The notes under the pieces were generated by a model, which had not been told where the DNA came from, did not search any database, and was given only the letters and a program-made list of their open reading frames with translations. From the IMG/VR virus record IMGVR_UViG_3300022223_000005, positions 1-52,919 of that record: a DNA stretch of 52,919 bases. The stretch is one strand, 5' to 3'. Positions 1-52,919 of the stretch are shown here, one piece after another. A program made the position numbers and the translations under genes. This DNA comes from a virus. The stretch's first letter is position 1. Each line of letters starts with the position of its first letter.

Positions 1-198
1 GTATATGCTTGTAATTATGTAATTTGATATGAATCCAGATACAGATAAGCACAATAGACAAAGAATAATTAAGTTAAATTCTTGCGTATGTTCTTCTGCA
101 ATTGATATCATAGATATTCCAACTACACAAAATGCCATAGAAAAAGCTATAACACTAGTTAAAAATATTTTGAATAATTTTGTTATTTCAGTTTCCAT
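1..198 (-). CDS. Membrane protein, 3' end cut by window edge
   Basis: Open reading frame starting with ATG at 198 and still open at base 1 (66 codons visible). It has two strongly hydrophobic stretches, at about residues 9-32 and 42-66, with a short acidic loop (AEEHTQE) between them, so it is a two-helix inner-membrane protein. If the window is circular (the 8-base ends are identical), the frame continues through the join into the gene at 52657-52860. That would give one protein of about 150 residues with a soluble C-terminal half. It is the last gene of the leftward early block. No family recognised. Confidence 0.55.
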   Translation of the reverse strand, partial: METEITKLFKIFLTSVIAFSMAFCVVGISMISIAEEHTQEFNLIILCLLCLSVSGFISNYIITSIY

Positions 199-236
199 TT
201 TTTTATTTGTTAAATCGTTTAGTCATTTCTATTTTA

Positions 237-365
237 CTATTGGTTATTGAAAGAGTATCTATCCAACATACAAGGGTAGCACTCATTACTATTGCTCATT
301 GATTCCTTTGAACATTGTTGATGTGTACAATTCGTATTTGTTGGGAACGATATTTTATGCTGCAT
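237..365 (-). CDS. Small Cys-rich protein (42 aa)
   Basis: Short frame with two Cys pairs: C13 and C18 (NCTHQQCS) and C29 and C32 (CYPC). The arrangement resembles a minimal zinc-binding knuckle. Its ATG at 365 lies inside the last codons of the 37-residue gene upstream (11-base overlap), which suggests translational coupling. No family recognised; the Cys spacing is the main reason to believe it is coding. Confidence 0.4.
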   Translation of the reverse strand: MQHKISFPTNTNCTHQQCSKESMSNSNECYPCMLDRYSFNNQ

Positions 366-468
366 CTTTGTTGTTTTTATTATTCACTAAATCTTCGTGT
401 CTTTGAATCAATGTGTTATATTCAAAAACATTTCCATTAGAATCTATTACATGTACCCAGTTTTTCAT
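355..468 (-). CDS. Small hypothetical protein (37 aa)
   Basis: ATG at 468, stop at 355. The protein begins MKNWVHVIDS and is hydrophilic with a Lys/Asn-rich tail. It overlaps the start of the next Cys-rich frame. It lies just downstream of the terminator-like hairpin at 483-530, so it would need its own promoter or readthrough. Support is limited to its compact arrangement with its neighbours. Confidence 0.35.
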   Translation of the reverse strand: MKNWVHVIDSNGNVFEYNTLIQRHEDLVNNKNNKDAA

Positions 469-482
469 TATTTTGTTTTTTT

Positions 483-530
483 TAAAAAAAAGGGGCGACT
501 AAGGAAACTAATAACCTAATGAACCGCCCC
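483..530 (-). terminator. Intrinsic terminator after the HNH gene
   Basis: On the minus strand GGGGCG pairs with CGCCCC across a 27-base loop that holds an inner AGG/CCT pairing, and a run of eight T follows. It sits about 100 bases downstream of the HNH endonuclease stop and would end the early leftward transcript. Confidence 0.65.
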
Positions 531-631
531 ATGCTAATAACCAATGATAGGTGTTTATCACCTAATCAAATTTACACAAAAAAACAGTTTCATACAAGTT
601 ATACGTGTATATGTATGCATATTGTTAAAAC

Positions 632-1330
632 TTAATTAGTATTAGCCTTTTTTAGCCTGTTTTCTTCCCAGTTATCAACAGTTTTTTTTATGCTTTTTGA
701 TTGCGCGTCGTCTTTTATGCGTTCACAATAGTCTTTGGCTATTTTTCCAACATGCGAGTAACCCCATGAAATGCTTTTTCCAACCATTACGCCTATTCTA
801 CCTTTATGCGTAAATCCTAAGTTCAATAGTTTTTCGACCTCTTTAACTATCTTATCTGAAGGAACTCCAATTTTCTTCTGGTAGTCTCCAATAGTATTCC
901 TATTTTCTGGATGGTCCTTCATTTGCTTTATGCTTAGTTTAGATTGATTTGTCCATTTCCAATTAGTATAATGCAGATTACTGTGATTACCATCTTTAGG
1001 TGTGAGTTTATTGTAATTTTTTTCCTTTTGTTTTTCAGTTCTTTTAATGAACGCTAAACCCATTGCTTTATGGTTATATACTGTTTTGTTAAATGAATTA
1101 CCATCTTCCGGGTTCATACAAGCCAATGATACGAAATGATGAGGTTCTTTTTTTGACTGTCTAGCATTTAATATTTTACCTTCAACATGTCTTTCTACCT
1201 CAACGCCTCCACGTACATATTTGGATGTTCTTGTTACTGACCTAATTCTACCATGGTCACTAACTTCATAAAAGGAGTGAAAAGGTTCTTCTAGTGGCAT
1301 TTTTTTCCATTTTTCGTTAATGTAGTTCAT
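632..1330 (-). CDS. NUMOD4/HNH-type homing endonuclease-like protein
   Basis: 232 residues. The N-terminus (residues 8-35, WKKMPLEEPFHSFYEVSDHG then RIRSV) matches the NUMOD4 pattern that precedes HNH nuclease domains. The middle holds a degenerate HNH core: YNHKAMGLAFI followed by KDGNHSNLHYTNW, the usual 'VnHkDGNksNN...NLeW' region. The C-terminal third resembles the HTH segment of such enzymes (GRIGVMVGKSISWGYSHVGKIA). Free-standing HNH genes of this kind are common in phages as selfish endonucleases or DNA-processing accessories. It follows the small gene at 1363-1761 with a 32-base gap. Whether the active site is intact is uncertain, because the HNH histidines are not perfectly placed. 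Confidence 0.7.
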   Translation of the reverse strand: MNYINEKWKKMPLEEPFHSFYEVSDHGRIRSVTRTSKYVRGGVEVERHVEGKILNARQSKKEPHHFVSLACMNPEDGNSFNKTVYNHKAMGLAFIKRTEKQKEKNYNKLTPKDGNHSNLHYTNWKWTNQSKLSIKQMKDHPENRNTIGDYQKKIGVPSDKIVKEVEKLLNLGFTHKGRIGVMVGKSISWGYSHVGKIAKDYCERIKDDAQSKSIKKTVDNWEENRLKKANTN

Positions 1331-1362
1331 ATATTTTATTTTTGGTTTAACTTGTTCTATTT

Positions 1363-1761
1363 TTAGAATAATTCTGTTTGTGTTCCGGATTCGTCTGTTT
1401 TAAATGTTATCGTTTCTCCTGGTACTGTGACGTATTTTTGGCCATTATATGTTATTAATTGACCATTATAACCACGTTCACGCCTATTAAGTTGAACCTC
1501 TATTAAACATTGATCATAACTAACTGGCTTTATTTCACCTTTGTATTCATCAAGAAAAATTATTTTTTTGGCGCTACACGATATGGTCCCATCGTAGAAA
1601 CTTGCGGTATATCCAGTAATCACATACCTGATATTTTTGTGTGTAACTATTTCTTTAACGGTATTTCTTTGTAGCTCTTTTACACTTGATAATTTGGCGA
1701 AATTGTCTAGTATTGGCCTTGGCACTATTATATCCATGTTTTTTTGTTTAACGTCTTGCAC
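1363..1761 (-). CDS. Hypothetical protein in the replication operon (132 aa)
   Basis: No recognised domain. It is beta-rich (for example KNIRYVITGYTASFYDG and GQKYVTVPGETITF) with a basic N-terminus. The start overlaps the end of the DnaC-like loader gene by 14 bases, so the two are probably translationally coupled. A role in replication can only be inferred from position. Confidence 0.55.
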   Translation of the reverse strand: MQDVKQKNMDIIVPRPILDNFAKLSSVKELQRNTVKEIVTHKNIRYVITGYTASFYDGTISCSAKKIIFLDEYKGEIKPVSYDQCLIEVQLNRRERGYNGQLITYNGQKYVTVPGETITFKTDESGTQTELF

Positions 1762-2692
1762 TTTTCCCTTTTAATTCTATTATGTTGTAGTTTCCAAAAA
1801 CTCTATCATATACACGATAATCATATCTGAAATTCATTTCATATATTGACCGCTCCAATGTTAAAAAACTCACTTCATTAGAGTTTCCACTTTTGTCTTT
1901 TTCCCTCATTAAATTCATTGATAAGTGGGTTTTTTTATTTCTGTCGGCTCTATGAGTAAGAACATCTAAAAATATATTTTTTGTTCCAAAATGATTTGAA
2001 TCAGTTTCACTCATTAAATCATCTATATATAATTGCTTTCTTTCATAAAGTTCATTTAATGGGTTTTTACCTCCATTTCTCCTATACTCTTCATGGCTTT
2101 TAACAATTTGATTTGAATTGCATTTGTTTATTTCGAATTGGTCTATCAATTCATTTAGGTTTTCTGGTATAGATTTTTTTTGTTCCTTTATGAACATAGA
2201 GAAAGCATATATTAAAGACTCAAATATTGAAGTTTTTCCTGAGCCACATCCACCAATTGAAAGAGTTCCTTTGTCAAAACTAGGCTCAGATAGGTCTTTT
2301 CTTAGTAGAGGGCTTTTGAAAAATCTTTCATCTTTTAAAAAGTAAAAAATCAATGTGTAAATATATTGCTTAGGTTCATCTGTATTTGAAAAAATGTTTT
2401 TCTCATTGAACCTAACTTTATTTAAAAAAAGATATGATTGTAAAAAATCATGATATACTGATTTATAATTTACATTTATTTTTTTTGAAAGAAAATCATT
2501 TACAATTATTTCAGGGTCATTTTTTCTGGACTCGATAGTTTTTAACCTCAACTTTTCACATTGATCATCCCATTTTTTTAATTTTTCATCAAATTCATTA
2601 CAAAATAAAATATCTTTTTCTTCACCTCTTTTTTTTCTCATTTCATAGGTTTGAGGTTTTCTAGGTTTTTTACCAACTATGTTTTCATTCAT
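1748..2692 (-). CDS. DnaC-like helicase-loader ATPase
   Basis: 314 residues. A charged N-terminal region (1-100) is followed by an AAA+ core with Walker A GGCGSGKT (147-154) and a Walker B-like LYIDDL (221-226). A sensor-like THLSMNL and a terminal RYDYRVYDRVFG segment follow, as in DnaC/IstB-type loaders where a late Arg acts in trans. Such proteins load the replicative helicase at a phage origin. It lies immediately downstream of the initiator gene that carries iterons, the same order as lambda O and P. No phage helicase gene is visible, so the host DnaB is probably recruited. Confidence 0.72.
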   Translation of the reverse strand: MNENIVGKKPRKPQTYEMRKKRGEEKDILFCNEFDEKLKKWDDQCEKLRLKTIESRKNDPEIIVNDFLSKKINVNYKSVYHDFLQSYLFLNKVRFNEKNIFSNTDEPKQYIYTLIFYFLKDERFFKSPLLRKDLSEPSFDKGTLSIGGCGSGKTSIFESLIYAFSMFIKEQKKSIPENLNELIDQFEINKCNSNQIVKSHEEYRRNGGKNPLNELYERKQLYIDDLMSETDSNHFGTKNIFLDVLTHRADRNKKTHLSMNLMREKDKSGNSNEVSFLTLERSIYEMNFRYDYRVYDRVFGNYNIIELKGKSARR

Positions 2693-2869
2693 TATTTCAG
2701 AAAATTTTTGTGGTATAGATGTTTTTTTTTTGCATTTTCATTTATTTGTTTTAAGAAGATTTAAGAGCTTTTAAATAATATATAGTACACTTGCATTAAA
2801 ATTGTTTTTTAACTGATAAGGATGCGTAATAATGACTTAAAACAATATGTTTAAGCTTATTTATTTGAT
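2693..2869. other. AT-rich gap between loader and initiator genes
   Basis: 177 bases, very AT-rich, without a supportable frame longer than about 15 codons. It separates the initiator gene from the loader gene and may hold the loader's ribosome entry and mRNA leader. No clear TAnnTTTG promoter is seen on the minus strand. Confidence 0.3.
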
Positions 2870-3706
2870 TCATCTTGATCCAGTATAAGTTTTATGTACA
2901 TGATCATGTTTTTTATGATCATTTTTTTTATTTGGTGATTTGATCCAATTTGCGTTCAATCTTTCAAGTCTTGCAAACAAAATTTTTGTTTCAAATTTTA
3001 TTTCTTCAGTAATGCATATAGAATTGAAATTAATCTTGAAAACTTCAAAATTCTCAAAACTTGATTTATTTTTAATTTCAAAAGTTTCAATTCTAGATGG
3101 GCTTTCTTTTTTTAAAAAATCATAAGCCTCTAAATCTTCTTTTAAAAAAACATCTTTTTTACTTGTGTTTTTTTCTTTTGTTTCTTTTTTTAAAAGAATA
3201 TCACTATCACTATCACTAACACTATCACTAACACTATCACTAACACTTACACTTACGGTATGATTCGTATCAGTTCGTATACCATCGTATACGGTCGTAT
3301 CATTTTGCGTACCATCGTATACGGTCGTATCATTTTGCGTACCATCGTATACGGTCGTATCATTTTGCGTACCATCGTATACGGTCGTATCATCTTTTGT
3401 ACCATCGTATACGATTGTATCATCTTGTGTATTTTTTAGTTCGATAGAATTTTTCTTTTCCCATCGTTTTTTTATGTTTTTTCTGTTTTGCTCTTTTTTA
3501 GCCTCCCATTTTTTCAAATCCCTTTTTAATGTTTCCATTATTGAAGGGAATACAAATCTTATTACATCTTCATCGCTTTTAGGGTCAATGTCGTTTACAT
3601 ATTTCAATATGTGTTTTATTAATACACCTGCCTCTGAATCTGTTAAATTGTCAAATGTGCTCATCCAATCGCAATAAGCTGTAAATGATTTTTTTCCTTC
3701 TGCCAT
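2870..3706 (-). CDS. Replication initiator-like protein (DUF6291 type) with internal repeats
   Basis: 278 residues. The first 85 residues (KKSFTAYCDWMSTFDNLTDS, then AGVLIKHILKYV and a basic coiled stretch) match the DUF6291 pattern found at the head of replication modules in Bacteroidota phages. Residues 93-142 are five 10-residue repeats (DDTTVYDGTQ type), followed by a Ser/Val/Asp repeat (about 150-170). The C-terminus is a charged domain of the kind seen in DnaD/initiator-like proteins. The repeats are encoded by 30-bp DNA iterons, so the gene probably contains the replication origin, as lambda O does. A loader gene follows on the same strand. Assignment as initiator is inference from context and iterons. 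Confidence 0.65.
   Translation of the reverse strand: MAEGKKSFTAYCDWMSTFDNLTDSEAGVLIKHILKYVNDIDPKSDEDVIRFVFPSIMETLKRDLKKWEAKKEQNRKNIKKRWEKKNSIELKNTQDDTIVYDGTKDDTTVYDGTQNDTTVYDGTQNDTTVYDGTQNDTTVYDGIRTDTNHTVSVSVSDSVSDSVSDSDSDILLKKETKEKNTSKKDVFLKEDLEAYDFLKKESPSRIETFEIKNKSSFENFEVFKINFNSICITEEIKFETKILFARLERLNANWIKSPNKKNDHKKHDHVHKTYTGSR
3201..3254. repeat. 12-bp tandem repeats beside the iterons
   Basis: The motif CACTATCACTAA (or its truncated 6-bp form) is repeated about five times and encodes the SVSDSVSD stretch of the initiator. It separates the 30-bp iterons from an A/T tract at about 3105-3200 that could be the unwinding element of an origin. Confidence 0.6.
3281..3430. repeat. Five 30-bp iterons (candidate replication origin)
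   Basis: Five head-to-tail 30-bp units (3281-3310, 3311-3340, 3341-3370, 3371-3400, 3401-3430). The first three are identical and the last two diverge slightly. Each begins ACCATCGTATACGGTCGTAT: a CGTATACG palindrome plus a second TCGTAT exactly 10 bp from the first, on the same helical face. A degenerate half unit precedes them at 3259-3280. Position inside the initiator gene, beside an A/T-rich tract, is the lambda-like ori arrangement. Confidence 0.65.
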
Positions 3707-3796
3707 CTGTTTTACTATTAATTATTAATTTGTCTTAGGGAGACTTTTTGTTAAAATTATGTGTTTACATTAAAAAGTTTGTTTTGCTATTATAAC

Positions 3797-3814
3797 TTAC
3801 TCATTAAGTAAAAA
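3797..3814. promoter_or_regulatory. Imperfect palindrome in the divergent control region
   Basis: ACTTACTCATTAAGTAAA lies between the leftward initiator operon and the rightward XRE genes, with matching TTACT/AGTAA arms. It is a plausible operator for the adjacent XRE repressors. Support is symmetry and position only. Confidence 0.3.
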
Positions 3815-3912
3815 CAATGGCGCAAATTTAATTGTTATTCATTTATCAGCCAAATTATTCGTGCAATATTTTACAATTTAATATTTTATTTTTAATAACC
3901 AGTAATATTTGT

Positions 3913-3920
3913 TAGATTTG
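3913..3920 (+). promoter_or_regulatory. TAnnTTTG promoter of the XRE genes
   Basis: TAGATTTG, the Bacteroidota -7 consensus, lies 21 bases before the ATG at 3942. It would drive both XRE genes and opposes the initiator operon. Confidence 0.5.
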
Positions 3921-3941
3921 TATCGAATAAAAAATACTATA

Positions 3942-4277
3942 ATGAGCAAACCCTTAGAAAAACAAAGAGTATTAAGAATAAAGGAGATATTACAAAATAA
4001 AAAAATGAATACAACCCAGTTAGCTAAATTAATGGGGGTTTCTGACGCTTCTTTATCTGTAATGAATAGCGAAAAAACATGGCCTAAACGTGACACGTTG
4101 TTAAAAATAGCTTCTGTATTAGATGTTGATGTAAGAGATTTGTTTTTTCCAACTAAAGATGAAGCCCCTATGAATGGTTTTGTTCAGTTTAACGATAAGA
4201 TATATACAATAAGAGATATGAAAGACCTTGAAATTCTTAATAATGATGTTTTTTCAAGCTATATAAAAACAAAATAA
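3942..4277 (+). CDS. XRE/Cro-CI family HTH regulator 1
   Basis: 111 residues from the ATG at 3942. An upstream in-frame ATG at 3909 overlaps the promoter box and is less likely. Residues about 8-65 form an HTH_XRE domain: RIKEILQNKKMNTTQLAKLM, then GVSDASLSVMNSEKTWPKRDTLLKIASVLDVDVRDLF. A short beta-rich tail follows (GFVQFNDKIYTIRDMKDL). It is divergent from the initiator operon and followed 7 bases later by a second XRE gene, as in a phage immunity switch. The two proteins share domain plan and tail (GFVQFNDKIY versus GYLEFEGEVY), so they are probably paralogues. A CI/Cro-like role is inferred. Confidence 0.8.
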   Translation: MSKPLEKQRVLRIKEILQNKKMNTTQLAKLMGVSDASLSVMNSEKTWPKRDTLLKIASVLDVDVRDLFFPTKDEAPMNGFVQFNDKIYTIRDMKDLEILNNDVFSSYIKTK

Positions 4278-4284
4278 ATTTAAT

Positions 4285-4611
4285 ATGAATAATGAAAAAA
4301 GTGAATTAAGAATAAAAGAGATTTTAAAGCAAAAGCAAATAACATCTATTGAGCTTGCATATAATTTAGATGTAAACATAAATACAATTTACAGCATATC
4401 TAATGGCGAAACTATTCCAAGTGATGATTTATTACATAAAATCGCTAAAGCTTTAAAAGTGCCTTTAAAAAAACTATACAAAGGCTATAAATCTGAAAAA
4501 GTAATAGGTTATCTCGAATTTGAAGGTGAAGTGTATAAGATAAAAAATAAAAAAGATGTATATGATGCTTTGGAACATATTGATTCAGTAGGCACCAAAA
4601 CAATTGCATAA
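4285..4611 (+). CDS. XRE/Cro-CI family HTH regulator 2
   Basis: 108 residues, HTH_XRE domain at about 6-60 (LRIKEILKQKQITSIELAYN, then NTIYSISNGETIPSDDLLHKIAKAL) and a tail like that of the gene upstream. It is probably co-transcribed with 3942-4277 and would be its paired regulator. It ends before a cluster of GTTGCAAC palindromes and a bidirectional terminator. Confidence 0.8.
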   Translation: MNNEKSELRIKEILKQKQITSIELAYNLDVNINTIYSISNGETIPSDDLLHKIAKALKVPLKKLYKGYKSEKVIGYLEFEGEVYKIKNKKDVYDALEHIDSVGTKTIA

Positions 4612-4628
4612 TTAATGTTATATTAATT

Positions 4629-4692
4629 GTTGATTTTTCGTTGCAACGAAAATCAACGTTCGTTGAATTTACGTTGAACTCTTGTTGCAACG
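4629..4692. promoter_or_regulatory. Palindrome cluster with two GTTGCAAC cores 44 bp apart
   Basis: 4629-4657 is a near-perfect 29-bp inverted repeat centred on GTTGCAAC (4640-4647). A second GTTGCAAC is at 4684-4691, exactly 44 bp downstream. Between them CGTTGAA occurs twice (4661, 4672) at 11-bp spacing. The helical phasing suggests a protein-binding array. It lies between convergent genes, so it is not an ordinary promoter operator. It could be a partition-, attachment- or replication-protein site. Confidence 0.5.
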
Positions 4693-4710
4693 ACTTTAAT
4701 ATTTATGACT

Positions 4711-4752
4711 GATCAAAAAAGTGAACTAACTAAAGTTCACTTTTTTTTGATT
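4711..4752. terminator. Bidirectional terminator between XRE and DnaA-IV genes
   Basis: AAAAAAGTGAACT pairs with AGTTCACTTTTTTTT across a short loop. A and T tracts on the two sides make it work in both directions, as expected between the convergent genes ending at 4611 and 4754. Confidence 0.8.
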
Positions 4753-4753
4753 A

Positions 4754-5137
4754 TTAAATAAATATCAAAGATTTAGAATATGATATAGTCAATTCTAATA
4801 AATTAACATCCTGAACTACTATTTCATTTATTTTTTCGTTTGAAATTTGATCTATTATTATTTGTAATCTGTTTTTAATGTTTTTGTCGGTGTCCATCAA
4901 TCCTAAGACAGTTTTTTTAGCATGTAATGCCGTGGCGTGGTCCCTATCATAGACCGCGCCTGCTGATATTGATGTGTAGTTGTTAAGCATCAATAAGTAC
5001 ATTATTATTTGCCTAGGGAAACAGATAGCCCTTTTTCTGGACTTAGTGTATAAAAGTTCAGGAGTAATATTGTAATTATCACATACTATTTTTTCAATTA
5101 TGTTTACCATTTTTTGTCTTTTTATTCTCGTTTTCAA
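4754..5137 (-). CDS. Stand-alone DnaA domain IV protein
   Basis: 127 residues from the ATG at 5137; the internal ATG at 5110 (MVNIIEKIV) is an equally good start. Almost the whole protein matches the DnaA C-terminal DNA-binding domain: a start helix (VCDNYNITPELLYTKSRKRA), ARQ-like FPRQIIMYLL, and the signature VYDRDHATALHAKKTV corresponding to 'gRDHsTVlHA'. DnaA domains I-III (ATPase) are absent. It lies downstream of the nuclease-FtsK fusion and a 56-residue protein in one tight operon. It could bind host or phage DnaA boxes, either blocking host initiation or marking the phage origin. Confidence 0.75.
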   Translation of the reverse strand: MKTRIKRQKMVNIIEKIVCDNYNITPELLYTKSRKRAICFPRQIIMYLLMLNNYTSISAGAVYDRDHATALHAKKTVLGLMDTDKNIKNRLQIIIDQISNEKINEIVVQDVNLLELTISYSKSLIFI

Positions 5138-5264
5138 TAAAGTTTATAAAATCCTTAAAGTTTAGGGAACTTAAAAAGGCTGTTTTGTGAACCGTAATGA
5201 TGCCATTCATCGTTACGGTTGTTTTTTTTCCATCTATTACTATTAAAAGATTTGTGTTTACCAT
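5094..5264 (-). CDS. Small protein abutting the nuclease-FtsK gene (56 aa)
   Basis: The ATG at 5264 directly follows the TAA stop of the 700-residue fusion gene (TAAATG), and the end overlaps the start of the DnaA-IV gene. This packing indicates translational coupling and a real gene. Sequence MVNTNLLIVIDGKKTTVTMN then a C-terminal FKDFINFIENENKK helix; a short beta-hairpin plus helix fold is likely. No family recognised. Confidence 0.65.
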   Translation of the reverse strand: MVNTNLLIVIDGKKTTVTMNGIITVHKTAFLSSLNFKDFINFIENENKKTKNGKHN

Positions 5265-7367
5265 TTAGATTTCTTTGTAAAATCCTTGAAACCTTACCAG
5301 TCCATGGTATTCTGGTGAGCTTATAAGGCCATCACCTTTGCCTCCCAATGTTTCGGCACCACCTTGATCAAGAACTACCTTTGAATCTATCTCACGGGAA
5401 ACCCTAAAGCATATTTGAACTGGAAAATTAACCTTTGCATCACCAGATATTACTTTTACAGATGCTCGTTGTGTTGCTGCTATTACTCTAAATCCTAACG
5501 ATCGCCCTTTTTGAAGTATCATTTTCAAATTTTCTTCCAAAGACTTTTTTCGACCAACCGTTTGAAGTTTCATTTTGGGTTTAGGTGGTCCTAAATCTCC
5601 TTTTTTCTGTGCATAAAAACCAACCTCCACCATTTCTTTTACGTCTAATTCACGCCCCTTTTTTGATGAGTCCAAAGCGTCTGCAAATTCATCGAAAACA
5701 ATAAATGTTTTCTTTGTACGTCCAGTCTTTGTTAGTAATTGCATTTGTTCAACTAGTTTTTCCATCTCAATCTCAATCTTATCAATATCTCTTATAACTC
5801 TTACAATGCCCTGGCACTTGGTGTTAAATTCATTTTTAGGATCAAATATTATTATTTCGTCATAATCTAACAACTTCGCATATTCTATTGTTGAATTTAT
5901 CATAACCGATTTTCCTGATCCAGTGGACCCACATACTAATGCGTGAGCTGTTGCCGGATTTTCAACATCAAAATAAACAACATTATTGAAGTTGTCCATT
6001 CCTATAGGAATTTTACCATCAATCAAATACTTCGGGTCGTAACTCAATACCTTATCGTTTTTCTTTCCACATTCCAAATGAATATACGACTTCCCATCAT
6101 ATACTTTCAATTGTGTGTCTATTCTTATGCTTGAAACGTCTAGCGCGCTTGCAATGTCTAATTTGTATTTAAAGATTTTATTCAAGGTAGTACCTGCTGA
6201 TACACTCAAAAGAAATGCATCACTTGAATAACCCTCGAAAAAGTGTTCAACCTTCACCACCAATCCTAGTGAGCGTAATATATGTTCTATTTTTTCAGTT
6301 TTGTTCATGTCTTTATTTGTTAGATCGTATAAAATAAATTCAGATGCATTTTTTCTGAATGTCTTTATAATTTTGGGGTTAATGGATGCCGTTGATGCAT
6401 CACGTATTTTTTTTAATCTTCTCGAGATGATATCTTTTTTAGATTCATCAACATTGAATTCATCAATTTCTGCAATCATTGTTTTGGACCAAAAAGCATG
6501 CATATGTTCCTTGCTTACAAACGTGTCATTTTCATTCATTAAATACACGTAATCTGGATTCGAAACGGCTTCGATCATGCGTTTTAATGGCTCGTATAAC
6601 ATTGCTTCGTATAACTTTACAGTGTCATTGTCCATTGGCATTTTAAAGCAATTCAATTGAGGTGATCCATCTCTATTTTTTGAATACTTGTTTTCAATAA
6701 ACCAAACCTCATCAGCTATTATGTTCATTTTAGCTTCCAAAACCTTGTAATAAGTTATGGCTTGTTTTCCAATTGACAAAGCCAATTCCTTTTCATCGGA
6801 AAAACAATTTTTTGACTTATGATCAATTATTATCGTTTTTCCTTCTGAAGTTTTTGCTATTAAATCAATTTTAGCATGACAAGGCAATGGAATGTCAACA
6901 CCGTTTATTTGAAGAAACTCATTAAAATAGTCCTCAACCGATATGACTTCAACAATATCATATACAGAAATGTCATTTATAAAGTTTTCTAACAACTTTG
7001 AAACTATTGAAGATGCTTTTATTTGGCATTCTGATATTGTCTTTGTTGTTTTTTGAAGCTTCCAGATATTTGCCTTAACATTGTCAATGTATTCAAATGC
7101 TATTTTCTCCAAGTCAACTAGGTCAAGTGTTAAGTTATCCTTTTTGTTTATAAAATACCTTTCCAAAGCTGCATGATATGCGTTACCCGCAACCGTTGAT
7201 GAACTTGATTTCGATCTTTCATTGTAGATATAGTTCATTTCAAAAGCTTTTTCATTTCTGGCAAAAGACATTACTTTTGAATAACTCCAACTATTTACAA
7301 GAAAGTTAGAATATAGCTCGTCATATTCTGACGAGCTTAAATTTGAATATTCGTGTATGTGTTTCAT
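5265..7367 (-). CDS. RecB-like PD-(D/E)XK nuclease fused to FtsK-type DNA translocase
   Basis: 700 residues with two enzymes in one chain. Residues 20-210 are a RecB/Cas4-like nuclease: GxxxH motif GNAYH (61-65), KIDLI with D168, IIDHKSK with D182 and K184, and the QAITYY motif (Q202, Y206). Residues 355-460 resemble the FtsK alpha/beta subdomain (IEHILRSLGLVVKVEHFFEG, then DIASALDVSSIRI). Residues 470-700 are the RecA-like motor: Walker A GSTGSGKS (480-487), Walker B TFIVFDEFAD (554-563), AATQRAS (630-636) and a GGAETLGGKGDG segment as in FtsK. The FtsK gamma (KOPS-reading) domain and membrane domain are missing. It starts one base inside the stop of recT. A motor-driven end-resection enzyme feeding the annealing protein is the natural reading, comparable in concept to AddAB or HerA-NurA. 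Confidence 0.85.
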   Translation of the reverse strand: MKHIHEYSNLSSSEYDELYSNFLVNSWSYSKVMSFARNEKAFEMNYIYNERSKSSSSTVAGNAYHAALERYFINKKDNLTLDLVDLEKIAFEYIDNVKANIWKLQKTTKTISECQIKASSIVSKLLENFINDISVYDIVEVISVEDYFNEFLQINGVDIPLPCHAKIDLIAKTSEGKTIIIDHKSKNCFSDEKELALSIGKQAITYYKVLEAKMNIIADEVWFIENKYSKNRDGSPQLNCFKMPMDNDTVKLYEAMLYEPLKRMIEAVSNPDYVYLMNENDTFVSKEHMHAFWSKTMIAEIDEFNVDESKKDIISRRLKKIRDASTASINPKIIKTFRKNASEFILYDLTNKDMNKTEKIEHILRSLGLVVKVEHFFEGYSSDAFLLSVSAGTTLNKIFKYKLDIASALDVSSIRIDTQLKVYDGKSYIHLECGKKNDKVLSYDPKYLIDGKIPIGMDNFNNVVYFDVENPATAHALVCGSTGSGKSVMINSTIEYAKLLDYDEIIIFDPKNEFNTKCQGIVRVIRDIDKIEIEMEKLVEQMQLLTKTGRTKKTFIVFDEFADALDSSKKGRELDVKEMVEVGFYAQKKGDLGPPKPKMKLQTVGRKKSLEENLKMILQKGRSLGFRVIAATQRASVKVISGDAKVNFPVQICFRVSREIDSKVVLDQGGAETLGGKGDGLISSPEYHGLVRFQGFYKEI

Positions 7368-8047
7368 TATGGTAGGTTTTCAATTTTATCTTTCATAGTC
7401 TTTTTTTTATCTTCAACAGTTTGAGGTTTAACCTCAATTACCTCCAAATCACTTGCATCACCATCCCCAATTTCACACCCTGTTATAGTGTTAAATAGCC
7501 AAGCTCTTGCCTTTCTTGTTGCTTTTCCTATTACCGCATCAGTTCCCATTAATTTGTTAACTTTTATAGGTATATCCATTGACGACTTATTTTTGTTGCC
7601 TCCATCTATTGACCATTGTATGTCCATAACAATTGCTGCACTAGTACTTTCGCTGTTTATCCTTGGAAGATTTGGAACTATGTTGTACCAAAGCCCTTTC
7701 TGCTTTGATAACAGGTGCTTAAATCCTTCTTTTGTTATGTAGCATTGACCCTTTATGATGTTGAATTGATTACCAACAGGCTCAACACCTGTCAATACAG
7801 CTTCAATAAGACAGTTTTTAACAATATCTAAGCTGTAACCTCCATCTTTGTCCCTGTCTGTCTTAAAGCCAAGCTTATTTCCTTGTAAATCCATAATAGG
7901 TTTCATGTAATTGTCGTTTAACAACGTTTTTAATTCACCTACGGCCTGAGCAACCACATAAGCCTTTTTAAATCCGTGTATAGCATCATCACCTATTACA
8001 GATAATACTTGATCGTCTAGTTTCTTAATAATTTGATTTTCTTTCAT
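7367..8047 (-). CDS. recT: RecT-family single-strand annealing protein
   Basis: 226 residues. The central region (about 85-185) fits the RecT pattern: IEAVLTGVEPVGNQFNIIKG, CYITKEGFKHLLSKQKG, then an acidic VMDIQWSIDG strand and KATRKARAWLFNTITG, which corresponds to the 'kaK..A.r.al.' helix. The C-terminus is acidic and Lys-rich. The protein would anneal complementary strands during phage recombination and replication. Its stop overlaps the start of the nuclease-FtsK gene by one base, so the two are made together. The start is preceded by an IS605-derived insertion (8081-8239). Confidence 0.8.
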   Translation of the reverse strand: MKENQIIKKLDDQVLSVIGDDAIHGFKKAYVVAQAVGELKTLLNDNYMKPIMDLQGNKLGFKTDRDKDGGYSLDIVKNCLIEAVLTGVEPVGNQFNIIKGQCYITKEGFKHLLSKQKGLWYNIVPNLPRINSESTSAAIVMDIQWSIDGGNKNKSSMDIPIKVNKLMGTDAVIGKATRKARAWLFNTITGCEIGDGDASDLEVIEVKPQTVEDKKKTMKDKIENLP

Positions 8048-8080
8048 TGTGTTATTTTTAGTTTTTAAATTTCATTATTA

Positions 8081-8239
8081 TATTAGTATTTTTTATATAT
8101 TTGTAATCTCGAAAAGAGATAACCAATCTTTCGATTTTTTTAAACATTTTGGTTCGGGCAGAGCCAATGTTCGTTAACGTGGTGCATTAGCACGAGCGTT
8201 GAGCAAGAATCCCCTAGTCTTTAGATGTGGGAGTGTCAA
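8081..8239 (+). ncRNA. Orphan omegaRNA-like unit 1 (IS605 right end with promoter-like box)
   Basis: 159 bp, almost identical to 46672-46830. It begins with an A/T leader holding TATATTTG (8096-8103, the TAnnTTTG promoter consensus), then a small ATCTC/GAGAT hairpin. From about 8142 it carries the conserved right end of the IS at 24730-26423, including the last 14 codons of tnpB, ending at GTGTCAA. Hairpins visible in that block: GGTTC...GAGCC, and AACG..GTGC-ATTA-GCAC..CGTT. No transposase remains. In TnpB systems this region gives the omegaRNA scaffold and the flanking bases (starting TTCTACAGG) form the guide. A MITE-like dead remnant is the alternative. Confidence 0.6.
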
Positions 8240-8270
8240 TTCTACAGGTATTGTAATCATATCTATTTTT

Positions 8271-8606
8271 TTAAGAGGTTATTAATGATAATTGATGAAT
8301 CCTATCTTCAATAGTAAATGCGTTTTCATTATTCGAATTTGTTTCATCTTCTATTATTTCGACCTCATCAAATATCATCTGAGTGAACTTGCTTTTCAAT
8401 TGGTCCGAAAGTTCGATAGCATTCATACTTGAAAGACTTATAAATTCATCTACGATCAATTCACAAGATGCTTCGAAGTCTATATGAAAAGATATGTGAT
8501 AATCTTCAGTTGTGGAAGACATACCCACTAATGATAATGATTGTCCTGAATCGCATTTTAATTGACTTGTAAGCTTAGAAAGCTTTGTTTGTTTAATTGG
8601 TGGCAT
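8271..8606 (-). CDS. Hypothetical acidic protein (111 aa)
   Basis: No recognised domain. N-terminus basic (PPIKQTKLSKLTSQLKCDSG), the rest acidic with beta strands (EDYHISFHIDFEASCELIVDEF). It is expressed from its own minus-strand promoter (TATATTTG at 8638-8645) next to a palindrome shared with another promoter at 14341. It is the first leftward gene after the divergent control region, so it is probably early and regulated. Confidence 0.6.
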   Translation of the reverse strand: MPPIKQTKLSKLTSQLKCDSGQSLSLVGMSSTTEDYHISFHIDFEASCELIVDEFISLSSMNAIELSDQLKSKFTQMIFDEVEIIEDETNSNNENAFTIEDRIHQLSLITS

Positions 8607-8637
8607 ACAATTATTTATTATGTTGTTATTGACAATG

Positions 8638-8645
8638 CAAATATA
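8638..8645 (-). promoter_or_regulatory. TAnnTTTG promoter of the 8271-8606 gene
   Basis: Reads TATATTTG on the minus strand, 32 bases from the ATG at 8606. The inverted repeat at 8665-8680 covers its expected -33 region. Confidence 0.5.
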
Positions 8646-8664
8646 TGAATATTTTTGAATAATA

Positions 8665-8680
8665 TTGCTGTTTTCAGTAA
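8665..8680. promoter_or_regulatory. Operator-like palindrome TTGCTG-TTTT-CAGTAA
   Basis: An imperfect 16-bp inverted repeat, about 20 bp upstream of the -7 box for the 8271-8606 gene. It shares the half-site TCAGTAA and the length with the perfect palindrome at 14341-14356 in front of the lipoprotein gene, so one regulator may bind both. Confidence 0.4.
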
Positions 8681-8870
8681 TATTTTTAAGTCTATTCTTT
8701 ATTTATAATCTTTCTAAATAAGTGATTGCATCAAATTAAAGATAGTAAAAAATATTTAATACACAGTGTAATAGGTAGGAAACCGTTGTTTTACTTGGAA
8801 TTGCAAACTATACTAAAAACTTTTTTAACTAAAATACGGTAAACCATAACCGAGTTACGGAAAATAGTTG

Positions 8871-8878
8871 TATGTTTG
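8871..8878 (+). promoter_or_regulatory. TAnnTTTG promoter of the accessory operon
   Basis: TATGTTTG, 20 bases before the ATG at 8899, preceded by AGTTG exactly as at the 14364 promoter. Upstream lie CGGTAAACCATAACCG and TTACGG repeats that may be operator half-sites. It would start the long rightward operon. Confidence 0.55.
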
Positions 8879-8898
8879 CATTGAACAAATAATATACA

Positions 8899-9138
8899 AT
8901 GGAAAAAATCGATCAAATTATTGTAAACTTATTAGCAACCGGAATGACTCAAAAAGAAGTTGCTGAACATTTCAAATCAAAAAACATACTCCCTTCAAGT
9001 GTGTCCATAATTGAAAAAAGAATGAAAAAAATAAAAAAGAATTTTCACGCTAAAACATCAATTCAACTTGGCGTAACACTTGTAAGATTGGGCTACATAT
9101 ATAAAAGCCCAGGGCGTGCATTAAAAATGAGACCATAA
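8899..9138 (+). CDS. LuxR/GerE-type HTH regulator (79 aa)
   Basis: Nearly the whole protein is a GerE-like DNA-binding domain without a receiver or ligand domain. MTQKEVAEHFKSKNI corresponds to the 'SnkEIA..L' helix, SVSIIEKRMKKIKKNF to the recognition helix, and KTSIQLGVTLVRLGYI to the terminal 'n..qL...a...G' helix. It is the first gene after a strong TAnnTTTG box and heads the rightward accessory operon, so it is likely the early or autoregulatory switch of that operon. Confidence 0.7.
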   Translation: MEKIDQIIVNLLATGMTQKEVAEHFKSKNILPSSVSIIEKRMKKIKKNFHAKTSIQLGVTLVRLGYIYKSPGRALKMRP

Positions 9139-9177
9139 TTATAATAACAGCTATATTAATCGTTAACAACAATTAAA

Positions 9178-9453
9178 ATGATAACCAAAAAACAATTACA
9201 AATACAAAAAATGCATTCAGGATCACAGAAGATGCTTGATACATTGAAAGAACTTAGTTTGTCAGAGAATATAAATTTTGATGAATCATTAAAGATAAAA
9301 GACGCCATTGAAGCTTCAACATTGGATGTTAATTGCAAAATCATCGATAAATCAATTAATGTGATGGAAGCACTAAAAAGGTCAATGGGTGTTAATTTTT
9401 TAGATGAACAAATTGCCTTAGAAATAATAGTAAACACATTTAAGAACAATTAA
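9178..9453 (+). CDS. Hypothetical helical protein (91 aa)
   Basis: No family recognised. It is predicted mainly alpha-helical with alternating charge (for example LDTLKELSLSENINFDESLK and KRSMGVNFLDEQIALEIIV). It lies 39 bases after the LuxR-type gene and 9 bases before the next gene on the same strand, so it is part of the same operon. Confidence 0.6.
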   Translation: MITKKQLQIQKMHSGSQKMLDTLKELSLSENINFDESLKIKDAIEASTLDVNCKIIDKSINVMEALKRSMGVNFLDEQIALEIIVNTFKNN

Positions 9454-9462
9454 AATAAAAAA

Positions 9463-9738
9463 ATGCCACAAAAAATAACAAAACAAATAGAGGTTAACAA
9501 CCAAAAATCCATAATAACAATAACAAAAACGAATCAAATTCAATTAAATGGTAAATCATTTTATAATGTTAACGTTCGTGGATTCGAAGGATGCAAATAT
9601 AAGTCTGATTATTCTGGCCACATCCTAAATCAAGATTTGTTGACCATTGCCGAATCTGACTTTGAACAATGGGCATTATTTCATAATGAATTAAGTGATG
9701 AAGAAAATCTATTGATGTCAAACGGATATTCGATTTAA
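9463..9738 (+). CDS. Hypothetical protein (91 aa)
   Basis: Unknown. N-terminal half beta-rich and basic (KQIEVNNQKSIITITKTNQI), C-terminal half acidic (SDFEQWALFHNELSDEENLL). Same operon as its neighbours. Confidence 0.6.
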   Translation: MPQKITKQIEVNNQKSIITITKTNQIQLNGKSFYNVNVRGFEGCKYKSDYSGHILNQDLLTIAESDFEQWALFHNELSDEENLLMSNGYSI

Positions 9739-9770
9739 ATCACATAAAACAACTAATAAAAATAGAACCA

Positions 9771-10346
9771 ATGAATAAAATCCCTACATTAATTCTAATG
9801 ATAATTACATTGTCATTAAGCTCACAAACAACATTTGAAAAATTAAACCCATTTATATCTATCGGTGTTGATCCTAAAATGGCTACAAATGGTCCCGGAC
9901 ACGATTGGGGTAATTCACCTTCATTAGACTATGAAGTTAGAATAGGTTACTATCCAACAAATGAAAATAACATACGTATATGGCACGCATATAAGTCTCA
10001 TAAACGCATAGGCTTTCAGAAATGGACCTATTTGGCTGTCGATAAGAAATTGCAGGTGTTTAGTTGGATGAATCTATATGGAGGCTTAGAGATGTCTGGA
10101 ATAACTCGTAGAAGCTTTACGTATCACTACACAAAACCAAATGATTATTTGAAGTACACTACAAACCCATTGCTTTTTGGTGGGAATTTAGAAGTGCAAA
10201 TAACACCAAGCAAAAGCCGTTTTTCTATTGGACTAAAATGGGCTATGTATCAATCTGAAGATATATTGAAAAAACACAAGAAAGTTAGAAAAGATTTTAC
10301 GATGTCTATTTGTTTTCATTTGTTCAAGCAAAATTTACAAAACTAA
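9771..10346 (+). CDS. Secreted outer-membrane beta-barrel-like protein (191 aa)
   Basis: A signal peptide is clear at residues 1-20 (MNKIPTLILMIITLSLSSQ). The mature part has alternating amphipathic strands rich in aromatic residues (VRIGYYPTNENNIRIWHAYK, WMNLYGGLEMSGI, RFSIGLKWAMY) and ends in an aromatic strand, which is typical of small outer-membrane barrels. A phage gene for an outer-membrane protein within an early accessory operon suggests host surface change, for example superinfection exclusion. It could also be a captured host gene. Confidence 0.6.
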   Translation: MNKIPTLILMIITLSLSSQTTFEKLNPFISIGVDPKMATNGPGHDWGNSPSLDYEVRIGYYPTNENNIRIWHAYKSHKRIGFQKWTYLAVDKKLQVFSWMNLYGGLEMSGITRRSFTYHYTKPNDYLKYTTNPLLFGGNLEVQITPSKSRFSIGLKWAMYQSEDILKKHKKVRKDFTMSICFHLFKQNLQN

Positions 10347-10369
10347 TTCAAAATACAAATACAAATATT

Positions 10370-10627
10370 ATGATTTTAAAAGACGAAAAATTAGGAAATT
10401 ACGAAGTACACCACGATGGTAATAATTATGCTGTGGTAGAAAAAACAGGTTTAAATAAAAAAGGTGAAGAAGTTTTTAAGACACACGCATATTGTTCATC
10501 TATGGCCAATGCACTTAATAGAATAGCTAAAATGCATACCGAAGGTAAAGGGGATACTTATGACTTAAAAACGTATGTTGAAGCGATAACCCGCGCAAAT
10601 GAACGAATAGAATCAGTACTGCATTAA
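10370..10627 (+). CDS. Hypothetical phage protein (85 aa)
   Basis: Start chosen at the ATG at 10370 (MILKDEKLGNYEVHHDGNNY). A longer frame from 10310 would run through the end of the previous gene and is unlikely. A small alpha/beta protein with an N-terminal beta-hairpin and a helix (CSSMANALNRIAKMHTEGK). Similar short proteins starting with a LKDEK..NY.V motif occur in Bacteroidota phages as unknowns. Confidence 0.65.
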   Translation: MILKDEKLGNYEVHHDGNNYAVVEKTGLNKKGEEVFKTHAYCSSMANALNRIAKMHTEGKGDTYDLKTYVEAITRANERIESVLH

Positions 10628-10661
10628 TATCTGTATTTATTTTCTCTTGTTTAGTAACCGA

Positions 10662-10728
10662 GTTTACAACATAAGAAACGACATAAAACAATGTTTCTAG
10701 GCTTAAATCTAAGCAAGTGAATGTAAAC
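10662..10728 (+). ncRNA. Candidate three-way-junction RNA in a 133-base gap
   Basis: Three nested or adjacent helices can be drawn. P1 GTTTACA (10662-10668) pairs with TGTAAAC (10722-10728). P2 AGAAAC (10674-10679) pairs with GTTTCT (10693-10698). P3 GCTTA (10701-10705) pairs with TAAGC (10710-10714) over a 4-base loop. The fold lies 33 bases upstream of the 52-residue gene at 10761 and could be a structured leader. Seen in this single sequence only. Confidence 0.35.
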
Positions 10729-10760
10729 CAAAAATTAATCAATAATAAAAAACAGTAGTT

Positions 10761-10919
10761 ATGAAAGCAACAATCAATGAACACGGAAAATTAAGTGTTC
10801 AAGCTGAAACACCCTTGGAATCATATGCATTAGATAGATGGGCTGAGGATAACTTTTTTCTGAAAGAAGAAGGAATTACAAAAACTGAGAATATAATCAT
10901 TAACGTAGGATTTAAATAA
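10761..10919 (+). CDS. Small hypothetical protein (52 aa)
   Basis: ATG at 10761 in the context AACAGTAGTTATG, a start context that recurs in this operon. The protein (MKATINEHGKLSVQAETPLE then YALDRWAED) looks like the small phage proteins with an N-terminal beta strand and a conserved 'Al..W..d' helix. No function known. Confidence 0.65.
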   Translation: MKATINEHGKLSVQAETPLESYALDRWAEDNFFLKEEGITKTENIIINVGFK

Positions 10920-10981
10920 AACTGTAGGTAAAATAGCGAGCCTATATTAAATCGCTTAATAATAAATCAATAATATTTAAA

Positions 10982-11344
10982 ATGAAAGAAGCAAACGAAA
11001 CAGTAGGAACAGCAAAACAATTAGTGCCTTTTGGAGAAGCTATTCAAGCCTTAAAACAAGGCAAAAGAGTTCAGCGTCAAGGTTGGAACGGTAAAGGTCT
11101 GTTTATATTTATGCAAGTACCCAGTGTAGTGGCAGGACATATTATACCAAAAATGACTTCCTTACCTCAATCTGTAAAGGATGAATTCGAGAAGAGGAGA
11201 AAAAAATTATCACAAAAAGATCAATCTAATTTTTTTATAAAATACCAAAATCAATTAGTAATGGTTTACCCAGACAACAACATCTATGGATGGGTAGCTA
11301 GTCCAAGTGATGTTTTAGAAAACGATTGGGTTGTATTAGACTAA
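10982..11344 (+). CDS. Tad2-like (DUF2829) protein, candidate anti-Thoeris factor
   Basis: 120 residues. The sequence fits DUF2829: LVPFGEAIQALKQGKRVQRQ, GWNGKGLFIFMQVPS, a variable middle, then MVYPDNNIYGWVASPSDVLE and NDWVVL. The family includes Tad2, which binds and sequesters the cyclic ADP-ribose-like signal of Thoeris defence; the fold forms homotetramers. The middle insertion (DEFEKRRKKLSQKDQSNF) is somewhat long. It sits in an early accessory operon with a DNA methyltransferase, a setting typical of counter-defence genes. DUF2829 proteins are widespread in phages and not all have been shown to be anti-Thoeris, so ligand specificity is open. Confidence 0.72.
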   Translation: MKEANETVGTAKQLVPFGEAIQALKQGKRVQRQGWNGKGLFIFMQVPSVVAGHIIPKMTSLPQSVKDEFEKRRKKLSQKDQSNFFIKYQNQLVMVYPDNNIYGWVASPSDVLENDWVVLD

Positions 11345-11346
11345 CC

Positions 11347-11366
11347 GAATGCCCTTCGGGGCGTTC
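11347..11366 (+). terminator. UUCG-capped hairpin after the Tad2-like gene
   Basis: GAATGCCC pairs with GGGCGTTC (one G-U pair) around a TTCG tetraloop, 3 bases after the stop codon of the Tad2-like gene. ATTTTAATT follows; the T tract is weak, so it may act as an mRNA stabiliser or partial terminator between the two genes. Confidence 0.55.
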
Positions 11367-11381
11367 ATTTTAATTGTAGTT

Positions 11382-11582
11382 ATGAAAGAATCAAAAGAAA
11401 ATGGTTGGGTAATAGTAAATGAAGATGGAACCATCTATGATTTTACTTTCTGCAGAACTAGAACTGATGCACAAAGTAAATGGGTAGCACTTTGGACTAA
11501 ACCAGACAATTGGAGAGCGCATTATAGAAAAGGAATGAGGTGCGTAAGAGCAAACCAGATAACACAAATACAGCAGAAATAA
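11382..11582 (+). CDS. Hypothetical phage protein (66 aa)
   Basis: Start at the ATG at 11382, in the context TTGTAGTTATG seen at other genes here; a frame from 11349 would include the hairpin. The protein has KENGWVIVNEDGTIYDFTFC then RTDAQSKWVALW, a small alpha/beta fold of unknown role. The stop TAA overlaps the next ATG (TAATG). Confidence 0.6.
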   Translation: MKESKENGWVIVNEDGTIYDFTFCRTRTDAQSKWVALWTKPDNWRAHYRKGMRCVRANQITQIQQK

Positions 11583-11935
11583 TGAGCACACCATTTTCAT
11601 ATGTTGAGAACGAAAAGATTGATTTAAGCAATCAAAAACATCGTGACGAAATAATTAAGAGAAACAAGAATTTAGAAAAAATATGCTCTCAAAAACATTA
11701 TTTGGAGGATATGACTGTACATGTTAGTGCTCAATTTGATATTGATTGTCCTAAATGTGGTTCTATAATAACTGGGGAAACAGACATTGAAGTACAGTTT
11801 GGTACAGAATCAGATATAGCAGATCATTTTGGTGATTTAAGATGTCGTAATTGTGACTTTGGATATTTCAAATTATTAAACCTTCATCAAAACGAATGGA
11901 TGGCAGGTTGCAAACCGAAAACAAATGACAACTAA
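11582..11935 (+). CDS. Zinc-ribbon protein (117 aa)
   Basis: Start at the ATG at 11582, coupled to the previous stop. Residues about 53-100 hold two CxxC pairs: CPKCGSIITG and CRNCDFGYF, spaced about 36 residues apart, as in a treble-clef or zinc-ribbon. The N-terminal half is charged and helical. Probably binds nucleic acid or protein; no specific family recognised. Confidence 0.65.
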   Translation: MSTPFSYVENEKIDLSNQKHRDEIIKRNKNLEKICSQKHYLEDMTVHVSAQFDIDCPKCGSIITGETDIEVQFGTESDIADHFGDLRCRNCDFGYFKLLNLHQNEWMAGCKPKTNDN

Positions 11936-11975
11936 AAACAGTAGGTATTGAGGTGCCTAAACAAAACAACAAATC

Positions 11976-12497
11976 ATGGAAGAAATAAAATATAGTATTA
12001 AAAAAACGACAGTTGAAAGTTATAAAGTTAGATGTGACAGTTTTTATTGGGCAGATATTACAATTGATGCAGATGGTAAAATGGGAAGAATACAGATTGT
12101 ATCAGATTTTGGAAGCTGGCAAAATTATTGGGGTGCCTGCGGTTGTTCATTTAAAGAATTTTTACAGAAAATAAATATTGATTATGCGGCAGACAAGTTT
12201 GGCGCTCATAAATGGTTTGATTTAGACCGAACTATTATTTCATTAAAAGAAAGAATCAATGATTACACTGATGATAAAGAGGATTTATTAAAAGAATTAG
12301 AAAGTTTGGAAAGCTCTTCGGGTAAAGATGAATTTATTCACATCATGCATAATTGCGATGAGATAATGAAAATGGAGAATTATTATCCAGATATGATTTA
12401 CTCAATAGAACCAGGTTTTAAAAGATTTTGGAAAGAGGTATGGCCAGTATTCACGAATCAGTTATCAAAAGAATTAGAACAGTCAATTAAACAATAG
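11976..12497 (+). CDS. Hypothetical phage protein (173 aa)
   Basis: No named domain. The N-terminal 70 residues are beta-rich (SFYWADITIDADGKMGRIQI, then SDFGSWQNYWGACG), followed by a coiled-coil stretch (SLKERINDYTDDKEDLLKEL) and a C-terminal helix. Proteins of this composition are frequent unknowns in accessory operons of Bacteroidota phages. The stop TAG is 3 bases from the ATG of the overprinted frame at 12501. Confidence 0.6.
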   Translation: MEEIKYSIKKTTVESYKVRCDSFYWADITIDADGKMGRIQIVSDFGSWQNYWGACGCSFKEFLQKINIDYAADKFGAHKWFDLDRTIISLKERINDYTDDKEDLLKELESLESSSGKDEFIHIMHNCDEIMKMENYYPDMIYSIEPGFKRFWKEVWPVFTNQLSKELEQSIKQ

Positions 12498-12500
12498 ATA

Positions 12501-13331
12501 ATGTGGATTGTACCAAAAAACATATTGAACAACAAAGAATACTATCTTTTTGCTACGGGTACGGAGGTCTCGAAAGAGGAATTTCAGAAATCATTCCCAC
12601 AAGAACTGTCGCTTATGTGGAGATCGAAGCCTTTCAAAACTTCAACCTGGTATCAGCGATGGAATCGGGTATGGTGGATAAAGCACCTATTTGGACGAAT
12701 CTTAAAACCTTCGATGCAAAACCGTTTCATAACAGAATACACGGAATCGTTGGGGGTTATCCGTGCCAAGGGGAAAGCCACGCAGGTAAAAGAGAGTTGT
12801 GGAACGATGAGCGATTCCTTTGGCCTTATATTGAAAAGGCTATCATCGCAACAAACCCTTTTTGGTGCTTCTTCGAAAACGTCTCTGGACACCTTACGGG
12901 ATCTTTCCCCTACATTCTTGACAGCTTACGATCTTTGGGTTACACAGTTGAAGCAGGATTGTTTACAGCGGATGAAGTTGGCGCGCCACACGAGAGAAAA
13001 CGGGTCTTTATACTCGCGATGGGCGACACCCAGGGCGTTTTGTTACAAAGATTCGGATCACGATCGAGGGAAAAGCAATTTAGGGGAGCAAGTAATGAAC
13101 TTTCCGACTCCATCTGCAAGAGATTACAAGGGGGCGAGTTTTGGAGCAAAAGGAAGGGATTGCCTAGATTTTGCTGTAGAAGTAAACAAAACAAAACATT
13201 ATGGCCAGCTAAACGAGGGCAATCACAATACGAATGGGAAGCTTATAGAACGGTTGAACCCGGAGTGGGCTGCACAGTTAATGGGTACAACTTTCGAACA
13301 GAGCTTTTACGCCAGTATGGCAACGGAGTAG
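12501..13331 (+). CDS. Overprinted protein sharing DNA with the methyltransferase (276 aa)
   Basis: A full-length frame, in a different phase from the methyltransferase, with an ATG two bases before that gene's GTG. It does not read like a chance frame. It has W/R-rich blocks (STWYQRWNRVWWIKHLFGRI), the segments SSQQTLFGASSKTSLDTLRD and YDLWVTQLKQDCLQRMKLAR, and a C-terminus with WATPRA, TPSARDYKGASFG and LNPEWAAQLMG. From memory, TP..RDYKG and LNPEW..QLMG phrases occur in the tail regions of phage cytosine methyltransferases. The likely role is a partner or target-recognition subunit. Function is not demonstrated, but two conserved protein sequences appear to share about 830 bp. Confidence 0.6.
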   Translation: MWIVPKNILNNKEYYLFATGTEVSKEEFQKSFPQELSLMWRSKPFKTSTWYQRWNRVWWIKHLFGRILKPSMQNRFITEYTESLGVIRAKGKATQVKESCGTMSDSFGLILKRLSSQQTLFGASSKTSLDTLRDLSPTFLTAYDLWVTQLKQDCLQRMKLARHTRENGSLYSRWATPRAFCYKDSDHDRGKSNLGEQVMNFPTPSARDYKGASFGAKGRDCLDFAVEVNKTKHYGQLNEGNHNTNGKLIERLNPEWAAQLMGTTFEQSFYASMATE

Positions 13332-13393
13332 TAAGTCAAACCGCAGCATTGGCCTTTGAAACATTATTAGATAAAATGACATTAAAACAGTAG
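12503..13393 (+). CDS. dcm: DNA (cytosine-5) methyltransferase
   Basis: 296 residues from the GTG at 12503. All core motifs are present: motif I LSFCYGYGGLERG (about 14-26), motif IV GGYPCQ with catalytic Cys88, motif VI FFENV (123-127), motif VIII APHERKRVFILA (161-172) and motif X YGNGVVSQTAALAF (272-285). The variable region between VIII and X is about 100 residues, short but enough for a small target domain. It would methylate cytosine in phage DNA, hiding it from host restriction. The whole frame is overlapped by the 276-residue gene at 12501, which constrains codon choice and gives this stretch a noticeably higher GC than its neighbours. No cognate endonuclease gene is visible. Confidence 0.88.
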   Translation: MDCTKKHIEQQRILSFCYGYGGLERGISEIIPTRTVAYVEIEAFQNFNLVSAMESGMVDKAPIWTNLKTFDAKPFHNRIHGIVGGYPCQGESHAGKRELWNDERFLWPYIEKAIIATNPFWCFFENVSGHLTGSFPYILDSLRSLGYTVEAGLFTADEVGAPHERKRVFILAMGDTQGVLLQRFGSRSREKQFRGASNELSDSICKRLQGGEFWSKRKGLPRFCCRSKQNKTLWPAKRGQSQYEWEAYRTVEPGVGCTVNGYNFRTELLRQYGNGVVSQTAALAFETLLDKMTLKQ

Positions 13394-13394
13394 T

Positions 13395-13730
13395 ATGATG
13401 AATCAGTGTATAGATAGAGAACTAAAAGGCGGATATAATTCTCCTATTTGGAAAAAACAATGCCAATCAACTTTTAAAACTTTGCAAAAAAGCATCTGTA
13501 CTGATTGTGCTAAAGGAGTGCCGAACAATTTTTCAATAATGAGTGATGCTATGGCTATTGATTCTCAAGATCAAACTTCAGCATCTGCAAACATTAATGA
13601 TATTATTGATTGGATTGAGTGGGATGATGAAAAGAAAAAATTTTTATCAATATTCAGAAATAAGGTTGAATGCTCAGAATGTGGAAACCAGATAAAAGGC
13701 AAAGTAGTATTTAACGGATATAATAATTAA
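13395..13730 (+). CDS. Small zinc-ribbon-like protein (111 aa)
   Basis: Starts MMNQCIDRELKGGYNSP, one base after the methyltransferase stop, so translation is probably coupled. It contains CTDCAKG near residue 36 and CSECGNQIKG near residue 94, two CxxC pairs that could bind one zinc. Middle part acidic. Function unknown. Confidence 0.6.
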   Translation: MMNQCIDRELKGGYNSPIWKKQCQSTFKTLQKSICTDCAKGVPNNFSIMSDAMAIDSQDQTSASANINDIIDWIEWDDEKKKFLSIFRNKVECSECGNQIKGKVVFNGYNN

Positions 13731-13797
13731 ACAGTAGTTATTTTAATTAGCATAGCAAGAAGCTATATTTTAAGAAGATATTTTAATAAAAAAACAA

Positions 13798-14142
13798 ATG
13801 GAAAATAGAAAAATAAAATTTAGATTTTGGGATAAAGACCTTAAAAAAATGTGTAATAGAAAACCTGCACATAATGATTTTAATCATAAAAATATAATTC
13901 CTTTGGAGTTTACGGGTTTTAAAGATAAAAACGGAATTGAAATATATGAAGGTGATATTTTAAGTGATTGGACTGAAACAGATGAAGGTCTTTTAGAGTC
14001 TAAAATGCAAGTTTTTTGGAACTCTCAAACAGGAAGTTGGCATTTAGATAATAGTAGTAAGCAAGATATGACGTATTCAGTTGACTTATGGCTTGAATTA
14101 AATGACTTTGAATATGAGGTTAAGGGAAATGTTTATAAATAA
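13798..14142 (+). CDS. YopX-family protein (114 aa)
   Basis: Fits the YopX pattern throughout: KIKFRFWDKDLKKMCNRKP at the N-terminus, then LEFTGFKDKNGIEIYEGDIL ('qftGlkDknGkeIyEGDiv') and a final FEYEVKGNVYK ('viGNiye'). The family is common in phages and prophages and its function is unknown. A 67-base gap with a hairpin-prone AACAGTAG module precedes it. Confidence 0.8.
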   Translation: MENRKIKFRFWDKDLKKMCNRKPAHNDFNHKNIIPLEFTGFKDKNGIEIYEGDILSDWTETDEGLLESKMQVFWNSQTGSWHLDNSSKQDMTYSVDLWLELNDFEYEVKGNVYK

Positions 14143-14153
14143 AATACATTATA

Positions 14154-14318
14154 ATGAGCGAATTCAATAAAAAACAATACGAAGTAGCATTCCAATACAT
14201 TCACCTATGCATTGAAAAGGAAATAATTCCAGATTTGGAAATAGTAAAAAGAATAGATTATGCTACCACTGAAAATGAACTTAAATCAATTGGTAGAGAA
14301 TTGGCAAGTGAAAAATAA
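14154..14318 (+). CDS. Small hypothetical protein (54 aa)
   Basis: ATG at 14154, 11 bases after the YopX stop. Sequence MSEFNKKQYEVAFQYIHLCI then EKEIIPDLEIVKRI: a short helical hairpin. Last gene before a new promoter. No family recognised. Confidence 0.55.
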   Translation: MSEFNKKQYEVAFQYIHLCIEKEIIPDLEIVKRIDYATTENELKSIGRELASEK

Positions 14319-14340
14319 ATTAAATATCTTTAAAAAACAT

Positions 14341-14371
14341 TTACTGATTTCAGTAATTAGTTGTATATTTG
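14341..14371 (+). promoter_or_regulatory. Promoter with perfect 16-bp operator for the lipoprotein gene
   Basis: TTACTGATTTCAGTAA (14341-14356) is a perfect palindrome. Eight bases on is TATATTTG (14364-14371), the TAnnTTTG box, so the palindrome sits where a -33 contact would be. The half-site recurs at 8665-8680. A repressor could silence the lipoprotein gene and the repeat-protein gene together. Confidence 0.55.
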
Positions 14372-14427
14372 AACCAAAATAGAACATTAACAATTTGAAC
14401 GATGGCGATCATTAAACGCAAACAATC

Positions 14428-14724
14428 ATGAAAAAAATAAAAATAGCATTAGCCGCATTGATCATTTCAATATCATCTTGTAGCACTGATGATGATGCAA
14501 CAAACGAAAACCAAATGATTGACATCACACAAGATGTTGAGGGCAAAAAACTAATAACAACCGTAACAATATTAATTTTTCAATCTGATGGTTGTCGTTA
14601 TGAGTCAGAAATAGACATCAATACAAATCAATCAATATGGATTTCTGCAACTCCATATGATTGTCCAATCTATGGAGGTAATTCAGATATCGATATAATG
14701 GAAAACGATGGTAGCACTGATTAA
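14428..14724 (+). CDS. Predicted surface lipoprotein (98 aa)
   Basis: Type II signal peptide: MKKIKIALAALIISISSC with lipobox Cys18, followed by STDDDATNE. An acidic stretch just after the Cys is the Bacteroidota lipoprotein export signal that sends lipoproteins to the cell surface. The mature part is short (80 residues) with two further Cys (about residues 56 and 77), perhaps one disulfide. It has its own operator-controlled promoter, separate from the operon upstream. Phage lipoproteins often block superinfection; that role is inference. Confidence 0.7.
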   Translation: MKKIKIALAALIISISSCSTDDDATNENQMIDITQDVEGKKLITTVTILIFQSDGCRYESEIDINTNQSIWISATPYDCPIYGGNSDIDIMENDGSTD

Positions 14725-14743
14725 TTTAAGATACAAAGTAAAC

Positions 14744-15730
14744 ATGAAAACATACACAGGAAATTTAGTCATAACAAAAGAAAATTATAATAATTTTAAA
14801 GAACTTGTAGAAGTTTCTGGTTCCATCGACGTTAGGGAGAACGCAACACTGACAGCGCCTAAGTTGGAGAAGTCTGGTTACATCTACGTTATGAAGAACG
14901 CAACACTGACAGCGCCTAAGTTGGAGAAGTCTGGTTCCATCGACGTTAGGGAGAACGCAACACTGACAGCGCCTAAGTTGGAGAAGTCTGGTTACATCGA
15001 CGTTAGGGAGAACGCAACACTGACAGCGCCTAAGTTGGAGAAGTCTGGTTACATCTACGTTAGGGAGAACGCAACACTGACAGCGCCTAAGTTGGAGAAG
15101 TCTGGTTACATCTACGTTATGAAGAACGCAACACTGACAGCGCCTAAGTTGGAGAAGTCTGGTTACATCGACGTTAGGGAGAACGCAACACTGACAGCGC
15201 CTAAGTTGGAGAAGTCTGGTTACATCTACGTTATGAAGAACGCAACACTGACAGCGCCTAATTTGGAAATTAAAAGTAACGTTGCCAAGATAAACGACAA
15301 GAAATACAGAGTAATACATAACGATGGAATTGCATTCTTTGTCGAAAGAAGCAGGACAACGAAAGGTATGAATATCCATTATGGTATAATGAGTATCAGT
15401 TGTTCCGAATTAGAAATAACAAGCAAAGAGGCTTTTGTAGTGGATAAGGACGGGTTCAGTGCGCACGCAGAAACCTTGAAGGAGGCCATTGTCGAATTGA
15501 ACTTCAAAATAGTTGCAGAGAAATTAAAGAACGACCCGATACACGAAAACACATTGATTACGGACAACTACTACAGATCTGTAACTGGAGCTTGCAAATT
15601 AGGAATAAAACAATGGAGGGAACAAAACAACATAACCTCTGAGGAAATAACAGCAAAGGAATTGCTTCCAATTCTTGAAAAAACAAAAGCGTACGGACTA
15701 AACAGATTCAAAAAGCTAATTGAATTTTAA
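14744..15730 (+). CDS. Repeat protein with eight near-identical 19-residue units (328 aa)
   Basis: Start chosen at the ATG at 14744 (MKTYTGNLVITKENYNNFKE); an upstream ATG at 14708 overlaps the lipoprotein end. Residues 24-175 are eight 19-residue repeats of the type SGYIDVRENATLTAPKLEK, likely a small solenoid of beta strands. The C-terminal 150 residues are a separate non-repetitive domain (KKYRVIHNDGIAFFVERSRT, later GFSAHAETLKEAIVELNFK) similar to unknown proteins in Bacteroidota genomes and phages. Only a few residues per unit vary. Likely an adhesion or protein-binding scaffold; no signal peptide, so it acts in the cytoplasm unless released by lysis. Confidence 0.75.
   Translation: MKTYTGNLVITKENYNNFKELVEVSGSIDVRENATLTAPKLEKSGYIYVMKNATLTAPKLEKSGSIDVRENATLTAPKLEKSGYIDVRENATLTAPKLEKSGYIYVRENATLTAPKLEKSGYIYVMKNATLTAPKLEKSGYIDVRENATLTAPKLEKSGYIYVMKNATLTAPNLEIKSNVAKINDKKYRVIHNDGIAFFVERSRTTKGMNIHYGIMSISCSELEITSKEAFVVDKDGFSAHAETLKEAIVELNFKIVAEKLKNDPIHENTLITDNYYRSVTGACKLGIKQWREQNNITSEEITAKELLPILEKTKAYGLNRFKKLIEF
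14813..15268 (+). repeat. Eight 57-bp tandem repeats
   Basis: Eight 57-bp units in register with the reading frame. Inner units are identical except at four codons with two states each: TCC/TAC, GAC/TAC, AGG/ATG, GAG/AAG. Every difference changes an amino acid. The array should be prone to unequal recombination and copy-number change. Confidence 0.9.
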
Positions 15731-15761
15731 CAATTATCACGTTTTTTTTTAATTTAAAGAC

Positions 15762-15798
15762 TTGACACTACCAAAATATTTAGGTGGGGGAGTGTCAA
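15762..15798. mobile_element. Minimal IS605-like end (37 bp)
   Basis: TTGACACT at the left and AGTGTCAA at the right, with the GGTGGGGG arm of the IS at 24730-26423; the inner part is reduced to AT-rich sequence. It lies between the convergent genes ending at 15730 and 15795 and supplies the stop codon of the latter. Confidence 0.6.
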
Positions 15799-15974
15799 GG
15801 CTTTTTTAATCTATTTTCATCAAACAAATCCAAAGTAAATTCATTTAGTGAGAACTCTAATATTGATTTTGATGTTTCTAATTTTTTAATAGACTTCTTT
15901 GATTGAATTATATTTGGCTCGCATTTCTCTAAACTAATTCCGTGTATTAATGTACTGCAGTCTGTTTTAACCAT
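15795..15974 (-). CDS. Small hypothetical protein of the lysis region (59 aa)
   Basis: ATG at 15974; sequence MVKTDCSTLIHGISLEKCEP then a helical KKSIKKLETSKSILEFSL. Its TGA stop is part of the IS605-like end (complement of GTGTCAA), so the native C-terminus may have been longer. It follows the holin-like gene by 4 bases, in the same operon. Confidence 0.55.
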   Translation of the reverse strand: MVKTDCSTLIHGISLEKCEPNIIQSKKSIKKLETSKSILEFSLNEFTLDLFDENRLKKP

Positions 15975-15978
15975 TATT

Positions 15979-16485
15979 TTATTTTTTTGACTCTATTCTG
16001 TAAATGAAATTGCTTTTGTCCTTTGAGCCTTTCGAACTCCCAAAAAAATATTGAAATATTCCTGTTAGACCTGTACCAACTACAACCCCTAGAATGAAGT
16101 TTACAACGTCCCTGTTTTCCTTTGGTATTTCAACAAAGAACAATAGTATAACTACTGAAGCGGAAAACACAAATACACCAATAGCTAAGTAATAAACAAA
16201 TCTCTTGCTAAACTTATCCTCTTGCTGCAATGCCACCTTTTGCATATCCCTTGCATCGGCAATGTCCTTGTAATCCATTTCAATATGCTTGAAAAGTAGT
16301 TCTTTGTCAATAGGATCAATTGTTTTGTCTTTTTCAATCTCTATTTTCAATTCATCCAGGTTAACAGCATCCAAAGCCATATTTAATAGATGTGGTGCAA
16401 TTTTTTTACCACTTTTAGCCAACCACCTCAACGCATTTCCAACATTAGTGCCTTTGCCTCCATTTTTAATTTTCTTGTCGTTCAT
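15979..16485 (-). CDS. Holin-like membrane protein (168 aa)
   Basis: Cytoplasmic N-terminal 90 residues with a basic amphipathic start and an acidic helical part (DYKDIADARDMQKVALQQED). Two transmembrane helices follow at about 96-119 and 128-148, then the tail YFFGSSKGSKDKS. The pattern 'yFFGSS.GSk.K' after the last helix is seen in a holin family of Bacteroidota phages and prophages. It lies in a four-gene membrane cassette beside an endolysin gene, so a role in timing of lysis is likely. Confidence 0.7.
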   Translation of the reverse strand: MNDKKIKNGGKGTNVGNALRWLAKSGKKIAPHLLNMALDAVNLDELKIEIEKDKTIDPIDKELLFKHIEMDYKDIADARDMQKVALQQEDKFSKRFVYYLAIGVFVFSASVVILLFFVEIPKENRDVVNFILGVVVGTGLTGIFQYFFGSSKGSKDKSNFIYRIESKK

Positions 16486-16539
16486 AATTATGTTATTTAG
16501 TGTTATTGCTAGGTTTTACGGTTTTTCCCGTAATCGTTT

Positions 16540-16863
16540 TTAATCTGTTTTTTTTTCTAGCTGAATATCATTTTGAATTTCAAGGGCTTCCAATTCCTCT
16601 AACTTCTTTTTATTTTCAATTTTTATCGATTCGTTAAGAAGGTCCTTTTCCTTTTCTGTCTTTTTGTTCATTTTGTAGGTATGCAATCCTTTTAATATTA
16701 ATATAGCTAGACCAACTGCACCGACACCTGTGGTTATAGTACTGTCTATGTTCTCAAATATGTCGCCTTTGGTAACAAATGAGAAAATTCGAACTATACT
16801 AATACTCCAGAAACTTATCATAAACGCATCAATGGAGTCATACAAAAATTTTATTGTGTTCAT
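16540..16863 (-). CDS. Membrane protein with coiled-coil tail (107 aa)
   Basis: Two transmembrane helices (about 12-30 and 43-63) and a Lys/Glu-rich coiled coil from residue 65 to the end. Overlaps the previous gene by the ATGA quadruplet. Position in the lysis cassette suggests a second holin, antiholin or spanin-like function; no family recognised. Confidence 0.6.
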   Translation of the reverse strand: MNTIKFLYDSIDAFMISFWSISIVRIFSFVTKGDIFENIDSTITTGVGAVGLAILILKGLHTYKMNKKTEKEKDLLNESIKIENKKKLEELEALEIQNDIQLEKKTD

Positions 16864-17249
16864 CGACTCCTTTTTTTATATATTTCATAAAATACAACTA
16901 ATAAAACAGCAATAAATATCTTGACTAAACCAAATTTTTGTTTAGCAAATAAAGCTAAATGCATTATATCAAGTACAGATATAATCATGATCAATCTTGT
17001 AACCTTTTTATCTAAACCCTTATTGTAATGCATACAATATGCCAATATGAAGAAATTTATTACAATTGAATAATGGATAGCTGCAAAATCAATACGGGTA
17101 CATCTTTTAATAAATATTCCTAATTCAATTTCTTTTGGATTCTTATAAAATAATTTAGGGACCAATGATATAACATAGGTCCCTAAAATAATTCCGTTTT
17201 TTAGTTTATAATGGCCCATTTGGATCATCTGTTTCAGGTAGTTCACCAC
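16860..17249 (-). CDS. Multi-pass membrane protein of the lysis cassette (129 aa)
   Basis: Three to four hydrophobic helices (NGIILGTYVISLVPKLFY, FAAIHYSIVINFFILAYCMH, RLIMIISVLDIMHLALFA, KIFIAVLLVVFYEIYKK). The first ATG is at 17249, but the ATG at 17219 (MGHYKLKN) overlaps the upstream gene less and may be the true start. Coupled to the next gene by ATGA. Possible holin partner. Confidence 0.6.
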   Translation of the reverse strand: MVNYLKQMIQMGHYKLKNGIILGTYVISLVPKLFYKNPKEIELGIFIKRCTRIDFAAIHYSIVINFFILAYCMHYNKGLDKKVTRLIMIISVLDIMHLALFAKQKFGLVKIFIAVLLVVFYEIYKKRSR

Positions 17250-17379
17250 CTATTTCAGCTTTTCCTTCGTCTCCATCAGTGCTAGTGTCGGCATTATCTT
17301 TGTTTACTGTTTCTGCATTTTCATTTTTTGCATTTTCATTTTCTTGATTTACTGTTTTTTCGTCTTTGTTTTCTGACAT
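17206..17379 (-). CDS. Acidic low-complexity protein (57 aa)
   Basis: Sequence MSENKDEKTVNQENENAKNE, then Asp/Gly/Glu-rich to DDPNGPL. Strongly acidic and probably disordered. It lies between the endolysin gene (12-base gap) and the membrane genes. Role unknown. Confidence 0.5.
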   Translation of the reverse strand: MSENKDEKTVNQENENAKNENAETVNKDNADTSTDGDEGKAEIGGELPETDDPNGPL

Positions 17380-17391
17380 TTTATATAAAGT

Positions 17392-17826
17392 TTAATTAAT
17401 ATTCAATTCTCTAGGCCTTCTGTAATCTAATAATCTATATTTAGGGTATGACGTTATGTTTACTCTGTTAGATTGGTTTCCGCCAAGTATGTAAACGTGT
17501 TTTTCTGTTTCTTTTATAAAGAACCCCACGTGACCTTTCCAACTATTTGGTTTGTCACGCCATAATACAACAATATCTCCCTTTCTAGGGGTTTCTATTG
17601 AGTCTCCAACATTAAGCCAACTTCTAGCATTCAACTTGTTTGATGTTTCCACATTAGCTTTCATACAAACCCAATTAACAAAAGCGCTGCACCATGGAGT
17701 TTCATCATTTTGTATATTTTTGAAGCCTATTTCATTGAAAAATGAAACTACCCTTGAATTGTGTTTTGCCCCTGGAATTTCCCTTACATCATATTGATCC
17801 AAGGCTATATCAATTATTTTTTGCAT
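17392..17826 (-). CDS. Endolysin, NlpC/P60-CHAP-like peptidase (TIGR02594 type)
   Basis: 144 residues, a single catalytic domain. The segment ETPWCSAFVNWVCMKANVET gives nucleophile Cys46; WKGHVGFFI gives His99; and GGNQSNRVNI follows as in the TIGR02594 family. RKGDIVVLWR is the usual 'pGDivvf' strand. It would cut peptide bonds in host peptidoglycan at the end of infection. No signal peptide, so release depends on the holin-like genes downstream in the same operon. First gene of the lysis operon, with a TAnnTTTG box 17 bases upstream. Confidence 0.85.
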   Translation of the reverse strand: MQKIIDIALDQYDVREIPGAKHNSRVVSFFNEIGFKNIQNDETPWCSAFVNWVCMKANVETSNKLNARSWLNVGDSIETPRKGDIVVLWRDKPNSWKGHVGFFIKETEKHVYILGGNQSNRVNITSYPKYRLLDYRRPRELNIN

Positions 17827-17843
17827 ATCTATTTTTTAAGATT

Positions 17844-17851
17844 CAAATATA
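17844..17851 (-). promoter_or_regulatory. TAnnTTTG promoter of the lysis operon
   Basis: TATATTTG on the minus strand, 17 bases from the endolysin ATG at 17826, in the 95-base gap after the large fibre gene. Confidence 0.5.
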
Positions 17852-17921
17852 TATTTAAAATTAAAAAAGAAAATTAATGAATTCATTATTTAATTAATTT
17901 TCTTTCAACAAATGATTAACA

Positions 17922-20900
17922 CTATATACCCGTAACTACCCAACAAAAATCACTCACATTAGAATAACCTGTTAAATCCAATGCTGTAAACACCACTTTT
18001 GATGAAGAAAATACATTAAAGTTATTACTGCTTATATTTCCAACTGAAACATCATCAACCATAAATTTTTGTGTTGAAAAAGAATCAAATGTTACATTAG
18101 AACCACTATTAAAATTAAATACAGTGAAAGTTTCCCCCACTTGTATTTGAGAGCCAGTTGGGTTTGATGAAACTATTTCAGGTAAATCAATAGTCCCTGC
18201 ACCAACTCCGATCATATAAATTTTTCTACCACTCCACCCCACAACATCTGTTGTTGTTAATGTTGGAAATGTTGTATCGTAATGTATAGCTGATTGTATT
18301 AAAGCCCAATTTCCTTCCTCTAATACCTGTCGCCCACCTGTTCCATCTGATTCTGTTCCGACTTTAATACCATCATTTGATGTTGTAACATCTCCAAGAT
18401 GTGGAACAGCTAACCTTTTTGAATTACCTGAGCTTTCAACCGTAAATATATCGCTTCCATCAGTTGGATTTGACTCTGCTCTTAATCCAATACCTGTAGC
18501 TCTACGTTCAAAAGTATAATTGTTTTGGCTCGTATCTTCCAGTGTCAAATTTGATTTGTATAATGCCGCACCAGTAACATAAAGTGATCCATACACATCA
18601 AGAGTATTTACCGGCTCAACATCTAAACCTATAGCTAAATCACCAACAATATTACCATTACCTTTAACTTCTAAAGCTCCAAGTATATCATGGTTATTTG
18701 CCGTGGTAACTATTCCTGTGGTGCCATTTACTTCAAACATATTAAGACCAAGGCTATTTTCGATAATAAAACCTTTGTCAGAATCATTTTCAATACGAAT
18801 CCTAACAGCTTCACCACTAAAACTTCTACCATCCGAAGCTTTGGTGCTTTCTGGACCATTCGTATTACCCTGTGTAGCCCTATATAATGCCCAATTAGAG
18901 TCAGTCAAGCTATTGCTTATCCTATAGTCTAGTCCAGAGAATTTTCTAACTGACGATATGTCTCTTGCAGCCATATCCCCATCACTAAACGCAAATATAT
19001 CACCATTAACATGCAGCGCTGTTCCTACTTTTTTAACCTCGACAATATCATCGCCTATTTCTAGTATAGATGTTAATGCTGTATTATCTGGATCGTTACC
19101 AGAAAGGAACTTTATCTTTTCACCATCATTTTCATCTATAATTATAGATTTCACATAATTATTTTCTGAATTTTTAGCAGCCATCAAAACTATGTTATTA
19201 AGGTTTGATGTTCTTTGTCCTACAAATAATGGTGTTGTTCCATCCCCATTAGATATTGTTATCGGGTTTGTAATAGTTCCCCCATTAAATGATCCACCTG
19301 CATTAGCGTCTACGTAAGCTTTTATTGTTGGCGTATCAATTAAAGTTCCTGAAGCTGAATTAATATCAGTTAAAATATTAGAGGTGTCTAGAACAGAATT
19401 ACTGTTTTGAGTTATGGAATTTGGAACCCCTAAATTTCCATTGTGAAAAAATTCAAATGTGCTTATGACTGCATTTGAATCATCAAGTGCCAATAGGTCT
19501 AGTTTAGAGCCAGAACCTGCTCTTAGTTTATATGTGTTTTCATTTACTGGAGCGCCAGTGTTTTTAAATATAACGGAGCCATGCCCTGTCGTTCCATTTG
19601 TTAGTTCTAGATTTATATTGCTAGATATTTTTGGCATCTTACTTGCTAAATCCGTAGTCGTATTTGATGGCGTATTCACTATTTTGGAAAGTTGAGCATC
19701 TGTCACGTAGTTCTTATCTGTAGACGCTGCAATATCGTTAGTTGTTGCTGTAACATCAAGAACTTCATTTCCATTTTTAGTTATACTGTTAGAAGCGACA
19801 TAACTAGTCGCGGTTATAGTGCCAGAAACTTCTAATTTAGTTGCAGGGTCTTCTGTACCAATACCTACCCTGCCACCTGCTTTAATTGTTAATCTGTTTG
19901 CGACTCCTACTTGCAAAATACCTAAATCGTTGTTGTCTGTATTTCGTAAGTCAAACCTCCAAGCCCCTGTTCCGTCATTCTTTTTAAACTCCAACATTCT
20001 ATTATCAGAAGTTGGTGCCTGTAGGTTCAAAGCATTGTGAGTGCTTGTTGTTGTTCCGAATGCTGCTTGAGTGCCTAGTAAGTCACCAGTAAATGTGGCT
20101 CCAGTAAGATTTGCCTTATTAGACAACTCTGATATGGTATTAGAAGGCAGGTTGTCTACTTTATCTTTGTCTGATTGTATATAATCTAATGTAGACAATC
20201 CTTTTCCGACTACAATGTCAACTTTGTTTGATAATTCTGAATTTGTATCATTTGGCAAGTTTGAATATTTAGTGTCGCTTGCATCTAGTACATTGTTCCC
20301 ATTTTGAATTATCTGACTAGGAAATTCAGTATTTCCATTATCAGCGTGAAAAGTCCATCTATTTGTGACTACATCTGAATCACTTCTTGACTCTATATCC
20401 ATAGTGCCATCACTTCTACCAATTATTACAAAGTCTTTTTGGTCTGTTGGTGAATTACTATTTCTTATCTTCAATGTTCCGCTTCCAGTCCCAGGATTTT
20501 CTATTGTCACATTAACGCCACTTGATGATACGGGTAATTTATCAGACAATGAAGTGTTAACATTCAAAGGTAAATTACCTATTTTGGTTTGTTCTGCATC
20601 TGTGACATAATTCCTATCTGTGCTAGGTGGTATATCAGATGTAGTGGAACTTATAGATAGCTTTGAAGATAACTCTGATATGGTATTCGTTGGTGTGTTA
20701 TCCACTTTATTCTTATCCGCAGTTGTGTATTGTTCTGCAACAGAATGGTATAAAGCAGCTATTTCTGTAGCTGTCAACTGATTAACTGTATTACTACTCG
20801 TTAGTATATGTGTTTCTGCAGACCCACTATGCCAATGTATGCGTAGTTGCACCCAATCTACTCCAGAAACGGTAACTCCTGCATCATCTGTAAAGTTAAA

Positions 20901-21443
20901 TGCTGTAGAGTTAAATATAAATGTTAAATTAGGCGTGTCTGATTCAGTCCAAACCTTATTATTGTAATCTGTTAAAGTATCAAATTCAAAATTTTGAACT
21001 CCATTCACATGGGAGTCTATGTACGAAATAATTGCTTCTATTGTAGCAAGTTTATTGTTTGCATTTAACGTATTATCATTAAAAGAATTGACAATAGCAT
21101 TTATTGATGCAGTACTATTCAATAATAAATTACCATCTTGTGTTATTTTAAATAACTCATTATCATTTATATCCCCTATTTTAAAAGGAATATCTAAAAC
21201 ATCATCAATGGTTATGGATAATCCATTATTCATACTTGCAGGCTTATTCCCTGTTATTGCACTGTTATTAATAGTCAGAACATCATTTCCAATAGATGTG
21301 AGTCCATCACTGATCTTTATTTGCGTAGACCCAGTGCCGTCTTGTAATTCAAGTTCAGCCCCATCAGGAGCTTGAACTTCTGTGTTCCCAGTAGTTTCAT
21401 CTATAGAACTGCTTGGAATATTACTACTTAAAATTATTGCCAT
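17922..21443 (-). CDS. Long tail fibre protein (1173 aa)
   Basis: Low-complexity beta-rich fibre made of repeated modules. The phrase type ADKNKVDNTPTNTISELSSK or DRNYVTDAEQTKIGNLP occurs at least five times. Two copies of a larger module (TIENPGTGSGTLKIRNSN ... and ELTNGTTGHGSVIFKNTG ..., each ending ITQNSNSVLDTSN) and collagen-free FTGDLLG type stretches follow. The middle resembles phage fibre shafts that carry 'VGIGTEDPATKLEVSGTI' repeats. No C-terminal intramolecular chaperone (S74-type) is evident; the end is VSDFCWVVTGI. Probably a receptor-binding or side fibre, last of the fibre genes and adjacent to lysis. Confidence 0.75.
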   Translation of the reverse strand: MAIILSSNIPSSSIDETTGNTEVQAPDGAELELQDGTGSTQIKISDGLTSIGNDVLTINNSAITGNKPASMNNGLSITIDDVLDIPFKIGDINDNELFKITQDGNLLLNSTASINAIVNSFNDNTLNANNKLATIEAIISYIDSHVNGVQNFEFDTLTDYNNKVWTESDTPNLTFIFNSTAFNFTDDAGVTVSGVDWVQLRIHWHSGSAETHILTSSNTVNQLTATEIAALYHSVAEQYTTADKNKVDNTPTNTISELSSKLSISSTTSDIPPSTDRNYVTDAEQTKIGNLPLNVNTSLSDKLPVSSSGVNVTIENPGTGSGTLKIRNSNSPTDQKDFVIIGRSDGTMDIESRSDSDVVTNRWTFHADNGNTEFPSQIIQNGNNVLDASDTKYSNLPNDTNSELSNKVDIVVGKGLSTLDYIQSDKDKVDNLPSNTISELSNKANLTGATFTGDLLGTQAAFGTTTSTHNALNLQAPTSDNRMLEFKKNDGTGAWRFDLRNTDNNDLGILQVGVANRLTIKAGGRVGIGTEDPATKLEVSGTITATSYVASNSITKNGNEVLDVTATTNDIAASTDKNYVTDAQLSKIVNTPSNTTTDLASKMPKISSNINLELTNGTTGHGSVIFKNTGAPVNENTYKLRAGSGSKLDLLALDDSNAVISTFEFFHNGNLGVPNSITQNSNSVLDTSNILTDINSASGTLIDTPTIKAYVDANAGGSFNGGTITNPITISNGDGTTPLFVGQRTSNLNNIVLMAAKNSENNYVKSIIIDENDGEKIKFLSGNDPDNTALTSILEIGDDIVEVKKVGTALHVNGDIFAFSDGDMAARDISSVRKFSGLDYRISNSLTDSNWALYRATQGNTNGPESTKASDGRSFSGEAVRIRIENDSDKGFIIENSLGLNMFEVNGTTGIVTTANNHDILGALEVKGNGNIVGDLAIGLDVEPVNTLDVYGSLYVTGAALYKSNLTLEDTSQNNYTFERRATGIGLRAESNPTDGSDIFTVESSGNSKRLAVPHLGDVTTSNDGIKVGTESDGTGGRQVLEEGNWALIQSAIHYDTTFPTLTTTDVVGWSGRKIYMIGVGAGTIDLPEIVSSNPTGSQIQVGETFTVFNFNSGSNVTFDSFSTQKFMVDDVSVGNISSNNFNVFSSSKVVFTALDLTGYSNVSDFCWVVTGI

Positions 21444-21456
21444 AATGTTTTTATTT

Positions 21457-22131
21457 TTAAGGTCTTACACTTATTACATAATATTTCCATGTAGAACCAT
21501 TGTAATACATCTCTATAACTGCATTATTTACGTCTATCAACAATGTATCGTCAACACTGCTTTCTATACTGTCACCACTTGGTACGTCTATAGTTATAGC
21601 ATTAGTTCCGCAATTTCCAAAACTGTCATATACTAAAAAATTAGTTCCTTCAGTTGGCGAACTCGGACAGGTTATTGTGATAGCAGATGCAGTTGTGTCT
21701 ACAAATACTTTCTTATTCCCTGTTGCTGTAGTTGAAACGGAAACAGGCATAACCGTGAATCCCCCACTGTCGTCTGACAATGCCCAGTTTGATCCATTGA
21801 ATTTAATTATTTGACCTGTAGACGGACTCCCCACCTCTAATGATGTGCCGCTTAATGAGTTTACTGTGAGACCAGACGCCTGACTACCTGACACATCACC
21901 TGTAAAATTACTATCTTCATTTAGAAGTGTAGTTAATATCATTTGTCCGCTTGAGTACCTCCAACCCAATCCATCCGCATATCCAGTTGAAGGAATTGAT
22001 ATGTTTTGAACTTTTGTCACTGTGGGATTCGGTAGAGAACCAGATAAATCTCCACCTAATGTAGTATCGGTTGTAACACCGCCCTGATTTTCTAATGAAT
22101 TCGTGATTTCTTGCGCTAAATTGATTGCCAT
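21457..22131 (-). CDS. Tail fibre-like protein (224 aa)
   Basis: N-terminus NLAQEITNSLENQGGVTTDT then TLGGDLSGSLPNPTVTKVQ, the pattern seen at the start of many fibre shafts. The C-terminal third (ITCPSSPTEGTNFLVYDSFG ... VIEMYYNGSTWKYYVISV) resembles the C-terminal tips of its neighbours at 22163 and 17922. Thirteen bases upstream of the long fibre gene. Confidence 0.65.
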   Translation of the reverse strand: MAINLAQEITNSLENQGGVTTDTTLGGDLSGSLPNPTVTKVQNISIPSTGYADGLGWRYSSGQMILTTLLNEDSNFTGDVSGSQASGLTVNSLSGTSLEVGSPSTGQIIKFNGSNWALSDDSGGFTVMPVSVSTTATGNKKVFVDTTASAITITCPSSPTEGTNFLVYDSFGNCGTNAITIDVPSGDSIESSVDDTLLIDVNNAVIEMYYNGSTWKYYVISVRP

Positions 22132-22162
22132 TGTATTTTATTTATTAATTAATATTTGCATT

Positions 22163-24625
22163 TTAAAAAGTGTCATAGAATCTCCATGTCCCCCCGTCAT
22201 ATATAAATTGCATTTTTATAGATTGATTCAAAACCACTTCTGTGTCTGATACTTGTGTACCATCTTTTCTTTGAAAAACAAAAGAATTAGTAGTGTCTAT
22301 GAATGTCAATGTATTGGAACCTATTAGATTTAATTGATTTAAACCTACAATATCATTGTTTATAGCATCTTGTGGCATTAAAACCAACGCATCTGAACCG
22401 TTTAATGCTATACTTAAATTGGTGTTTACCTCTGCTTGGAATGTACCTTCTGAAGCCAATACCCCAATATCTCTTTGTATGTATGCTAATTCAGTCATAT
22501 GCCCTGTTTGCCCCGTTACAGATAAGTAAAATTCATTAGCAGGATTTGGAGAACCCATCATATTTATTTCATCACCAAGTATTTCAAGTGTAAAATCTTC
22601 ATCTCCAACAACCCTAACTTGAGAAGGTTTAAGGTCTATTTCCCAGTCCTGTACACCTCCTAAATTAGTATCGTATGTAAAATTTAATCCATCTATTTCA
22701 GTTTCCCATGATGCTTTTGTGGGTAAATACTTGTAAGTTACTGTAGATAAGATTTTTGTAAATCTCATCCTAATATTAGTCATATCTCCAAATACTCTTA
22801 ATTTAATTTTATTTACTTGTCCTGTAAATGGGGTATTTATAATTAAACTATTTTGTAATTGTGTTATTTGAGTAGATTCATTTGATTGTATTACAACCTC
22901 AGATTCCGATCCTTCTAATACTTCAAAGCTAGGTCTTTGACTCCCTGTAGTGCTGTTAAATTTTGAAGTAAGTATAGAGGATTGTTGCCCAGTGTCCATA
23001 TCTAATATAGATAATCCTCCTGATACTTCAGAAAGTTTTGCTATATCTCCAAAATTAATAGATGCAGATTCAACAGTGAACCCAGTAGGAGCTAATAAAG
23101 AACCATCTTGTAATTTTCTTATTCCTGAGTTTTCAAAAATTAAACCATTTGCAGATTTAATAGGTATTTGATTAGCTGATACAGAACTTAAATCTTCTTT
23201 ATTACTGTTATGCCAAAATGTTTTTGTTATAGTACCTGCTTGAGCTTGAGAGTCAACCAGTTCAACAGTAGATTCTATATACTCATACCTGAATTTTAAA
23301 GTTCCCCCTAATTGTAGTTTTGAACCTCCTGTAATTGTTCTTACATCTAAGTTTATACCTCCCATCAGAGTAGTTGTGTGAGTTGCATCTGCACTGCTCA
23401 CATCTAGAGGTGGGAACATTTCAACCCTTGAGGTATTTGGCCCCGAAAAAGTTATACTTGCATTTGCATTTAGACTTAGAAGATGGTTTTCATTACCAGT
23501 ATCAATGAATGTTGTTGTTCCGACGCAGTTTATAGTAACTGAATCCATTACAACAGTATTAGTAAGTATTGCAATTTTATTATCACCGCTATTTATATTA
23601 GCCTCTATCGCGTTCTTTACATCTGCTGCATTATCAATAAAAAATACATTATTTGGTATCGATGGAGACGTTGATGTATTATCCCAATACTCATTTATAA
23701 AATCCCCTGAATTAGAGGTAACAAAATTTACTGACTGAGATTTCTCATATCTCAACTCTACATTATTTAGATTTAATGTATTTATGAATTTGATATGCCG
23801 TGCATATATAATAGCGGCATTGTTTGAAACAAGGGTAAATGTGTCTGAACTATTATTGTTGTCACCTTCAAGGTTTGCATATATCTGAATAACATTACCA
23901 CCGTTTATAGTCCAAGATTCACCATCTGTTAAAAATAATTCCCCAAAATGACCACCTGCATCTCCCCAGCCAAGTATAGTTGCATCACCAACCATAGTTA
24001 TGGTATTTGTAGTCAATGCTATCCTATTCACCAAGACTATAATGCTTGGTGAATCTAGTGTTGATGATTCTAATGCTGATATTAATTGAGCTTCATTACT
24101 TGCATAGCGCCAGTTATCTGGGCTAGAATCACCTTTTTCGCCTTTTATTAAAGGGGTTGCATCTATCCATTTTGTAGCATCTACTGTAGTTGGATCACTT
24201 TCACCGGTCCATAGATACCAAATATTAGGAGTACCTGATACTTGTGCAACCGTAGTGTCTTTAACTAAATCGCCAAGGTTAGCTGCAGCCCATGTATTTC
24301 TAGCTGTATTATCTGTAAATGGGACAGTTGATGAATCTGGAATTAAAAACCCTGCACCGCTACCTCCCGATGCCGAATTAAAACCCGTGTTGTCATACAT
24401 CCAATCCTCAAACACTTGTGTACTTGAAAATGGTTGATCATTTTCATCCCTTAAATCTGAAAATTTAATTTTTAAAGGAGACTTAATTTGACTTCCAAAA
24501 AGTATAGAATAAACATTGTTATCTACTTTTTTTAACTTAGTTGCAATTAAAAATTCATTGTCTGTTTCTCCTTTATATTCAAGAAAAAAACTATTTCCAC
24601 GTATGTAAACCTTAACTATAGACAT
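22163..24625 (-). CDS. Tail fibre/spike protein (820 aa)
   Basis: The N-terminal 120 residues look like an attachment domain (VKVYIRGNSFFLEYKGETDN, then FSTQVFEDWMYDNTGFN-like text). Then comes GEKGDSSPDNWRYASNEAQL, and a series of beta-strand turns typical of a right-handed beta-helix (SWTINGGNVIQIYANLEGDN and similar). It ends FIYDGGTWRFYDTF, similar to the tip of the 224-residue neighbour. No catalytic motif recognised. Preceded by a 38-bp sequence that also lies upstream of the 26420-27208 gene. Confidence 0.7.
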   Translation of the reverse strand: MSIVKVYIRGNSFFLEYKGETDNEFLIATKLKKVDNNVYSILFGSQIKSPLKIKFSDLRDENDQPFSSTQVFEDWMYDNTGFNSASGGSGAGFLIPDSSTVPFTDNTARNTWAAANLGDLVKDTTVAQVSGTPNIWYLWTGESDPTTVDATKWIDATPLIKGEKGDSSPDNWRYASNEAQLISALESSTLDSPSIIVLVNRIALTTNTITMVGDATILGWGDAGGHFGELFLTDGESWTINGGNVIQIYANLEGDNNNSSDTFTLVSNNAAIIYARHIKFINTLNLNNVELRYEKSQSVNFVTSNSGDFINEYWDNTSTSPSIPNNVFFIDNAADVKNAIEANINSGDNKIAILTNTVVMDSVTINCVGTTTFIDTGNENHLLSLNANASITFSGPNTSRVEMFPPLDVSSADATHTTTLMGGINLDVRTITGGSKLQLGGTLKFRYEYIESTVELVDSQAQAGTITKTFWHNSNKEDLSSVSANQIPIKSANGLIFENSGIRKLQDGSLLAPTGFTVESASINFGDIAKLSEVSGGLSILDMDTGQQSSILTSKFNSTTGSQRPSFEVLEGSESEVVIQSNESTQITQLQNSLIINTPFTGQVNKIKLRVFGDMTNIRMRFTKILSTVTYKYLPTKASWETEIDGLNFTYDTNLGGVQDWEIDLKPSQVRVVGDEDFTLEILGDEINMMGSPNPANEFYLSVTGQTGHMTELAYIQRDIGVLASEGTFQAEVNTNLSIALNGSDALVLMPQDAINNDIVGLNQLNLIGSNTLTFIDTTNSFVFQRKDGTQVSDTEVVLNQSIKMQFIYDGGTWRFYDTF

Positions 24626-24691
24626 ATTATAATATTTTTTAAGTAAATACTATTTCTATGTTCAAATTATTGGTGGCTAATTTTATAAAAC

Positions 24692-24729
24692 TTCAGGCAT
24701 CTATGCTAATATACGATTAATTTTAATTT
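24692..24729 (-). repeat. 38-bp intergenic repeat, copy 1
   Basis: TTCAGGCATCTATGCTAATA and the following 18 bases are identical to 27245-27282. Each copy lies upstream of a minus-strand fibre gene, so it may be a promoter or leader element. The IS element begins at the very next base. Confidence 0.7.
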
Positions 24730-24775
24730 TTGACACTCCCCCACCTAAAGACTTGGGGATAAAAGAATGACACGT

Positions 24776-25186
24776 CTACTTAGGTCTATTTTGTTGTTCA
24801 ATGTACTTTTTAACGACGTCAAGTGTAGCACCTCCAACGCTTCCAGCGAAGTAACTAGGAGACCACAGCGCGCCTTTGTAAAAACTACTTGAAAGACTTG
24901 GATAGTTTTGCTTTAAACGCCTAGAGGTAACACCCTTAATTGCATTTACTAGTTTTGAAACAGATACTTTTGGAGGATAGTCGATCAGTAGGTGTATGTG
25001 GTCACCCTCACCATTGAACTCTTTTAACACGCAATCTTTTTGCTCGCAAATAACTCGTGTTACATCTTCAATGTACTGTAAATGAATAGATTTAAGAACG
25101 TTGCTTCTATATTTTGTGACGAACACTAAGTGTACGTGCATTAAAAAAACGCAATTTCTTCCCTTTCTGATTTGTTTGTTTAACAT
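24776..25186 (-). CDS. tnpA: IS200/IS605 Y1 (HUH) transposase TnpA
   Basis: 136 residues, full length for the family. HUH motif GDHIHLLI with His63 and His65, and the catalytic Tyr128 in DVVKKYIEQQ. The RSNVLKS...DVTRVICEQKDC and LWSPSYFAGSVGGATLD segments are typical. It excises and inserts single-stranded DNA at the folded element ends as a dimer. No stops or frameshifts, so it is likely active and could mobilise the reduced copies that keep both ends. Confidence 0.92.
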   Translation of the reverse strand: MLNKQIRKGRNCVFLMHVHLVFVTKYRSNVLKSIHLQYIEDVTRVICEQKDCVLKEFNGEGDHIHLLIDYPPKVSVSKLVNAIKGVTSRRLKQNYPSLSSSFYKGALWSPSYFAGSVGGATLDVVKKYIEQQNRPK

Positions 25187-25189
25187 TAA

Positions 25190-26374
25190 TTGTATAATTT
25201 AGACCCATTAATTAAAAGCGTGAATTTAATAATAAAATCATATAAATACAAGTTAAAGACCAATAATACTCAGTATGAAATACTGAATAATTGGATCAAT
25301 ACTTGTCGTGCGGTGTACAATCTATCTTTGGAAACTAAGATAGAGGCGTACAAAACTAGGCAGGTATCTCTTAGTAAGTATGATTTAATGAAACAACTCC
25401 CTGAATTAAGGAATGAATTTGAATGGATCAAGGACGTTCCATCACAGTCTATGCAAAATGTAGTCGAACGCCTTGATGCTGCTTACAAGAAGTTTTTTAA
25501 AGGAGGCGGTTTTCCTAAATTCTCAAAGAAAGGAGCATACAAATCCATTCTGTTCAAACAAGGTGTAAAATACAGTAAAACACACGTAACATTTCCTAAG
25601 ATTGGCAAAATAAGATTCTTCAATTCTAAAAACATACCAAATGGATCAAAGATAAAAACAGCAATAGTAAGAAAAGAAGTAGATGGATTCTACATTAGTA
25701 TAGTAGTAGAGCAGATTACAGAAAAAAAACATTTCAATCCAAAAAGTGATAACCAAGCTGTAGGAATTGATATGGGTGTAAGTAAGTTCTATTCGCTTTC
25801 TACTGGAGATTCAAAAGAGAACCCAAGGGTATTGAAGTCATTTGAAAAAGAAATGAGAATTGCTCAAAGGTCACTTTCTAGGAAGGTGAAAAAATCAAAC
25901 AACTGGTACAAGCAACTTAAAAAAGTACAAAAGATTCATCTTAAAATAGGTCGTGTTAGAAAAGACTTTAGCCAAAAAGCAAGTACGGAACTAATAAGTA
26001 GTTTTAGCAAAATAGCCGTTGAAGATTTGAAGCTTAAGAATATGACAAAATCATCAAAGGGCGATTCAGAAAACCATGGTAAAATGGTCAAGCAAAAATC
26101 TGGGTTGAACCGTGTGATTTTAGATGTTGGTATAGGTGAGTTCTTTAGACAACTAGACTACAAGTCCAAATGGTACGGAAGGGAGTTTGTAAAGGTAGAC
26201 CCAAAATACACCTCTCAAACTTGCAGTGATTGCTCTCACAAGTCAAAACAAAACAGGAAAACACAATCAAAATTTGAGTGTGTAAACTGTGGTCACAAAG
26301 AAAATGCGGATATAAATGCCGCGAAAAACATTTTGGTTCGGGCAGAGCCAATGTTCGTTAACGTGGTGCATTAG
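25190..26374 (+). CDS. tnpB: TnpB RNA-guided nuclease (IS605 accessory)
   Basis: 394 residues from the ATG at 25190; the GTG at 25220 (VNLIIKSYKYKLK) is the start expected from the family and gives 384. RuvC acidic residues are present: D194 in AVGIDMG, E278 in IAVEDLKL and D374 in ENADINAAKN. The zinc ribbon CSDC...CVNC (C345, C348, C364, C367) lies between the last two. All catalytic residues are intact. TnpB cuts DNA next to a TAM using an omegaRNA that overlaps its own 3' end and the IS right end, which helps retain the IS at donor sites. The last codons (ILVRAEPMFVNVVH) lie within the conserved RNA block. Confidence 0.92.
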   Translation: MYNLDPLIKSVNLIIKSYKYKLKTNNTQYEILNNWINTCRAVYNLSLETKIEAYKTRQVSLSKYDLMKQLPELRNEFEWIKDVPSQSMQNVVERLDAAYKKFFKGGGFPKFSKKGAYKSILFKQGVKYSKTHVTFPKIGKIRFFNSKNIPNGSKIKTAIVRKEVDGFYISIVVEQITEKKHFNPKSDNQAVGIDMGVSKFYSLSTGDSKENPRVLKSFEKEMRIAQRSLSRKVKKSNNWYKQLKKVQKIHLKIGRVRKDFSQKASTELISSFSKIAVEDLKLKNMTKSSKGDSENHGKMVKQKSGLNRVILDVGIGEFFRQLDYKSKWYGREFVKVDPKYTSQTCSDCSHKSKQNRKTQSKFECVNCGHKENADINAAKNILVRAEPMFVNVVH

Positions 26375-26423
26375 CACGAGCGTTGAGCAAGAATCCCCCA
26401 GTCTTTAGGTGGGGGAGTGTCAA
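26330..26423 (+). ncRNA. omegaRNA scaffold region of the full IS
   Basis: Overlaps the 3' end of tnpB and the IS right end. It contains hairpins GGTTC/GAGCC, AACG..GTGC-ATTA-GCAC..CGTT and CCCCC...GGGGG. By the TnpB model the guide is the flanking sequence after GTGTCAA (AAAATTTCTTC...). The same block is kept in the three orphan copies. Confidence 0.65.
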
Positions 26424-27208
26424 AAAATTTCTTCAAATTCTAATACTAATGTAGCTGAAAATATAGAAGCAGCTACATTGTTATTATTAAATACGATTCT
26501 TAATTCGTTTGACTTATCAATTATTATATCTGAAAACAATTCATCATCTTCAAATTCACTTAAAGCACCGTTAACATTTGGTGTTTTTAATCCTATTGTT
26601 TTTCTAGCTATTATTTTTGGATTTAAAACAGTATTCCCAAATGGCGTTTTCCATTCAGATTTGAATACAACTAAATCTATTTCCGGTGAACCTGATGCGT
26701 TTGTCCACCCTCTAAATGTAGCACTTTTTATTTTACACTTAAAACTAACAACCTGTGTAATACCTTGAATAGTGTGATCTGAAAAATCATTGTCAGGTGT
26801 TAAATTCGCGTTATTTGGCGAGTAAGTATAATTATTTAAGTTGGCCGAAATACTAGATAATGATTGCCATATAGTTGATCCTGATGATCCTCCAGAAACT
26901 ACAAAAACAATTCTTTCAGTCCTTTTTGATGGTGAAACGTCAAAAAAAAACGGATAATTCAATTCTTTCAACCTGGTAACTAAATCCAAAGCAGTTGTAA
27001 ATGTTTCTTCTGCTGATGATCCTGTTTCATCAACTACTATAATGTTTGCAAGTGAATCACGTATATTGTCGCTTCCTGTTGGCTCGGTTAACTCAAAATC
27101 ATCCCCATCCATCCTGAAGTGGCCTTTAGACAATATTATGGTTTCACCTGAACTATTTATATGCGCCCAAATGTTAGATATGTTCTTTTTAATTATTTTT
27201 GTTGACAT
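26420..27208 (-). CDS. Tail fibre-associated protein (262 aa), end altered by IS
   Basis: The N-terminus (TKIIKKNISNIWAHINSSGE then TIILSKGHFRMDGDDFELTE) resembles short structural fibre adaptors. The C-terminal half is a jelly-roll-like beta domain (DHTIQGITQVVSFKCKIKSA ... SATLVLEFEEIF). The TGA stop lies in the IS right end; without the IS the frame would probably end a few residues later. It lies in the string of distal-tail genes. Confidence 0.6.
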   Translation of the reverse strand: MSTKIIKKNISNIWAHINSSGETIILSKGHFRMDGDDFELTEPTGSDNIRDSLANIIVVDETGSSAEETFTTALDLVTRLKELNYPFFFDVSPSKRTERIVFVVSGGSSGSTIWQSLSSISANLNNYTYSPNNANLTPDNDFSDHTIQGITQVVSFKCKIKSATFRGWTNASGSPEIDLVVFKSEWKTPFGNTVLNPKIIARKTIGLKTPNVNGALSEFEDDELFSDIIIDKSNELRIVFNNNNVAASIFSATLVLEFEEIF

Positions 27209-27244
27209 GTTTATATGTGTTCAAATAAGCACAATGCGCAATAA

Positions 27245-27282
27245 TTCAGGCATCTATGCTAATATACGATTAATTTTAATTT
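27245..27282 (-). repeat. 38-bp intergenic repeat, copy 2
   Basis: Identical to 24692-24729. It lies 37-74 bases upstream of the ATG at 27208, in an otherwise empty 94-base gap. Confidence 0.7.
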
Positions 27283-27302
27283 GTAATGATTATAAATTAT
27301 TA

Positions 27303-27992
27303 TTAAGCTGAAAAATCAATAAGCAAAATTGTTTTCTGTGTATTTGAGTTTTTAACAGTCAATAATACATCTCCTTTTTCGTAAACAACTCCATCGATTG
27401 TTCCAGAATCAAATGCATTCCATATTTTTGACGTATTGTTTTTAACATCTGTTATGTTTTTTTGCAATATAACAGAACTATCATAATTGAAAACTGGAGG
27501 TGCTTCTTGATTTCGCTCTTTATTGTATATCATCATTCCATCAAACAGAACGGCTGTTGTATCAGCCAATTCGAATGTAAACGTGATTACATCACCTTTT
27601 ACTAAATCCATTTCAAAATCACTTAAATACCTCAACCAAACATCTTCTGTAGATACTGAATATGCTTGCGTGGAAATTAATGCTGTATTTTTAAATATGT
27701 TTATGTTTCCTGTAGCGTGACCAGATGATGTTTTTCTAATGTAGCAAGAAAAACCATATTTACCAGGATTGTCTATAGTTGTTGATTGATCTGTATTTGT
27801 AACAACTAAATTTGTCACCCCAGAAGTCTTTTCAATTCTCAAACAGCTATCACCAAAATAACTGATGTTTGAATCAAGTGAAGCCGTTCCTGTACCTGAT
27901 GTAACACTAAATGTTTCATTGTGATTAAAATACAATATTGGATCAATCACATTTTCCGAATAATTTTTTCCGTTTCTATTTATTTGTATCAT
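27303..27992 (-). CDS. Distal tail protein with carbohydrate-binding-like domain (229 aa)
   Basis: Central region (about 30-160) reads like a carbohydrate-binding beta-sandwich: SGTGTASLDSNISYFGDSCL, RIEKTSGVTNL, then KYGFSCYIRKTSSGHATGNI and VITFTFELADTTAVLFDGMM. The last 50 residues (SKIWNAFDSGTIDGVVYEKG) look like a fibre connector. Probably helps bind surface glycans. Confidence 0.6.
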   Translation of the reverse strand: MIQINRNGKNYSENVIDPILYFNHNETFSVTSGTGTASLDSNISYFGDSCLRIEKTSGVTNLVVTNTDQSTTIDNPGKYGFSCYIRKTSSGHATGNINIFKNTALISTQAYSVSTEDVWLRYLSDFEMDLVKGDVITFTFELADTTAVLFDGMMIYNKERNQEAPPVFNYDSSVILQKNITDVKNNTSKIWNAFDSGTIDGVVYEKGDVLLTVKNSNTQKTILLIDFSA

Positions 27993-28024
27993 ATCTATAA
28001 TGTTTATGCTTCCTTCTATTGGAA

Positions 28025-28507
28025 TTAATTTTCTACGTTGTATTTGATTTGAAATGTTATTTTCTCATTGTTAAGCAAGTTTGAAGCTCCTAAAAAAGTT
28101 GTGGCTCCAATTCTAAATATATTTATTGTAGATGTTTCCCCTATAGAGGCACTATTTATGGTTATGGTTCCAGTAGTAGAATAAGATGAATCTGCTGATA
28201 TTTCAAACTCACTATTTGTTACTGTTGCAAATGATGATAATCCCCCCTGTTGAGACAGTACCCAACCGCTAATCAAAACAGTTCGTCCTTGTTTTGTTAT
28301 CTCCAATCTGTATTCGCAAGAAACACCTGGAACTAATGTTAAAACATTTGTTGTTAAATGAGTATCAATTATAACATCAGGATAAATCTGTTCCAAGATG
28401 CTATGTTGCTCCGTGTTTAAAACCTCTCTATGCTCAACGGCCGTTATATTGCTTGCGTCTGCAAGATTTGTGTTTTGATATGTTGATATTTCTGTTTTAG
28501 TAGACAT
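28025..28507 (-). CDS. Small tail/fibre protein (160 aa)
   Basis: N-terminal helix (TKTEISTYQNTNLADASNIT, AVEHREVLNTEQHSILEQIY) followed by a beta-sandwich (CEYRLEITKQGRTVLISGWV). The N-terminal type 'Nt...i.a..hr.vl...' is common in fibre proteins of Bacteroidota phages. Structural role inferred. Confidence 0.6.
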   Translation of the reverse strand: MSTKTEISTYQNTNLADASNITAVEHREVLNTEQHSILEQIYPDVIIDTHLTTNVLTLVPGVSCEYRLEITKQGRTVLISGWVLSQQGGLSSFATVTNSEFEISADSSYSTTGTITINSASIGETSTINIFRIGATTFLGASNLLNNEKITFQIKYNVEN

Positions 28508-28518
28508 TTTAATTTGTA

Positions 28519-29688
28519 TTATGTTAAATAATTATCGCTATAATCTGCTGACGAGTAGTCAGGTAACTGTATTGATATTTGCCAAGTTGTTGTATCATTA
28601 ACTCCTTGGAATGTTTGACCTGATACGCTGCTGATAAGATCAGCACTAATATGAAGGTAATAAACACCATTAGAAAATATTTCTGCTGTTAATCCAGGTA
28701 TGTCAAGTCTATTTCCTGAAACGCTCATATCTGAAGGGTTAAAAGTAGACCGTAATACATTTGCTTGATTGTATAATTTTATAGTACCAGTTGAATTTAG
28801 AACTATGTTTTCACTGAATAGAACCTTTCCATCTGGTGGAACTGATAAAATGGTATATGTACCTTCTGGAAAATATTGTGTTACTACCAAAGGTAAAAAC
28901 AATTGATTTTCAAATGCGAATTTTTGTGTATCATCTCTATTTAAAAACATTTCTGCCTCAAAATCATTTGCTGTAGCTTCTGGTTCACCAAACTCTATCG
29001 GTGTACTACTATATGCCCTTATGTTATTTACATATAATTCTGTTGAGGTTATTGTATCTTCAAGCCTATCCTGAGTGAATTCATCGAAATATTCTAATAT
29101 GTATCTACTCTTTCTTTTCTTTATATTCCTTGTAGAAACAGTTCTGTTTGTGCTTATTTCGTGGTATTCATCCCTTTCACTTTCGTTTATTCTGTTTTTA
29201 TACCAAAATCTTAATCGTATAGATTGGTAGTAATCAGATCGACTATATTGTGTGCCGTATAAATCACCCTTATTTTTATAGTCTAATCTAGTTGTGAATT
29301 CTTTTTCATACGATGTTGTCATAAAAAAATTAGTCCACCAAGTATCGTTGTTTACTGTGTTCCTAAATCTTAAACTTACAATGTTTGATGGAAAGTCATT
29401 TTCATTTATGAACTCCCAAGTTATTTGATTGATTCCATTTGAATCTGTAAACTCTAATATTTTAATGTATGAAGTGACATTAACCAATTCATTTCCGCAT
29501 TCATCTACAAGGAAAACATCATATGAATCATTAAAAACTATATCTGTTTCGCTGTTTGATATTTGCAAATATGTTTCACCCGGACATAATTGTATCGCCC
29601 CAAATGAAAGTATGGATGCTTGTGCATTTTCATTTACAGAAATCGCTTCGCTAAATGTATCTTTTAATCTTAAAAAACTATTATCCAT
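28519..29688 (-). CDS. Tail-tip/baseplate protein (389 aa)
   Basis: Entirely beta-rich with many aromatic residues (WWTNFFMTTSYEKEFTTRLD, YYQSIRLRFWYKNRINESER). It overlaps the upstream 888-residue gene by one base (TAATG). The placement directly after the tape measure and large tail protein fits a distal tail component. No enzymatic motif seen. Confidence 0.6.
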   Translation of the reverse strand: MDNSFLRLKDTFSEAISVNENAQASILSFGAIQLCPGETYLQISNSETDIVFNDSYDVFLVDECGNELVNVTSYIKILEFTDSNGINQITWEFINENDFPSNIVSLRFRNTVNNDTWWTNFFMTTSYEKEFTTRLDYKNKGDLYGTQYSRSDYYQSIRLRFWYKNRINESERDEYHEISTNRTVSTRNIKKRKSRYILEYFDEFTQDRLEDTITSTELYVNNIRAYSSTPIEFGEPEATANDFEAEMFLNRDDTQKFAFENQLFLPLVVTQYFPEGTYTILSVPPDGKVLFSENIVLNSTGTIKLYNQANVLRSTFNPSDMSVSGNRLDIPGLTAEIFSNGVYYLHISADLISSVSGQTFQGVNDTTTWQISIQLPDYSSADYSDNYLT

Positions 29689-32354
29689 TATAATGTTTCA
29701 ATTGCTGTTACTAAATCAACTATGTTTTCGTATTTAACCCCATTGACGCTAACCCTATCATATCTTAATCTATTAGCCAAAGGTAATGTGTTTTGGTCAA
29801 AAATTTGAATATAATTGTCCTTTGCGTTGTATTCGATGTAATCTATTATATTTTCATCATATCCAACTTCATTAATGAATAAAACACCGCTTGATGAGGT
29901 TATTCTTAACGTGTCTGATTCATGTCTTATTTCACCAACTATTTCCATGGTATTTTTAGCCCATGTGAAATCTGATTTTTGAGGGTGTATTTTTAGAACT
30001 CTTTTATAATTGTCAACTACCCTAACAAATCCGCGAATTGATTTTAATTTATCTCGATATGAAATATATTGTGAGAAATCACAAATTATGTTTGTGGTTA
30101 CTATTTTTGGAGACAATATTGCATCATCTAATTTATCTTGTGTTATGTCTGCATTTTCCTTTATCAAGTCGCCACTTTGAAATTGCGTTTCCAATTCACC
30201 ATCGTTTTTAAAATACGTATTCTTTATGATTCCACCTTTATAAAGTGTTGAGGTTTTCAAATACGACCCCCAATGGTCAATAATGTTTCTTTTAGGGGTG
30301 TATAATAGGTTTCCAAACTCATTAGGTCTAGTTATACCTGTAATTGAATTAAAGCCCTCATTTGTCCTTATTACGTAATTTACATTTGTGTATTGAAAAG
30401 TTATTTCAGTATATACATTTGAAGCCGAAAATGTACCACCTTGCAATATCATAATGTTGTTTGAAATCTCTAATACTTCATATTGACCTGCATTACCAGT
30501 ATTTACTATATTTATTGTTGATCCAACACCAAAACCAAGCAATGAGAAGTTAAATGAACCATCGTTAAGTAAATTCAAATTACCATCCAATATTAGATGA
30601 GTCAAAGACCTTTTTAATGTGCCTGTAGCCATTGGTGAAAGGCTTACAACGTCGTTTATAAAAACATTATCATCTTGTGTTAAAGACGTTTCATTTTCTC
30701 TAATGGCTTTGTCAATTGTTGTTTGTAAAAAAAATGGATCCCGGATGAAAGGTAAATTTATTTCTTTTTTGTTCTCAACATTTTTGTTTTTGTTCAACCA
30801 TTCCGTTTCGGTGTGAACGGCATCAATTGTGTTTCCATCGTCCTTGTCTTGGTTAAACTTAGAATATTTTAGCCTAAATTCATTTATGGCAAATCTTTCA
30901 TTAGATGTTTTTTCAAACGAATCCGTAGGCGGCATTTCAAATGATGCTATTTCGTTATTAGTATAGAAATCTTCGTATTTACCAACGAAAACAGTCCTTT
31001 CGGATGTGTTTACATTTGTATCTGTTTCATAATCTGAGTTGAATTCCTGTAACTGGCTCGCAATGTCTTTCCAGTTCAAAACAAATTTATTGTTTTTACC
31101 ACGGATCATGTTACCACTGTATATAAAATTGTCATACCATTCACCACCTAGATCAAATCTTGGTGCCGATAAATTAAACTCTTGGTTTATACTGCTTGTA
31201 ACCTGTGTCATTCCGTCTATAAGTCTAACACAAGGAACAACTATATCAATAGACGAACGTGTTGCCGTTACCTCAACCTCAATGTTTTCCAATATTGTTT
31301 CAACGGAATAGTTTGCTAGACTCCCAGGTGATGAACTGCTAAATGTTGCTGTTGATTCGTGTTGGAAATATATGTACAACCTGTTTCCACTTGTTATTTC
31401 ATCCAATTCAAGTGAAAATGAGGTTGGCAAATCTTCTTGTACTTCTCCTTCAGAAAAATCATAGTTTTTTTCATATAAAATGTGCGTTTCTGTTATTGAT
31501 CCAACGTTTGTACCAATCTTAACGACTAATCTAATGGACCCCGATCCACTTGTAACTACATCACTAAAAAAATCTGTTATGTTTTGTTCGGTGTAACCTT
31601 CAACGTTTTTTATCTGTATCGATATATCATTGATATTATTTTCGGCCTCAATAAATGTGAATGTCTCTATGTTTGGATTTCCTGTAGCCAAACTCAATCC
31701 AGCTAATTGAGATATAAAAGAAAGCGTGTTTTGAACACCATAATTATTTGTATTGTTGGCTGTGTTCAATCCGGTGTTAAATGTTGTGCCGCTGCTTATG
31801 GTCCTAGAAAATCCACGGGCTTCATTTATGCTATTCCACGTACTTAATTGAAAAACTGGTTTTCCTTTGATTAAAACATTTTGTGTTTGAACTGGAGAAA
31901 TGTCTTGATCATCTAAATCCTTATCACTAAAAACATCAACCTTTGTGTCTATTCGCCTTTTAAGAGCTGCCTGTGAAGTGTCCTGTATGATCTTGCAGGT
32001 GAAATGGAGATAATCATCTGTTATTGCCGTTTTAAAGTCTATTTCACCAACCACATAAAAAATATCTCCCTCTTTTAGAATATACTCAACATTTGATTCT
32101 GAACCTCTCACATCATTGTATTCAATTAACTTTTCAAAATGGAATCCATATAAATTGCATGTGTTGGTAAATACAAAATCAATCTCATCACCGGCAAAAC
32201 TTTCATCCCTTCCATATCCTTTATCTCTTTGATTTAAAAGGAAATTTGCCCCATCAAACCCAATAGGCACATCGATCTGGACCAATCCCGTTTCATCATC
32301 TTTAAAATTAAGATAATGCTGCAATGTACCTATATTTAGTGGCTCTGTGTTCAT
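29688..32354 (-). CDS. Large tail-tip protein (888 aa)
   Basis: Begins one base inside the tape-measure stop, as tail-tip (Dit/Tal or hub) genes usually do. The N-terminal 150 residues (LNIGTLQHYLNFKDDETGLV, VPIGFDGANFLLNQRDKGYG, RDESFAGDEIDFVFTN) are the recognisable start of a large tail protein found in Bacteroidota siphophages. The rest is beta-rich. Likely the hub that ties the tube to the fibres encoded downstream. Confidence 0.65.
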   Translation of the reverse strand: MNTEPLNIGTLQHYLNFKDDETGLVQIDVPIGFDGANFLLNQRDKGYGRDESFAGDEIDFVFTNTCNLYGFHFEKLIEYNDVRGSESNVEYILKEGDIFYVVGEIDFKTAITDDYLHFTCKIIQDTSQAALKRRIDTKVDVFSDKDLDDQDISPVQTQNVLIKGKPVFQLSTWNSINEARGFSRTISSGTTFNTGLNTANNTNNYGVQNTLSFISQLAGLSLATGNPNIETFTFIEAENNINDISIQIKNVEGYTEQNITDFFSDVVTSGSGSIRLVVKIGTNVGSITETHILYEKNYDFSEGEVQEDLPTSFSLELDEITSGNRLYIYFQHESTATFSSSSPGSLANYSVETILENIEVEVTATRSSIDIVVPCVRLIDGMTQVTSSINQEFNLSAPRFDLGGEWYDNFIYSGNMIRGKNNKFVLNWKDIASQLQEFNSDYETDTNVNTSERTVFVGKYEDFYTNNEIASFEMPPTDSFEKTSNERFAINEFRLKYSKFNQDKDDGNTIDAVHTETEWLNKNKNVENKKEINLPFIRDPFFLQTTIDKAIRENETSLTQDDNVFINDVVSLSPMATGTLKRSLTHLILDGNLNLLNDGSFNFSLLGFGVGSTINIVNTGNAGQYEVLEISNNIMILQGGTFSASNVYTEITFQYTNVNYVIRTNEGFNSITGITRPNEFGNLLYTPKRNIIDHWGSYLKTSTLYKGGIIKNTYFKNDGELETQFQSGDLIKENADITQDKLDDAILSPKIVTTNIICDFSQYISYRDKLKSIRGFVRVVDNYKRVLKIHPQKSDFTWAKNTMEIVGEIRHESDTLRITSSSGVLFINEVGYDENIIDYIEYNAKDNYIQIFDQNTLPLANRLRYDRVSVNGVKYENIVDLVTAIETL

Positions 32355-35300
32355 TATACGCTTTTGCTTGTTATGGTGAATCTATTATTTAAAATTTGTG
32401 TTCTTGTATTCTTTTTTGTTTGGAACTTTCTATACCCTTTTTCATCAAATATTATTTGACCACCTTTGCTAGTTCCTATGGCATTTTCTATCCTCTTGGC
32501 GTGGTTTGATAAATCGTTTTTAGTTATTCCATTGTTATTAATATGAATGTCTGGCTTTTGAGACTCCCTAAATACACCATTAAAATTAAGCATTTTATCA
32601 AGCTCTCTTTCAAACTCATTTTCATTTTTAAATACGTCCGTTCCTTTAGGCAAATTATAAAGCGTGTCTTTACTTGGTGTTTTAAATACATTTCCATCCG
32701 GAGTTCTTACTATTTCTGATACACCACCATCACCAAGTATGGCCTGACCTCCTTCAAAGTTTCTTACACCATCTTTAAATTGTGGGATTTGTTGCGCTGC
32801 TATCAAAGCTGTTTTAGCTGCACCAATTATTCCAACGGTAATAGATAATGGAATATTTCCAGTAGACAAAGCTTTGGTAACGGCTACGGCTGTATTTATA
32901 ATTGATGATGATATTGCCGTGGCTTTTTCTGTTTTAGCCTGTTTAGTTAATAATTGCGCTCTCCTTTCTTGAAACTGTCTTTCGATTTCTTCACGTGCTG
33001 CCTTTGTTTCTTCTGTGTTTGCAATTCCTGACAATTGAAGCGCCTTTTCTTTTTCAAGTAGATTTATTTGACCTTCTATTTGTTTTCTTTGGAACTCTGC
33101 AACGCTTGAAAATATTTCTGTTGCTAATTGCCCAAATGACTTAGCGGCCTCACCTACGTTTTCAAAACCATTGACTATACCATTAAAAATAGTCCCCAAG
33201 TTTTCACCACTAACACCCAATATGTTTCCAATACTGGAAAATGCATCTTGTATCTCTGCTTTAACTCTTTCAAGTCTAGCCTTTTCATCTTCCTCATCCA
33301 ATCGTCTTTCTTCTATTAGAATGCTATTTAATTTACTTCTAAGTTTAGAAAGTTCACTTTCTAATTCGGCTTTTTTATCAACTGTAATAGCGAATGCCAT
33401 TAGTTCATCTGAAAGAAATTTTATTTGTGATTGAAGTTGTTTTTTAAATTCTTTGTTTCTAAGCTTGGTGACTTCTCTATCAATTTCTTCCGTCTTTTTA
33501 CCACGATCCAATAACGATTCGATTAAAATGTTTTCAGCTTTTTTAACTTCATTGTTTTGCTTTGCTTGAAAACTTTTGAAATCTGAAACTCTTTTATTGT
33601 AATCGCTCAATAATATTTCAGCTCTTTCTTTTATCGCTGTTTCTTCGAGTTGTTTCCTTTTAAAATTAAATTCCTCTTGTATTTTTATTATTTTTTTGGT
33701 TCTTTTTCCAGCTAATCGTACAGCTTCTTTTTCTTCTAAATCCAACAATTCAAGCCTTTTGCCTAGTGATAGAGTGTGATTTAGATTTCTATTAAATAAT
33801 ATTTCATTTTCATCTTTAGACGAATCAGTTGTGATTTTTATTATCCTTTCTAGCCTTGATTTTTCTAAATTGAAAATGTCTTTATTTAATTTTTTTTGAG
33901 CGTCTACGGCTTCATTATTAGTTTTCTTGTTTAATGATCTTAATAGCTTCAATCTTATTTTTTCTAACTCTACAATCAAAGTTTTTTCGGCCTCAGTTCT
34001 TACCGAATGACTTTTGTCTATTTGTGATTGCTCTGACAACGTGAATTCCTGAGACTCTGGAGGTGTTGGCTGTACTGTTGTTTGACCTTTTGCTAAAGCC
34101 TCTAAATCTCTATAGTATTGATCCCATAGAGCTTTGTTATTAGAAAGTTTTTCATTGAGTGTTTTCACAGATTTTTCGCTTTCTACCTTCTCAATCTCTT
34201 CAACTTCGCTAAACAATGTAGCAGTTCCATCTTTTTGATCCTTTATGTTCTGATTTATTAACTCTAATTTTTTAGCATTTGCCTTTTTTTCATTGTCTAT
34301 TTCTTCATCAATTGCTCTTAATTGTTCATTTACTTTGGCTAAAGTATTTTTAACTATTGCTTCAGTAGCTAAATCTGCATTTCTTTTTAGATCGATAAAA
34401 GCCTGAGACGTTTCCTTTACTCCATCTCTGAATGCTAGAAATATGCCTATACCTGCCGCAATTGCTCCAATCAATAAACCTGCTGGATTTGCTTTTGTAG
34501 CTACATTAAACAATTTCATTGCTGTAGTTGCCTTTCCGATTCCACCTGCTAAAGCAATTTTAGCTATTCTCAAACCTACTATTATAGCTGAATAAGCTCT
34601 AGTAACTAGGCTGACACCCAATACAACTGCTTTATATATTAGAAATGCCTTACCTACTTTTATTATGGTATTTAATATAGTAGATAGGTTTTTTGCTAAA
34701 AAGGCAATAGTATCTTTCAATGTTAATGATGCACCATTTGAATCATCCATTGACAACACAAATCCTTCCCATGCTGATGTAATCAATTTTATGGACCCAT
34801 CAAGTGTATCAAGTTCTTTTTTGGCCATTCCTTCTGCAGTTCCTGCAGCTTTCTGCAGGGCTTCATCTAGTTCATTTGTTTGGTCTATATTTTCAGCCAA
34901 AATAGCAGAAGAAACGGCCGCTCTTTTTCCAAATTCATCATTTGCTGATGTTAATTTATCTTGACTCTTTTTTATTTTTTCTAGTATTTGCTCATAGTTA
35001 AGACCCTGTGAAGCACTCTCAATGAATATATTTCTTAATGCTGTCGATGAGGTCGAAACGTCAATACCCGAATCGGATAATTTCCCCATCAATGCCACTA
35101 ACTTAGTAAATGGAATACCTGCCGCATTTGCCGCACCTGCTACAATTGGAATACCGGTTTCTAATTTAGAAAAGTTCAATGCGCTTTTAGCCGTTGACAA
35201 TGAAAGTATATCAATTATCTTTGGCGCATCACTAGCACTTAGATCATCAAAAGTATTTACAACCGCACCAACTAAACCGGCTGTTTGGCCTAGCTCTGAG

Positions 35301-36235
35301 TTCATGGCGATAGAACCCTGTATGGTTGCTTCGGTAAGTTCGATTATTTGTTGTTGTGAGAATCCAAGACGCGCATATTCAATCTGCAGACCTGTGACTT
35401 CTGACGCTGTTTTTACGGTTTCCGATCCAAGACGCGCAGATTCTTCTCTTAATTCTTTTGTTTCTGATTTAGATTTCTGAAGAACTCCGGCAAGTGTAGC
35501 GTTTTGTTTTTCATAATCACGCATTACACCAATAGCGTTTCGCATTACTTGAACAAATAAGAACGCACCGCCAACTAGTTCAAGAGCCGACGCAAATTGC
35601 CTGGCCGCCCCTGCAGCTGCGATTAAACCTTTTGGATAGTTCCCGACATTCCTTTGGAATCGCCCTATTGACTTATCAGCTTTTAAAACCGCATTTTGAT
35701 ACCTATTAAAATCCTTTGTGGACCTTTTAAGTTCAATCTGCTCACTTTTAGACAATGCACTTCCTTGCGCTTTCTTTGCGTTTAAACTTTGAACTGATGC
35801 TCCGGCTTGATTCATCCTTACAACTAGTTTTTGATACTCAGTTGTCATTTTGGACGTTAAAATAGCGTCTTGTTTTTGAGCTTTGTTTAATGCTGCTAAT
35901 TCAATACGCAACTTGTTAAGCTCTTTAGCTTCTTTGCTAGTTGCTTTTTCTAGTTTTGCCTTTGTAGATTGTAAAAGCTTATTTATACGTTGTTCTTCTT
36001 TTAAATTTGCAACATATTGTTTATGAGTTCCATTTACTTTTGCAAGAGCTTCCTCATATTCCTTCTGAACTGTTTTAAGCTGCTCTAATGACTTTAAGTA
36101 GTCACTTGGTAGTTTCTGGTTGTTTTTATTAAACTCCTTTAGCTCATCGACTGTTTTGGAAATCTCCTTTGTTAAGTTTTTCCATGTCTCAGTTATTTTT
36201 TTTACCTGTCCTCCACCATCTAAATTATTCGACAT
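32354..36235 (-). CDS. Tail tape measure protein (TP901 family)
   Basis: 1293 residues, the longest gene. The N-terminal 200 residues are coiled coil (TETWKNLTKEISKTVDELKE). The TP901 core is at about 230-440 (AGVLQKSKSETKELREESAR, LGFSQQQIIELTEATIQGSI, SDSGIDVSTSSTALRN). Hydrophobic helices lie near 510-600. Long coiled coils (about 620-1050) and a C-terminal basic region follow. It sets tail length; size predicts a long flexible tail (about 190 nm by the usual rule of 1.5 angstrom per residue). No lysozyme or peptidase domain was seen inside. Confidence 0.9.
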   Translation of the reverse strand: MSNNLDGGGQVKKITETWKNLTKEISKTVDELKEFNKNNQKLPSDYLKSLEQLKTVQKEYEEALAKVNGTHKQYVANLKEEQRINKLLQSTKAKLEKATSKEAKELNKLRIELAALNKAQKQDAILTSKMTTEYQKLVVRMNQAGASVQSLNAKKAQGSALSKSEQIELKRSTKDFNRYQNAVLKADKSIGRFQRNVGNYPKGLIAAAGAARQFASALELVGGAFLFVQVMRNAIGVMRDYEKQNATLAGVLQKSKSETKELREESARLGSETVKTASEVTGLQIEYARLGFSQQQIIELTEATIQGSIAMNSELGQTAGLVGAVVNTFDDLSASDAPKIIDILSLSTAKSALNFSKLETGIPIVAGAANAAGIPFTKLVALMGKLSDSGIDVSTSSTALRNIFIESASQGLNYEQILEKIKKSQDKLTSANDEFGKRAAVSSAILAENIDQTNELDEALQKAAGTAEGMAKKELDTLDGSIKLITSAWEGFVLSMDDSNGASLTLKDTIAFLAKNLSTILNTIIKVGKAFLIYKAVVLGVSLVTRAYSAIIVGLRIAKIALAGGIGKATTAMKLFNVATKANPAGLLIGAIAAGIGIFLAFRDGVKETSQAFIDLKRNADLATEAIVKNTLAKVNEQLRAIDEEIDNEKKANAKKLELINQNIKDQKDGTATLFSEVEEIEKVESEKSVKTLNEKLSNNKALWDQYYRDLEALAKGQTTVQPTPPESQEFTLSEQSQIDKSHSVRTEAEKTLIVELEKIRLKLLRSLNKKTNNEAVDAQKKLNKDIFNLEKSRLERIIKITTDSSKDENEILFNRNLNHTLSLGKRLELLDLEEKEAVRLAGKRTKKIIKIQEEFNFKRKQLEETAIKERAEILLSDYNKRVSDFKSFQAKQNNEVKKAENILIESLLDRGKKTEEIDREVTKLRNKEFKKQLQSQIKFLSDELMAFAITVDKKAELESELSKLRSKLNSILIEERRLDEEDEKARLERVKAEIQDAFSSIGNILGVSGENLGTIFNGIVNGFENVGEAAKSFGQLATEIFSSVAEFQRKQIEGQINLLEKEKALQLSGIANTEETKAAREEIERQFQERRAQLLTKQAKTEKATAISSSIINTAVAVTKALSTGNIPLSITVGIIGAAKTALIAAQQIPQFKDGVRNFEGGQAILGDGGVSEIVRTPDGNVFKTPSKDTLYNLPKGTDVFKNENEFERELDKMLNFNGVFRESQKPDIHINNNGITKNDLSNHAKRIENAIGTSKGGQIIFDEKGYRKFQTKKNTRTQILNNRFTITSKSV

Positions 36236-36243
36236 AATGAGTT

Positions 36244-36927
36244 TTAATTATTTTGTTTAGAGTTCAATTGTTTAATCTTCTCTTTGTATTGCTTTTCATA
36301 TGAGATATATTGCAACATATTCATTTTAATTGGCATTGACCTATCCAATGTTAGCTCAATGTCTGCCACTACATCATAATATAGCTGTAAGTCATTTTCT
36401 TTTTCATCTTCTTCTTCCTTGAATAGAATCTTGTACTTTGTTTCGAGTCCTCCCTTTACATTTTCAACGATGTTTATATTTCTTTTAAGAGAATACGACG
36501 ATTTTAAATTAATGTTTGTATGTATTTTCTTCAATGAAATAGCGAAACTTTTAACGGCATCTTTTACAACTTCATTTGGTAGATACTTTTTATCACTTTC
36601 AAGAACTTTCATAAGGTCCTGTATTTCCTGAATCTTTTTTATCTGAAGTAAAAGAATAACGCTTTTCTTCTTTTTTTTAAGGTCCATTTTAAATTTTCCA
36701 TCATCTACTCTATTGAAATATTCATCATACAACGAATACCAAGCCATTTTCAACTCATCTAAATCCGTTTCATTGTAATCAAGTACTTTTTCATCAACAT
36801 TGTTTTTATCTAACAATCTATGATCTCCATTGAATTTAACTTTATGAAACAATACCGAGTCGATTTCTATTAGACTAGTATATGGATTAACCTTTGAATT
36901 CTTGGATTGAAAAATATTCTGCCCCAT
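36244..36927 (-). CDS. Tail assembly chaperone candidate (227 aa)
   Basis: Lies between the major tail protein cluster and the tape measure, where gpG/gpGT-type chaperones are found. Highly charged and helical (VDDGKFKMDLKKKKKSVILL, LLQIKKIQEIQDLMKVLESD). It overlaps the 77-residue gene upstream by 41 bases in another phase. Assignment is positional. Confidence 0.5.
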   Translation of the reverse strand: MGQNIFQSKNSKVNPYTSLIEIDSVLFHKVKFNGDHRLLDKNNVDEKVLDYNETDLDELKMAWYSLYDEYFNRVDDGKFKMDLKKKKKSVILLLQIKKIQEIQDLMKVLESDKKYLPNEVVKDAVKSFAISLKKIHTNINLKSSYSLKRNINIVENVKGGLETKYKILFKEEEDEKENDLQLYYDVVADIELTLDRSMPIKMNMLQYISYEKQYKEKIKQLNSKQNN

Positions 36928-37120
36928 TTTTAAAATTTGGTTTTATTGATTCTTTGAATATTATTTCAAAGCTTTTTTGTTCAACTATTTTTATGGGTCC
37001 ATTCTCATACAATCTATACACATATGACACAAACCCCTTTTCTTTATACAAATTCATGTAATATTTTATTACATTCTGTTCCGATTTGCTAACAGTACCG
37101 CATGGAATACAAGCGCTCAT
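36887..37120 (-). CDS. Small tail-region protein (77 aa)
   Basis: N-terminus MSACIPCGTVSKSEQNVIKY with a CxxC (C4, C7), then an alpha/beta tail (GFVSYVYRLYENGPIKIVEQ). Linked by ATGA to the upstream gene and by a 41-base overlap to the 227-residue gene. May be the short partner of the tail chaperone pair. Confidence 0.55.
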   Translation of the reverse strand: MSACIPCGTVSKSEQNVIKYYMNLYKEKGFVSYVYRLYENGPIKIVEQKSFEIIFKESIKPNFKNGAEYFSIQEFKG

Positions 37121-37281
37121 AGTTTTATAACATCTACTTTAACAGCTATTTTGCGTACATTGTACTCAAAAATAAACCACTCGTTTGCAGTAAATTCTTT
37201 AGTGCCTCCATCTCCATATGTAACTATTACCTTTGAAATGGTCTTTTCATAATTATGTAATTCTGATATAGGTCTTGACAT
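37117..37281 (-). CDS. Small tail-region protein (54 aa)
   Basis: ATG at 37281, stop overlapping the next ATG (ATGA). Beta-rich (SKVIVTYGDGGTKEFTANEW then FIFEYNVRKIAVKVDVI). Compact spacing on both sides supports a real gene. Function unknown. Confidence 0.6.
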   Translation of the reverse strand: MSRPISELHNYEKTISKVIVTYGDGGTKEFTANEWFIFEYNVRKIAVKVDVIKL

Positions 37282-37293
37282 TTTTTCTATTTT

Positions 37294-37743
37294 TTAAAAT
37301 CCAACAAAGTCAAATAATCTTTTATGGATCATTCCGCCTGCTATGCTCAATACTTCTGCTTTTTCAAAGTCCGTTAACCCAAATACGTCCAAACCGTATT
37401 TTTGAGCTATTAAAGTCGCTTTTTCATCATCTGAAAATATAGTAAAAAGACTACCTGTCAAATGATTTATAACCAATTCATCTTGTAAGTTTCCAGTGTC
37501 AACCAAATCCACATTTCCTTTTGCCGATGGGTTAGAACTTATTTTTTCCTGTTGGTATGAAAAACTGGAATATTCACCAATTATTTCGCCATTAGGTCTT
37601 AATCCTAGTTTCCACCTGTCACGAACTTTTTTTACTATCTGGTTTTGATTCTTTTCTAGTTCCTCTTTCAGCATGTTTTGGACTAGTTGTGTGTTTATCG
37701 TCTTTAGTTTTGCCTGTATTTTTAACAGTTGGTTTAAATCCAT
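37294..37743 (-). CDS. Minor tail or tail-completion protein (149 aa)
   Basis: N-terminal coiled coil, then RDRWKLGLRPNGEIIGEYSS and NVDLVDTGNLQDELVINHL, a phrase ('DL.dTG.....') seen in small tail-completion proteins of Bacteroidota phages. The ATG at 37743 gives a 125-base overlap with the upstream gene; the internal ATG at 37674 would reduce it. Exact start unsure. Confidence 0.6.
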   Translation of the reverse strand: MDLNQLLKIQAKLKTINTQLVQNMLKEELEKNQNQIVKKVRDRWKLGLRPNGEIIGEYSSFSYQQEKISSNPSAKGNVDLVDTGNLQDELVINHLTGSLFTIFSDDEKATLIAQKYGLDVFGLTDFEKAEVLSIAGGMIHKRLFDFVGF

Positions 37744-37894
37744 TTTTTAATAATTCTTTATGAATTGTTTCCCTAGCGTTTGGTTTCTGAAAAAACTCTG
37801 GTGTTTTAAGTGCTGCATTCATCAATGTTTCGTAACTCAATGTTTCCAAAGCTTCTTTTCTGCATCCTACTCCGCAAATATTTATTGTTTCCAT
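37619..37894 (-). CDS. Small tail-region protein with basic tail (91 aa)
   Basis: First gene after the terminator that follows the major tail gene. The N-terminus has CGVGCRKEALETLSYETLMN (two Cys) and is helical. The last 40 residues are a Lys/Ser-rich low-complexity tail encoded by the overlap with the 149-residue gene. Role unknown. Confidence 0.55.
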   Translation of the reverse strand: METINICGVGCRKEALETLSYETLMNAALKTPEFFQKPNARETIHKELLKNGFKPTVKNTGKTKDDKHTTSPKHAERGTRKESKPDSKKSS

Positions 37895-37904
37895 ATTTTT
37901 TATA

Positions 37905-37938
37905 TAAAAAAAGCCTGCCTAATTTAGACAGGCTTTTA
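37905..37938 (-). terminator. Terminator after the major tail protein gene
   Basis: On the minus strand AAAAGCCTGTCT pairs with AGGCAGGCTTTT and a T run follows. It ends the high-level capsid/tail-tube transcript, as often found after major tail genes. Confidence 0.8.
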
Positions 37939-37958
37939 TATTGAATTAATGTTTTGTA

Positions 37959-38900
37959 TTAGGCTACTGTTGATAATGGAGCCGAACCCTTATAGAATTG
38001 ACCTGATGCGTTAACCGCAGCCGAATAACTGTTTGTTACATCTCCAAGAGATGGCTGAATGGTATCACCTACAACCAAGGCTGTATCTAATGTGAAATCA
38101 TATGAATTGGTTTCCGCATTGTACGCAACTGTATTGATAGTTGTCGCTGATGCCTGAACACCTCCAAGAAACCAATTGTTAGCATCTGTCATGCCTAGAA
38201 CATTAACGGACCCATTACAATCATTTACAGCCTTTACGCTAAATGTTGTGGCTGCTGTTGGTGCCGTGCTATAAGATAGTTTAGCATTAAGCACACCATC
38301 TATTTGTGTAGCGTCATATCCTAGCTCATCCCATGTATAAAATGTACCTCTTGTATTGTATTCAAGGGCATTTTTAAACTGAAACATTATGGATGTCTTT
38401 GATGAATCTGTTCCCTTTTTCTCGGTGAATGTTTCAATGTTGAAATCACCGCAATCGAAACCACCAATTTTAGTCTGTCCAATGTCATAAGTAAATAGCA
38501 TACCTGCTTCATACTTTATAACAACGTCCCATCTATTGAAACCCCTTTTGTCAAATGCGTTTGTATGGAAGCAATACCCGTTTACAAAATCAAATTGAAA
38601 CTCAGGCAAACCAAGTAAATTTGTTTTTTTAACCCCCCTGTCACTTGTTTCTGCTCCATTTGCCGGGGTCAAATTGTCAAACATAAATGAGTCATTGAAA
38701 TTGTAAATTGTACCGCCCTGAATAAATCCTTTGTATTCATCTTCAGTTGGAAGTGTTCCGGACGCTATGTTTAATGACCATCTTTTTGGATATAAGTCAA
38801 AGCCTACTGGCTCACCTCTTTCCTTCGTACAGTCTCCAACGCCCATACCTCTAATAGTATCTGATTCACAGTCACCTTGTTGATTTAATATAATTGCCAT
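37959..38900 (-). CDS. Major tail (tube) protein (313 aa)
   Basis: Position after the connector genes and before the chaperone/tape-measure block, a strong terminator behind it, and the sequence (QQGDCESDTIRGMGVGDCTK, RWSLNIASGTLPTEDEYKGF) fit a tube subunit. The C-terminal 90 residues (KLSYSTAPTAATTFSVKAVN ... LGDVTNSYSAAVNASGQFYK) look like an added Ig-like surface domain. Confidence 0.75.
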   Translation of the reverse strand: MAIILNQQGDCESDTIRGMGVGDCTKERGEPVGFDLYPKRWSLNIASGTLPTEDEYKGFIQGGTIYNFNDSFMFDNLTPANGAETSDRGVKKTNLLGLPEFQFDFVNGYCFHTNAFDKRGFNRWDVVIKYEAGMLFTYDIGQTKIGGFDCGDFNIETFTEKKGTDSSKTSIMFQFKNALEYNTRGTFYTWDELGYDATQIDGVLNAKLSYSTAPTAATTFSVKAVNDCNGSVNVLGMTDANNWFLGGVQASATTINTVAYNAETNSYDFTLDTALVVGDTIQPSLGDVTNSYSAAVNASGQFYKGSAPLSTVA

Positions 38901-38913
38901 TTTTTTAGTGTTT

Positions 38914-39459
38914 TTAAGTTATACATTCTGTTTTTATTCTTATTCTCAATTTAATTGACCTAGCGTCAACATAATCTGTTATTACGCTTTTTTCAGACTT
39001 CTCACGACCTACTTTATTAAAATCTTTTTCAGCCGTTGAACTGGTACTTTCTAACAATCCAAAATTTGGAATATCAGTATATTCATACCGATCTTTTTTA
39101 CTTTCAGTCATTTCTTGAATGTATGGTGATTTATTCAATTCATAAACCATTTTTTCATACACTGGTTGAATTACTTTAGTAAAGTTTTGAAACGTTCTTT
39201 CGCCACTTAACCAATTAGGATTCGTATTTGTCAAAATAACAATAGTAGTATCACATTCTTTATATCCATTATAATCCTTAACTGGATTTGTGACATAAAA
39301 AATCAAAGGGAATTTATCTGCTGATACTCTATCGCATTCAGCGATGAACTTATCAAGCATATCCTGATTTCCACCTGTAGTTTGTACATTGTATGTCTTT
39401 CCATCTACATCAATGGTCATTCCAGTAAACAAAGTCTTTAATGATGCTGCTATAATCAA
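38914..39459 (-). CDS. Neck or tail-terminator protein (181 aa)
   Basis: Between the connector and the tail tube gene, where tail-terminator genes lie. Alpha/beta sequence (FIAECDRVSADKFPLIFYVT, FTKVIQPVYEKMVYELNKSP). Overlaps the upstream gene by 4 bases. Function by position. Confidence 0.6.
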   Translation of the reverse strand: MIIAASLKTLFTGMTIDVDGKTYNVQTTGGNQDMLDKFIAECDRVSADKFPLIFYVTNPVKDYNGYKECDTTIVILTNTNPNWLSGERTFQNFTKVIQPVYEKMVYELNKSPYIQEMTESKKDRYEYTDIPNFGLLESTSSTAEKDFNKVGREKSEKSVITDYVDARSIKLRIRIKTECIT

Positions 39460-40031
39460 AATCCTAATAAATTTTCATATTCATATTCTGTTTTATCTGC
39501 ATTTTCAAAATCTGATTTGAAATGATCCAAGTAAGTCAATAGACTAACATAGCTTTTGCATTCATCGGATTGGTATTGGTCCAAAAACTCATTGTAAACA
39601 CGAATATATTTTCTGTTTGTGTTTGCTACCTCTGAATCTATTGATTTTCCAATTACCTCTCCAATTCCTGATAAGCGTGTACGCTTTGGGTCGATCCATT
39701 GAGAATAGACGAATTTAGCAAGTAATGATTCTTTTGATGTGCCTTGTGTGTATATCAACCCTCTCCAAGTATATGACTTTGATTCAAAAGTATATTTAGT
39801 ACCATTTACTACATTTAGCCATTTTTGAGGTGCTGTAGGGCTTAAAACCCCATCTTTGATGTTACTGTCAAGATCATCAAATAAATCATTGCCAAACGCG
39901 TCCTGTAAAAATACACGAACCTGTTCATCAATCCATAATTCAGTTACATTCAATCCGCCTGAAATATCTCTTTCAGTTGAGTTTGGTATAATTAAATCCT
40001 TGTTGAAATAAGTTTCGTCTATTATATACAT
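39456..40031 (-). CDS. Head-tail connector protein (DUF6712-like, 191 aa)
   Basis: Helical adaptor-like sequence: TERDISGGLNVTELWIDEQV, FLQDAFGNDLFDDLDS, then FVYSQWIDPKRTRLSGIGEV. Similar proteins follow the capsid gene in Bacteroidota siphophages. Likely the gp6-type connector that joins portal and tail. Confidence 0.6.
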   Translation of the reverse strand: MYIIDETYFNKDLIIPNSTERDISGGLNVTELWIDEQVRVFLQDAFGNDLFDDLDSNIKDGVLSPTAPQKWLNVVNGTKYTFESKSYTWRGLIYTQGTSKESLLAKFVYSQWIDPKRTRLSGIGEVIGKSIDSEVANTNRKYIRVYNEFLDQYQSDECKSYVSLLTYLDHFKSDFENADKTEYEYENLLGF

Positions 40032-40487
40032 CTATTTGTTATTTTTAGGTTTTGGGCCTCTTTTCTTAGGCTTAACATCTTCCACAACCTTTTTAGGTTT
40101 ATTTGGTTCAACTGGATCGATTGGATCGATTGGATCGATTGGATCGATTGGATCGATTGGATTAACTGGATCAACTGCATCGATTGTATTAATAGCTTCA
40201 ACCGGGTCTATTGGCTCAACTTCAACGTTAATTTCAGTTGATTTTTTCAACTCTTCCAATTCGCCTTTAACTTTTAACGGTTCTTCTTGTGATGTGTCCA
40301 ATTGCCCTTTTAAAACAGGGTAATCTTTTACGATTTCATTTATTTCTTGTGACAACTCAGATTCATCAACCTCAATGTCGCCTTTAATAAATGTGCATTT
40401 CAATCCATATCTGGAAATCATCAACCTCATACGAGTATTGATGATTTCCAGTTTATCTTCTCTACCTTCAAAAATTAACTTTCCCAT
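40032..40487 (-). CDS. Head-region protein with PID repeats (151 aa)
   Basis: N-terminal 80 residues are helical (KLEIINTRMRLMISRYGLKC). Then comes an acidic linker containing five consecutive Pro-Ile-Asp units and a terminal basic KKRGPKPKNNK. It starts one base inside the capsid gene stop. The repeat is encoded by 9-bp units (40114-40158). Possibly a capsid decoration or neck protein; function unknown. Confidence 0.55.
   Translation of the reverse strand: MGKLIFEGREDKLEIINTRMRLMISRYGLKCTFIKGDIEVDESELSQEINEIVKDYPVLKGQLDTSQEEPLKVKGELEELKKSTEINVEVEPIDPVEAINTIDAVDPVNPIDPIDPIDPIDPIDPVEPNKPKKVVEDVKPKKRGPKPKNNK
40114..40158. repeat. Five 9-bp repeats (GGATCGATT)
   Basis: Perfect tandem units encoding the Pro-Ile-Asp linker. 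The number of copies is likely variable between related phages. Confidence 0.85.
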
Positions 40488-42052
40488 TATACCGCTATTG
40501 CTGGAATTGCTGTATCAAAATTACCTGTAACAAACATATATTTGTTATAAATAGGAAATAATACTTCTTCCTGTATAATGGCCTCAACTGTATTAGTCAA
40601 TTTTTCAGCCGTACTTTCAGAAAATTCAAGTGTTAACTCAGTAAATTGCCCAAGTGCTGCAGCCATAGCCCAATCCCCAACTGCAAATCTTCCTGAAGGC
40701 ATTGCAGTAGTCTCTACCACTGGAATCCCTGAAATAGATAAAACACCATTTTCAAGTCTGGTGACATCGATGTAATGCTCATCATTTCCTTTCAATGTCT
40801 CGATCTTTGTAGCATCAACTGGATTCAAAACAATACCAGTTGCCGTATGCTCCTGAACTGTAACCAATGTTTTTGCCACTTTCAAAACATCTATTTCCTG
40901 AGCGCTTGCAATTGAATCTTTAAATGGGCTTGAAACTGTAAAAGTTATTGCCCCGGTTGCTGTTGCTGTAAATGCTTGATCAATCAAAATCTGCTTTGGA
41001 CCTACGACAACAGCCTCAAACTCTGCGTTATAACCTGCTGTTGGTGAGTTTGCAAATGTTATTTTATCACCATTTTGAATTCTTTGATCTGCAGAAAAAT
41101 TAACGAGTGTTTTTGCTCCTGAATCATATGTTTCAATGGATGATACGGAACCAGGCGCGCCAACAACTGCCGTATTTATTAAAGTAGTAAAATCCTGTGC
41201 TACTTTAAATATTCCCTCAACATTATCACCTTGACCATCACCATGTAAAAACTGGAAATCTTCAAAATAACGAACTAATGATGGCAATTTTTGAGTCAAG
41301 TGACCTAAAACGAAGCTTCTGGATTTTAGCATTCTCTTAGAAAGCTTAACATGTGTCCCTATTCTTTTAACGTCCACCTGCTTTTCCCTCATTTTAAAAG
41401 CGCTTTCTGTTAGCTCTCCATTCTCACCTATGGTCGTCACACTTCTATCCCAGTCATAAACCTCTGTAAACGCCAAAAAAGGTAGATCCGCAGGCTGAAC
41501 AGTCAAAAGATCACGTATATTCAAACGAGTTGTTTGAGGCTCGTCTACAACTCTAGAATCCCTAGATGTAATAAATACACGACTATTCCCCGTGTAATCA
41601 TCGGTAATTGAAACAGTTTTCAAGTTGAAACTTGCTTTCTTCTTTCCGTTTGATTCTACGAAATCCTTAAATTCCTCAGTGTCCAATATTGCCTCAACTT
41701 CGCTTTTAAAAGATGCGGAAGAACCTTGAACGCCTCCACCTTCTTCAAGCTTTGTGATTTTCGCACCTTGATCCTTTATGATTTGCTCATATTTCTCAAT
41801 AAAATCGTTGTATTTCTTGGCGTCTAATTCTTTTAAGCTGTCTGTTAATTCTTTGATTTTTTCGTCAAACATAGCTTTATCTATCATTCCGGCTTTTAAT
41901 TCAGCACCAAGACTTTTAAATTCATCTCTAATAGACTTTAGTTTGTTCTCATTGTACTCTGATTGGTATTTTGCCAAATCTTCAACGGACAAGGATTTAA
42001 TGGTTTCATCGGTGAAACCTTTTGTTTTTAGATATTCGTGAAATGGATTCAT
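40487..42052 (-). CDS. Major capsid protein (HK97 fold) with N-terminal delta domain
   Basis: 521 residues. Residues 1-110 are coiled coil (KSIRDEFKSLGAELKAGMID, KKYNDFIEKYEQIIKDQGAK) acting as scaffold, normally removed by the protease. The HK97 core starts near 130. Telling segments are KRIGTHVKLSKRMLKSRSFV, LPSLVRYFEDFQFLHGDGQG and GIPVVETTAMPSGRFAVGDW. An Ig-like or insertion segment lies at about 310-370 (YDSGAKTLVNFSADQRI ... FTATATGAITF). Confidence 0.9.
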   Translation of the reverse strand: MNPFHEYLKTKGFTDETIKSLSVEDLAKYQSEYNENKLKSIRDEFKSLGAELKAGMIDKAMFDEKIKELTDSLKELDAKKYNDFIEKYEQIIKDQGAKITKLEEGGGVQGSSASFKSEVEAILDTEEFKDFVESNGKKKASFNLKTVSITDDYTGNSRVFITSRDSRVVDEPQTTRLNIRDLLTVQPADLPFLAFTEVYDWDRSVTTIGENGELTESAFKMREKQVDVKRIGTHVKLSKRMLKSRSFVLGHLTQKLPSLVRYFEDFQFLHGDGQGDNVEGIFKVAQDFTTLINTAVVGAPGSVSSIETYDSGAKTLVNFSADQRIQNGDKITFANSPTAGYNAEFEAVVVGPKQILIDQAFTATATGAITFTVSSPFKDSIASAQEIDVLKVAKTLVTVQEHTATGIVLNPVDATKIETLKGNDEHYIDVTRLENGVLSISGIPVVETTAMPSGRFAVGDWAMAAALGQFTELTLEFSESTAEKLTNTVEAIIQEEVLFPIYNKYMFVTGNFDTAIPAIAV

Positions 42053-42059
42053 TTTTGTT

Positions 42060-42932
42060 TTAATTTAGATTTAGTAAATATTTTTGTTTGTCTTCAAGTG
42101 CTTTTTTAGCGGCTTGTTTGTTTTTATCTTCAAGTGCTTTTATAGCGGCTTGATCTATTTCATTTTTATTTTGTGGCTCTGGTTCAATCTGTCCAGTAGT
42201 ACTATTACTTCCAAAAAGAACAAGAGAGCTTTCACTTGTGTTCTTTGCTTCTTTTACTATCCAGAAATAACTTATTTCGCCATTAGCATCCTCATATTCA
42301 TCTTTATTAGATATTTCTGAAATGTATCTATCAAAATTGGCCTTTAACTCCTTATCTTCTTCTAAAATACTATTCATTGCAAATTCAATGATAACATACT
42401 GCATTCTCACACTAGCTTCAATAGCATAGTCATTATCTAGAAAATCTTTAGCCAAAGGATTCATTTTATCTTTTCTTATTTTGTAAATCAAAGCCTCAGT
42501 ATTTCCTTGGTAAGATTTTCCCAATAATGAAAAAGGAATTTCAGATACAAACATGTCCACATCTTCTTTTTTTGCTAATGTAGTAACTAGGCTTAAAACG
42601 TGTGTATCAACCAAATAGTTTTTAAACCTTCTTTCCTTACTTGTTTTGTTCCATATGCCTTTTACGTGCAAATCTCTATGACTGTCTAGTATTCCAGTGG
42701 TATTAACTACTATGTAATAGTAATTATCATCTTCAAAATCTTGTTTACAAGGGTGATTTGAATTAATCTTTGAAGCATCCAAACATTTTGCTTTTACGCT
42801 TGAATCCTTTTCAACTGATTTTTGTATCAAAGACTTTTTTAAACCTATAATATCTTTAAAAGACTTTCGTAAGGCACTAAACATTGATTGTTTTGTTTCA
42901 AAGCTTTTATCTAATTCCTTGCAGTATATCAT
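42060..42932 (-). CDS. Prohead protease (putative)
   Basis: 290 residues between portal and capsid, the usual place of the maturation protease. Segments fit the U35-like pattern: NTTGILDSHRDLHVKGIWNK, then NYLVDTHVLSLV with a possible catalytic His, and DYAIEASVRMQYVIIEFAM with a possible catalytic Ser. The C-terminus has two copies of an AAIKALEDKNKQ-type repeat that may help scaffold binding. Confidence 0.65.
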   Translation of the reverse strand: MIYCKELDKSFETKQSMFSALRKSFKDIIGLKKSLIQKSVEKDSSVKAKCLDASKINSNHPCKQDFEDDNYYYIVVNTTGILDSHRDLHVKGIWNKTSKERRFKNYLVDTHVLSLVTTLAKKEDVDMFVSEIPFSLLGKSYQGNTEALIYKIRKDKMNPLAKDFLDNDYAIEASVRMQYVIIEFAMNSILEEDKELKANFDRYISEISNKDEYEDANGEISYFWIVKEAKNTSESSLVLFGSNSTTGQIEPEPQNKNEIDQAAIKALEDKNKQAAKKALEDKQKYLLNLN

Positions 42933-43066
42933 TTTAAAACGTCTTTAGAACCCGTTATGGATTTTATTTTTTTGTCAATTTCTTTTTTCAACTCAGGTTT
43001 TCGGCTCGCAACGTCCTTCATCTGTTTAATTTTCGGATTATTTTCACTAATTGTTTTCATTGTCAT
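42929..43066 (-). CDS. Small basic protein between portal and protease (45 aa)
   Basis: The ATG at 43066 lies within the end of the portal gene and the stop overlaps the protease ATG (ATGA). Sequence MTMKTISENNPKIKQMKDVA then a Lys-rich tail KKEIDKKIKSITGSKDVLK. Tight coupling at both ends is the evidence. Confidence 0.6.
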   Translation of the reverse strand: MTMKTISENNPKIKQMKDVASRKPELKKEIDKKIKSITGSKDVLK

Positions 43067-44453
43067 TTGTGTTTTGTCTTGATGCGCTTGTCTGTTTGTT
43101 TATTGCCATAAGTTGTTCCGGTGACAAATCCCATATATGAAGCTCACCTATTTCATCATTGTTTTCTAGATCCATACATGAAAGAACATAATTATAGTTA
43201 ACCGCACCCATTCTAAAAGCTTTTTCTGCTGCTTCAATGCTTATTTTCTTTGTTTCAGATGTTTCTTTCTTGTTTTTCTGAAGAACCTCAACATGATCAA
43301 ATGATCCAACAAGTCTTATCCCGTGTTCTTCTAATCTTAAAAACTTATTTAATGCTTCATCATCTGCTTCTGATTCAGGAATTATAGTCGAATCATATAG
43401 TCTTTTTTCTGCTGCTGATGCGTTTTCAAAAGTTGCACCTGTTACATATTGCTTAACTAATAATTCAGGAACTCCATATGCAGTTGCTACAGTTATGGCA
43501 TTTGCTTCTATTTCTTCAAAAAGTTTTAATTCATCGACATTAAATCCTGTCTTTTGATACTCCATTGGCTGTCTAGAAAGAAAAAATGAGTGTTGATCAT
43601 CTTTCATTCCATATTTTCTGAAATCCTTTTGTGTTTGTTTAACCTCTTCTTTTGTCATTGGAATGTTTCCAACTGCCGGATCAGTTTTTTTAGCGCTCAA
43701 CATTCCTGTTGGACCTCTACGATGTATTAAGATATTTCTGCTTTCATACGCCCCTTGAATATTTGAAATAGGGCGCTGTAATGCAACAAGTTTGGATTCT
43801 CCAAGAACAAAAGACGAATTTAAATCAAGATTTGTTTCTGAGTTTTTAAGAATAAACTCAGAATTTATTTTGTTTATATCTCCATTTATAGCTGTGAATT
43901 GGTATTCTGAAATAATTTCACTTGTTGAGGTTGCTGTCAACCATTTTCCAGTTAAAACAACTGCAATTTTATCTGGGTGTAACGTGTTTAAAGCTAAAAT
44001 ATCTTTATAATCGAAAAACTTTTCGAAACCAGAAGGAAATGAAGCATATTGAAATGAATTACCAAATACATAGTAATTTATTTTGTTTTGCTTCAAGTAC
44101 TTCTTTCCGGAACCTTGTAATGGATTTGGGCTATTTATTAATCTTTTCAACGCCCCTCTATCTTTGTCATAGTCTCTTAACAGTACTTTCTCGCCTGTTT
44201 CTAGGTCCTCAACAAAATATTTCTTATTTGAATATGCCGTAGCTTTTATATCGATTATAGCCTGTACTATTGGGTTTGTTCTAAATACTTTTAGCAAATA
44301 ACGATCTGTTGAGACTTTTGTATAAACAGGTACTCCAGACGCTATAAATGTATTTGCCGCAAAAGAATAAGGCAAATTAGTTTCAAAGTCTGTTTCTATA
44401 GGCGCTTTAACAGTGTCTTTGCTTTTATTAGTAAAAAAATCTCTAAAACCCAT
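43047..44453 (-). CDS. Portal protein (HK97-type)
   Basis: 468 residues. N-terminus MGFRDFFTNKSKDTVKAPIE, then RYLLKVFRTNPIVQAIIDIK. A middle GAYESRNILIHRRGPTGMLS and KEEVKQTQKDFRKYGMK, and late YGVPELLVKQYVTGATFENA with EKRLYDSTIIPE, all match the portal family. It forms the dodecameric DNA entry ring. First gene of the structural operon, preceded by a TAnnTTTG box. Confidence 0.85.
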   Translation of the reverse strand: MGFRDFFTNKSKDTVKAPIETDFETNLPYSFAANTFIASGVPVYTKVSTDRYLLKVFRTNPIVQAIIDIKATAYSNKKYFVEDLETGEKVLLRDYDKDRGALKRLINSPNPLQGSGKKYLKQNKINYYVFGNSFQYASFPSGFEKFFDYKDILALNTLHPDKIAVVLTGKWLTATSTSEIISEYQFTAINGDINKINSEFILKNSETNLDLNSSFVLGESKLVALQRPISNIQGAYESRNILIHRRGPTGMLSAKKTDPAVGNIPMTKEEVKQTQKDFRKYGMKDDQHSFFLSRQPMEYQKTGFNVDELKLFEEIEANAITVATAYGVPELLVKQYVTGATFENASAAEKRLYDSTIIPESEADDEALNKFLRLEEHGIRLVGSFDHVEVLQKNKKETSETKKISIEAAEKAFRMGAVNYNYVLSCMDLENNDEIGELHIWDLSPEQLMAINKQTSASRQNTNDNENN

Positions 44454-44485
44454 GTTTTTTTGATTAAAAAAAATCGTTATATTTT

Positions 44486-44493
44486 CAAATATA
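44486..44493 (-). promoter_or_regulatory. TAnnTTTG promoter of the structural operon
   Basis: TATATTTG on the minus strand, 32 bases from the portal ATG at 44453, within a very AT-rich 130-base stretch. Confidence 0.5.
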
Positions 44494-44620
44494 GGTATTT
44501 ATAATTATTTATATTTATTATAAATAGCGTTTTAGAGTGGAATTTTGTATTATTGCTGTGTGGGACTCTCTGAAATGTCGCAATAAATAAAGTCAGAAGC
44601 TTGGCATAGTACTAAAAACC

Positions 44621-44657
44621 AACGCCATAACATCGTTATAATGTTATGGCGTTTTTT
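44621..44657. terminator. Strong hairpin terminator upstream of the portal operon
   Basis: AACGCCATAACAT pairs with ATGTTATGGCGTT over a 7-base loop. TTTTTT follows on the plus strand and GGTTTTT on the minus strand, so it can stop transcription both ways. It separates the terminase-side genes from the structural operon. The rest of the 303-base gap (44454-44756) holds no gene. Confidence 0.8.
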
Positions 44658-44756
44658 GTTTGAATACCATTAATAATTTAATTAACAATCTATTAATAGT
44701 GTTTTAATTTGTATTTTTTTAGTGTGTTTATGTATTATGTTTAATAGTCTATTTCT

Positions 44757-44939
44757 TTATTTTTTAAATGGGATTATTCTATTGACCCTGTGCAATTCCT
44801 TCATCCATTGTATATGATTTACAGCGAAATCAATTAAATCAATTGGTTTTTTGTCTTTAACCCTTCTGAAGCACTCAATTTCAACTATCAAAATTAAATA
44901 TATGAGTTTTATTTTGTGCTGTTTTTCTTCGATTGTCAT
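44757..44939 (-). CDS. Small hypothetical protein (60 aa)
   Basis: Helical (EEKQHKIKLIYLILIVEIEC, FRRVKDKKPIDLIDFAVNHI). Overlaps the upstream gene by ATGA. Last gene before the terminator. Unknown. Confidence 0.55.
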   Translation of the reverse strand: MTIEEKQHKIKLIYLILIVEIECFRRVKDKKPIDLIDFAVNHIQWMKELHRVNRIIPFKK

Positions 44940-45292
44940 TTGGAAAGTATGGTTATTATCTTAAAATCTTGTACTACAATTACATTTTTACCAAATTTAA
45001 ATTTTCCATATCCTCCTAGATCAACTATTAACCTGGTTAAATCTTCTGTTAATATTTGTTTTTTTATTAAATCCAAGTCAAAATCAAGTATTCTATCGAA
45101 ATATCTTACAAAAGCATGATCTGTAATTTCAATCTGGTCTTTGCCATTCAATATTCTTTCCTGTCTTTTTAGTTTTTTGAGTACATTCCTAGATTTAATG
45201 TACTCTTTATGTGCTGAAACGTGTTTTATTTTATTTATGTCTTTTTCAATTTCTGCATTTTCTATTTTTTTGTTCAAATTTTTTAAATTCAT
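44936..45292 (-). CDS. Hypothetical protein with coiled-coil start (118 aa)
   Basis: Residues 1-50 are basic coiled coil (KNLNKKIENAEIEKDINKIK). Then comes ITDHAFVRYFDRILDFDLDL, a phrase ('itdHA..Ry..R') that recurs in small phage proteins, and a C-terminal beta strand GKNVIVVQDFKIITIL. Function unknown. Confidence 0.55.
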   Translation of the reverse strand: MNLKNLNKKIENAEIEKDINKIKHVSAHKEYIKSRNVLKKLKRQERILNGKDQIEITDHAFVRYFDRILDFDLDLIKKQILTEDLTRLIVDLGGYGKFKFGKNVIVVQDFKIITILSK

Positions 45293-45357
45293 TTTTGTTT
45301 TTTTTCGTTAAAATTTTCGTTGGCCTTTTGTATTGCTGCTTTTCTTGCTTCTTTTGA
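45289..45357 (-). pseudogene. Remnant of a small gene cut by an IS605 end
   Basis: An open frame ends in KEARKAAIQKANENFNEKKQ and its TGA overlaps the next ATG (ATGA), as real neighbours do here. Its 5' part is replaced by the solo IS end at 45354-45390 and no ATG remains upstream. Confidence 0.35.
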
Positions 45358-45390
45358 CACTCCCCCACCTAAAGACTGGGGGAGTGTCAA
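45354..45390. mobile_element. Solo IS605 end (37 bp)
   Basis: TTGACACTCCCCCACCTAAA plus the closing CTGGGGGAGTGTCAA: one hairpin arm of the IS with 14-bp perfect inverted repeats and nothing else. Either a tiny mobile derivative or an excision scar. Confidence 0.7.
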
Positions 45391-45401
45391 AGATTTTACG
45401 C

Positions 45402-45436
45402 ACTTGTATATATATTGGAGTTAGCTGCAATTAATT
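45402..45436. repeat. 35-bp dispersed repeat, copy 1
   Basis: ACTTGTATATATATTGGAGT and the following TTAG/AATTAATT stretch match 51841-51875 with five or six differences. Both lie directly upstream of minus-strand genes, so it may be a promoter or regulator site. Confidence 0.55.
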
Positions 45437-45799
45437 TTTTACGATTTCGCATTCCATAAGTCCGTCATAATTTGCTAACCTTTCGCTTAAAAATCCCCCA
45501 ATACTTTCCCATACATCATCAGTCCATCCCTCTTTCAAAATGGTTCTAAATTCATAGAAAGTATCAAAGTCCGTGTCTTGTATAAAAAAGCATCCAGAAT
45601 TTAGTAATAGTTTGCCTTTTCCGTTTACTTCTAAATCAAAGTACTTGTCTTTAAAGTAAGAGTCACCAAAGTAGGCTACAAAAAAACCATTTTGAACCCT
45701 TGCTATCTTCCAATCAAAGTCATTTTCATCTTGGTACGTATGGCATTCTTGGTATTGTTCCGTATTGGGAAATTTTTCGATGGGCATTGAGTATATCAT
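45431..45799 (-). CDS. Hypothetical protein (122 aa)
   Basis: Acidic and rich in aromatic residues (NTEQYQECHTYQDENDFDWK, YFGDSYFKDKYFDLEV), with a C-terminal helix (VWESIGGFLSERLANYDGLM). No family recognised. An empty 120-base stretch separates it from the next gene upstream. Confidence 0.55.
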   Translation of the reverse strand: MIYSMPIEKFPNTEQYQECHTYQDENDFDWKIARVQNGFFVAYFGDSYFKDKYFDLEVNGKGKLLLNSGCFFIQDTDFDTFYEFRTILKEGWTDDVWESIGGFLSERLANYDGLMECEIVKN

Positions 45800-45921
45800 A
45801 ATAAAAAAATTAACAGTTCGCTTCGACAGCTAACAATGTGTATAAAAAATATCCTAATTAAGTTTTGTAATAAAAGGCTCGTTACTTAACCGAAGAAAAA
45901 CAAAAAGCCTTCAACACGTGC

Positions 45922-46173
45922 TTACTCTTGCTTAATAAAAACCGTTTTAGTCATATCTAACCAGACTGGTGGTTGTGTATTTCCAGAGTTTATACCTAGC
46001 CATAATTTTCCGTGAAACAAGAATTTAAGTCTTTTCCAAAATGGAACAGTCCATAAAGAAATGCATTCGCCATTTTCAGACCTATACACCCATAAACTTC
46101 CACATTCTTCATCTGACATAGATGCAGGTTTTTTTAATTCAATGTGGGCTTCTTCAAAATGTAATGGTTTCAT
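45922..46173 (-). CDS. Small conserved phage protein (83 aa)
   Basis: Contains ECGSLWVYRSENGECISLWT then FWKRLKFLFHGKLWLGINSG and NTQPPVWL. Short proteins with the same 'W...FWkRLkFLf.GklWLgi.sG.tQPPv.l' string are frequent in phages; function unknown. Two bases after the 93-residue gene. Confidence 0.7.
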   Translation of the reverse strand: MKPLHFEEAHIELKKPASMSDEECGSLWVYRSENGECISLWTVPFWKRLKFLFHGKLWLGINSGNTQPPVWLDMTKTVFIKQE

Positions 46174-46175
46174 AA

Positions 46176-46424
46176 TTAGTTTTGTTTGTGAGTTTCGTTC
46201 ATAAAAAATTGTCCTACTTGAGTAATCATATTATCAAGAGTTTTAAATGCTTCATCGTCAGATAATGCAGAAATGTCATTTTGTAAAAGCATTAATAATT
46301 GTCCAAAAGCACCGTAAAAAACTCTTTTAGTTTCAACTCTTTGTACTGTTGGCATTTTGCTTTCATCTAACTTCATTCTTTGTAAATAAAGTTTGTACTG
46401 GTTTTCAATGTTAAATTTGCTCAT
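46176..46424 (-). CDS. Small hypothetical phage protein (82 aa)
   Basis: Start chosen at the ATG at 46424 (MSKFNIENQYKLYLQRMKLD); an upstream ATG at 46457 overlaps the previous frame. Then MPTVQRVETKRVFYGAFGQL, a short helical protein found widely as a phage unknown ('..eLyl.rv.l...mp..Q..E.krafyga.gq'). Confidence 0.65.
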   Translation of the reverse strand: MSKFNIENQYKLYLQRMKLDESKMPTVQRVETKRVFYGAFGQLLMLLQNDISALSDDEAFKTLDNMITQVGQFFMNETHKQN

Positions 46425-46581
46425 AATTGTAAATATTTGGCGAAGCCATTTGCCCACGCTCTTTTTTGTTTTTAGTTGTATTTATTGACACTCCCCCACC
46501 TAAAGTGAGGGGGTTTTTCGAAGACGGTGATAAGTTCGTTCTGTCTTGTTTTAATTTTTCAATCTTATGTTTTAATTCCAT
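46411..46581 (-). pseudogene. Small gene interrupted by an IS605 end
   Basis: Starts MELKHKIEKLKQDRTN, then reads into IS end sequence (LSPSSKNPLTLGGG) and a low-quality tail that overlaps the next gene in another phase. Probably a short coiled-coil gene broken by the insertion at 46485-46533. Confidence 0.4.
46485..46533. mobile_element. IS605-like solo end (49 bp)
   Basis: TTGACACTCCCCCACCTAAA at one side; the other side (GTGAGGGGGTTTTTCGAAGA and CGGTGATAA) is the inverse of 47877-47906. The two sites therefore share an end type that differs from the intact IS. Confidence 0.6.
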
Positions 46582-46602
46582 AGTTTTTGCATATTTAAAA
46601 CA

Positions 46603-46618
46603 CAAATCTACAAATTTA
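46603..46618 (-). promoter_or_regulatory. Two TAnnTTTG boxes upstream of the 46581 operon
   Basis: On the minus strand TAAATTTG (46611-46618) is directly followed by TAGATTTG (46603-46610), 22 bases from the ATG at 46581. A duplicated or strong promoter for the small-gene operon. Confidence 0.5.
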
Positions 46619-46671
46619 AATTTGATTTTTTATTAATTTATAATAATTAAAGTCAAATGCAATCATAATTG

Positions 46672-46830
46672 TATTAGTATTTTTTATATATTTGTAATCT
46701 CGAAAAGAGATAACCAATCTTTCGATTTTTTTTAACATTTTGGTTCGGGCAGAGCCAATGTTCGTTAACGTGGTGCATTAGCACGAGCGTTGAGCAAGAA
46801 TCCACTAGTATTTAGATTGTGGAGTGTCAA
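46672..46830 (+). ncRNA. Orphan omegaRNA-like unit 2 (with promoter-like box)
   Basis: 159 bp, about 95% identical to 8081-8239. TATATTTG box at 46687-46694, ATCTC/GAGAT hairpin, then the IS right-end block ending GTGTCAA at 46830. The terminal stem changed in a paired way: the full IS has CCCC...GGGG; here CCAC pairs with GTGG. The flank (ATATTTGTACAATGATTG), the would-be guide, includes the start codon of the XRE gene at 46842. Confidence 0.6.
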
Positions 46831-46841
46831 ATATTTGTACA

Positions 46842-47120
46842 ATGATTGATAAAAACACACCATTATTAAGACTAAAAAAAATACTAAAAGAAAAAGGTAT
46901 TAAATCAGTGGACTTTGCTAAACAAATCGGAGTCACGGAAAACACTGTATCAAATATCAATAATGGGAAAACGTTGCCGAAAATTCAACTACTTGTCAAA
47001 ATTGCAAATGTGTTAAACGTTGATATTAGGGATTTGTTTAATCCTACAAAGAATGTAACGACTAAGGATTTAATTAATAAAGGTAAAAATATATTTAATC
47101 AACTGGAACAGAAAATATAA
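46842..47120 (+). CDS. XRE-family HTH regulator 3
   Basis: 92 residues from the ATG at 46842; a GTG at 46824 lies in the IS end. HTH_XRE domain: LRLKKILKEKGIKSVDFAKQ, IGVTENTVSNINNGKTLPKI, QLLVKIANVLNVDIRDLFNP. Very similar in plan to the XRE gene at 3942 ('DVRDLFFPTKDE'), suggesting a paralogue. It is the only plus-strand gene in the late region and begins 12 bases after an omegaRNA-like unit, so it may be transcribed from that unit's promoter. Confidence 0.78.
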   Translation: MIDKNTPLLRLKKILKEKGIKSVDFAKQIGVTENTVSNINNGKTLPKIQLLVKIANVLNVDIRDLFNPTKNVTTKDLINKGKNIFNQLEQKI

Positions 47121-47256
47121 TCCAAATAAGCGCAAAATATATTAATTTCTTCGTTTTTTGAAGTGGAATTGTTTGGGATGTTTGTTCTACTTTTTTTTCG
47201 ACTTTAGATTTAGAGTGTATTGTTGAAAATAATTAATATAGCTTATTTGGGTTCTT

Positions 47257-47301
47257 AAAAAAGCCGCTTGACATTTTAAAAATGTTTTAAGCGGCTTTTT
47301 T
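47257..47301. terminator. Bidirectional terminator between XRE and exonuclease genes
   Basis: AAAAAAGCCGCTT pairs with AAGCGGCTTTTTT, with an AT-rich inner hairpin. A and T tracts on both sides serve the convergent genes. The 200-base gap (47121-47320) holds nothing else. Confidence 0.85.
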
Positions 47302-47320
47302 CATCAACATAGGTATGTTT

Positions 47321-47860
47321 TTAGTTTTCAATTCCGTTAAATAGAAAGAAAAGTTTCATAGTTGCTTCAGTATCTCCCATCGCTCTATGCGGATTATTAT
47401 TTACTATTCCAAAATGATTAAGCAATACCGGTAATGAATTGCTAGATGTACCAATATCCATTTTCCTTGCAGATTCTAAAGTGCAATAGTATTGCTGAAA
47501 CACAAAAGGATAATCAAATGATCTTAGAAAATATTCAGTCCATTTTTTATCCATATTCAATACATTGTGACCAATTATACATCGTACATTATTGTCTAAA
47601 AGAATCTTTTGTATATCTCTTGCGGCCATATCTGCTTGTATGCCATTTTTTAATTGACTCATAGATATACCATTTACATTCATAGCTTTAACATTATACA
47701 CGACTGGTTTTCCATTAAAACGCGATATGTACGGCTTTATAAGAGCTTCATATCGTGTAACCTCTTTAAATTCACTATCCAATACTATAACTGCTATTTC
47801 ACACAATGCGTTTGTTTTAACATTAAACCCTCCAGTTTCGACATCTATTACTGCATACAT
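47321..47860 (-). CDS. DEDDh 3'-5' exonuclease (DnaQ-like)
   Basis: 179 residues from the ATG at 47860; a longer frame runs into IS sequence. ExoI motif VIDVETGGF (Asp6, Glu8 from the chosen start), ExoII region CIIGHNVLNMDKKW, ExoIII HRAMGDTEAT (HxxxxD). Matches the epsilon/RNase T superfamily. A stand-alone exonuclease may proofread, trim ends or degrade host nucleic acid. Located between IS-derived sequence and a terminator, so it may be cargo. Confidence 0.82.
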   Translation of the reverse strand: MYAVIDVETGGFNVKTNALCEIAVIVLDSEFKEVTRYEALIKPYISRFNGKPVVYNVKAMNVNGISMSQLKNGIQADMAARDIQKILLDNNVRCIIGHNVLNMDKKWTEYFLRSFDYPFVFQQYYCTLESARKMDIGTSSNSLPVLLNHFGIVNNNPHRAMGDTEATMKLFFLFNGIEN

Positions 47861-47876
47861 ATTTTTTTGTTTTAGT

Positions 47877-48031
47877 TTATCACCGTCTTCGAAAAACCCC
47901 CTCACTTCAGGAGGGGGATAAAAGAATGACATATTTAGTTTTGGTTCGGGCAGAACCAATGTTCGTTAACGTGGTGCATTAGCACGAGCGTTGGGCAAGA
48001 ATCCCCCAGTCTTTAGGTGGGGGAGTGTCAA
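47877..48031 (+). mobile_element. Non-autonomous IS605 derivative with omegaRNA block (copy 3)
   Basis: 155 bp. Left part TTATCACCGTCTTCGAAAAA then a CCCCCTCAC..GGAGGGGG hairpin and GATAAAAGAATGACAT, matching the left end of the intact IS. Right part from TTTTGGTTCGGGCAGAACC to GTGTCAA is the omegaRNA block. It has GAACC where the others have GAGCC, turning a G-U pair into A-U. Both genes are deleted. Both ends are kept, so TnpA could move it. Confidence 0.7.
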
Positions 48032-48041
48032 GTTATTGAAA

Positions 48042-48224
48042 TTATTTATTTTTTTCATCATCATTAACCATTTCAATGAAGTTAATGAAGAAAAACGATA
48101 ATATGGCCAGTATAACCATGGATATAACTGAGAATTTCCCTATGCTATAAGATGTTGCTGAAATTATAAATATTATCAAGCAAAATCTTACCAGGGCTAT
48201 TTTTATTAGTTTTTTGTTTTTCAT
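48042..48224 (-). CDS. Small membrane protein (60 aa)
   Basis: Two transmembrane helices (LIKIALVRFCLIIFIISATS and FSVISMVILAILSFFFINFI) and an acidic tail (VNDDEKNK). Unknown; between the DUF6283 gene and the IS derivative. Confidence 0.55.
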   Translation of the reverse strand: MKNKKLIKIALVRFCLIIFIISATSYSIGKFSVISMVILAILSFFFINFIEMVNDDEKNK

Positions 48225-48334
48225 TTTATGTTAATTATGTTAAATTTTGACTACATTTAAACTCTATTTTTATTTTTGTTTGAAATATTTGGTGGCAACC
48301 TATTTTTTATTCAACAAAAATTATGTTCAAATTG

Positions 48335-48366
48335 AAAGAGGTGGATTTATGTTCACCTCTTTTTTA
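48335..48366. terminator. Hairpin after the DUF6283 gene
   Basis: AAAGAGGTG pairs with CACCTCTTT over a 10-base loop, with T runs on both sides. Probably a terminator for the leftward genes upstream. The 139-base gap has no other feature. Confidence 0.55.
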
Positions 48367-48642
48367 TTTATGGTGTTTTAAGCATTCATCTTTACTATCA
48401 AATATCAACTCACTTCCTGAAAGATTCAAAGAAACACCCATGAGCATGGCTGTATTGTAAAACGCGTTTGATTCATTATTTAATAACATATGCCCGGCAC
48501 ATTGTAAAGAATGGTTCTTATGGCATACAAATGAATCTGAATTAACTATTTCTTTGATTCGTCTTTCTCCTAACCACCCTTTTAAAGAATCTTTTCTAAA
48601 TGGGCAATCTTTACACGGTTTTTTACAGTTTGGCAAATTCAT
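48364..48642 (-). CDS. DUF6283-family zinc-binding protein (92 aa)
   Basis: N-terminus NCKKPCKDCPFRKDSLKGWL gives three clustered Cys; then VCHKNHSLQCAGHMLLNN, with Cys/His suitable for one or two metal sites. This pattern is DUF6283, frequent in phages and of unknown function. Confidence 0.75.
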   Translation of the reverse strand: MNLPNCKKPCKDCPFRKDSLKGWLGERRIKEIVNSDSFVCHKNHSLQCAGHMLLNNESNAFYNTAMLMGVSLNLSGSELIFDSKDECLKHHK

Positions 48643-48671
48643 TAAATCTTCTCTTTATAATTCTACAACCA

Positions 48672-48815
48672 TTATTTTATTTTTTTGTTTAGAAGAAACA
48701 TATATGCCCCGGATATGACTACCCAAATAATAGTCAAAAAAACATTTTCCGTTGTATTTGCCATTATTAGGCTTCCGTAAAACCCTACAGATAGTGTTGT
48801 TTTATTTTCTTTCAT
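48672..48815 (-). CDS. Small membrane protein (47 aa)
   Basis: ATG at 48815. Sequence MKENKTTLSVGFYGSLIMAN then one helix NVFLTIIWVVISGAYMFLL and a basic end. Ends 29 bases before the DUF6283 start. Unknown. Confidence 0.5.
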   Translation of the reverse strand: MKENKTTLSVGFYGSLIMANTTENVFLTIIWVVISGAYMFLLNKKIK

Positions 48816-48858
48816 CGTTGTTTAATAAATGTTTTATATATTTTCCTTTTCTTTTTAA

Positions 48859-48893
48859 TAAAAAAGAGACTCACTAAGCTTGTGAGCCTCTTT
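48859..48893 (-). terminator. Terminator after the 99-residue gene
   Basis: AAAGAGGCTCACA pairs with TGAGTCTCTTT on the minus strand, followed by a T run. It lies 40 bases behind the stop at 48933. Confidence 0.75.
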
Positions 48894-48932
48894 GTAATTG
48901 CTCAATTTTAACGCAAATGAAAACGTTAAGCT

Positions 48933-49232
48933 TTACCTCTTTTTGTAAGACAAGTTAGATAATGTGTTACCATTTGGTGACAGAATGTAATAAACATAAT
49001 CCTTATTCAATACAATAATACTTCCACCTTCATCGGTTAACATACCGTAAGTTGATGATGATAAAGATGTAGAATCACTATCTAAATCGGCAACGTGATC
49101 TACATTGAAAGCTATCTTATAGGCTTCCCTGAACTCTTCATGATTGGTGTCTCTGTGAATGAATCGATAGCTTTTGCCTAAAAATCTGTTGCTCTCAACT
49201 CCTTTTTCGTTAAATTCTCTTAATGTGTACAT
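48933..49232 (-). CDS. Hypothetical protein (99 aa)
   Basis: N-terminus MYTLREFNEKGVESNRFLGK then YRFIHRDTNHEEFREAYKIA, and a C-terminal GSIIVLNKDYVYYILSPNGN. Small alpha/beta protein, unknown. The 190 bases upstream (49233-49422) contain only a GT-rich tract (about 49236-49256) and no gene. Confidence 0.6.
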   Translation of the reverse strand: MYTLREFNEKGVESNRFLGKSYRFIHRDTNHEEFREAYKIAFNVDHVADLDSDSTSLSSSTYGMLTDEGGSIIVLNKDYVYYILSPNGNTLSNLSYKKR

Positions 49233-49422
49233 AATGTTTGTGTGTATGTGTGTGTGCCTACTCTAGTTCATCTTTTCGGCTTTCGATGTTTGATTTATAT
49301 TTTATAGTACGTTATGTCTATGATTTTTGTTTGTTGCTTTCATTGGTGTATTGTTTATTAGTTGTGTGCAATATACAAATTAATAACACATAATCTACTA
49401 TAAATACAAGTTTAATTTGTAT

Positions 49423-51123
49423 TTACCACAAAGACTTTGCTAAGACAATATTTCTTATAGCTATTAGCGCATCTGGTTCTTTTCCATCTGGAACATCTAA
49501 AAAAGTTCCATCGTCTGCCTGCTTCCAGTTCCAAGAATTTAAAGCTTTGATGAGGTTTTCACTTGAATTGGTTACATGTATGTCATACGTCTTTGCTCTC
49601 TTTATTCCATCATCTACCATATTTTTGACGCCTCTTATTGAATATCCTTGACTTATAAGGTCCTTTAGTTCCAAAATTCCGTCATTGTTACCCACGATAA
49701 CTTGTTTTTTCTTGAATTTTATTTGCTTTAGCTTTTGAGCTAATGATATTTGAGTTGATCCCTTATGAGTTTCTGAAGAAAGAGTGTTATCAAATAGGAC
49801 CTCATCCAAATATAATTTGGACCCATCGACGAATGCATCCAAAAGACAGTAGTATTTAGGAGATTGCTTCAAGCTTATCCCGGAAACGATTCGTTTTGCT
49901 GTTTTTGGTATTTCTTGTACTGTATCGTAGTGGTAAATTGATGATTTTGATATTATAAATTCTTTTTCTATTGAGTAGCACGTCAAATCTATGTGTTCAT
50001 CGTGTTTTGCATTCGGGAACATTGCAATTTGATCCAAGAAACCTTCATTCCAAGGTCCTTCAACTAAACAGGCTCGACCACCTTCTATGTATGGCGATGC
50101 GCTTTTTGCTCTTTCAATTTTGCTCATACCAACAAAAGGTGTCTTTATTTCCGATACATTTAACATTGTAGAGTCTTTTAGAATCTGCTTTATAGATTTT
50201 CCAGACGCTTTAGGCTCAACATATATCATTTCTATATCTACACCCAAGGCTTTTATATAAGTTGGTATGAATTTTATAAGATCAGGCAACTCTAAGTACT
50301 TATCAATACTAGATAATATGTACATAATGCCTTTATACATACCTCTTACCTGTATTCCTGTAGGATCATTTGAATTATCTTTGGTATATGCTCCATCTAT
50401 CACCATATTCCACTTTATATTCGGGTTTAATACAGCTTTTTTTACTATTGGAAACCATGCTTTTTTCCATTCTCCACCTTCTTCCGGGCTAGGTATCTGC
50501 ATATACTGGCCCGAAAAGTTATATTTACTAGCGTTTCTTATAATTTGAAGATCATTGAAGCTATGTTTTTTAGGATATAAAGGCTCATTCTTATCGTTTA
50601 ATGCAGGTAGACATAAGTGCGTCCATTCTTCTCCACTGCCTCCATCCAAAAGGAATCCACTTAAATCTTCTTCGTGTAGCCTTTGCATTATAACTATAAT
50701 AGGGGTCTTTTCGTCATTTATACGACTCCTAATTGTTCCGTTATACCTATTGTTTACGGAGCTCCTTCTAACTTCACTAAGCGCATCATCTGGCTTTAAT
50801 GGATCATCAATAATTATGGCCCCACCAAACTCATCACTATCTGCTATACCTGCACCAAATCCAGTAATTGCACCACCTGAAGCAGTAGCATAAATTCCAC
50901 CACCAAATTCATTAAACCATTTCTTTTTACCCTGGGCATCTTTTTTAAGTTCCATTGGCCAAAGTGATTGATATGCATCGCTTTGAATGTATTCTTTTGT
51001 TTGACTTGAATTATCTAGGGCCAAATCATCTGAATATGATAAATGAATGAATTTAGAGCGTTTATATTTTGATAAACACCAACCTATAAATATTTTAATG
51101 GCTAATTCTGTTTTTCCGTATCT
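49423..51123 (-). CDS. terL: Terminase large subunit, 3' frame (ATPase and nuclease)
   Basis: 566 residues if entered by +1 frameshift from 51122-51310. The first codons read RYGKTELAIKIFIGWCLS, completing the Walker A motif. Walker B GAIIIDDPLKP and coupling motif IVIMQRLHEEDLSG follow. RNase H-like nuclease segments: MVIDGAYTKDNSNDPTG (Asp), IYVEPKASGKSI and HDEHIDLTCYS. There is no good ATG start in this frame before the ATPase core (TTG at 51024 is already behind Walker A), so alone it would be inactive. It packages DNA into the prohead and cuts it. Confidence 0.85.
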   Translation of the reverse strand, partial: RYGKTELAIKIFIGWCLSKYKRSKFIHLSYSDDLALDNSSQTKEYIQSDAYQSLWPMELKKDAQGKKKWFNEFGGGIYATASGGAITGFGAGIADSDEFGGAIIIDDPLKPDDALSEVRRSSVNNRYNGTIRSRINDEKTPIIVIMQRLHEEDLSGFLLDGGSGEEWTHLCLPALNDKNEPLYPKKHSFNDLQIIRNASKYNFSGQYMQIPSPEEGGEWKKAWFPIVKKAVLNPNIKWNMVIDGAYTKDNSNDPTGIQVRGMYKGIMYILSSIDKYLELPDLIKFIPTYIKALGVDIEMIYVEPKASGKSIKQILKDSTMLNVSEIKTPFVGMSKIERAKSASPYIEGGRACLVEGPWNEGFLDQIAMFPNAKHDEHIDLTCYSIEKEFIISKSSIYHYDTVQEIPKTAKRIVSGISLKQSPKYYCLLDAFVDGSKLYLDEVLFDNTLSSETHKGSTQISLAQKLKQIKFKKKQVIVGNNDGILELKDLISQGYSIRGVKNMVDDGIKRAKTYDIHVTNSSENLIKALNSWNWKQADDGTFLDVPDGKEPDALIAIRNIVLAKSLW

Positions 51124-51136
51124 AAGGAGGCATGTT
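51119..51136 (-). other. +1 frameshift point in the large terminase gene
   Basis: The mRNA reads AUG-CCU-CCU-UAG-AUA. Skipping one U gives CCU-CCU-AGA, that is MPPRYGKT, the classical terminase Walker A. A Pro codon followed by a stop resembles known +1 shift sites (programmed +1 shifting in Listeria phage PSA uses Pro-stop contexts). A one-base sequencing insertion or a true inactivating mutation are the alternatives. Confidence 0.7.
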
Positions 51137-51310
51137 TATTATTAGTCTTGTTATTTCACCCCTTACAACCGCTTCAAGAGTAGATGCGATTTTTTCGAAA
51201 TGATGTGAAATATCGAATTTCCTGTTATGATTTTCTTTATATATGTAGCGCGCAAAGAATAATAATTCTTCTTCACACCTCAGCTTTATTATCTTTTGCT
51301 CGTTTGTCAT
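51122..51310 (-). CDS. terL: Terminase large subunit, 5' frame (N-terminus)
   Basis: 62 residues. EELLFFARYIYKENHNRKFD, ISHHFEKIASTLEAVVRGEI, TRLIINMPP: the standard N-terminus of large terminases up to the Walker A loop, then UAG. The ATG overlaps the small-subunit stop (TAATG). Together with the 3' frame it gives a normal-length protein of 628 residues. Confidence 0.85.
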   Translation of the reverse strand: MTNEQKIIKLRCEEELLFFARYIYKENHNRKFDISHHFEKIASTLEAVVRGEITRLIINMPP

Positions 51311-51807
51311 TAGTATTTTTTATCAAGTATTTTTTTGACTCGAATAGCTTCTTTTTCTGTTATTTCTGCTTCGATTTGGACCTCTTTTTGTTTGTTGTCC
51401 TTTTCGAAAAATCCGCTTTGCTTTGAAATTCTATCTTGTGCGGAATTATACCCAGAAGCTGAAATATATTTTATGGTCCTTTCTGCTGCTGTTATGCTTC
51501 TCGCGTCAGAATCCAAGTCTTTAAGAACTTCCAAAGATGCTTCATAAGTTCTAATAAGGTTTAAATCACGTTTTATAGATTCTTCAATGGTGTAAAGCTC
51601 TTTTTTCTGTACTTTATTTCTTAATTCAGACATTCTTATCCTGATATTATCCTTTTTAAGCATTACAGATGCTTTAACATATATTGTTGCGTCTTTCATA
51701 TTAGATACATTATAAGATGCTTTATATGCGTCTATATAGCTTTTCCCTTTCATCACTTCAATACAGAACTTTTCTTGTTTCGTTGTCAATTTAATTCCAT
51801 CATCCAT
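51310..51807 (-). CDS. terS: Terminase small subunit
   Basis: 165 residues. N-terminal HTH with LTTKQEKFCIEVMKGKSYID, AYKASYNVSNMKDATIYVKA, the classic 'lt.kq..Fv..yl.g.....Ay..aY' pattern of Terminase_2. Then a coiled coil (IRMSELRNKVQKKELYTIEE) and a C-terminal acidic/basic tail. It recognises the packaging site and hands DNA to the large subunit. The 35-bp repeat at 51841 lies 34 bases upstream of its start. Confidence 0.82.
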   Translation of the reverse strand: MDDGIKLTTKQEKFCIEVMKGKSYIDAYKASYNVSNMKDATIYVKASVMLKKDNIRIRMSELRNKVQKKELYTIEESIKRDLNLIRTYEASLEVLKDLDSDARSITAAERTIKYISASGYNSAQDRISKQSGFFEKDNKQKEVQIEAEITEKEAIRVKKILDKKY

Positions 51808-51840
51808 AGTTCATTGTTTTTGTTTTAATAGATTTTCAGT

Positions 51841-51875
51841 ACTTGCATATATATTGGAGTTACATCCAATTAATT
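51841..51875. repeat. 35-bp dispersed repeat, copy 2
   Basis: ACTTGCATATATATTGGAGT with TTACATCCAATTAATT following; matches 45402-45436. Directly upstream of the terminase operon. Confidence 0.55.
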
Positions 51876-51946
51876 ACTTCTCGTATTTGGTGTTTTGTCA
51901 AAGCTTTCATTATCTATTTTTTTGTTGTTAATTTTAATTATTCGTT

Positions 51947-52021
51947 TTACACCTGATGTGAACTACCCACATTTTGTTCTATATCTTCAAATTGGTTACA
52001 GCAATATTCAGTTTTTTTCAT
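51947..52021 (-). CDS. Very small protein (24 aa)
   Basis: MKKTEYCCNQFEDIEQNVGS then SHQV. The ATG overlaps the stop of the 164-residue gene (ATGA). A KTEYCC.QF start is shared by other short phage proteins. Could be an intact micro-protein or a truncated gene. Confidence 0.35.
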   Translation of the reverse strand: MKKTEYCCNQFEDIEQNVGSSHQV

Positions 52022-52512
52022 CTTGTTTGTTTAATTAGTGTGTATATTTCCAATCCAGATAATACCGTAATACCATTATACGAATTATAGCGCGGTGTTA
52101 TTACTTTCCCGTCCATCATTATGTATTTATGGCTTGAAGCGAGTATCTTAGCGACGTTGTGTATAGATTTTCTTACTGAAACTTCAAGCGACAAATTGTT
52201 GGTGAACCCAGAATGAGTAAGTATATAATTAAAATCGCACTCTACAGCGCGCTTCAATACCTGCTTTACGTCGTCTGTATAATCGCCTATAGTGTCGTTG
52301 GTCTTTTCACTCTTTTCGAATCCTGTACAATTTAAGTGCTTACTTATAGACTTAGCTAAATCAAGCGCCTCTTTCCTGTATCTGGAATCCAGAACGTCGT
52401 TGTCAGTGCCAACTGTATATGGCACACTTGCTAATTTGTATTTTTCTCCTCCCGCTGTACCTATTATGTTCCAAGCAGATTTTGTTTCACTGTGTTTAAT
52501 AGTTTTTTTCAT
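52018..52512 (-). CDS. Hypothetical protein upstream of terminase (164 aa)
   Basis: Unknown. Contains SAWNIIGTAGGEKYKLASVP, RYRKEALDLAKSISKHLNCT and VLKRAVECDFNYILTHSG. Mixed alpha/beta with one large helix. Overlaps neighbours on both sides. Perhaps an enzyme of small-molecule type, but no motif is firm. Confidence 0.55.
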   Translation of the reverse strand: MKKTIKHSETKSAWNIIGTAGGEKYKLASVPYTVGTDNDVLDSRYRKEALDLAKSISKHLNCTGFEKSEKTNDTIGDYTDDVKQVLKRAVECDFNYILTHSGFTNNLSLEVSVRKSIHNVAKILASSHKYIMMDGKVITPRYNSYNGITVLSGLEIYTLIKQTR

Positions 52513-52648
52513 CTTGTTTCTTTTTTATTTTATTTATTTGACGAATTATAATGTATTTATGAATGAACATTATTACGCTATAAATTATATAAGCTACCCA
52601 AACAATAAAAATGAACATAGACCATTGAGCCTGAGTAATTCTAACCAT
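52496..52648 (-). CDS. Small single-pass membrane protein (50 aa)
   Basis: ATG at 52648. MVRITQAQWSMFIFIVWVAY and IIYSVIMFIHKYIII form one long or two short helices; basic tail RQINKIKKKQDEKNY. Overlaps the next gene by 17 bases. Confidence 0.55.
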   Translation of the reverse strand: MVRITQAQWSMFIFIVWVAYIIYSVIMFIHKYIIIRQINKIKKKQDEKNY

Positions 52649-52656
52649 TTGTAATT

Positions 52657-52860
52657 TTAGTATTCGTTTATATTGAAAACTGGATTATTTTCTCCTTTTG
52701 ATTTTAGGCCATTCACCCAAGCTTGGACCATTTGTTTTTCATTGAAATACTTACCTTTTGATCTTACTATTTCTTTTATTTTATAAAGAGCTTGTGCCAC
52801 TTCTTTTTCAGAAAATGTTGAGTAAAACTCTTGAGGCTGATTAACATGGTGCTTGTGCAT
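52657..52860 (-). CDS. Hypothetical protein, possibly the C-terminal half of the 1-198 gene
   Basis: 67 residues from the ATG at 52860 (MHKHHVNQPQEFYSTFSEKE, then VAQALYKIKEIVRSKGKYFN). The same frame stays open to the right end of the window. Joined to the left end over the shared 8 bases it is continuous with the membrane protein at 1-198. Helical and charged; function unknown. Confidence 0.55.
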   Translation of the reverse strand: MHKHHVNQPQEFYSTFSEKEVAQALYKIKEIVRSKGKYFNEKQMVQAWVNGLKSKGENNPVFNINEY

Positions 52861-52919
52861 TATATATAGAGCTCTATTTATGGTTATTTCATCATCCTTT
52901 AAGCTTATTATGTATATGC

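Follow-up and report, generated by a model that had tools for sequence, protein, structure and literature searches.

A single viral gene, at 5265..7367 (minus strand) of the window analyzed here (the whole 52,919-nucleotide stretch of IMG/VR record IMGVR_UViG_3300022223_000005), encodes a 700-aa protein in which a PD-(D/E)XK nuclease and an FtsK motor share one reading frame. We conclude that this fusion is probably a motorized DNA-end resection enzyme that replaces the lambda-Exo/YqaJ-type exonuclease in a phage annealing module, which any annealing protein (SSAP) would join via a C-terminal docking tail. The window belongs to a tailed-phage record, encoding terminase, portal, major head and tape-measure proteins. 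The next gene downstream of the fusion (4754..5137, minus strand) encodes a small protein with a DnaA C-terminal HTH domain (Pfam Bac_DnaA_C, 4.4e-15), and a homologous domain follows the fusion at a second locus (L023, 10086-10493; Bac_DnaA_C, 2.6e-22); a link between these small proteins and a replication origin is possible. Elsewhere in the window were a DUF6291 protein (2870-3706) with a mid-protein run of near-identical YDGTQNDTTV repeats, a cytosine methyltransferase gene (12503-13393) almost fully overlapped by a 276-aa open reading frame in another frame (region 12501-13393), and a TnpB-like gene (OrfB_IS605, Cas12f1-like TNB; 25190-26374) lying on the opposite strand within the phage structural region.

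The fusion protein comprises a RecB/Cas4/AdnAB-like nuclease domain (residues 26-226; 6690..7292, minus strand), a conserved helical linker (residues 227-353), an FtsK alpha domain (residues 354-450) and an FtsK motor (residues 451-697), the last two together making up a module (residues 354-698; 5274..6308, minus strand) in which Walker A/B and QRAS motifs occur. Motifs of the nuclease (G61xxxH65, D168, D182-H-K184, Q202xxxY206) and of the motor (GSTGSGKS at 480-487, TFIVFDEFAD, AATQRAS, GAETLGGKGDG) were all in place, so that the original observation of nuclease, alpha and motor motifs in one 700-residue frame was borne out residue by residue. Pfam matches exceeded curated cutoffs for PDDEXK_1 (residues 26-226; 5.9e-10, 39.9 bits against a cutoff of 22), which removes the concern that the N-terminal region might belong to no nuclease family, and the profile search proposed for the motor returned FtsK_alpha (residues 354-431; 2.8e-5, 24.7 bits against 22.9), FtsK_SpoIIIE (residues 452-494; 4e-7, 30.1 bits against 24) and DUF87/HerA (residues 463-583; 9e-10), likewise above their cutoffs. 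Against PHROGs, the protein matched an FtsK-like family (3e-39) and, separately, exonuclease phrog_1218 (2.2e-15); its closest PDB sequence was the FtsK motor 2iuu (1.5e-23). An AlphaFold2 model (mean pLDDT 83.4, pTM 0.48) matched the FtsK motor 6t8o (Foldseek E = 4e-23), with lower-ranked matches to the Cas4-family ACE1 (9iac, 1.3e-7) and AdnAB (9np6, 1.4e-6) that we take to represent the N-terminal nuclease. Profile, motifs and fold together identify a RecB/Cas4-type nuclease, whose activity is predicted, and an FtsK/SpoIIIE motor, with the alpha domain and a RecA-like core bearing Walker A/B; judged from sequence and model both domains are secure, their mutual placement being left unfixed by the model at this pTM. 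The FtsK gamma (KOPS-reading) and N-terminal membrane (4TM) domains were not found in Pfam and PDB searches, and the protein ends three residues past the motor; their absence rules out the full architecture of an FtsK/SpoIIIE chromosome translocase.

Among 32 aligned relatives, H65, D168, D182, K184, Q202, Y206 and the Walker A K486 were invariant wherever sequence existed, and Walker B D559/E560 were invariant in the 31 rows that reached them (one of the 32 ends earlier). The check suggested for replacement of the catalytic D/D/K triad thus found D168/D182/K184 unchanged throughout. One divergent member (L060) has D at the position of H65. In another member (L110, 3784-6687), Walker A is interrupted exactly between GATG and SGKS by an intein that carries an HNH-type endonuclease. 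Inteins typically occupy active ATP-binding sites, and for that reason we count this insertion in favor of an active motor.

At least 110 distinct fusion loci, nearly all full-length (36-63% identity), were recovered from IMG/VR and GTDB species genomes. Carriers were phage contigs or prophages and genomes mostly of Bacteroidota, together with one isolate of Verrucomicrobiota type (Puniceicoccaceae K14, 40% identity). Prophage versions in cultured hosts include those of Tenacibaculum (L034), Flavobacterium fluvii (L042) and Chitinophaga tropicalis (L036). Searches of 50,697 phages and 72,556 plasmids yielded no record covering 80% of the fusion, the matches listed being to the motor half only. 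The fusion was present in 1/396 Bacteroidota genomes and likewise in 1/297 in another survey, prevalences that are lower bounds given that few candidates were scored per genome. As the only positive among the 396 was the survey's own center, we regard the fusion as rare, mobile and phage-carried.

Immediately upstream in the window lies a 226-aa protein of annealing type (7367..8047, minus strand) ending in KIENLP. Its tail codons (I-E-N-L-P region, approximate) and stop occupy 7367..7384 (minus strand) and form a TAATG junction with the fusion; as originally proposed, the fusion's start codon lies one base inside its neighbor's stop, the junction reading CTA CCA TAATG. That neighbor had been taken for RecT, an identity that did not hold: no RecT match (PF03837) was obtained for 7367-8047 in Pfam, PHROGs, NCBIfam or PDB, and profile-profile comparison (hhalign) with RecT relatives was insignificant, which excludes RecT at the sequence level. 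The protein belongs to an orphan family of nine members, each beside a fusion. Its model (pLDDT 78) found RAD52 as best PDB folds (E = 2.4e-3, probability 0.99, TM only 0.28), and it is possibly an annealing protein of Rad52-like fold.

When the upstream gene was taken at every fusion locus, an SSAP or SSAP-like protein was found in or near this slot at 109 of ~111 assessable loci; only L006 and L113 had a fusion and no recognizable SSAP in the available DNA. Assignments by Pfam and PHROGs matches comprised RecT/phrog_148 (15), RecT-like phrog_561 (15), Bet/RecT (3), ERF (8), Rad52 (4) and Sak4-like RecA-fold ATPases (17). The unannotated partners were phrog_3657 (36), the window's orphan family (9) and two singletons (L007 and L093); we call phrog_3657 and the singletons SSAP-like from position and tail, and the window's family SSAP-like from position, tail and a weak fold match. 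Profile-profile tests found at most weak links between partner families, the strongest being among RecT-type families. At least 36 switches of SSAP family are required along the tree of the nuclease-motor, where 9 would be the minimum possible. Partner and fusion genes overlap by 4 or 1 bases in 79/109 pairs, and the gene adjacency of an SSAP-exonuclease (SynExo) pair, a PD-(D/E)XK nuclease beside or near an SSAP or SSAP-like gene, was found at 109 loci. By these assignments, partners come from no fewer than eight families of SSAP or SSAP-like proteins.

Relatives of four SSAP families were then considered, 241 of which were without the fusion. A YqaJ (lambda-Exo-like) nuclease was located ≤3 kb downstream in 105/241 of these fusion-less relatives, often in the same 4-base overlap with the SSAP. 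By gene position, the fusion evidently fills the operon slot of a lambda-Exo/YqaJ-type exonuclease.

The partners also share a C-terminal tail, first noticed in profile comparison, where unrelated SSAPs aligned at their last residues only. Its consensus is K-[IV]-[DE]-[LM]-P-COOH, with KVDLP and KIIMP among the endings observed, and an [LM]P ending was found in 85/109 fusion partners vs 5/1,823 background open reading frames of the same loci, the remaining partners ending mostly in LL, LM, LA or LK. Leu or Met was second from the end in 106/107 scored partners vs 31/241 fusion-less relatives; the two proteins left out of the 107 (L003 and L051) regain EEMP and NDMP, respectively, beyond a premature stop or frameshift. 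Within the four families for which relatives were fetched, the tail was present in 33/37 SSAPs with a fusion nearby vs 0/241 without (Fisher P = 9e-39), where the 37 overlap with the discovery loci and the 241 do not. Trees were added to this comparison on account of the non-independence of related sequences: for phrog_3657, the tree demands at least 16 changes of the fusion label, seven of them forced by well-supported branches, and independent pairs placed the tail with the fusion ~4.7 times and against it never (median sign-test P = 0.06, from few pairs), a result that taken alone is suggestive of a link. Of eleven fusion loci found later, seven SSAPs ended in [LM]P and four in LL, ML or LM, with the proviso that three of the eleven resemble or repeat earlier members (L485, L487 and L510, the last being the Sak4 control L122). 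The tail was also kept by SSAPs encoded 78 to 1,589 bases upstream of the fusion (L079, L026, L016 and L023). In L016, an HNH homing endonuclease gene (7477-8004) lies between SSAP and fusion, and the SSAP retains its tail, MEMP, 523 bases away.

The absence of [LM]P from all 241 fusion-less SSAPs excludes the tail as a general trait of SSAPs or of YqaJ partners. Among YqaJ partners, an LL ending (reading KTLL, KSLL or GKLL) occurred in 7/13 RecT561 proteins (the fusion-less phrog_561 RecT-like SSAPs L276-L280, L283 and L290), 3/27 phrog_3657 proteins (L231, L258 and L270), 0/17 Sak4 and 0/48 ERF. Perhaps this ending serves as a second tail directed at a different nuclease; it is not general across families.

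In the mechanism that we propose, FtsK-type subunits of the fusion would form a ring on a double-stranded end and pump the duplex toward their nuclease domains; absence of the gamma domain suggests loading at ends and no sequence-directed loading. FtsK motors travel on duplex DNA without unwinding it, so strand separation would have to come from the geometry of the nuclease or from the SSAP. One strand, the 5' strand by analogy with NurA-HerA (PMC9960219), would be cut away, and an SSAP docked on the nuclease-motor by its K-[IV]-[DE]-[LM]-P tail would be loaded onto the emerging single strand, as the C-terminal domain of Red-beta binds lambda Exo (PMC8303780). Since docking would need few terminal residues, SSAPs of unrelated fold could be exchanged freely. 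For this system we infer ATP dependence, hexamer formation, strand polarity and tail docking. We lean toward the view that the tail, of about five residues, is a universal docking code worn by at least eight SSAP families, including RecA-like Sak4, which allows them to be swapped freely on one motorized nuclease, and it seems rather likely that such a code has arisen or spread on annealing-protein families hardly connected by sequence comparison. Genomic context at over 100 loci, and the SSAP tail that tracks the fusion, lend strong support to a nuclease-motor that works with a phage annealing protein as its exonuclease; to this extent the original idea of a one-gene nuclease-motor feeding RecT stands, with RecT too narrow a name for what is fed.

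The tail might instead bind a co-occurring factor (a host or phage SSB-binding factor, a clamp, a loader, or a protease that reads it as a degron), the fusion still being the SSAP's partner. Its [DE]-[LM]-P ending resembles the SSB tip D-L-P-F minus the last residue, and phage SSBs at four of the loci (L004, L006, L034 and L114) end in DDLPF or NDLPF, from which mimicry of SSB docking is possible; SSB tails, moreover, bind SSAPs such as Sak4 of HK620 (PMC5928155). A covariation search for the tail's docking site on the fusion gave nothing clear, the best of ~700 columns separating fusions whose SSAP ends in proline from the other fusions at P of ~1e-5 and being confounded by relatedness. Residues 227-330 of the linker are better conserved than the nuclease domain and are a candidate for the tail's pocket. 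We nevertheless consider a different binder unlikely, given that close SSAP relatives without the fusion, intermixed on the tree, do not carry the tail (0/241), that independent tree pairs place it with the fusion and never against, and that it is kept when the SSAP gene is 523 or 1,589 bases away (L016 and L023).

A role for the fusion as a defense or counter-host effector of the "HerA/FtsK capture" kind, destroying competing DNA, would have a precedent in DndH, in which a restriction endonuclease domain is fused to HerA/FtsK (PMC10853773), and the motor does match the PADLOC models HerA, SspH and mads_8. However, those matches span the motor only, the nuclease is of RecB/Cas4 type, the constant neighbor is an SSAP and not a defense gene, and the fusion replaces the YqaJ exonuclease positionally, all of which make a defensive function improbable. 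Less credible again is a plain translocase reading, in which an FtsK protein with a degenerate nuclease would segregate or package phage DNA or resolve dimers. Motor-only FtsK relatives of 318-331 aa (49-50% identity, no nuclease) immediately precede a tyrosine recombinase gene at two loci (L512, 2971-4931; L513, 3004-4925), in what looks like a phage-borne FtsK-plus-recombinase pair and as would be expected of FtsK-activated resolution. In the fusion, by contrast, the nuclease H/D/D/K/Q/Y residues are invariant in 32/32 relatives, which excludes a dead nuclease, no gamma domain is detected, and the neighbor is an SSAP. Finally, a nucleotide-level origin of the [LM]P ending, as an artifact of start codons overlapping stop codons or of the fusion's ribosome-binding context, is barely conceivable and is excluded as the tail's source. 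Although the 4- or 1-base overlaps of 79/109 pairs constrain the last SSAP codons, an [LM]P ending occurs in 2/113 background open reading frames that overlap by the same 4 bases vs 56/63 fusion partners. The tail is encoded with each of the six leucine codons as well as ATG, with four proline codons and with any of the three stops; non-overlapping and distant SSAPs retain it, and fusion-less SSAPs overlapping a YqaJ gene are without it.

If the docking-tail reading of the motorized exonuclease is true, these phages carry a recombination module with ATP-driven, one-gene resection, intermediate between lambda Red and AddAB/HerA-NurA. The common tail would explain, simply and in a directly testable way, the exchange of unrelated annealing proteins between phages that keep the same nuclease, a pattern invisible from a single genome; it names several unannotated families as likely annealing proteins, and it suggests a portable tag for recombineering in Bacteroidota, where tools are few. 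In the open-access literature, our search turned up neither a nuclease-FtsK chain within an SSAP operon nor this tail. The design, originally left unmatched to a named phage recombination system, is not unprecedented as an architecture: the pairing of SSAP with nuclease is already known, as are nuclease-HerA/FtsK fusions in defense (DndH, PMC10853773).

The two-gene modules of lambda Red (lambda Exo plus Red-beta), RecE/RecT and YqaJ/SSAP pairs likewise combine an annealing protein with a PD-(D/E)XK nuclease encoded at the same operon position; here the nuclease shares its chain with an FtsK motor driven by ATP. The C-terminal domain through which Red-beta binds lambda Exo (PMC8303780) is a three-helix domain, in contrast to the proposed attachment of a few terminal residues common to unrelated families. 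NurA-HerA, an end-resection complex of archaea and Deinococcus (PMC9960219), similarly couples a nuclease to a ring translocase of FtsK/HerA class, and end resection by the fusion would parallel it; however, NurA and HerA are separate proteins and NurA is not of RecB/Cas4 type, while the fusion is one chain with an alpha domain-bearing FtsK motor and an SSAP partner. Membership of HerA-NurA is ruled out by the Pfam assignment to PDDEXK_1 and not NurA and by a motor closest to FtsK with the alpha domain. AddAB, RecBCD and AdnAB also tie a RecB-type nuclease to an ATP motor and resect before recombinase loading, but they use SF1 helicases that unwind, in place of the predicted single-chain, FtsK-class duplex translocase. 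DndH and the "HerA/FtsK capture" defense systems (PMC10853773) combine a nuclease with a HerA/FtsK motor, some with an FtsK alpha domain; unlike the fusion, they reside in defense operons and have a restriction endonuclease domain, DNA-binding modules and no SSAP. The fusion's neighbors, SSAPs and phage replication genes, set it apart from that group. With bacterial FtsK/SpoIIIE, it shares the alpha and motor core and differs in having neither membrane nor gamma domain and in bearing an N-terminal nuclease.
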